Shown piece by piece: positions 1-25,245 of a stretch of 25,245 nt of DNA. The stretch is from the IMG/VR virus record IMGVR_UViG_3300008963_000029, positions 1 to 25,245 of that record; one strand, written 5' to 3'. The notes beneath the pieces were generated by a model that saw nothing but the letters and a program-made list of their open reading frames with translations, had not been told where the DNA came from and ran no database searches. The position numbers and the translations under genes were made by a program. The stretch is from a virus. Position 1 is the stretch's first letter; the number at the start of each line of letters is the position of its first letter.

Positions 1-234
1 ACGCCAATCCTGCGAGGGTAGTTCGTAACTCTTCACTCCCTCGCTTTGTCTGTTATCATCCTCAAATGATACCGCTCCGCAGTGATGGCAAAAAGCCTTG
101 CCCAAATTAAAATTAACCGATAAGCATTTATCTTTTTTCTTTTTTCGTGTGTGTGAACAGTTAGGGCAAGTTGTGGTTTTCTCTCCTGTTCTACTTCCGT
201 TGACTTCGATATTTTCCCATTCGATTTTTTCCAT
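1..234 (-). CDS. phage primase/helicase, N-terminal zinc-ribbon fragment (partial)
   Basis: The gene starts at ATG 234-232 and runs off the left edge after 78 codons with no stop. A four-cysteine zinc ribbon is visible: CPNC at residues 23-26 and CHHC at 49-52, with a basic KKKK stretch and another Cys (37) between them. This spacing matches the zinc-binding domain at the N-terminus of T7 gp4-like and DnaG-like phage primases, where it recognises the priming trinucleotide. The Toprim and helicase domains expected next are outside the window. The start lies two bases after the stop of the replication protein gene, so the two are probably one operon with both products acting at the replication fork. 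The zinc ribbon is seen; primase/helicase is inferred from it and the neighbour. Another zinc-ribbon replication protein is possible. Confidence 0.7.
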   Translation of the reverse strand, partial: MEKIEWENIEVNGSRTGEKTTTCPNCSHTRKKKKDKCLSVNFNLGKAFCHHCGAVSFEDDNRQSEGVKSYELPSQDWR

Positions 235-236
235 GA

Positions 237-860
237 TTAAAATACTAATTTTTGGAAACCGTTATTATCAGTCTCTGGTTTTTTACTTCCTTGCCAATAT
301 GTAATATTTGCAGTTATCTTAACTTTCCAATTAAGTATTTTATTTCCTTTCAAATCACACCAATCATTTTCCAACCATGAATCAAACTTAGTTCTTACCT
401 TTTCTTCATCAAGAATAATATTTTTATCTTTTGCTTTTTCTCTTGCATGATTTAAAAAAGATTCAAATGAGGGCGGAACGCCTTTCTTTTCTTTTTTATT
501 ATTTACATTATCATTTACATTATCATTTACATTAACATTTACATTATCATTTACATTAACAGTTGACGCTCGTTGACGCTCGTTAACGCTCGTTGATTTT
601 CGTTTACGACTTTTAGCACTCTTCTTTCCCGCTTCACTTCGTTGCTTCCTTTGGTCTTCCCATTTCTGTAAATCCCTCTTTAACTGTTGTTTAATAGGTA
701 CAAATGCAATGTTTAATATAGGGTCTTCTAGTTTTGGATTCTCATCATTAACATATTTATAAATATGTTTTATTAGCTTTCCAGCTTGTTCGTCTGATAG
801 TGCTTCAATCAATTCTTTTTGATCCGAATAAAGCACAAATGATTTTTTATCTTTTGCCAT
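237..860 (-). CDS. phage replication initiation protein (DUF6291-like N-terminus, repeat-encoded linker)
   Basis: This 207-residue protein has three parts. Residues 1-70 form a compact helical domain opening with KKSFVLYSDQKELIEALSDE, a pattern I associate with DUF6291 proteins of Bacteroidota phages. Residues 70-127 are a basic (KKSAKSRKRKS) then Asn/Val-rich low-complexity linker encoded by two tandem DNA repeats. Residues 128-195 are a second helical domain with KFDSWLENDW and NWKVKITANITYW, similar to the C-terminal part of DnaD/O-like loaders. The layout of two domains, a linker carrying repeats, and a primase/helicase immediately downstream resembles lambda O and its relatives, which bind origin repeats inside their own gene and recruit the helicase. 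Replication role is inferred from layout and neighbour. A promoter at 981-1009 and a structured leader precede it. Confidence 0.65.
   Translation of the reverse strand: MAKDKKSFVLYSDQKELIEALSDEQAGKLIKHIYKYVNDENPKLEDPILNIAFVPIKQQLKRDLQKWEDQRKQRSEAGKKSAKSRKRKSTSVNERQRASTVNVNDNVNVNVNDNVNDNVNNKKEKKGVPPSFESFLNHAREKAKDKNIILDEEKVRTKFDSWLENDWCDLKGNKILNWKVKITANITYWQGSKKPETDNNGFQKLVF
499..558 (-). repeat. five 12-bp tandem repeats inside the replication gene (candidate iterons)
   Basis: Plus-strand unit (T/A)CATTTACATTA occurs five times in a row (499-510 with one change, 511-522, 523-534, 535-546, 547-558). The unit is four codons long and encodes the Asn/Val/Asp linker of the replication protein. 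Origin function is inferred by analogy with iterons inside lambda gene O; a plain repeat-expanded linker is the alternative. Confidence 0.85.
563..592 (-). repeat. three 10-bp tandem repeats inside the replication gene
   Basis: Plus-strand unit TT(G/A)ACGCTCG repeats three times at 563-572, 573-582 and 583-592, next to the 12-bp array. Since 10 is not a multiple of three, each copy is read in a different frame and gives different residues (S-V-N-E-R-Q-R-A-S-T). Conservation of the DNA unit despite the frame change hints at a DNA-level role such as protein binding. Confidence 0.8.
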
Positions 861-861
861 A

Positions 862-965
862 CTGCAACTATGTTAAATTAAGAAACCCTTTATAACGTTC
901 GTGGTTGCAGCACTACTAATTACAAAGGGTCTCGGTATAAATTTCTTTAACGGATTTCTGCAACC
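862..965 (-). promoter_or_regulatory. structured 5' leader with competing stems before the replication gene
   Basis: Read on the minus strand, the leader contains in order GGTTGCAG (965-958), CCCTTTGTAA (929-920), CTGCAACC (910-903), TTATAAAGGG (895-886) and GTTGCAG (868-862). The last copy ends one base before the ATG of the replication gene. CTGCAACC can pair with the upstream copy (8 bp) or with the copy beside the start codon (7 bp). The other two elements pair with each other over 10 bp with one G-U. The upstream pairing interleaves with that stem in pseudoknot order. The pairings are seen; regulation of the start codon is inferred. This stretch has no gene. Confidence 0.5.
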
Positions 966-980
966 TCCGCTTATGTGATA

Positions 981-1009
981 CAAATATAATAAATAAATCT
1001 ATTTATCAA
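981..1009 (-). promoter_or_regulatory. Bacteroidota-type promoter for the replication operon
   Basis: On the minus strand TTG (1009-1007) is followed after 18 bases by TATATTTG (988-981), matching the Bacteroidota consensus TTG-N17-23-TAnnTTTG. Transcription should start about six bases further, giving a leader of roughly 115 bases before the replication gene. It overlaps the last codons of the small gene at 999-1154. Confidence 0.7.
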
Positions 1010-1154
1010 TATTTTCTTTTAAATATTTTCTTCGAATAGGTTTGTAGATATCTTTGTTTTTGTCGATATAAATGTATGCAGTTTCTTTTTTGAAATCTTG
1101 TAAATGTTGTCGATCAACTTTTAAATATCTAAAAAACTCGCTTAAACGCCCCAT
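999..1154 (-). CDS. small hypothetical protein (51 aa)
   Basis: ATG at 1154-1152 opens a 51-residue frame ending in TAG. The product starts MGRLSEFFRYLKVDRQ and ends KYLKENIDK. It is highly charged and probably helical at the N-terminus, followed by a short YIYIDKNKDIYK strand-like stretch. I do not recognise a family. The frame is supported by its typical codon use and its position, ending inside the next promoter. Upstream lie the 7-bp repeat and a terminator, so it would need its own promoter; a near match (TAATTTTTG, one base too long) sits shortly before the start. Real gene likely but not certain. Confidence 0.5.
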   Translation of the reverse strand: MGRLSEFFRYLKVDRQHLQDFKKETAYIYIDKNKDIYKPIRRKYLKENIDK

Positions 1155-1256
1155 ATTTTTTTTACAAAAATTATCATTAATTAGTTAAAATTAAAAATAA
1201 CAGTTTTTTATTCGTTACTTTTCTTAAAGTTGCTTAGTAATCCTATACATAAAATC

Positions 1257-1326
1257 AGAGTGCAGAGTGCAGAGTGCAGAGTGCAGAGTGTAGAGTGTAG
1301 AGTGTAGAGTGCAAAGTGTAGAGTTG
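1257..1326. repeat. 7-bp tandem repeat, about ten copies
   Basis: Unit AGAGTGC/AGAGTGT on the plus strand: four AGAGTGC copies (1257-1284), three AGAGTGT (1285-1305), then AGAGTGC, AAAGTGT and a degenerate AGAGTTG. It lies directly downstream of the early operon terminator and outside any convincing gene. Open frames through it exist only because the repeat lacks stops. The copies are nearly identical, indicating recent slippage expansion. Confidence 0.9.
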
Positions 1327-1330
1327 TAAC

Positions 1331-1358
1331 AAAAAAAGCACCCCCGAAAGAGTGCTTT
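1331..1358 (-). terminator. intrinsic terminator of the early operon
   Basis: On the minus strand AAAGCACTC pairs with GGGTGCTTT (9 bp with one G-U) around the six-base loop TTTCGG, followed by an uninterrupted run of T (seven, counting those in the stem). It lies 25 bases after the stop of the last early gene (1383), a textbook rho-independent terminator. Confidence 0.9.
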
Positions 1359-1382
1359 AAATTGAGAAAAGTCACGAGGCTA

Positions 1383-1775
1383 TCAACTCCGATCTTCTTC
1401 CTCAACCAATTTATCACGAAAATTATTCGTTACACTATCAATTAATTTAACCTTTCTAACATCGTAGCTTTCTAACTTTACAGCATTAGTAGCATTTATA
1501 ATTTTATTAGTTACTTTTGATGAGTTCAAATCTTTGCGTAAAATTAAAAACAATTCATTTGCTACTTGTGAAGGATTATAATATTTCCTAATTAGCTTAT
1601 CAATGAAACTAAAATACCTTTCATATTGTTCTTTTAAAACATCATTTATAACCAACTCTTCTATGTAATTAGTCGCTGATTCGCACCATTCCAAGTTAGT
1701 CTCTGTCTCCTCCCATTCATCACGGACTATCAATATAAGTCCTGCTGATCTTAATAACCTTTCTTGTTTTTTCAT
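1383..1775 (-). CDS. methyltransferase-flanking paralogue B (130 aa, unknown function)
   Basis: The protein is alpha-helical and closely related in pattern to the one encoded at 2439-2816: both begin ERLLR(S/A)(A/S)GLI followed by (V/L)RDE and EE, share QYER near residues 50-56, share NEL(F/I), IL(R/E)KD and SK(V/M)T.KI near 83-105, and share KVKL(I/L)DS near the end. The pair therefore arose by duplication around the methyltransferase gene between them. I do not recognise the family. The start is one base after the methyltransferase stop, indicating translational coupling. It is the last gene before the terminator at 1331-1358. A helper or specificity role for the methyltransferase is possible but only inferred from position. 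The C-terminus is extended by an acidic EEEDRS tail compared with its paralogue. Confidence 0.8.
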   Translation of the reverse strand: MKKQERLLRSAGLILIVRDEWEETETNLEWCESATNYIEELVINDVLKEQYERYFSFIDKLIRKYYNPSQVANELFLILRKDLNSSKVTNKIINATNAVKLESYDVRKVKLIDSVTNNFRDKLVEEEDRS

Positions 1776-1776
1776 G

Positions 1777-2442
1777 TTAAAATAGTTTTTGTTGTGATAC
1801 GTGGTTGCTAATTCGTTTTATCGCCTTGTCGTAATACTCCTTATCCAATTCACACGCTGTCAATTCAAATCCGTAATAGTGGCAAGCTATCGCTATTGAG
1901 CCTGAGCCTAAATGCGTGTCTAAAATTTTGTCTCCTTCTTTAGCGTATTTGTATAAAAGCCATTTGTAGAGCGCTACTGGTTTTTGAGTTGGGTGTATTC
2001 TTAATTCCTTATTTTTCATATCTTGTTGCAACATTCCATTCCAACGCCACTTAAACTGCCTAACAGATGTTTTAAAACTACACCAAGCTAATTCGCAATC
2101 AGCAAAATCACCTGTATTGTCTTTATCCCAAACAATCCAACAACTACTATTAGCATTTGGTATATTTTCAATAAAATAATTAGCACCGAAAATAATTTGA
2201 TTTTTAGAAACTCTTTGTAATTCAATAAAGTACTCTTTTTTAGGTGTAATATCCCATTCTCTATGATTTTCTATACTGCAATCAAATTTAGCTTTTACAC
2301 CTTTGCTTCCACTTCCGTATGTATTTTTTTTCATTCCATAAGGTGGATCAACTATTGCCAAGTCGAAGTAATTGTCAGGATAACGAGCCATTAACTCCAT
2401 ATTGTCCTCATTCGTTATTGTTATCTTATCTGTTACTTTCAT
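1777..2442 (-). CDS. DNA methyltransferase, beta-class amino-MTase (N6-adenine or N4-cytosine)
   Basis: This transfers a methyl group from S-adenosylmethionine to an exocyclic amino group of a DNA base. Motif IV DPPYGM is near the N-terminus (residues 32-37), while the HPTQKP motif (about 150-155) and the cofactor-binding motif DTHLGSGS (about 175-182), followed by an acidic ELD, are near the C-terminus. This motif order is that of the beta class. The usual DPFxGSG is DTHLGSG here. At 221 residues it is compact, with a short region between the halves, so target specificity cannot be read. It overlaps the upstream paralogue gene by four bases (ATGA) and is one base before the downstream one. 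No restriction endonuclease is nearby, so this is probably an orphan phage methyltransferase protecting phage DNA from host restriction; that role is inferred. Confidence 0.9.
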   Translation of the reverse strand: MKVTDKITITNEDNMELMARYPDNYFDLAIVDPPYGMKKNTYGSGSKGVKAKFDCSIENHREWDITPKKEYFIELQRVSKNQIIFGANYFIENIPNANSSCWIVWDKDNTGDFADCELAWCSFKTSVRQFKWRWNGMLQQDMKNKELRIHPTQKPVALYKWLLYKYAKEGDKILDTHLGSGSIAIACHYYGFELTACELDKEYYDKAIKRISNHVSQQKLF

Positions 2443-2816
2443 ACCAACCTAATTTTTGAATCCAATAATTTAACTTTACCTACATCAGCACTACTTTTAA
2501 TGGCCACCGTTTCAGCGTATAAATTTTTTGCGATCTTGGTTGTCATTTTAGACTGCTTCATGTCTTTTTCAAGTATAAAGATTAACTCATTGATTAAGTT
2601 AGCAGGACTTCCAACAAAGCTAATACAGTTGTGTATATGTTGGTAAACTCTTTCGTATTGGTTGTTACTGTCATCCTTATAGCCAGTAAGCGTTTTAAGG
2701 TACATATTAGCTACTTCTACCCAGTCGTTGTGTTTGTCGATTTCCTCGAGTTCATCACGAAGTATGATTATTAATCCAGAGGCCCTTAACAGCCTTTCAT
2801 TTTTACTTATGTTCAT
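2439..2816 (-). CDS. methyltransferase-flanking paralogue A (125 aa, unknown function)
   Basis: The protein is helical, with an N-terminal segment ERLLRASGLIIILRDELEE, a middle QYERVYQHIHN, NELIFILEKD near residues 80-90, and KVKLLDS near the end. All four blocks recur in the same order in the protein encoded at 1383-1775. Its stop overlaps the start of the methyltransferase gene by four bases (ATGA), so the two are translated together. No family is recognised, no membrane segment or signal is seen. Its leader (AAAATTATG after a T-poor stretch) is a weaker version of the repeated early-gene leader. Being placed before and after a methyltransferase suggests joint function, but that is inference from position only. 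Confidence 0.8.
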   Translation of the reverse strand: MNISKNERLLRASGLIIILRDELEEIDKHNDWVEVANMYLKTLTGYKDDSNNQYERVYQHIHNCISFVGSPANLINELIFILEKDMKQSKMTTKIAKNLYAETVAIKSSADVGKVKLLDSKIRLV

Positions 2817-2833
2817 AATTTTTAAGTTTTTAT

Positions 2834-3001
2834 TTAGTCTTCCATAGCTCTACAAGACATACAGCCGCATTCATATATTTCTGTTTCATCTGTATCTATT
2901 CGTTCAACTATGCTTATTATTTCTTGTAGCTCACTTTCGAGTAATATTACTCCATGCTCGTTTCTCATGTGTTCGAATAGTTCTTGATATTGTTCGTTCA
3001 T
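2834..3001 (-). CDS. small Cys-containing protein (55 aa)
   Basis: ATG 3001-2999 opens a 55-residue frame: an acidic, helical body (MNEQYQELFEHMRNEHG, then LLESELQEIISIVERI) and a C-terminal ECGCMSCRAMED. The CxCxxC cluster could bind a metal but three cysteines alone are not diagnostic. The start is preceded by AAATAAATAGAAATT, the leader shared with other genes of this operon, which supports it as real. It is five bases after the gene at 3007. Function unknown. Confidence 0.65.
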   Translation of the reverse strand: MNEQYQELFEHMRNEHGVILLESELQEIISIVERIDTDETEIYECGCMSCRAMED

Positions 3002-3006
3002 AATTT

Positions 3007-3237
3007 CTATTTATTTAAAATTTTATCTAACTTAACTATTTCACGAGGTTTCAACGACCTACATTCTCCATTGTCAATCTGTATCTGTTGACTGTCAAAG
3101 TCGCCTACATCTGTCCAAGTAGTTTCTACTGTGATGCATCCTTTACGTCTTCTTTGCGTCCAAAAGTTATCGTGTATGTAAGTTTTCATAATACGATAAC
3201 CTAAGTCGTGGAGTTCTTGCATTGATAAGTGATTCAT
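3007..3237 (-). CDS. hypothetical early protein (76 aa)
   Basis: The start ATG overlaps the stop of the upstream gene by four bases (ATGA), which fixes the reading start at MNHLSMQELHDLGYRIM. The product has a helical N-terminus, a basic patch QRRRKG at about 28-33, and then a beta-rich stretch with VETTW and QIQIDNGECRSL. No family recognised. It lies in the early operon between two other small unknown genes, five bases before the next gene. Likely a small host-takeover or regulatory protein as is common for early phage genes, but nothing in the sequence names a target. Confidence 0.65.
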   Translation of the reverse strand: MNHLSMQELHDLGYRIMKTYIHDNFWTQRRRKGCITVETTWTDVGDFDSQQIQIDNGECRSLKPREIVKLDKILNK

Positions 3238-3572
3238 ATCGCCAATATTTTTTCTAACTTATTCCAAACTGACTTGCATCTGTACCGGTCTACAAGTTGA
3301 GCACTACTAAGCTCCTCCCTACTCTCGATAACTGCTATCTGCTCCTCCATCTCAAAATGTAACTTGTGTATTTCGGTTGCTACTTTGACGTGTTTTTCTT
3401 GGAGGTTGTGCAGGTTTTTCTCCGCTTCCTTTAATCGTGAAATAGGCACAAGCTCCTCGCATCTGTGCTTAAGTATCATAGTTGATTTACCGTTGTCGTA
3501 TTGTACTTGATAGTACTTGCCTTTAACTCTTTTTACTGTGGCATATTCGCCTTGGTTTGTTATTACTTTCAT
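3234..3572 (-). CDS. hypothetical early protein with coiled coil (112 aa)
   Basis: Residues 1-40 look like a small beta-barrel (NQGEYATVKRVKGKYYQVQY and a following DNGKSTMIL strand), reminiscent of SH3-like folds. Residues 45-85 form a charged coiled coil (RLKEAEKNLHNLQEKH, then HKLHFEMEEQI), and the last 25 residues are basic and helical. No family recognised. The start has the operon's repeated leader AAATAGAAACT before ATG, and the stop overlaps the next start by four bases. Translation coupling with the 76-residue protein downstream suggests balanced production. Confidence 0.65.
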   Translation of the reverse strand: MKVITNQGEYATVKRVKGKYYQVQYDNGKSTMILKHRCEELVPISRLKEAEKNLHNLQEKHVKVATEIHKLHFEMEEQIAVIESREELSSAQLVDRYRCKSVWNKLEKILAI

Positions 3573-3577
3573 AGTTT

Positions 3578-3742
3578 CTATTTATTTTTGATTATTAAAT
3601 ACTCGTTAATTATTGCGTGTTTCTTTTTCTTTCTGCTGAAATGATATTCAACATTCGATAGCGAACATCCTACTATTTTAGCTACTTCCTTAGCTGTGTT
3701 GGCTTCGGAGGTAGTTTGTTTTTTGATTGTGTATTTTTTCAT
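3578..3742 (-). CDS. small HTH-like DNA-binding protein (54 aa)
   Basis: ATG 3742-3740 opens a 54-residue frame. Residues about 17-36 read TAKEVAKIVGCSLSNVEYHF, a typical helix-turn-helix pattern (helix, Gly-Cys turn, recognition helix), flanked by Lys-rich arms (KKYTIKKQ and RKKKKH). A DNA-binding role in phage transcription control is likely by pattern. The stop TAG lies in the leader of the next gene five bases upstream of its ATG. Its own leader is T/A-rich without the shared AAATAGAAATT. It could be a regulator of the early operon; targets unknown. Confidence 0.6.
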   Translation of the reverse strand: MKKYTIKKQTTSEANTAKEVAKIVGCSLSNVEYHFSRKKKKHAIINEYLIIKNK

Positions 3743-3792
3743 TTTTTTTGTCGATAAATTAATGCAGTGTAGGATGCTGCGCCCCGTGTTAA

Positions 3793-4020
3793 TTATCCTA
3801 CTACTTTATCAGCGTATATTGAAGGAGCCATTGAATAAGAACCAACTCTTACCATTTCAACACCGTTAAACTCTTTGATTTTTTTAGTGACTACTTCGTT
3901 TCCACTAATAGCCTCAAATGTTGCCATCTTAGCCGTTCTTTTTATACAAATGAATTTTGGTTTTAACTCACTATCTCCTGCGAATGTCATTGTGTAAATA
4001 TTTCCTTCTTCAAATTTCAT
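3793..4020 (-). CDS. small beta-rich protein with C-terminal YSMAPS motif (75 aa)
   Basis: The product is predicted to be mostly beta strands: EGNIYTMTFAGDSELKPKF, then ICIKRTAKMATFEAI, then VVTKKIKEFNGVEMVRV, ending GSYSMAPSIYADKVVG. I recall small proteins with a terminal 'YSMAPS(I/L).A' signature in Bacteroidota phages and mobile elements, function not known to me. It is the second gene of the early operon, started by the shared leader AAATAGAAATT-ATG, and its 3' end overlaps a weak 7-bp inverted repeat. No signal peptide or membrane segment. Confidence 0.7.
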   Translation of the reverse strand: MKFEEGNIYTMTFAGDSELKPKFICIKRTAKMATFEAISGNEVVTKKIKEFNGVEMVRVGSYSMAPSIYADKVVG

Positions 4021-4039
4021 AATTTCTATTTTTTAATTG

Positions 4040-4195
4040 TTAGTATATCGTTCTGATACATTCGGTAATTGATTTGACTGTTGAGTATTGAGATACTGCA
4101 TATTCAAAATGCAAATTCATCATTTCTTTTACATCGTCAACGTTGTTTCCGTTTTTGATTAATTTAGCTTCAACTTTGTTTTTTAAATTTTTCAT
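4040..4195 (-). CDS. first gene of the early operon, small protein (51 aa)
   Basis: ATG 4195-4193 opens a 51-residue frame: MKNLKNKVEAKLIKNGNNVD, then DVKEMMNLHFEYAVSQYSTV, ending SITECIRTIY. It is helical and slightly basic. I have seen this type (Asn-Gly-Asn-Asn followed by a helical segment ending ECIRTIY) in Bacteroidota mobile elements but know of no function. It is the promoter-proximal gene, about 20 bases after the predicted transcript start, with leader AAATAGGGATT-ATG. That leader is nearly identical to the one before the cargo gene at 5821, showing the two promoter regions are related. Confidence 0.65.
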   Translation of the reverse strand: MKNLKNKVEAKLIKNGNNVDDVKEMMNLHFEYAVSQYSTVKSITECIRTIY

Positions 4196-4221
4196 AATCC
4201 CTATTTATTTATTGTTCGGTA

Positions 4222-4255
4222 CAAATATACAAAACTTATTTAGATAAACTGCAAA
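4222..4255 (-). promoter_or_regulatory. early operon promoter
   Basis: On the minus strand TTTG (4255-4252) precedes TATATTTG (4229-4222) with 22 bases between, a good Bacteroidota promoter. The downstream sequence TATATTTGTACCGAACA closely matches the cargo promoter at 5762-5793 (TATATTTGTACAGAACA). It serves the nine minus-strand genes from 4195 to 1383. Confidence 0.75.
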
Positions 4256-4296
4256 GAATTTACAGTTTTTTTTCATTTATTTTTACTTTTGTAGGT

Positions 4297-4310
4297 TTTA
4301 CGGGGGTTAC
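4297..4310 (-). promoter_or_regulatory. 14-bp element upstream of the early promoter (copy 1)
   Basis: GTAACCCCCGTAAA on the minus strand, identical to the sequence at 5706-5719 on the plus strand. It ends 41 bases before the -33 box; the other copy ends 42 bases before its own. The equal spacing and G/C-rich core in AT-rich DNA suggest a binding site for a shared activator or repressor. Confidence 0.6.
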
Positions 4311-4316
4311 AAAAGC

Positions 4317-4344
4317 AAAAAAAAGACCCGCATTTCTGCGAGCC
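4317..4344 (-). terminator. intrinsic terminator after the spanin-like gene
   Basis: On the minus strand GGCTCGCA pairs with TGCGGGTC (8 bp, two G-U) around the stable GAAA tetraloop, followed by eight T. It lies 37 bases after the stop of the gene at 4381 and just before the early promoter element, so it insulates the early operon from upstream late transcription. Confidence 0.9.
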
Positions 4345-4380
4345 TTTAAAATAGAACTTATGAATATGGGGTAAAGATAG

Positions 4381-4800
4381 TTAAAAAAATGACCTTACCC
4401 AACGATAAATAAATATTCCTGCTACGGACCCGATAATTAACCACAACCACCACAACTGTCTTGACTCTGTTCGCTCAGTTCTGTTGTCTTGCCGTGTTTC
4501 GATTCTTTCGGTGCGTTCTTTGATTCTAACCGTGTCTTTAATGGTTTTATACTTCCAACGTGTTTGATAGCGTGTTTCAGGCTTTAAATACCTTGTTTGG
4601 ATAATCGTATCATATTCCCTAAACGTATGAACCACCGCAAACGTGTCAGCGTAATAGATCGTGTCTGTACGCACGTTCTTAAGTGTTATGGTGTCATTGT
4701 ATTGCTTGAGGATATTCGGTTGCTTAAACGTCGCCCTACGAAAATGCCAGTCCGATGAGCATGAAGTTAGTATTGCTAGTAATATTATTAAGTATTTCAT
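4381..4800 (-). CDS. putative unimolecular spanin (lipoprotein with C-terminal membrane anchor)
   Basis: Spanins join inner and outer membranes in the last step of lysis of Gram-negative hosts. Here a lipoprotein signal peptide (MKYLIILLAILTSC, lipobox LTSC, Cys 14) would anchor the mature N-terminus in the outer membrane. A C-terminal hydrophobic helix (about residues 116-134, WLWLIIGSVAGIFIY) would anchor the other end in the inner membrane. Between them is a charged, Thr/Arg/Glu-rich region with repeated YDTI/DTIYY/KDTVRIKERTE segments that could span the periplasm. This topology is that of u-spanins such as T1 gp11; no sequence family is claimed. A minus-strand TATTTTTG at 4812-4805 lies close to the ATG and might give a leaderless transcript. 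It is separated from holin and amidase by the plus-strand island. Confidence 0.7.
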   Translation of the reverse strand: MKYLIILLAILTSCSSDWHFRRATFKQPNILKQYNDTITLKNVRTDTIYYADTFAVVHTFREYDTIIQTRYLKPETRYQTRWKYKTIKDTVRIKERTERIETRQDNRTERTESRQLWWLWLIIGSVAGIFIYRWVRSFF

Positions 4801-4830
4801 AGCACAAAAATAAGAAAAATAAAATAAATC

Positions 4831-4860
4831 TTGTTAGTTTAAATATTTAAACTATATTTG
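4831..4860 (+). promoter_or_regulatory. promoter P1 of the cargo island
   Basis: TTG (4831-4833), 19 bases, then TATATTTG (4853-4860): a full match to the Bacteroidota consensus. It reads rightward into the genes at 4913, 5265 and 5467. A perfect palindrome fills the spacer between the two boxes. Confidence 0.8.
4835..4854. promoter_or_regulatory. 20-bp perfect palindrome, candidate operator in promoter P1
   Basis: TAGTTTAAATATTTAAACTA is a perfect 20-base inverted repeat without spacer. It occupies almost the whole spacer of promoter P1 and covers the first two bases of the -7 box. A dimeric HTH protein bound here would block RNA polymerase. The palindrome and its place are seen; repressor binding is inferred. 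Confidence 0.65.
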
Positions 4861-4875
4861 TACCGGTTTGGCTAT

Positions 4876-4907
4876 GTGTAGTGCCGACCTTGAATAAATC
4901 ACTACAC
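4876..4907 (+). promoter_or_regulatory. stem-loop in the 5' leader of the P1 transcript
   Basis: GTGTAGTG (4876-4883) pairs with CACTACAC (4900-4907), 8 bp with a 16-base loop. It ends five bases before the first possible ATG of the next gene (4913), so it could affect translation start or mRNA stability. It may also be a degenerate relative of the attC-like site at 5131-5252. Confidence 0.5.
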
Positions 4908-4912
4908 TAACA

Positions 4913-5134
4913 ATGGAAGATAAAATTATGAGTAAAGAACAGAACTTAGAAGATAAAGACAAGGCATTACATATAGGTGGTGTTAGCGGTTCGTTTGATT
5001 TAGATGATGTAAGAGCCTCTATTCAAAACGCATTGTACGAAGAAGGGATAGGTCTATTTAAATGCCTAACTGTTTGTGATAACATACTAAAACATTTAGA
5101 AGCTGATGGGATGGTGGTTAGAAATGACCGCTAA
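4913..5134 (+). CDS. hypothetical cargo protein (73 aa)
   Basis: A small acidic protein: charged N-terminus (SKEQNLEDKDKALHIGG), then SGSFDLDDVRASIQNALYEE and a helical LFKCLTVCDNILKHLEADG. No family recognised. A second possible ATG at 4928 follows AAAATT, which looks like the leaders used elsewhere here, so the true product may be five residues shorter. First gene after promoter P1. Its stop codon TAA lies inside the left arm of the attC-like inverted repeat, which is the arrangement seen for genes in integron cassettes. Likely an accessory gene. Confidence 0.6.
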   Translation: MEDKIMSKEQNLEDKDKALHIGGVSGSFDLDDVRASIQNALYEEGIGLFKCLTVCDNILKHLEADGMVVRNDR

Positions 5135-5252
5135 CGTTCGAGTGTATGAGCAGTAGCCGAACACTGAACTTGATTAGAAGTAGAAACTTAAATATTAACA
5201 ACTGCAATAGTTTGAAACGCCTAACGGCTATTGCTTATACACTTTGTTAGGC
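5131..5252 (+). repeat. attC-like imperfect inverted repeat
   Basis: GTGTATGAGCAGTAGCCG (5142-5159) pairs with CGGCTATTGCTTATACAC (5225-5242): 18 bp, all paired if two G-U are allowed, with a 65-base loop. Outside this, CTAAC (5131-5135) pairs with GTTAG (5246-5250), separated by unpaired spacers of 6 and 3 bases. The right end GTTAGGC (5246-5252) fits the integron R' core GTTRRRY. The two-box-pair layout resembles a folded attC site. No integron integrase is in the window, and a Bacteroidota intergenic repeat of other origin is possible. Confidence 0.55.
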
Positions 5253-5264
5253 ACTTTTAAAATT

Positions 5265-5414
5265 ATGGACGGATTAACAATAGCTTTTATAGTAATATCA
5301 GGATTAAATGTTTTAATGAACTTAATAAAACTAATAGTTGAAGATGAAAACAAAACAACTTCATTTAGTGCTACAATAGGATGGACTTGTGCTATTTTAT
5401 GGGCAATAATTTAA
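5265..5414 (+). CDS. small membrane protein (49 aa)
   Basis: ATG 5265-5267 opens a 49-residue frame with two hydrophobic segments: GLTIAFIVISGLNVLMNLIK (about 3-22) and ATIGWTCAILWAII (36-49), joined by a polar VEDENKTTS stretch. A two-span hairpin membrane protein is predicted. No family recognised; small phage membrane proteins can be toxins, superinfection exclusion factors or accessory holins, but nothing here decides. The start follows TTTTAAAATT, an A/T-rich leader. It is bracketed by GTTAGGC (5246-5252) and by its inverted partner GCCTAAC (5428-5434), as a gene cassette would be. Confidence 0.6.
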   Translation: MDGLTIAFIVISGLNVLMNLIKLIVEDENKTTSFSATIGWTCAILWAII

Positions 5415-5427
5415 TAATTTTTATTGA

Positions 5428-5444
5428 GCCTAACTAATGTATAA
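5428..5444 (-). repeat. partial inverted copy of the attC-like right arm
   Basis: GCCTAACTAATGTATAA here corresponds to the reverse complement of TTATACACTTTGTTAGGC (5235-5252): core GCCTAAC exact, then AA, then TGTATAA. GCCTAAC fits the integron R'' core RYYYAAC. No matching right arm follows before the next gene, so this would be a truncated site. Confidence 0.5.
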
Positions 5445-5466
5445 ACAACATTTAAAACTTTAAACA

Positions 5467-5691
5467 ATGTCAAAACTCAACAAAATAAAGGCATACATCG
5501 ACAATGCAATGATGAACGATGAGCTATCGAATGATGATTTGGTTGAATTAATTAAACATCTTGGAGCTTATGGTAATATTATGAGCGTTAAAGAATATTC
5601 GGATCAAAATAACATTACGGTCCAAGGAGTCTACAATCACAGAAACGTCGTAAATTTATGGGGTTTTAAGTTTGTGGTGGACAATGATTAA
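5467..5691 (+). CDS. small winged-HTH/excisionase-like protein (74 aa)
   Basis: Residues 1-35 are helical and acidic (NKIKAYIDNAMMNDELSNDD). Residues 39-72 read MSVKEYSDQNNITVQGVYNH followed by RNVVNLWGFKFVVDND. This is the pattern of MerR/excisionase-type HTH domains: a helix, a turn, a recognition helix with VQGVYNH, and a short wing. It may bind DNA as a regulator or recombination directionality factor; it could be the partner of the palindrome in promoter P1, but no evidence ties them. Start follows ACTTTAAACA; third gene of the P1 transcript. After it lies the control region of the second cargo promoter. Confidence 0.65.
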   Translation: MSKLNKIKAYIDNAMMNDELSNDDLVELIKHLGAYGNIMSVKEYSDQNNITVQGVYNHRNVVNLWGFKFVVDND

Positions 5692-5705
5692 AATAAATTC
5701 GCCCT

Positions 5706-5719
5706 GTAACCCCCGTAAA
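5706..5719 (+). promoter_or_regulatory. 14-bp element upstream of cargo promoter P2 (copy 2)
   Basis: GTAACCCCCGTAAA, identical to the minus-strand element at 4310-4297. Further similarity continues downstream of both copies (an AC-ACA stretch, then a run of A). It ends 42 bases before the TTTG box of promoter P2. Confidence 0.6.
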
Positions 5720-5761
5720 CACTACAATCTTAAAAATAATTAAAAAAAAGTTGATAAAAAG

Positions 5762-5793
5762 TTTGGTGGAACGAATATATGTGCTTATATTTG
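5762..5793 (+). promoter_or_regulatory. promoter P2 of the cargo island
   Basis: TTTG (5762-5765), 20 bases, then TATATTTG (5786-5793). The start of transcription would be near 5800, which rules out an ATG at 5779 and supports the ATG at 5821 for the next gene. The surrounding sequence resembles the early operon promoter. Confidence 0.8.
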
Positions 5794-5820
5794 TACAGAA
5801 CATTTAAAGAAATAGGAATT

Positions 5821-6039
5821 ATGAAAAAGTTATTAGAAGAAGTAAAAAAAGAATTAGCTACAATTAACACTAATTCAAGAAAAAGAAAATCACGTCCAAC
5901 AGGAATGCCTAAAAGGTATAATTTTAAAAAGGAAATTCAAGATGGGTTAACTCATACGGAATTAAGAATAGCATACCTATATGGTTTGATTGGTAAAAAA
6001 GGACGTGAAGGATCTATTATTGTTAATGGTGTAAAATAA
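5821..6039 (+). CDS. small basic protein upstream of the ATPase/acyltransferase (72 aa)
   Basis: The ATG at 5821 is chosen because it follows promoter P2 and the leader AAATAGGAATT; the upstream ATG at 5779 lies within the promoter. The product is strongly basic, with an N-terminal coiled-coil-like helix (MKKLLEEVKKELATINTN), a basic stretch SRKRKSRPTGMPKRYNFKKE, and a helical end (THTELRIAYLYGLIGKKGRE). Basic composition suggests nucleic-acid binding. No family recognised. It is eight bases upstream of the ABC/GNAT gene in the same transcript, so it may be a DNA-targeting or accessory partner of that enzyme; this is inferred from position only. Confidence 0.65.
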   Translation: MKKLLEEVKKELATINTNSRKRKSRPTGMPKRYNFKKEIQDGLTHTELRIAYLYGLIGKKGREGSIIVNGVK

Positions 6040-6046
6040 TTAATAC

Positions 6047-7213
6047 ATGAAATATATCGAAAAAAAACAATCAATAGTTAACGACAAGTATACTAATTAT
6101 GTTTACGAACATTTTGATATTCAAAATAAAAAACAAACGGTTGTAAAAATACCTTTTAATCTAACGGGTTTAGATTCTTTCGATTGGAATATTGGTGTTA
6201 TTTACGGTGGTTCGGGAACTGGTAAAACAACTTTATTAAAAGAATTTGGCGATTTATCAGAAACTAATTTTGATGATGAAAAACCATTAATAAGTAATTT
6301 TGATTGGTTAGAACCTAAAGAATCGACTTTTTTGTTAAGCGCAATGGGGTTAGCTTCTGTGCCTACTTGGTTGCGACCTTACGCACTTTTAAGTAATGGC
6401 GAACAATATAGAGCATCTTTAGCATATAAAGTAGGTAAAGCGTCTAAAAACAATATCATATTAGTTGATGAGTTTACAAGCGTTGTAGACAGGGATGTAG
6501 CAAAAACAATGAGTAACGCTTTACAAAAATATATTAGACGAACGAATAAAAAAATAATACTTGCATCTTGTCATTTTGATATTATGGAATGGTTGTTACC
6601 TGATTGGACTTATTCACCGTTAAAAGGGCGTCTCGAGAGAGCGTCTTGTCGAAGGCAAAGACCAAAAATTGAATTACAGATATTTCGATGTAGATATGAA
6701 ACTTGGAATATGTTCAAAAAATATCACTATCTAACTGAACAGTTGAATAAATCTGCTAAGTGTTTTATTGTAACGTGGAACGATAAACCAGTTTGTTTTG
6801 TTGGCATTATTCCATTTCCCAGCGGAAAAGTTAAGAATGGTTTTAGGATTAGTAGAATAGTAGTTTTGCCAGATTACCAAGGTTTAGGGATAGGAAGTAA
6901 GATTTGTGACTTTTTATCCTCCATGTATAAAAAAGACGGTAAAACTATATACATAAAAACATCAAACCCTTCTTTATGGCATTTCTTTAAGAAATCAAAA
7001 AACTGGTCTTTCTCAGGTGAAACAAAAGGAGAATTAGTATCTAATTTAATGAAAACTAGAGATAAAAACATAGGAAAAAAAGTTGAATACAACAATAGAA
7101 TATCTAAGACTTATAAATATACAGGTGTTCCTTTTACGGGAAATATTGACCTAATAAAGTTTAAATCAGATGTATATAAAGATGTTTCAATTAATCAAAC
7201 TAAACTATTTTAA
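6047..7213 (+). CDS. fused ABC-type ATPase and GNAT acyltransferase (388 aa)
   Basis: Residues 35-195 are an ABC-type ATPase: Walker A GGSGTGKTT (54-62), a divergent signature LSNGEQ (115-120), Walker B IILVDEF (137-143) and a switch His in ASCHFD (His 176). There is no membrane domain, so it is not a transporter. Residues about 215-325 are a GNAT acyltransferase, with the acyl-CoA loop RIVVLPDYQGLGIG (270-283) and a preceding KKYHYL segment (225-229). I recall such ABC-GNAT fusions as COG2401, and similar GNATs as relatives of the phage Mu Mom DNA-modification enzyme. An ATP-dependent DNA base acylation against restriction is therefore plausible but inferred; tRNA or protein acylation are alternatives. 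Residues 326-388 are a Lys-rich tail. It shares an upstream control element with the early operon that encodes a methyltransferase. Confidence 0.85.
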   Translation: MKYIEKKQSIVNDKYTNYVYEHFDIQNKKQTVVKIPFNLTGLDSFDWNIGVIYGGSGTGKTTLLKEFGDLSETNFDDEKPLISNFDWLEPKESTFLLSAMGLASVPTWLRPYALLSNGEQYRASLAYKVGKASKNNIILVDEFTSVVDRDVAKTMSNALQKYIRRTNKKIILASCHFDIMEWLLPDWTYSPLKGRLERASCRRQRPKIELQIFRCRYETWNMFKKYHYLTEQLNKSAKCFIVTWNDKPVCFVGIIPFPSGKVKNGFRISRIVVLPDYQGLGIGSKICDFLSSMYKKDGKTIYIKTSNPSLWHFFKKSKNWSFSGETKGELVSNLMKTRDKNIGKKVEYNNRISKTYKYTGVPFTGNIDLIKFKSDVYKDVSINQTKLF

Positions 7214-7214
7214 A

Positions 7215-7421
7215 ATGACTAAAAAACAAATCGGAAACAAAATCCAGACCCTACGCAAAAAGCGTGGGGTTTCAACGTATAAAATACGTAAGGAAGGAAT
7301 ACACTCCCACACACCTAACTCAATCGAGAAAGGTGCGACTAATTACACTATTGATGTTTTGATTGAGTACTTGGATTCGTGTGGTTTGGAGTTGGATGTT
7401 AAAAATCAAACTCAATCTTAG
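7215..7421 (+). CDS. small XRE-like HTH protein (68 aa)
   Basis: ATG 7215 is chosen because the ABC/GNAT stop ends one base before it; an ATG at 7170 would overlap that gene. The product opens IGNKIQTLRKKRGVSTYKIR, a classic first helix and turn of Cro/C1-type HTH domains, continues with HTPNSIEKGATNYTIDVLIE (recognition helix and following helix) and ends with LDSCGLELDVK. It probably binds DNA as a regulator, perhaps of the cargo promoters. Its last 23 bases overlap the 3' end of the amidase gene on the other strand, so late and cargo transcripts collide here and no terminator separates them. Confidence 0.75.
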   Translation: MTKKQIGNKIQTLRKKRGVSTYKIRKEGIHSHTPNSIEKGATNYTIDVLIEYLDSCGLELDVKNQTQS

Positions 7422-7791
7422 CGTCAAATCTAGGACAACTTTTAGCTACATTTGGAAAATCTCTATGCCCTTGAATAACTGCATCTGGATACCTACTTTT
7501 CAAATCTTTCATAAGTCCAAGCATTATGGCTTTTTGTGCATCTGTACGGTCATCTACTTTATATCCTCCGATATAACAAACGTGAATAGATACAGAGTTG
7601 TAGCCACGCACGCCGTTAGTAACTTGTGATTCATCTGCTAATTGATGTATAACACCGTCTTTGTCGATTAGGTAGTGATAGCCAACATTTTTCCAACCTC
7701 TCTTTTCCTTCCAATATCTTTTAATTGATTCGGGAGTTGCCGACTGTCCAGTAGCTGTGCAGTGTGCTACTATGTATTTAATGTTTCTCAT
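7399..7791 (-). CDS. endolysin, N-acetylmuramoyl-L-alanine amidase (T7 lysozyme type)
   Basis: This cuts the amide bond between N-acetylmuramic acid and L-alanine in host peptidoglycan during lysis. The 130-residue protein is an Amidase_2/PGRP domain: first zinc ligand His 10 in IVAHCTAT, GYHYLIDKDG (37-46, with the catalytic Tyr position), HVCYIGG (70-76), and the second His and the Cys ligand in GHRDFPNVAKSCPRFDA (His 109, Cys 119). Lys 117 matches the catalytic Lys of T7 lysozyme by its place two residues before the Cys. No signal peptide, so release depends on the holin encoded just upstream, whose gene overlaps this start by four bases. Length is close to T7 lysozyme (151). Confidence 0.95.
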   Translation of the reverse strand: MRNIKYIVAHCTATGQSATPESIKRYWKEKRGWKNVGYHYLIDKDGVIHQLADESQVTNGVRGYNSVSIHVCYIGGYKVDDRTDAQKAIMLGLMKDLKSRYPDAVIQGHRDFPNVAKSCPRFDAKIEFDF

Positions 7792-8093
7792 TTCTTGCTA
7801 AATTTATCTTTAAACCAAGCGTGTAACACGTCGTATGCATCTTTTACGATTTCATCCAATACCTCAGTAATTTCGTTCGCTATCCATCCGACAATAAATG
7901 AAGTAAGTATAGCTACTTTGATATCCATGTCGCTCATAAAGTACTCGAGAACTCCCAAAGTACCCCATGACAATATCGCACCGCTAACACCTGCGATAAT
8001 TAATAATCGTAAGTTTAATTTCTTTTTTATTCCTTTCATAATTGAAGCTATTAGTCCAACTGCTAATGTGAATAGGTCTGTATTTTCTTTCAT
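7788..8093 (-). CDS. putative holin (101 aa)
   Basis: Two strong hydrophobic segments are seen: LRLLIIAGVSGAILSWGTLG (about 28-48) and IKVAILTSFIVGWIANEI (about 58-75). A weaker N-terminal amphipathic helix (LFTLAVGLIASIMKG) and a highly charged C-terminal tail (WFKDKFSKK) flank them. Size, membrane segments, charged tail and direct coupling (ATGA overlap) to the amidase gene are typical for a phage holin that forms inner-membrane holes at the lysis time. No specific holin family is claimed. Transcribed at the end of the late operon. Confidence 0.8.
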   Translation of the reverse strand: MKENTDLFTLAVGLIASIMKGIKKKLNLRLLIIAGVSGAILSWGTLGVLEYFMSDMDIKVAILTSFIVGWIANEITEVLDEIVKDAYDVLHAWFKDKFSKK

Positions 8094-8110
8094 TTTTCTT
8101 TGCCCGTTTT

Positions 8111-8314
8111 TTAAATTAAATTATCTGTTTGCTTTGGCTCATATTCAATCAAAGAAAGTTCTTTAACCCATTTAATATCGCATTGTTCTACTTCTTCTAA
8201 GGAAATAACCCAATTATCGTTAGCATCTTGTATTGGGTTAAATACGCTGTCTTTAGTATATTCTTTACCCTTTAATTCATCAGATTGTTGTTCTGTTAAT
8301 TTTGCTACCATCAT
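8111..8314 (-). CDS. hypothetical late protein between tail and lysis genes (67 aa)
   Basis: A small acidic protein: MMVAKLTEQQSDELKGKEYT, then DSVFNPIQDANDNWVISLEE, then VEQCDIKWVKELSLIEYEP. No membrane segment or signal. The pattern (short helix, DANDNWVISxEEVE, terminal IEYEPK) is one I associate with small proteins encoded after tail-fibre genes in Bacteroidota phages; the role may be tail-tip accessory or chaperone. Its start overlaps the stop of the preceding tail gene by four bases (ATGA), indicating coupling with it. Confidence 0.6.
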   Translation of the reverse strand: MMVAKLTEQQSDELKGKEYTKDSVFNPIQDANDNWVISLEEVEQCDIKWVKELSLIEYEPKQTDNLI

Positions 8315-9117
8315 CTTCCTAAAGTTGTGTTAAATGCTTGTTCAATGCTTGTTAAATTAGCGACATCGGTGTCACTAAGTCCGTCTCCGTATGTTGCGAA
8401 GGTGTAGTTTTGATTGGTGAAATGACTTGTATTTGTGCCACTTTGAGAACGTCCTAATGTTCCTATTAAATTATAAAATGTAGGCAGAGAACCACCGCTT
8501 GTGCCGTTAGCAACTAACAATGAGTCTTTAAACAATCTTAAATTAGTACTACCGTTTTTAGTCGCACAATAAGAACCTATACGATTTGCATTAAGAACTG
8601 AAATAACAGCCTGATTCATCCTAGATGCAAATTGCTCTGAATTTGTAGCAGTTGAAATTCCCAATAAAGATGTTTGACTTACAGAGTTTAATGTCCCTGT
8701 ATCAACAGGGTTGCTAGAAGTTGGGGTGTTGTTCGTATTACTAGTAATATACAAGTGTTCTGAATTAAACGTTACGTTACTAGCAGGAGCACAAAACGTG
8801 TTAGCATATCCATTTGTACCGTTTGGATTGAATCCGCCTGAATGTGTTATGCCTCCAAAGAACTGCAGTCTAAAAGCAACGTCTAAATCTCGTGGGTCTT
8901 TTAAGTTAAATCTATTAGTCGTAGCAGAACTTCCAACAAAAGGATATATGTATCTGAATTTACCCCACAAACTTTGTGCTTTCAAATCCTTAACTAAAGT
9001 ATCAATAGCCGTTGTGATAGTTGGGTCAGTGATTCCCGTAGCTGTAAGAAACGCCAACGCATCAGGGTCTAAACCTCCCGATTTTCCCGCACCATAATAA
9101 ACAAATTTTCTAGACAT
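8311..9117 (-). CDS. putative tail-tip/fibre protein (268 aa)
   Basis: The protein starts SRKFVYYGAGKSGGLDPDAL, then has a short helical region (residues 20-50, TDPTITTAIDTLVKDLKAQS). A long Asn/Thr/Ser/Gly-rich beta region with the look of a concanavalin-like or fibre domain follows, ending with YTFATYGDGLSDTDVANLTS and IEQAFNTTLGR. The composition, position between the large tail proteins and lysis genes, and low charge suggest a surface-exposed fibre or receptor-binding component at the tail tip. No family assigned. It overlaps the upstream gene by eight bases. The same C-terminal signature is common in tail proteins of flavobacterial phages as I recall, but this was not checked. Confidence 0.6.
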   Translation of the reverse strand: MSRKFVYYGAGKSGGLDPDALAFLTATGITDPTITTAIDTLVKDLKAQSLWGKFRYIYPFVGSSATTNRFNLKDPRDLDVAFRLQFFGGITHSGGFNPNGTNGYANTFCAPASNVTFNSEHLYITSNTNNTPTSSNPVDTGTLNSVSQTSLLGISTATNSEQFASRMNQAVISVLNANRIGSYCATKNGSTNLRLFKDSLLVANGTSGGSLPTFYNLIGTLGRSQSGTNTSHFTNQNYTFATYGDGLSDTDVANLTSIEQAFNTTLGR

Positions 9118-10510
9118 AATTTCCTTCTAATTTAATTTGACCGTCCGCAACTGCTGAATCAAAACTAATAACCAACTCATCTGCAACTGCTAAAGTAAAA
9201 GGCAATGTTACAACTACGCTATTAACCTCATATACAACCGAAGTTAAACCAGTAGTTGTCGCTGTATCAATAGTACCGTCTGAATCTGTAATAATTGTTA
9301 TTTCTGTTGACGTGTCGCCTTCTGAATATGGCAATATCAATGTCAAGTCCTTTGGTGCAGGCAAATCATCCACTACTACATTACTACCTACAACCGTCGT
9401 ATTAACTGCATCTCCGTTACTGTCTACTATTGGTATGTTTAAGCTATCTGTTGCGGGTAAATCGGTGTAAGTGTCGCCGTTTACTGTTATTGGGGAGTCT
9501 GCTACGTTGTAAGGCTCAACCCCTCCGCTAGGTGCAGTTACCGACGCTATTAATGTGCCGTTTGATTGATTGACGTTTACTGTGGCTGGGTCGCAAGTAA
9601 TTGAAGTAGGACAAACTAAATTACCAAAATCTAAACCACTTGTAAATATTTGACCCTCTCCAGTACCCTCTGAGTACTTACTTTCAATTAACCATTGCTT
9701 TTGCTTAAATGGTGCTAAAAGTTGTCGTTCATGTCCAAATTGCTCTCCGTAGCTTATCTCATCTTCATCTCTTAAAACTACTTCAACATCTCGATATTGT
9801 CTGAAATTTGCGCTGTTAAAATCACTTAAATAAATACGATTTGATGCTATGATAATTTCAAAAAGGGGATCTAATTCACAAGCTACTAAAGGCGCTGTCT
9901 CTAAATCATAACTTATTTGTCCATGATTTCTATATTTCGCAAACTTATCATCCCCTTTTAATATATTTCCATGCTCAGTATTCGGTTGTTCGTTGTGTAA
10001 ATTACCTTTAACTCTAAATGTACGTGCAAAATTAGAACCTGCAAAGTTAATACCGTACATCTTAACCTTATCATTGTACTGTCCTAAAACTCGAATAGTA
10101 GATTCACTAGCCTCAACTGAATAAGGCATTAAATCAAAACTACCATAGTGAAGCGTAAATTCAAAACCTTGCAAAGTATAATTAGCTTTAACCTTGTAGC
10201 ACCCTGCACCATGATTAATTAGTACTTCACGCCATAAAATCATAAATCCAACCGCATCAGGTTGGTAAGGAAAATCTAAATTAATTCCAAACGCTGGTAA
10301 TTGATTGCCATTTTTTTCTAAGATTACTTCAATGTCATCAGCAATAAAAGCAACAGAAAACAAATCATTTTGCCAACTAATAGACCCATTTTCAGGATTA
10401 GCAAAAGTTAAATACGGTTTACCGCAAAATTTGTATCCTCTATCTTCTGCTAACTGCTCAGTTGGTAAATTAATTACCTTTGCATCTGTTTTATGTACGT
10501 TTCTTGCCAT
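9110..10510 (-). CDS. putative distal tail protein with C-terminal Ig-like region (466 aa)
   Basis: Residues 1-300 form a mixed domain with aromatic motifs (GFMILWREVLINHGAGCYKV, YTLQGFEFTLHYGSFDLMPY and, about 195-200, NHGQISYD). From residue about 305 a linker with two Cys (CPTSITCDPATVNVNQS) leads to one or two Ig-like beta domains rich in Val/Thr/Asp/Ser. An N-terminal structural domain with variable Ig-like domains is typical of tail-tip proteins that touch the host surface. The start overlaps the stop of the 940-residue tail protein by one base (TAATG). Tail role comes from place and composition; the receptor role is inferred. Confidence 0.6.
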   Translation of the reverse strand: MARNVHKTDAKVINLPTEQLAEDRGYKFCGKPYLTFANPENGSISWQNDLFSVAFIADDIEVILEKNGNQLPAFGINLDFPYQPDAVGFMILWREVLINHGAGCYKVKANYTLQGFEFTLHYGSFDLMPYSVEASESTIRVLGQYNDKVKMYGINFAGSNFARTFRVKGNLHNEQPNTEHGNILKGDDKFAKYRNHGQISYDLETAPLVACELDPLFEIIIASNRIYLSDFNSANFRQYRDVEVVLRDEDEISYGEQFGHERQLLAPFKQKQWLIESKYSEGTGEGQIFTSGLDFGNLVCPTSITCDPATVNVNQSNGTLIASVTAPSGGVEPYNVADSPITVNGDTYTDLPATDSLNIPIVDSNGDAVNTTVVGSNVVVDDLPAPKDLTLILPYSEGDTSTEITIITDSDGTIDTATTTGLTSVVYEVNSVVVTLPFTLAVADELVISFDSAVADGQIKLEGNYV

Positions 10511-13332
10511 TATAGTACTCTTATTGTTTTAAATGTCGTTTGACCGCCCTCACAAACTATGCTTAATCCATTCAATATGAAGAATGAAACCATATCATAT
10601 CTTAACTCTTCATCAGTTGTGAAATTAAAAATAGCGTTTTTTAAATCTTCCCAATTTGCTCCAAAAAATGGGTTAACTTGTGTTGGTTGATTTGGCGTGT
10701 CAAACTCTGTTAAATCACCGTCTATTCCTGCGTAAAGGTCATCTATTGTGTCATCAAATGCTGCCGTACAACCTCCGTCGCCTTCGTAAATATCCCAACA
10801 ACAAAATTCATTTTGAAAAATTGCAGGCATATCATTCTGAATAACATCAAATGAACCAAACGCCATCCCGAAACGAATTGGGTCATCTGAAATCTGACAA
10901 TCAGCGCAACAAATACCTTCAGCAACTAAGCCATGTCTAAATTCATCTATAATCATTGCAAATGATTGCGCTGGTGTTATGCTTAAACCATTCATGTATT
11001 TAAACATCCACATTATAGGTGTCTTACAATCAGGAATAGTTGGGCTTTGTATTCGCCCTACAAAAGTAACATTGCTTGGTAATTGTGTTCCATCACATAA
11101 AGTCTTAATTACGGCTATATTTCCAGTAATATCAAGTGTCGATTGTGTTTCTCCCTGCTCAGGCAATAATGGTAAATTAGCACTTGTGTACGCCCAAGCA
11201 GTTGAGTTTAAAACTCTTGGCTCGTTCTCTAGTGGTCGCTCAGCTATCCAACCCCACGTATCGCCTATTGACCAGTTGCTTGGTGCTGTATGCGTATCAA
11301 TTACAAAGAACTCTTGATTTGACAAAGGCGCGGGAATACTATTTCCATTCAAGTCCTCGTATGTTCTAACCGTTGTAACACTTTGCGAATCGTATGTATC
11401 AATAAAAAACTCAGGCGAGTTAAAAAAGTCTGCAATACCGTCTTTTACTAATTCAACTCTGAAAATAAAGCTGAATCCACTTTGAGAATACCTTACCCAC
11501 TCATCATTTAATCCATTATTAGGAAGTGCGAAATCTAAGAAGTCCGCCAACGCTTGTGGTTTTGCTTGCCAATATCGCCACGATAATAAAAGTGTATGCT
11601 TTAATTCAACATCGTATGTAGTAGCATCCTCATCGCCTGTGAAGTTTAAACTTAAAATGTTACGATCAGGATTAGGTAATTGATAGCCTAAATTCTCACT
11701 ATAATTAATAAGTATCTTGCCGTCGTTTGTTGTTGGATATTGATTGAGGTTTATTGTTCGTGAAAATAAGTCAAAAAATGCACCTGTTGAATTATTAACA
11801 ACTCTGAATGATACCTTAAAAGCCTCGTAATTATCAGCTTTATTAAACTTCATTAATGAATGACAAAGAAAGTCATCCTCAGTTAGTGCGTCTACATTAC
11901 CAACTAAAGGACTATCCACATCTAGCTCCATAGCATGGTTGTAGAAATCAATGCTATCTACTTCTCCTGCTATATCTCCGATTGGAGGTTGTATCTCTGC
12001 TTGTCCTTGAAAAGCCACGACAACCGTTGCATCATCTTCACCGTCAGATTTAGCTTGTATAGTTATCTTAATAAATTTATCTCCTGTATCTTGGTTATCA
12101 AAATAGTCCTTATAATCAGTATTAGGTACAACTCTTAATGTGTGCGTAATTTCATTACCACTTACACTAATTGCTTGAGTTGTTATATCTAATTCAGCAC
12201 CGTTTTTGTTAAAAGTGTTATTGCTTAATGATAAAGAATTTGTAGCAATTGAATAAGCAGAAATAGTATTTTGATTGAAATTTAAAGGGTTATTTTTATA
12301 GCCTAAAATTGGTAAATGCTGTATTAAAAGTATTGACTTGTCATCAATTGTACCATTAGAAGTTTGAACTTTTACAGTTATATTGTTAGGCTGTCCATAG
12401 TCAAAACCTTGTATAGTATTACCAAGGTCATCCTCGTTGCTGTATTCAGTCAGCGTGAAATTATTAATACCTTGGTTGTAGTTTTCGTCTATCCAACCAA
12501 CATTACCAAGCTGAAAGCTGTCCTCAACTATTAATATAGCATTTGGGTTGTTCTCTTGTGCGTATGCCTCGACTTTTAGATATGGCTTAATAGAGTTGTT
12601 GGAAGCGTATACACTTGGCTCTGTTGTAAATTGTGCTTGATCGTATCTTAACCAATTCCAAAAGCCTACTCGAAGCTCAAACTTATCTCCACTACTTGCT
12701 TTAGTGAGTGTTATGTTTTCTCCAAACGCACCGCCTGACTTGTCTCCTAATTGAACTGCATTTATTGAATCTCCTGCAGTCATTAAATTAACATCCTCAA
12801 ATCTAAACCTATTGACTTCTCCGTCAATTAATGAATTAGGGTTTCCTTGTGATGTATTTTCCACTAAATTGAAATAGAACTCCATTGACTCAGGAACGCT
12901 TCTACTTGTATTTGTAACTTTTAATAATATACCCTGACTTGTGGGAAAAACAGTATTGATTGCGTTATTAACATTAACACCCGGGGTTAAATCACTTGAT
13001 TGTAAAGGTGGCGAAAATACCAACTCATCCCCTATAATGTCAGTAATTGTGCCTGAATAATCAATAGTTATTACATTACTTCCAGATACAAAGCCTCCGA
13101 ATATATCAATAGAATCACCAATAACAAAACCTTTTTGACCCCATGTAGAACTGAATAATTTTAAACTTTCATCCGTGGCTAAACTAACAGTATCATCAGA
13201 TGAAGCCTCATAAGCAAAATCAAACTCTAAATCACAAGTATAGTCAACAGCACTATTCTCATTCATCTTTAAAAATGAATCTCCAATTGAAAAAAGACTG
13301 TTAAAATTTCTATTTGTTACTGTTATAGCCAT
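10510..13332 (-). CDS. large tail-tip/baseplate protein (940 aa)
   Basis: This is a long, acidic, Asn/Thr/Asp-rich protein made almost wholly of beta strands and lacking membrane segments. The N-terminus AITVTNRNFNSLFSIGDSFL leads into repeated beta-rich blocks. The last 160 residues are rich in Cys (ICCADCQ, EFCCWD, GGCTAA, IVCEGG) and contain conserved-looking aromatic/acidic segments such as RFGMAFGSFDVI and NWEDLKNAIFNF. Position downstream of the tape measure and before fibre-like genes indicates a tail-tip hub or central fibre. The start overlaps the stop of the small coiled-coil gene by 23 bases. I do not recognise a named family. Confidence 0.6.
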   Translation of the reverse strand: MAITVTNRNFNSLFSIGDSFLKMNENSAVDYTCDLEFDFAYEASSDDTVSLATDESLKLFSSTWGQKGFVIGDSIDIFGGFVSGSNVITIDYSGTITDIIGDELVFSPPLQSSDLTPGVNVNNAINTVFPTSQGILLKVTNTSRSVPESMEFYFNLVENTSQGNPNSLIDGEVNRFRFEDVNLMTAGDSINAVQLGDKSGGAFGENITLTKASSGDKFELRVGFWNWLRYDQAQFTTEPSVYASNNSIKPYLKVEAYAQENNPNAILIVEDSFQLGNVGWIDENYNQGINNFTLTEYSNEDDLGNTIQGFDYGQPNNITVKVQTSNGTIDDKSILLIQHLPILGYKNNPLNFNQNTISAYSIATNSLSLSNNTFNKNGAELDITTQAISVSGNEITHTLRVVPNTDYKDYFDNQDTGDKFIKITIQAKSDGEDDATVVVAFQGQAEIQPPIGDIAGEVDSIDFYNHAMELDVDSPLVGNVDALTEDDFLCHSLMKFNKADNYEAFKVSFRVVNNSTGAFFDLFSRTINLNQYPTTNDGKILINYSENLGYQLPNPDRNILSLNFTGDEDATTYDVELKHTLLLSWRYWQAKPQALADFLDFALPNNGLNDEWVRYSQSGFSFIFRVELVKDGIADFFNSPEFFIDTYDSQSVTTVRTYEDLNGNSIPAPLSNQEFFVIDTHTAPSNWSIGDTWGWIAERPLENEPRVLNSTAWAYTSANLPLLPEQGETQSTLDITGNIAVIKTLCDGTQLPSNVTFVGRIQSPTIPDCKTPIMWMFKYMNGLSITPAQSFAMIIDEFRHGLVAEGICCADCQISDDPIRFGMAFGSFDVIQNDMPAIFQNEFCCWDIYEGDGGCTAAFDDTIDDLYAGIDGDLTEFDTPNQPTQVNPFFGANWEDLKNAIFNFTTDEELRYDMVSFFILNGLSIVCEGGQTTFKTIRVL

Positions 13333-13519
13333 CTAGTTTTTTCTTTAATTCCATTACTTTATCATAAGAATCCTGCATATCCTTTATTTGCTCATCTGTA
13401 AGTTTATATTTACCTTGCATATTAGCAATTGAACGTGCCTTTGTAAGCTCTTTAATACCTTGCTCAATACTTAGGTTAGCTTTCTTAGCATCTTCTAACA
13501 TCTTATTAAAATCCTCCAT
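13310..13519 (-). CDS. small coiled-coil protein (69 aa)
   Basis: The start MEDFNKMLEDAKKANLSIEQ at 13519 is preferred over an ATG at 13564 that would add a hydrophobic, Ile/Leu/Arg stretch and lie deeper in the upstream gene. The product is charged and helical throughout (GIKELTKARSIANMQGKYKL, TDEQIKDMQDSYDKVMELKK), so a coiled coil is likely. It overlaps the upstream tail gene by 14 bases and the downstream one by 23 bases in other frames. Its place between two tail-tip genes suggests an assembly chaperone or minor tail component; function unknown. Confidence 0.65.
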   Translation of the reverse strand: MEDFNKMLEDAKKANLSIEQGIKELTKARSIANMQGKYKLTDEQIKDMQDSYDKVMELKKKLDGYNSNK

Positions 13520-15212
13520 TTTCCAACGTATTAAATTGAATATTCGTATTAAATTCAGTATCAATCCACAAGGTTACTTCTGCTAAGTTGTCTTGTTCAT
13601 TCCAACTCAGTCTGCGTATCTCTGCTTCTTGTCCTGTGTTCAAAATTACAAAATATTGTTCAGAATATAACAAAAATTCTTCTTTTGTCATACGAATTGG
13701 CATATTTTCTAAAACTGCTTTAAGTTCAAAGTCTCTATGGTACTCATTTAAAATATTAATTGCACCTAGTTTTTCTTTATGATTGGAAGCTATCCGATTG
13801 TTAGACATCCATAGTAACTTAGTGTTACTAAAGTATTGTTGTGAAATTTGCAAAAGTCCAACACGATTGTTAATAGTAGTTGACAAACTTCCACCCGTGA
13901 ATAAATCCACCGCTTGAGCTAATGTTTTTAAAACCTTTTCAGCAAATGTTAATTCATCTTTTCGAGTACCTAAAGAAAATCTATTATCTATTTGCTCAAG
14001 TCCTTTGAGTAGCTTAATATCTGGATTTGGGTCAACTGATAATTGCGCTCCTTTCTCTGCAATTTGCCCTTTACTGTCATCAAAAGTATTAATATCCGAT
14101 TGGTCAGTCTGCCATAACATTAACTGTCTAATCCAGTAATCATCATTTAACTTGTACTCAGCTTGCTTTGATTCCTGTAAATTGTATGCAAATGGAACAG
14201 GATCGGGGTTTAATTGCTCAAAATAGTCTTCACGCTCTAATGTAACCACATTTTCAACCGCTGTAACTCTTAAATTGTATATTTCACAAAGTTGTGTAAT
14301 TGCACTTCCTATTGTTGGTATCACATCCTGAGTACTTGGATAGCCATTTGTATAAGATATACCGTTTGGGTTAATCAACTCTTGAAATACAGTAGGATCT
14401 TTCGGTCGTAATGCTTTAGGGCATACAACTAACTGTTTAATTTCATCTAAAAAAGTCGACTGTAAAGAGTAGCCTAAATGTTGAACACCTCTTTCTATTA
14501 GTGTTTTGTAATTAATTCCCTTTATACTTCTAATTGGTGGTATAATTAGATTTATAACCTCTGTTATTATTTGAATAAGTGAAATAATTACAAATATTGT
14601 GTAGGCTATTCTAGCGGCGAGTTTAACAGATGCTGAAATTATCAAAGGTATATTTAACACGGGAACACCCACAGCAGTTAATGAAGGAATAGATGCCTCT
14701 TGTATGTCTGATATTGAATCAGAAACATCTTTAATCGCTTGCGCTAATTCTATTTGAAGTGAAAATGTCAATCCAAGTAAGCTAATCACATACAAGGGTT
14801 GCACGTCAGGAACAACAACATATTCTATTTCTTTAAAATCGGAGGGTTGAAAGTCTACTTGCTTCCAAATCGTTCCATCTGCTGAATCAAAGAAGTTATT
14901 GACCGCATTTCTACGCTTAATTTTTACGCTAATCTCGTTATCCGTCCACGAAAAAGAATCAGTAAAATCAATGTAATAGCGTTGTGTTAATGTAGTTGTG
15001 AATTGCACCTCTACTGGCATCCCTGCACCAAAACCAAACTGAGTTAACCAGTTAATAATAGCCATACGGTCAACACCTACAAATTCAAGTACATCAGTAG
15101 ACAAATCAATATCCACAAGCCTACGAGTATCGGAATAGTCAACATTAAATGTAATGTCTTCCCTATTTTTTGGATTGGCTAAATTACCGTTTAGATAGAA
15201 TTGTGTTACCAT
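13506..15212 (-). CDS. tail protein following the tape measure (568 aa, internal hydrophobic region)
   Basis: The N-terminal 150 residues are beta-rich (QFYLNGNLANPKNREDITFN, then YSDTRRLVDIDL and a YYIDFTDSFSW segment), resembling distal-tail or hub proteins. Residues about 165-230 are strikingly hydrophobic (VLNIPLIISASVKLAARIAY, then FVIISLIQIITEVINLII), long enough for two membrane spans. The C-terminal half is mixed and polar. Directly after the tape measure (one-base overlap, TAATG) is where distal tail and baseplate hub genes usually lie. A membrane-active segment in a tail-tip protein could help DNA entry through the inner membrane; this is inference. No specific family recognised. 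Confidence 0.65.
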   Translation of the reverse strand: MVTQFYLNGNLANPKNREDITFNVDYSDTRRLVDIDLSTDVLEFVGVDRMAIINWLTQFGFGAGMPVEVQFTTTLTQRYYIDFTDSFSWTDNEISVKIKRRNAVNNFFDSADGTIWKQVDFQPSDFKEIEYVVVPDVQPLYVISLLGLTFSLQIELAQAIKDVSDSISDIQEASIPSLTAVGVPVLNIPLIISASVKLAARIAYTIFVIISLIQIITEVINLIIPPIRSIKGINYKTLIERGVQHLGYSLQSTFLDEIKQLVVCPKALRPKDPTVFQELINPNGISYTNGYPSTQDVIPTIGSAITQLCEIYNLRVTAVENVVTLEREDYFEQLNPDPVPFAYNLQESKQAEYKLNDDYWIRQLMLWQTDQSDINTFDDSKGQIAEKGAQLSVDPNPDIKLLKGLEQIDNRFSLGTRKDELTFAEKVLKTLAQAVDLFTGGSLSTTINNRVGLLQISQQYFSNTKLLWMSNNRIASNHKEKLGAINILNEYHRDFELKAVLENMPIRMTKEEFLLYSEQYFVILNTGQEAEIRRLSWNEQDNLAEVTLWIDTEFNTNIQFNTLENGGF

Positions 15213-18200
15213 TATTTGTAAGTGTTTTTAGTGGTGCTATTACCAGTCTTATGAGTTGCTACCATTTTTACGATTTGCCCCATTGCGCTCTCTAATTGAT
15301 AGGTGCTTTGTGGCAATTTTTCGATTGCTTGTCGTGTGCGTCTTAGCTCATCAATAGCCAATAAGTCATAAGAATTGCCTGCTGAATCTAACGCTTTATT
15401 AACCAATACTGGAATCATTGGGTTTGGTATACCTTGCAAATGCTTATTTTGATCGGCTGTTAATACTCGCTCGTTATTGTGTAGAACCGCTAAACGTCCG
15501 CCTTTATTATCAAGTGCCTTGCCTGCCTTACCTGTATCCTCAGTACCTTCATAAAATGATGGTAAAGACTGAATTAAACCTTGTATAGCAGTCATAAAAC
15601 CACCTGTTGATGCAATAGCTTCGCTTGCTGATTTACCTTCATCTAATTGGCTTTGTATTATAGCGTAAACTTGACGTGCTTTTTCAATGTTCGCTTGCTT
15701 TTGTTGCAGTCTTATCTGCTCCCTTTGTGCTTCTTGTTGTGCTTGTATCTGCTCTGCTAATGATTGTTGTGCTGCGATGTTTCCCTCACTTGCTAATTTC
15801 TCAAGTGTACCGTAAACCTGCTTAGCTGTATCTTCTTGTTTTTTAAGCTCATCAATTTGACGCTGGAAAATATTTGAATAAGTGTCTGCTATTGTGTTAC
15901 CTACTTGCTTAACCGTTTCTTGTGTAGAATCGACAAGGTTTTTGTTAGTTCCTTTTAGAAGCTCTTCAATATCTGCATTAACACCTTTACTTAGTTGAAG
16001 TTGTGCTTGTGATATTTCGTTGTTAATATCCGTGACATCTCTACCGTATAATTCAAGTATTTTCTTACGTTTATTTAACGCTTCTATTTCAGCGATTAAA
16101 CGTTGGTCTTGCGCTTCTTTTTCGGTTAATGTTTGATTGCGTTCTAAGTCATTAATCATAGTCAATCGCTCAGTCATTGCCTTTTTAATGGCTTCATTTT
16201 GCTTTGATATAGAAGTATCAATATCTAAAGTCTCTTTATTACCAAATGAATCCGATATTAAATCAATAGCCTCTTTCTGCTTTTCTAATTCTTTATTTTG
16301 ATCTCCTAAACTTTTTACTTGAGCGTTTATCTTATTTATATTGTTTTCACGTTCGTTAGAATTAACCTTTATATCTCCATTTATAGTTTTTAAAATGTTA
16401 GCAGATTTTTCTATTGCTAGATTATAACTTTCTTGTTCTACTTTAAGACCTTCTGTTTCTGCTTCTAATCGGTTTTGAGTTTGCACAAGTTCATCAACTG
16501 TAACGTTCATTGTTGCCCAAGTTTCGTTATATTCAGCGTTTTCAATACCAGCTTTTCTTAATTGTTCTGCTAGCTCTTCACTTCCGTTAAGTATTTGACC
16601 GTTAGCCCTATCAACTTTATCTAAAACATCTATAAGTTCTTCATTTTGAATGATTTCAAAAGCTACTTGTCTATTGAAATTCTTAAACAATTTCACTTGT
16701 TTTTCAGCTTCTTTTTGCCTTTTCTCTAAAAACTTACTTCTAATTTTATCAATTTCAGCTTCATTTTTTGCTTGTGAAATTAATATTCTTTCTTCTTCTC
16801 TAAGGTTGAACAATCTTTGTTCATACGCTTTATTGTAATGGTTTACATTTGCAGTTGCTTGTTGTTCTGCATTAGCTCTATAATCGTCTAATTGTTGTGC
16901 TTTCCTTCTAGCTTCATCCGCGCCACTTGCCATGTCGTAAAATGCTACTGCTAATTCAATAGCAACGCCAATGAGAGCAGACCATCCTATACCTTTTAAA
17001 GCACTTCCCATTCCTTTAGATGCAGTACCAGCTTCTGTAGCACCCTTTTTAAGAGTAAAAAACTGCTTTGCCAAGCCTCTTACACCTGTACTTGCTATTT
17101 TTTGTTGAACATTAACAGCTATTAATATAGCTTTATACGTTAAGAATCCAACTATTAATTTGCCTATCATTGATACGATAGTACCTAGATTATCAGCTAA
17201 GAAATTGATCGTTGTAGATAAAGCACCACTTGAATTGATAGACTCGTTTAGTCCTCCAATAAAATCATACCAAGAACGTGTTAAATTTTGAACAGCACCT
17301 TCTAAGCCTTGGTTTTGGTTTTCTAATTTGTTTAAATCAGTATCTAATTCGCCTAACTTAAAAATAAAATCTCCAGCGTCCTCCCCAGCACCTTTGAACA
17401 CATCAGCTAATATCATTCCAGCTTCTTGGCTTTCCTCTCCTATTTTATTTGTTCGCGTTGAAATTTCCTGTATTACATCAAAATAAGATTTAGTACCATT
17501 TGCAATGTCTCGCTGAACTTGTTCGGCACTCATTCCGATAGCGTCCAAAGCCTCTTTTGCTGGGTCTGTCATTTCACGTAAAGACAATGTAGCCTCTTTA
17601 ATAGCGTCAATCCCTTTGTCGGAAAATACACCCGCTTGTTGTGATTGCGTTATAATTGATATTGATTGTTCAGCATCTAATCCAGCAAGTCTTAACTGTG
17701 TTGAATATTCGCTTATGTTTTCGAGAAACTCCCCACTAACATCCGCGCCCTTCTCAAAACCTTGGTTCAATAAAGCGAGTGATTGCGCTCCATCTGTTCC
17801 GAATTGTTTTGAAATAACATTTGCTGACCTTAACACTTCGTTGACATCTTTACCGTAAACTTTAGATAAAGTAGTAGCTTCTTGCGCTATATCTTTTGCG
17901 CCTTGTTCGTTTACTTCAAAGAATGTTCTTGCTATATTGGTAGCTTTGGAAAGCTCACGATTATAATTAAGAATACCAGTAGCCACTCCACCAACTCCCA
18001 AGGCTATCCCCAACTGACCTAATGCACGACTAGCACCATTTAACGCACTTTTATAATTACCTACATTTCTGAAATTGTCTCCAACAGTTGTATCTAACTT
18101 CTTTAATTGTGCATCAGTAGTTCTAGCTTGTGCTGTTACCGTCTTATATTGATTTGATAAGTCTTTAAATTCCTTTGTATTCTTATCTCCTGCTTGCTCT

Positions 18201-18778
18201 AATTTCAGCAGTTCAGCACCTAAACGCTTAGATTCATTCTTATAGTCTCGTGAGGCTTTAGATAGTTGCTTATAAGCGTTGTTCTCATCTGCCTTTTGTT
18301 TTGCTAATTTAGCGTTTTGACGTGCTTCTTTTTCTTTTTCAGCTTGAATTTGCTTATCAGTTCGTAGTTGTGCTTGCTTTAATCTCTCTTCTGTGATTAA
18401 TTGCTTTGTCTTTTGATCTTGAACTTTAATTGATTGTTGGTCAGTCTGCAACCTTGCTTTTAAAAGTCTTTCTTCTTGAACACTTAATTTATTAAGTCTA
18501 CCCTTAGCATCAGCTAACTGCTTTTCAATTTTAGTTTGATCCTGTTGAACTTTCTTTTTTTGCTCAGCAAGTTTGTTGGTCTTTTTTAAATTAACCTCAA
18601 GCTCTCGAAGTCCTTTAGAATCTTCTTTAAATGTAAAAGAACCATCTATATCATCAGCAAATCCTTTTAATTTTGTATCAGCTTTATTTATTACATCTAA
18701 TAATTCTTTTAATGGCTTAAGAAGGTTATCTAAAACCCCTTCTTCGGCTATTTCGGTCTTTTTTATTTGCTTGCTCAT
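15212..18778 (-). CDS. tape measure protein (1188 aa)
   Basis: This sets tail length and is ejected with DNA. Residues 50-235 are a Lys/Gln/Leu coiled coil. Residues about 250-275 are hydrophobic (ALGQLGIALGVGGVATGI). About 275-480 resembles the PhageMin_Tail domain (LRLAGLDAEQSISIITQSQQ, LREMTDPAKEALDAIGMSAE). Two hydrophobic stretches follow near 525-565 and 600-630. A second long coiled coil reaches about residue 1065, and the C-terminus has GGRLAVLHNNERVLTADQNK, an ending common in Bacteroidota tape measures. At roughly 1.5 angstrom per residue the tail would be about 170-180 nm. The start overlaps the upstream gene by 53 bases. It is the largest gene in the window, as expected for a siphovirus-like tail. 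Confidence 0.93.
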   Translation of the reverse strand: MSKQIKKTEIAEEGVLDNLLKPLKELLDVINKADTKLKGFADDIDGSFTFKEDSKGLRELEVNLKKTNKLAEQKKKVQQDQTKIEKQLADAKGRLNKLSVQEERLLKARLQTDQQSIKVQDQKTKQLITEERLKQAQLRTDKQIQAEKEKEARQNAKLAKQKADENNAYKQLSKASRDYKNESKRLGAELLKLEQAGDKNTKEFKDLSNQYKTVTAQARTTDAQLKKLDTTVGDNFRNVGNYKSALNGASRALGQLGIALGVGGVATGILNYNRELSKATNIARTFFEVNEQGAKDIAQEATTLSKVYGKDVNEVLRSANVISKQFGTDGAQSLALLNQGFEKGADVSGEFLENISEYSTQLRLAGLDAEQSISIITQSQQAGVFSDKGIDAIKEATLSLREMTDPAKEALDAIGMSAEQVQRDIANGTKSYFDVIQEISTRTNKIGEESQEAGMILADVFKGAGEDAGDFIFKLGELDTDLNKLENQNQGLEGAVQNLTRSWYDFIGGLNESINSSGALSTTINFLADNLGTIVSMIGKLIVGFLTYKAILIAVNVQQKIASTGVRGLAKQFFTLKKGATEAGTASKGMGSALKGIGWSALIGVAIELAVAFYDMASGADEARRKAQQLDDYRANAEQQATANVNHYNKAYEQRLFNLREEERILISQAKNEAEIDKIRSKFLEKRQKEAEKQVKLFKNFNRQVAFEIIQNEELIDVLDKVDRANGQILNGSEELAEQLRKAGIENAEYNETWATMNVTVDELVQTQNRLEAETEGLKVEQESYNLAIEKSANILKTINGDIKVNSNERENNINKINAQVKSLGDQNKELEKQKEAIDLISDSFGNKETLDIDTSISKQNEAIKKAMTERLTMINDLERNQTLTEKEAQDQRLIAEIEALNKRKKILELYGRDVTDINNEISQAQLQLSKGVNADIEELLKGTNKNLVDSTQETVKQVGNTIADTYSNIFQRQIDELKKQEDTAKQVYGTLEKLASEGNIAAQQSLAEQIQAQQEAQREQIRLQQKQANIEKARQVYAIIQSQLDEGKSASEAIASTGGFMTAIQGLIQSLPSFYEGTEDTGKAGKALDNKGGRLAVLHNNERVLTADQNKHLQGIPNPMIPVLVNKALDSAGNSYDLLAIDELRRTRQAIEKLPQSTYQLESAMGQIVKMVATHKTGNSTTKNTYK

Positions 18779-19259
18779 ATAATTTTGCTATTGACTGATA
18801 ATCTAATACACTTGTTTCTTTAAGGTCAATCTTTTGACCGTACCATTTCTGTAAAATTACATGATTTTTGTTAAATTCTTCACTACTTTGTGTAAAAAAT
18901 TCACTTTGTAATTTATTTATTTCATTTTTTAACAATTCTATTTTATTCCAAAGTACCCTAGAATCGTTATTTATAAACTCAATATTACGCTTAATTAGCT
19001 GTAATTTAAGCTTATTTAGTTGCTTTGATTTCTTATTAAGTCCGAAAACCTTAATGTAGTCATCCATTAAAATATCGTAAACCTCAACCAATTCAGATGT
19101 TCTACCTTTGCCTTGTTTGTGTAGGAAGTTTAAGTTTCCATTAGAGTAAACCTTATTCCAATTATACATCGGACATTCCTCAACCGATACGTAATAATTG
19201 TCGTATGTTTTGGAGGTATTTTTCTTTGACCTTTTCAATAAGTTCCTGAATATTTTCAT
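18726..19259 (-). CDS. putative tail assembly protein before the tape measure (177 aa)
   Basis: The protein has a basic N-terminus (KIFRNLLKRSKKNTSK), a motif NYYVSVEECPMYNWNKVYSN (about 21-40), then a helical, Lys/Asn-rich body likely to form a coiled coil (LNKLKLQLIKRNIEFI, NKIELLKNEINKLQSEFF) and a basic end. Two starts are possible. ATG 19259 keeps the whole motif but lies 80 bases inside the upstream gene in the +1 frame. ATG 19169 follows GAGGA, a rare Shine-Dalgarno-like site, but would cut the motif. Position between tail tube and tape measure is that of the tail assembly chaperones (gpG/GT), where ribosomal frameshifting is common. No clear slippery sequence was found. Confidence 0.65.
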   Translation of the reverse strand: MKIFRNLLKRSKKNTSKTYDNYYVSVEECPMYNWNKVYSNGNLNFLHKQGKGRTSELVEVYDILMDDYIKVFGLNKKSKQLNKLKLQLIKRNIEFINNDSRVLWNKIELLKNEINKLQSEFFTQSSEEFNKNHVILQKWYGQKIDLKETSVLDYQSIAKLYEQANKKDRNSRRRGFR

Positions 19260-19653
19260 CTGTTAAATCTATTAAATCATTACCATATTTTTCAAAAAGA
19301 TTAACGTCTTTTTTTTCTCCAAAAATTTCTACTAAATCAGCATCAGGTTCTAATAATTTTAAAGAATCATAAAACTCTCCTGTATGCTTCATAGTGTAAT
19401 GGCTACCCGCTTCAATTCTTCTACCTATTTCCGCATATGTTAATTGGGTAATCATTTTGTAAAAACTATCCCCAGTTAGTTGATTAGTTATAAGAGAGCC
19501 ATCTGGCATTTCTCCTTTTTGTAATCTTAGTCTAATTTTTTCTACTACAAAGGTATTGATTTCCCTTTCGGACATTACTTTAACCCACATATTTAACTCA
19601 TCTAACTTTTGCAAGTCTTTAAGTAATTGCCCTATGCGTGTTTGAAGTATCAT
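19180..19653 (-). CDS. HK97 gp10-like or virion-morphogenesis-like protein (157 aa)
   Basis: The protein is mainly helical at the start (LLKDLQKLDELNMWVKVMSE), then has KIRLRLQKGEMPDGSLITNQ, then YAEIGRRIEAGSHYTMKHTG, then EFYDSLKLL. The end is FEKYGNDLIDLTDENIQELI and a basic helix. The 'HTGEFYDSLKL' and 'LIDLTDENI' pattern is what I recall for tail-completion/gp10-type proteins of Bacteroidota phages, but the assignment is from memory. It is the first gene after the tail tube terminator and overlaps the next gene by 80 bases in another frame. It could instead be a tail assembly chaperone. Nothing suggests enzymatic activity. Confidence 0.6.
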   Translation of the reverse strand: MILQTRIGQLLKDLQKLDELNMWVKVMSEREINTFVVEKIRLRLQKGEMPDGSLITNQLTGDSFYKMITQLTYAEIGRRIEAGSHYTMKHTGEFYDSLKLLEPDADLVEIFGEKKDVNLFEKYGNDLIDLTDENIQELIEKVKEKYLQNIRQLLRIG

Positions 19654-19670
19654 TTGTTAAATTTACAAAA

Positions 19671-19702
19671 AAAAGCTCACCGATAACAACCGATGAGCTT
19701 TT
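19671..19702 (-). terminator. strong intrinsic terminator after the tail tube gene
   Basis: On the minus strand AAAAGCTCATCGGT pairs with ATCGGTGAGCTTTT: 14 bp (two G-U) around the four-base loop TGTT, followed by four more T (eight in a row with the stem end). It lies 18 bases after the tail tube stop. The plus-strand reading also ends in T, so it could act in both directions. Confidence 0.9.
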
Positions 19703-19720
19703 TAATTATGAAAACAGTTT

Positions 19721-20629
19721 TTATACCGTTACTGTAACGGGAGCTAATAATTCAGCACCATTAACGTCAATAGCAGTTAGCGATACAATATCACCACTAG
19801 TCACCGCAACACTAAGTTCAATTGAATACTCACCGTCCGCAGTCTCAGTAACATCATCAATAACAGCTGGCAATCCGTTTACTGTAATTGTAAAGTTAGT
19901 ATCAATTAACCCAATATAAGGATCGAAACCTAACAATGTAGAATCATTACCTACATTAACCGTTACAATTTCACTTGCATCAGTAGCAACTAAATCAGTA
20001 GCAATTAAATCAGAAATAGCTAACAAATCAAGTGCAGAAAAATCAGCATCTGCAGGCTTGTAAATAGCAATCTCGCCCAAGTTAAATGTGTGAGGTATTC
20101 TAAAAGTAATTATCAAATGCGAAACATTACCACTATTAGTAGTCATTTGCTTTCTTACTCTGAATGATTCAATAGGAATTAATCCTAATTCATCATCACT
20201 TACATACTTCCCTGCTACTTGTCCTGCATCGTCAACAATGTTAATACCTAAGTTAAGACATTCTAAAGACTTAAACTTATCGTATTGCTTAAATGTAGCA
20301 TCATACAAGTGATAAGTAACTTCTGTAACACCGTCTCTAACTTTGTAGTTGATTGCGTTTGCAGTTTCTACTTCTTCCGCTTCCGCCTGCTCTGCTTCGT
20401 AATCATCAACATTAACTGCCAATAAATAACGATTTCGCAAAGGCGTTGCTTGCGTGTAAGTCTCCCAATCACTTTCCGTAAAAGGTGAAGGAGTGAAATC
20501 AATTGATGGAGTTGATCCATCTGCATTTACTTTTTCTTTAAATAAGAATCGGTTGGCGCTCTGCAATATAGGGTCACAATTTGACTTTCCTAAATTACTT
20601 CCTCCGGCTAAACATTTACATTTTCCCAT
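19721..20629 (-). CDS. major tail tube protein with C-terminal Ig-like domain (302 aa)
   Basis: The N-terminal 210 residues contain features of tail tube proteins: a conserved-looking Cys pair start (MGKCKCLAGGSNLGKSNCDP), beta-rich blocks NRYLLAVNVDD and VTEVTYHLYDATFKQYDKFK, and ITFRIPHTFN. Residues about 220-302 are an Ig-like beta domain (SEIVTVNVGNDSTLL, NFTITVNGLPAVI, YSIELSVAVTSGDIVSL), likely surface-exposed on the tail. It is the only gene in the late region with both its own promoter (20660-20691) and a strong terminator directly after it. This fits a protein needed in many copies. The tube assignment rests on place two genes before the tape measure and on this isolated expression. 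Confidence 0.75.
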   Translation of the reverse strand: MGKCKCLAGGSNLGKSNCDPILQSANRFLFKEKVNADGSTPSIDFTPSPFTESDWETYTQATPLRNRYLLAVNVDDYEAEQAEAEEVETANAINYKVRDGVTEVTYHLYDATFKQYDKFKSLECLNLGINIVDDAGQVAGKYVSDDELGLIPIESFRVRKQMTTNSGNVSHLIITFRIPHTFNLGEIAIYKPADADFSALDLLAISDLIATDLVATDASEIVTVNVGNDSTLLGFDPYIGLIDTNFTITVNGLPAVIDDVTETADGEYSIELSVAVTSGDIVSLTAIDVNGAELLAPVTVTV

Positions 20630-20659
20630 GAGAATAAAATTTAATTATTAATAATGTTA

Positions 20660-20691
20660 CAAATTTAACAAAAAGTATTTTAATTTAACAA
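20660..20691 (-). promoter_or_regulatory. promoter of the tail tube gene
   Basis: On the minus strand TTG (20691-20689), 21 bases, then TAAATTTG (20667-20660), within the 55-base gap before the tail tube ATG at 20629 and the last codons of the gene upstream. Fits TTG-N17-23-TAnnTTTG. Confidence 0.65.
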
Positions 20692-21389
20692 CACTTACCA
20701 CGTTTTATTTTAATATCTATTTCTAATTTAACAGCTCCAAGGGTTGATTCAAAGATTGCTTTTTCGATTCCATTCGGTGTTTCATTGCCAAATTTAGGGT
20801 AACCTTTAGTCATTCCTTTATCCTCAAGTGGTGCAAATGCTGTACGATTTTTATTAATTGTATTTTGAAATTCAGCAACTAATTGCATGAGAGGTTGAAT
20901 AACTTTATTAACTCGGTCCTCATTTAGTTTACCCCAATCAGACCAATGCACAAAGAAAACCTCTAGGTTACTATCTCTACTCATTGGAGACTTAAACCCA
21001 TACCATTCATCACGTGTCGGAGTTTTTAACCAAATAAAAGGTAGTTTTGCATCCTCTCTATTTTGTCCATTAGCATCAACAAAGTTATGCCATTCTGAAA
21101 TAGTGTTGTAATGTGTGCCGTGAAAGAATAAAGGACGCTGAATAGTTAGTATTTCTCCCTTTACAATTGGCACCTCTGTTTGAATTATCACCGTATTTTC
21201 ATCTACATAGTCAATCACTAAGTAACCTTCTAGGAACTCATCGTATAGCTTCAACCATTTTAAACCGCAAAATGTTAACTCTTGCGTATCATTTGCCCAA
21301 ACTCCAACATCCGTAACACGCATAGTGTTATCTAATTTGCTGACTATTTCATCTTCAACTATTGATTGAGTTAATACTATATCAGCCAT
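20685..21389 (-). CDS. head-tail joining / tail completion protein candidate (234 aa)
   Basis: The protein has a beta-rich N-terminus (TMRVTDVGVWANDTQELTFC, then YLVIDYVDENTVIIQTEVP) and a middle with several Trp (GTHYNTISEWHNFV, LPFIWLKTPTRDEWYGF, FFVHWSDWGKLNEDRVNKVI). A C-terminal helical part is followed by KLEIDIKIKRGKCC. No named family. Its position after the DUF6712-like connector and before the tail tube gene is typical for tail completion or neck proteins. It overlaps the upstream gene by 13 bases. The C-terminal Cys pair is notable but of unknown meaning. Confidence in the gene is high, in its role modest. Confidence 0.65.
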   Translation of the reverse strand: MADIVLTQSIVEDEIVSKLDNTMRVTDVGVWANDTQELTFCGLKWLKLYDEFLEGYLVIDYVDENTVIIQTEVPIVKGEILTIQRPLFFHGTHYNTISEWHNFVDANGQNREDAKLPFIWLKTPTRDEWYGFKSPMSRDSNLEVFFVHWSDWGKLNEDRVNKVIQPLMQLVAEFQNTINKNRTAFAPLEDKGMTKGYPKFGNETPNGIEKAIFESTLGAVKLEIDIKIKRGKCC

Positions 21390-21880
21390 GTTGTTTCTTT
21401 TGATATTCCTTTGTAAAGAGGATAGTCCTCTTCATTCTCTTCAATATACTTTTGAATAGCTTTATAAGTCTTTACGCCTGAATTATAGAAGTTAAATCTA
21501 TCAGTATAGTCATCACTTACTAGCTTCCCACCTTCGGTTTTCATTTTGATTTTACCTTGACTAGTTGATGTTCCCAAATTGGTAACATAGTAATGCGAAT
21601 AAATGAAATCCTTTAACATTATTTCAATGCCTTCTGAAACGAACAAACGATTCTCACCGTAAACATCAGCATTAAAGTAAATCTTATCGAACAACGCTTG
21701 GTTTTCAGGTGTTAATGTTCCTGCATCAAATTCAGTTTGAATCTCATCTGCAAAGTCAGCACCTAGCAATTCAGCAAGTATTAAAGGCTCATGCTCATCA
21801 ATATATTCTTGCAGTTTACCGCTACCAAAACCAATTGAGATATCCCACTTATCAATAAAATCAGCAGTTGTTACTATCAT
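21377..21880 (-). CDS. head-tail connector protein, DUF6712-like (167 aa)
   Basis: The mainly helical protein opens with TADFIDKWDISIGFGSGKLQ, then EYIDEHEPLILAELLGADFA, has a helical middle (EGIEIMLKDFIYSHYYVTNL), and ends with FNFYNSGVKTYKAIQKYIEE, then DYPLYKGISKETTWL. I associate this order of features (N-terminal helical bundle, short-sided 'Y..G..TY.AIQ.YI' helix) with DUF6712, a Bacteroidota phage connector family. It lies between the small head proteins and the tail-joining gene. Overlaps upstream gene by four bases (ATGA). Confidence 0.7.
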   Translation of the reverse strand: MIVTTADFIDKWDISIGFGSGKLQEYIDEHEPLILAELLGADFADEIQTEFDAGTLTPENQALFDKIYFNADVYGENRLFVSEGIEIMLKDFIYSHYYVTNLGTSTSQGKIKMKTEGGKLVSDDYTDRFNFYNSGVKTYKAIQKYIEENEEDYPLYKGISKETTWLI

Positions 21881-22089
21881 GCTCCTAGTTTTTCAATAAA
21901 TTCAGCTTTTGAACGTGCTTTAACATCTGGAAATAACTCACGTAATTCGCTTAATGAATAGTCGTTTGGATCTAAATCAGTCAACTCATCACTAAACGGA
22001 TCATTAAGTAACGCACCTTTACTTTTTAGATGCTTTGCCATTTGTGGACTTACTTCTTTTTGCTCGTGGTTTTTTAGTACTACCTTCAT
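21877..22089 (-). CDS. small head-region protein B (70 aa, paralogue of neighbour)
   Basis: The N-terminal half MKVVLKNHEQKEVSPQMAKH followed by LKSKGALLND resembles that of the gene upstream (MKVGIKKTVPTKTAKNLINR and GIAKEV): M-K-V, K, V-P, A-K-x-L, and a Gly five residues later. The C-terminal half (YSLSELRELFPDVKARSKAE and FIEKL) is a short helix-helix module similar to SAP or Ish-type domains, which often bind nucleic acid. ATG 22089 is chosen over 22041 because it keeps the shared N-terminus, although it overlaps the upstream gene by 71 bases in another frame. Stop overlaps the next start by four bases. Confidence 0.65.
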   Translation of the reverse strand: MKVVLKNHEQKEVSPQMAKHLKSKGALLNDPFSDELTDLDPNDYSLSELRELFPDVKARSKAEFIEKLGA

Positions 22090-22246
22090 CTTCTTTTGAT
22101 TTTGTAACTATTTTTGATTCCTTAGTGGTTGCTACTTCCTTAGCAATTCCACGATTAATAAGATTTTTTGCAGTTTTAGTTGGTACAGTTTTCTTAATTC
22201 CTACCTTCATTCCTGCAACCTCTTTTATAATTTCAATTGTTTTCAT
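22019..22246 (-). CDS. small head-region protein A with Lys/Arg-rich tail (75 aa)
   Basis: The product has an N-terminal module MKTIEIIKEVAGMKVGIKKT, then PTKTAKNLINRGIAKEV, and a long basic tail with KSKEDEGSTKKPRAKRSKST and NGKASKK, probably disordered. The basic tail may bind DNA inside the head. It is the first gene after the major capsid gene, with a stem-loop between them. Its last 71 bases also encode the start of protein B in another frame. Unnamed small proteins after the capsid gene are common in Bacteroidota phages; some are head decoration or connector accessory proteins. The role here is unknown. Confidence 0.65.
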   Translation of the reverse strand: MKTIEIIKEVAGMKVGIKKTVPTKTAKNLINRGIAKEVATTKESKIVTKSKEDEGSTKKPRAKRSKSTNGKASKK

Positions 22247-22270
22247 TGTTAATTGCTTTTACCACCAAAA

Positions 22271-22295
22271 GGGCGCAACCCGAAGGTATACGCCC
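22271..22295 (-). terminator. stem-loop with UUCG loop after the major capsid gene
   Basis: On the minus strand GGGCG pairs with CGCCC and, inside, ACC pairs with GGT around TTCG, giving a C(UUCG)G-type tetraloop with a small internal bulge; TTTT follows. It may be a leaky terminator lowering expression of the genes after the capsid, or an mRNA-stabilising 3' hairpin. The T run is short. Confidence 0.6.
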
Positions 22296-22315
22296 TAATA
22301 TTGGTTAACTATCTA

Positions 22316-23545
22316 CTAAAGTGCAGTAAGTGCAGTTATAGCAGTTGCAAAATCACCGTTAATTAATACATTTGTATCATTTGCAGAAACAAATTGTACC
22401 ATTCTTTTCTCTAATACAAGTGTTTGCTTGTTTTGAGTCAAGTCATTACCATCAAGTCCAATTTGCATTTGCAATCCTGAACGATTAAGCACGTTAACTA
22501 CTGATGTTTCACCACCAACGAAATCACCTGCAGAAACTGCTAAAGTTTCAATGATTCTCATTCCTGAGTAATTCATTTCTCCAGATGGAGTTACATAGTC
22601 TTTCCAAATTGGTCGACCTTGTGAATCTTTAATTAATCGAATAGCACTCATTGTTGAAGGATTAACAAATAGAGCTTCAGGGATACCATTTGCTTCCTTC
22701 ACTTGTAACGCTATTGCTTCGATAACATCCAGCTCATTTGGAGTAGTTAACTGTCCTGCAAGTCCACCACCTGTAAATGCAGTTGCATACTCATTGATTC
22801 CTGTTAAGTTGTCTCCTATTCCGTTACCGTTAAATAAACCGTTTTCTAATACTATGTCTAGTCTACGCTCTAAGTTACGGATAATGAAAGAAACAAACTG
22901 AGGCAAGTCATCTAACATCTCAAGTGTCATTTTAGCCCATACAGCTACTTTCTTAACATCTTGAGTTTGGTTAACGTAAAGAACAGAACCTTGTGATTTA
23001 GTATCCCCTTCACCTATAAATGTAGGATTACCTTGCTCATCTATCTCTTCCGTCCACAACGCACGATTTGTAGATATTGAACCAACTGAAACGTTAGCTA
23101 AGTATCTTAACTCTCTTTTACGGATAGTTGAAATTATACCAGTATCTTGAGTTAATTGATACATAGGCTCAGCACTTCCGATTGTATCTGCATTCGTAAT
23201 TGTTACGGGCGCTTTGATTGTCATTGACAAAGGAGATGCTTTACCTTGTGCTGCATCTGCTTTTAATTGTGTCAATGCTTCTTCGTTGTTCTTTAACTCA
23301 GCAAGGATAGCACCGTGAAGCGTCTTATGTCCTTCTACTTTTTCAGTCTTTTCTTCTTTAAGACCTTCGATTTTTTGCTCCAAAGAATCAATAACAGACT
23401 TCATTTCTGAAACATCGTTATTTTCTTTAAGATCTTTAATCTCATTTTGGAAGCCTGCAATATCTTCCTTTGTTGCGTAACCTTTAGACTCTATTTTTTC
23501 ATCCAATTTAGCTACGACTTGTTCAACTGTTAATTCTTCAGCCAT
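22316..23545 (-). CDS. major capsid protein, HK97 fold (409 aa)
   Basis: Residues 1-100 are a charged coiled coil (AEELTVEQVVAKLDEKIESK, then MKSVIDSLEQKIEGLKEEKT) like the delta domain of HK97 gp5, which scaffolds the prohead and is cut off by the protease encoded just upstream. The mature part, from about residue 103, has hallmarks of the HK97 capsid fold: an N-arm, RALWTEEIDEQGNPTFIGEG, the long spine helix region VAVWAKMTLEMLDDLPQFVS followed by an LERRLDIVLENGLFNGNG loop, and an A-domain with ALFVNPSTMSAIRLIKDSQG. Length and order fit the family. The cleavage site is inferred to lie near residues 95-107. It is the second gene of the late operon and should be the most abundant head protein. 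Confidence 0.93.
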   Translation of the reverse strand: MAEELTVEQVVAKLDEKIESKGYATKEDIAGFQNEIKDLKENNDVSEMKSVIDSLEQKIEGLKEEKTEKVEGHKTLHGAILAELKNNEEALTQLKADAAQGKASPLSMTIKAPVTITNADTIGSAEPMYQLTQDTGIISTIRKRELRYLANVSVGSISTNRALWTEEIDEQGNPTFIGEGDTKSQGSVLYVNQTQDVKKVAVWAKMTLEMLDDLPQFVSFIIRNLERRLDIVLENGLFNGNGIGDNLTGINEYATAFTGGGLAGQLTTPNELDVIEAIALQVKEANGIPEALFVNPSTMSAIRLIKDSQGRPIWKDYVTPSGEMNYSGMRIIETLAVSAGDFVGGETSVVNVLNRSGLQMQIGLDGNDLTQNKQTLVLEKRMVQFVSANDTNVLINGDFATAITALTAL

Positions 23546-23562
23546 TGTTTTTGTTTTAAAAA

Positions 23563-24354
23563 TTAAAAATTAGTTATTACTTCATTCCAATCGAGTGATT
23601 TAATCGGCTCATTTGGTTCTTTTTTTTGAGTGTCTTTCAACGGCTCAATATTTTCAACTGTCGGTGTTAGCTCGTTTGAACCAAACAACACAGCACTATA
23701 TTCAATTAGTTTTGCTTCTTCAACTACCCAAAAATACTTATCCTCATCTGCTTTCTCAGGGTTTCCAAGTTTAGGATATACCTTATCCCATACAATTTTC
23801 TCCTCTTTGTATTCCTCATCATTAATAGCTAAGGACATCTTAACGTAAATCATTCCAACGCTATGCTGATCAATTTCTTTATCTAGGTACTGACCGTATA
23901 CATCTTTATTTAACTTTTCAGTTATCTCAGATGTTGCCATTAATACGGTGGTATCACCTTCTTTATTAACTCCTAAATCAGACCACTTAACAAGTACCTC
24001 CTCTATTGCTTTAGTCCTTCCAACTTTTGCTGTTACTTCGTGCTTATGGTCGTGCAAATGAAATACTTTAGTCGCTCGTTCTTTGATTGATTTTGCAAAG
24101 GTATTGCCTACATGAACATCACCATGTGAATCTAACCAGTTGTAAGTATTCGCTATAATTTTACGTGTTATAACTCCCTTACTAGGGTCGTCTTTATATT
24201 CGGTATTCATTGCTTTACTGACCACTTCATCAATAGGAGTAACACAAATATCTGAATACTTTACAGCATTTTTTTTAAGCTCAACTAATTCAGTCTTATT
24301 CTTGACTAAATAATCAAACTTTTCTTTTTTATTTTGAAAATTTGGCAACTTCAT
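23563..24354 (-). CDS. prohead maturation serine protease (263 aa)
   Basis: The protein resembles HK97 gp4-type/S78 prohead proteases. A substrate-side motif (NTYNWLDSHGDVHVGNTFAK, about 69-88) is followed by a His-rich strand FHLHDHKHE (98-106), one of which would be the catalytic His. A Ser lies in DQHSVGMIYVKMS (Ser 165). Residues 225-263 are a charged, probably removable tail. It cuts the delta domain of the capsid protein encoded 17 bases downstream. First gene of the leftward late unit; its promoter lies in the 81-base gap shared with the portal gene, where TAAGTTTG is present on the minus strand. Confidence 0.8.
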   Translation of the reverse strand: MKLPNFQNKKEKFDYLVKNKTELVELKKNAVKYSDICVTPIDEVVSKAMNTEYKDDPSKGVITRKIIANTYNWLDSHGDVHVGNTFAKSIKERATKVFHLHDHKHEVTAKVGRTKAIEEVLVKWSDLGVNKEGDTTVLMATSEITEKLNKDVYGQYLDKEIDQHSVGMIYVKMSLAINDEEYKEEKIVWDKVYPKLGNPEKADEDKYFWVVEEAKLIEYSAVLFGSNELTPTVENIEPLKDTQKKEPNEPIKSLDWNEVITNF

Positions 24355-24380
24355 ATTTTAATAAGTTGTTTAATATTTAA

Positions 24381-24388
24381 CAAACTTA
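24381..24388 (-). promoter_or_regulatory. -7 box of the leftward late promoter
   Basis: TAAGTTTG on the minus strand, 26 bases before the protease ATG (24354), fits TAnnTTTG. No TTG lies at the usual distance upstream, so a late activator or alternative sigma factor may be needed; this is inference. Confidence 0.5.
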
Positions 24389-24400
24389 TGAAAAAAATTG

Positions 24401-24408
24401 TACATTTG
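24401..24408 (+). promoter_or_regulatory. -7 box of the rightward portal promoter
   Basis: TACATTTG, 27 bases before the portal ATG (24436), fits TAnnTTTG. No clear TTG box at 17-23 bases upstream. It is 12 bases from the leftward -7 box on the other strand, so the two promoters are back to back and likely compete or share a regulator. Confidence 0.5.
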
Positions 24409-24435
24409 TATAATAATGTAAAAAAAAATTTAATT

Positions 24436-25245
24436 ATGGCTTTTAATTTGCTTGATTCAGCATTTAGGGTTGCAGGTAGATACTTAAATGGTTATTCAGC
24501 TACCAATAACAACTATTATACTACTCAAGGTATAGGATTTACGACCCCTCAATGGATTAATACTACTAACTACTGGCATCTTTATAATTCAATTCCTGAG
24601 CTTCAATCAGTAATTAATCGTAAGGCTAAAATGATAGCATCAGGTCAACCTAAGTTAGTGGACATGGACGGCAACCCATATGAGGGTAACCATTGGATGA
24701 AAGACTTAATTAAGCGACCTACACCGCTAATGAGTTGGGATAATGTTATTTACATGACCTCAATTAACTACTCAGTAACCAATAACGCACTTTTATACGC
24801 TCCAATGCGCACAATGGGAAGCCGTAAATTAATTGTGCCTTTAGCGTTTAACAACGTAAAGATTAACCCTGTCAATAGTGGACTTGAGCAAATTGAAATT
24901 GATGGAGTGATTAAGGGTGTCTCAATACCAACCGATAACAAAGGAAGGTTTAAAGACTATGAGATTAAAGATTTAGTTTATATGTTTGAACCAGATGGTA
25001 TCAACCTATATGATACTAAATCTAAACTTGAAGCACTTAAATACCCATTATCTAACTTAACACGACAATACGAAAAACGAAATGTACTACTTCACAATGT
25101 CTTTGCTCTTGGTATCTTATCCGCTGACAATGGCGACGGTATTACTTCAATGGCTTTGGATGGGGAGGATATTAAAGAAGTTCGTGATGACATTAAGAAA
25201 AGACATCAGGATGAGATAATCGTAACCGATAAGGCTTTGAAGTAT
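24436..25245 (+). CDS. phage portal protein, N-terminal part (partial)
   Basis: ATG 24436 opens a frame that stays open to the right edge (270 codons). The start AFNLLDSAFRVAGRYLNGYS is followed by PELQSVINRKAKMIASGQPK (about 55-74), the helix typical of portal proteins where the chain enters the stem. Further portal-type segments are HWMKDLIKRPTPLMSWDNVI, then YMTSINYSVTNNALLYAPMR, a DLVYMFEPDGINLYD loop and SKLEALKYPLSNLTRQYEKR. The portal ring forms the DNA entry port of the head and binds terminase. It is transcribed away from the protease and capsid genes from its own promoter, which is unusual for tailed phages. The terminase gene is not in the window and may follow. Confidence 0.9.
   Translation, partial: MAFNLLDSAFRVAGRYLNGYSATNNNYYTTQGIGFTTPQWINTTNYWHLYNSIPELQSVINRKAKMIASGQPKLVDMDGNPYEGNHWMKDLIKRPTPLMSWDNVIYMTSINYSVTNNALLYAPMRTMGSRKLIVPLAFNNVKINPVNSGLEQIEIDGVIKGVSIPTDNKGRFKDYEIKDLVYMFEPDGINLYDTKSKLEALKYPLSNLTRQYEKRNVLLHNVFALGILSADNGDGITSMALDGEDIKEVRDDIKKRHQDEIIVTDKALKY

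What the first reader, a model, noticed from the sequence alone, without database searches (positions are those of the whole stretch)
6047..7213. ABC-type ATPase fused to a GNAT acyltransferase as phage cargo
Directly seen: intact Walker A, Walker B, a divergent signature and switch His in an ATPase without membrane domain, followed in the same chain by a GNAT domain with an intact acyl-CoA loop. Established: such fusions form COG2401, and Mu Mom is a GNAT-related enzyme that modifies adenines in phage DNA. Inference: this enzyme modifies phage DNA (or tRNA/protein) in an ATP-dependent way, together with the small basic protein encoded just before it and the XRE-like protein after it. A three-gene modification module of this form would be new to me.
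Basis: partly seen in the sequence, partly recalled or inferred. Interest (0 to 1): 0.7.

Follow-up and report, generated by a model that had tools for sequence, protein, structure and literature searches.

The report
Phage ATPase–acetyltransferase with clamp-binding tail
This phage gene makes a two-part enzyme, an ATP-burning motor joined to an acetyltransferase, that most likely attaches a chemical group to the phage's own DNA; its family and that guess were already published, but this branch carries a conserved tail that looks like a hook for the ring that travels with replicating DNA, which makes the untested guess easy to test.

Summary
Window 6047-7213 (+) encodes 388 residues: a complete ABC-type ATPase without a membrane domain (1-204) and a complete GNAT acyltransferase (206-361). 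The family is widespread (phrog_11143) and was already predicted to acylate a DNA base: PMC7824862 names phage pT24, whose protein is 53% identical. The proposed three-gene module fails: neither small neighbour has any match in annotated phages. New evidence points to DNA as substrate. Most relatives outside this branch directly follow a ParB-like gene or its free C-terminal piece; one record fuses all three in one chain. In Mu-like phages the gene sits at the right end, where others carry mom. The window's branch lacks ParB (24 of 25 records); instead 68 of 69 distinct proteins end in Q-x-x-[LMI]-F (QTKLF here), resembling the bacterial beta-clamp motif QL(S/D)LF; 0 of 165 from other branches do. 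In the same phages 8 of 11 DNA methyltransferases, including the window's (QQKLF), end likewise, against about 1% of other ORFs. Most likely it is an ATP-dependent DNA-base acyltransferase tethered to the sliding clamp. Base, acyl group and clamp binding are inferred. New variant of a known, untested kind.

The parts
6047..7213 (+). CDS of the ABC-ATPase/GNAT fusion, 388 aa, phrog_11143
6206..6229 (+). Walker A GGSGTGKT (residues 54-61)
   Evidence: sequence; G54, S56, G57, G59, K60 invariant in 102 relatives
6389..6406 (+). ABC signature LSNGEQ (115-120)
   Evidence: L115, S116, G118 invariant in 102 relatives
6455..6490 (+). Walker B with catalytic Glu (137-142) and D-loop SVVD (145-148)
   Evidence: D141, E142, S145, D148 invariant
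6572..6574 (+). switch histidine H176
   Evidence: 102 of 102
6662..7129 (+). GNAT domain (206-361)
   Evidence: Pfam PF00583; VIA-align Z 14.0 to 1y9k_B over 206-361, rmsd 2.7, 134 aligned
6725..6730 (+). H227-Y228, conserved pair at the start of the GNAT domain
   Evidence: H 101/102, Y 102/102; an HY pair is also invariant in five Mom proteins and present in TmcA
6854..6895 (+). acyl-CoA binding loop RIVVLPDYQGLGIG (270-283)
   Evidence: R270, P275, Q278, G279 invariant
7127..7210 (+). C-terminal tail (361-388), 27-30 residues in the aligned members of this branch
   Evidence: the last 6 residues have pLDDT under 50
7196..7210 (+). QTKLF (384-388), predicted beta-sliding-clamp binding motif
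   Evidence: Q-x-x-[LMI]-F at the C-terminus in 68 of 69 proteins of the branch, 0 of 165 outside it; consensus QL(S/D)LF stated in PMC9690074
1777..2442 (-). N6/N4 DNA methyltransferase ending in QQKLF; second DNA-modifying enzyme of the phage with the same kind of tail
   Evidence: PF01555 E 2.6e-16; tail statistics
5821..6039 (+). basic 72-aa ORF just upstream; probably not part of the system
   Evidence: no Pfam or PHROG match, not conserved near relatives, no phage match
7215..7421 (+). XRE-like 68-aa ORF just downstream; probably not part of the system
   Evidence: phrog_8522 HTH E 3.7e-8; no phage match

Best explanation
It is an ATP-dependent acyltransferase that modifies bases of the phage's own DNA during or just after replication, probably to protect it from host nucleases. 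The GNAT half binds an acyl-CoA and transfers the acyl group, most likely to an exocyclic amine of a base. The ABC half dimerises head-to-tail and uses ATP to grip, open or scan the DNA so that a base can enter the active site. In most relatives outside the window's branch a ParB-like partner, or a small protein equal to its C-terminal end, probably brings the enzyme to DNA. In the window's branch that partner is absent, and a C-terminal QxxLF tail probably hooks the enzyme onto the sliding clamp, as it would the phage's DNA methyltransferase. Shown: both domains, intact motifs, the tail, the gene contexts, the fusion. Inferred: DNA as substrate, clamp binding, base and acyl identity, protection.
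For: (1) Both catalytic domains intact and invariant. (2) C-terminal QxxLF in 68/69 proteins of the branch, 0/165 outside; one clade, support 100/96; in these phages 8 of 11 DNA methyltransferases end the same way (PF01555 6/7, PF00145 2/4) against 6 of 674 other ORFs. (3) Outside the branch the gene directly follows a ParB-like gene or its C-terminal piece: 70 of 80 genome loci, and 70 of about 74 that have upstream DNA; L206 encodes ParB-like + piece + ATPase-GNAT as one chain. Common order ParB, ATPase-GNAT, terminase, portal. (4) At the right end of Mu-like phages it occupies the place of mom: Porphyromonas phage008a, transposase and Mu Gam present, module ends 168 bp from the end, against Mu, JD024 and TCUEAP3 mom; 25 of 33 viral contigs of 30-45 kb carry it within 1.6 kb of an end. 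(5) mom too can follow a ParB-like gene (Appa). (6) TmcA, an RNA cytidine acetyltransferase with a P-loop ATPase before a GNAT, is the only ATPase+GNAT protein among the 50 top Foldseek rows.
Against: No modified base has been shown for any member. The GNAT half alone resembles small-molecule and protein acetyltransferases best (1y9k, 1yvk, Naa50, RimI). Sequence comparison with Mom is negative. The tail statistics count related sequences and are not independent events. QTKLF departs from QL(S/D)LF at positions 2 and 3. Clamp binding could equally serve a DNA repair or replication-control role.
Confidence: 0.62

Rival explanations
1. It acylates an RNA base (host or phage tRNA), as TmcA acetylates cytidine 34 of elongator tRNA-Met with help of ATP.
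For: TmcA 2zpa at ranks 5-6 in Foldseek, 425-451 alignment columns; PF13718 24.4 bits against cut-off 24.6; hhalign places P-loop, DE motif, HY pair and acyl-CoA loop in the same order, E 0.023. ASCH/DUF3850 domains, which occur in RNA-linked proteins, lie next door in 14 branch loci and in Streptococcus phages.
Against: The ATPase is ABC-type, not RecD-like. The ParB-like partner, mom position, terminase and replication-module contexts and the DNA-methyltransferase-like tail all point to DNA.
Confidence: 0.12
2. It acetylates a host protein, such as RNA polymerase, as the phage acetyltransferase Rac does, with the ATPase as regulator.
For: GNAT half matches RimI and Naa50. Rac as precedent is described in PMC7824862.
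Against: Strict conservation of an ABC ATPase and pairing with ParB-like genes are not expected; in many members the gene lies beside terminase or at the Mu right end, in late positions.
Confidence: 0.1
3. It is a DNA-structural or packaging factor in which the ABC half acts on DNA and the GNAT half is a binding domain or acts on a partner protein.
For: ParB-like partner and terminase neighbours; relatives in SSU5 and Acinetobacter phage-plasmids pair ParB-like genes with an ABC ATPase lacking the GNAT.
Against: The acyl-CoA loop is invariant across 102 diverse members, which argues for catalysis; split forms keep both genes adjacent.
Confidence: 0.1

Closest known systems
ABC ATPase-coupled GNAT predicted to modify DNA bases (Iyer et al. 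2013, cited in PMC7824862; Tenacibaculum phage pT24)
   Same: Same two-domain protein; pT24 is 53% identical over 98%; same predicted role
   Different: The window's branch has a C-terminal QxxLF tail and no ParB-like gene nearby. The passages I could read do not mention tail, ParB partner or mom position; the 2013 paper was not available
Mom of phage Mu (PDB 8bv8, named methylcarbamoylase there)
   Same: GNAT superfamily; DNA modification; same genome slot in Mu-like phages; can follow a ParB-like gene; an HY pair
   Different: No ATPase domain, no significant sequence similarity, no QxxGxG acyl-CoA loop visible in Mom
TmcA, tRNA(Met) cytidine acetyltransferase (PDB 2zpa)
   Same: P-loop ATPase followed by a GNAT with an HY pair and QxxGxG-type loop; ATP used for base acetylation (function from general knowledge)
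   Different: Different ATPase class, RNA substrate, 671 residues
beta-clamp-binding proteins of bacteria (motif QL(S/D)LF at the C-terminus, PMC9690074)
   Same: C-terminal QxxLF, flexible end
   Different: Binding not tested; positions 2-3 vary (IS, TR, TK, LN)

Membership tests
phrog_11143 (phage ATPase-GNAT family, function unknown) | full-length profile match | tested here: met
   E 3.2e-140, residues 3-362 on positions 2-352 of 357
ABC ATPase superfamily | Walker A, Walker B with Glu, signature S-x-G, D-loop, switch His | tested here: met
   all present and invariant; fold Z about 14 to ABC cassettes over 1-204
GNAT acyltransferase superfamily | fold and Q/RxxGxG/A acyl-CoA loop | tested here: met
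   PF00583 37.5 bits over cut-off 20.7; QGLGIG; Z 14.0 to 1y9k_B
ABC-coupled GNAT predicted DNA-modification group (PMC7824862) | homology to the named example pT24 | tested here: met
   53% identity over 98% of the query
ABC-coupled GNAT predicted DNA-modification group (PMC7824862) | acylated base in phage DNA | not testable with these tools
   needs nucleoside mass spectrometry; never shown for any member as far as found
COG2401 | match to the COG2401 profile | not testable with these tools
   no COG library on hand; no paper names it
Mom family | significant sequence similarity to Mu Mom | tested here: not met
   BLASTP short non-corresponding match, E 0.034; hhalign E 0.43, probability 0.1%
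Mom family | right-end position in Mu-like phages | tested here: not met
   not met by the window phage itself (replication-side island); met by distant relatives of the ATPase-GNAT
TmcA family | PF13718 GNAT_acetyltr_2 above cut-off | tested here: not met
   24.4 bits against 24.6
beta-clamp-binding proteins | C-terminal QL(S/D)LF-type motif | tested here: met
   loose form QTKLF; 68/69 in branch
beta-clamp-binding proteins | binding to DnaN | not testable with these tools
   needs a pull-down or titration
ParB-like + ATPase-GNAT module | ParB-like gene or its C-terminal piece next door | tested here: not met
   no PF02195 in the window and in 24 of 25 branch records (records may be fragments); no 'sm' HMM match

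The most novel reading that the evidence does not exclude
An ABC-ATPase-driven DNA-base acyltransferase, in effect the DNA counterpart of TmcA, makes a base modification not yet seen in DNA and is delivered in two interchangeable ways: by a ParB-like CTPase-fold loader in most phages, and by riding the host sliding clamp in this branch, alongside clamp-tethered DNA methyltransferases.
Probability: 0.35. Interest if true: 0.78.

Novelty: new variant of a known kind. Interest (0 to 1): 0.52.

Why it matters
The family occurs in phages and prophages of many bacterial phyla, yet no member's product is known to me. The tail, the ParB-like partner, the natural fusion and the mom-like position give concrete handles: a five-residue deletion, a pull-down with DnaN and a nucleoside analysis would settle substrate and delivery. 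If confirmed it would add an ATP-driven class of DNA-modifying enzymes to phage anti-restriction.

Tried and rejected
Three-gene module with the basic 72-aa and XRE-like proteins: rejected. Homology to Mom by sequence: none found. Mom (8bv8) did not appear among the 50 rows shown of the structure searches, which excludes nothing. Known defence system: PADLOC gives only weak ATPase matches. The first structure model from close relatives only was poor (pLDDT 75.8) and was replaced by one on a diverse alignment (89.5). An alignment of the L206 fusion with separate ParB and ATPase-GNAT rows (A3) came out misaligned (ParB rows laid over the ATPase), so the fusion was not folded. Searching archaea for COG2401-like proteins failed because the tool needs a genome handle. 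Promoter scan of the + strand island gave no more than shuffles. Iyer 2013, Iyer 2009 and Karambelkar 2020 are not in the paper library. The tail test used methyltransferase seeds chosen partly because they carry the tail; it was therefore repeated with Pfam families alone, with the same outcome.

Full report
WHAT IS THERE. Window 6047-7213 (+) is an intact 388-residue ORF. Residues 1-204 form an ABC-type ATPase and residues 206-361 a GNAT acyltransferase. Pfam, PHROGs and NCBIfam agree, and a model on a diverse alignment of 102 sequences is confident (pLDDT 89.5, pTM 0.83). VIA-align gives Z about 14 to ABC cassettes for the first part and Z 14.0 (rmsd 2.7, 134 residues) to the acetyltransferase 1y9k_B for the second. 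Every ABC motif, the GNAT acyl-CoA loop and an H-Y pair at the start of the GNAT domain are invariant or nearly so at 28-69% identity. Both halves are therefore very likely active.

HOW WIDE THE FAMILY IS. 175 relatives were seen in viral contigs with the window protein as query, 359 with a distant member, 53 annotated phage records, and 427 stretches in bacterial and archaeal genomes, mostly Planctomycetota among the 80 kept. In two Planctomycetota loci examined, portal genes with terminase or head protease follow, so these are prophages. In Lactococcus, Streptococcus, Oenococcus, Enterococcus and Thomasclavelia phages the match falls in two pieces over two adjacent annotated genes: the fusion also exists in split form.

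PRIOR KNOWLEDGE. The 2021 jumbo-phage survey PMC7824862 says that a GNAT coupled with an ABC ATPase was predicted earlier to make an uncharacterised acyl modification of a DNA base, and names phage pT24. The pT24 protein is 53% identical to the window protein. So neither the family nor the DNA-modification idea is new. No experimental test was found, but the 2013 source paper was not available to me.

PARTNERS. In the rest of the family the gene immediately upstream is a ParB-like protein, usually overlapping by 4-22 bases. In Mu-like phages a 36-69-residue ORF stands there instead; 65 such ORFs passed a strict cut. A profile built from these small ORFs matches the C-terminal end of the ParB-like proteins (Gordonia gp1 residues 165-201 E 5e-13, EastWest 8e-7), so the small protein is the free C-terminal piece of the ParB-like partner. 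Among 80 genome loci 70 have the ParB-like gene or the piece next door, and six of the ten others are cut off upstream. In L206 ParB-like domain, piece and ATPase-GNAT form one polypeptide. This is strong evidence for a physical complex. A formyltransferase-like gene follows in 53 of 80 viral loci of the Mu-like group and in Gordonia and Porphyromonas phages, and an aspartate-decarboxylase gene in phage Jace; these may supply or tailor the acyl group (inference).

MOM-LIKE POSITION. In Porphyromonas phage008a, a Mu-like phage with transposase, Mu B-like and Mu Gam-like genes, the order is tail genes, small ORF, ATPase-GNAT, formyltransferase, genome end. Mu, Pseudomonas phage JD024 and Elizabethkingia phage TCUEAP3 have mom in that slot. 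25 of 33 viral contigs of 30-45 kb in this group carry the gene within 1.6 kb of the contig end (provirus ends in that collection are predicted, and contigs were picked by hand). Komp_PAO1_1, with transposase and Gam-like genes, has the same order in a record opened elsewhere. In Microbacterium phage Appa, mom itself follows a ParB-like gene with an 8-base overlap, and in the marine flavophage P12002L mom lies beside a DNA methylase. Mom and the ATPase-GNAT thus exchange in the same contexts although their sequences show no significant similarity. An H-Y pair is invariant in five Mom proteins and present in TmcA; hhalign puts it in register with the H-Y of this family, but neither alignment is significant, so this is only a lead.

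THE WINDOW'S BRANCH. The window belongs to one well-supported branch (100/96) that includes P12024S, a phage of a marine flavobacterium. Here the gene lies in replication and recombination modules in P12024S and many contigs. No ParB_N domain occurs in the window or in 24 of 25 branch records, though these may be fragments. Instead the proteins carry a C-terminal extension of 27-30 residues that ends in Q-x-x-[LMI]-F: 68 of 69 distinct proteins, against 0 of 165 in other branches. The one exception, L058, is cut a few residues earlier by a stop codon inside the tblastn match. Forms include QISLF, QISMF, QISIF, QTRLF, QLNIF, QLSLF; the window has QTKLF. A review gives QL(S/D)LF at the C-terminus as the conserved beta-clamp-binding pentapeptide of bacteria (PMC9690074).

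A CHECK ON THE TAIL. If the tail marks DNA-directed enzymes, other such enzymes of these phages should have it. The window's own N6/N4 DNA methyltransferase (1777-2442, -) ends in QQKLF. Pfam searches of 47 branch records found 11 DNA methyltransferases; 6 of 7 N6/N4 and 2 of 4 C5 enzymes end in QxxLF, while 6 of 674 other ORFs of at least 100 residues do. The sequences are related, one methyltransferase pair is near-identical, and the counts are not independent, but two different methylase families share the feature. This is the best evidence that the window protein acts on DNA, near replication forks.

MECHANISM. Step 1, delivery: tail to sliding clamp (inferred). Step 2, ATP-driven ABC dimer engages DNA (inferred from intact ABC motifs). 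Step 3, acyl-CoA bound in the GNAT loop and acyl transfer to a base amine (inferred from the GNAT motif and the TmcA precedent, which Foldseek ranks 5-6 and which is the only other ATPase+GNAT protein in the list). Step 4, protection from host nucleases (inference by analogy with Mom). I put 0.62 on DNA-base acylation with clamp tethering, somewhat more on DNA-base acylation alone.

LIMITS. No biochemical data exist here. Base, acyl group and sequence specificity are unknown. COG2401 membership was not testable. The closest known systems are the ABC-GNAT group itself (member), Mom (works like, not a member) and TmcA (analogy).

Noticed in passing
window 1777-2442 (-): N6/N4 DNA methyltransferase ending in QQKLF; 8 of 11 DNA methyltransferases in 47 related phage records end in QxxLF, suggesting clamp-tethered methylation in marine flavophages generally.
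   Followed up: partly
L003:4444-4884, L004:7125-7565, L006:2205-2645, L028:7364-7804: A 146-aa family without Pfam match, just downstream of the ATPase-GNAT, also ends in QQ[LF]LF.
   Followed up: no
L095:3738-3887, L090:3759-3887, L085:1-606 and 65 viral loci: A small ORF before the ATPase-GNAT in Mu-like phages is the free C-terminal piece of the ParB-like partner found elsewhere; in Porphyromonas phage records it is labelled 'acr candidate', which this context makes doubtful.
   Followed up: partly
L095:4996-5613, L085:1805-2452, L090:5014-5487: Formyltransferase-fold gene overlapping the end of the ATPase-GNAT gene in Mu-like, Gordonia and Porphyromonas phages; in the two read here (L095, L090) the residue two before the HPS motif is not the usual catalytic Asn (expected from general knowledge).
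   Followed up: no
L086:6053-6478; L213:1458-1904: Aspartate decarboxylase (PanD-like) gene directly after the ATPase-GNAT in phage Jace, and within 3.5 kb in Alsobacter; a possible beta-alanine supply.
   Followed up: no
L051:2796-3017 and 13 other branch loci; L093:4889-5257; L087:5996-6373: ASCH/DUF3850 domain genes close downstream of the ATPase-GNAT in flavophages and Streptococcus phages, a possible reader or eraser of the modification.
   Followed up: partly
L264:2469-3002 (Appa gp46): The ParB-like protein before mom ends in a CPSC knuckle-like sequence; Mu Com, which precedes mom, is a zinc-finger protein.
   Followed up: no
L088:5760-5762: Tenacibaculum phage pT24 has an in-frame TGA inside its ATPase-GNAT gene, annotated as two genes.
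   Followed up: no
L098, L099: Phage-plasmids of Acinetobacter and SSU5 carry two ParB-like genes followed by a related ABC ATPase without GNAT.
   Followed up: no
window 4913-7421: A + strand island with reversed GC skew between - strand modules, holding the ATPase-GNAT and small unmatched ORFs.
   Followed up: no
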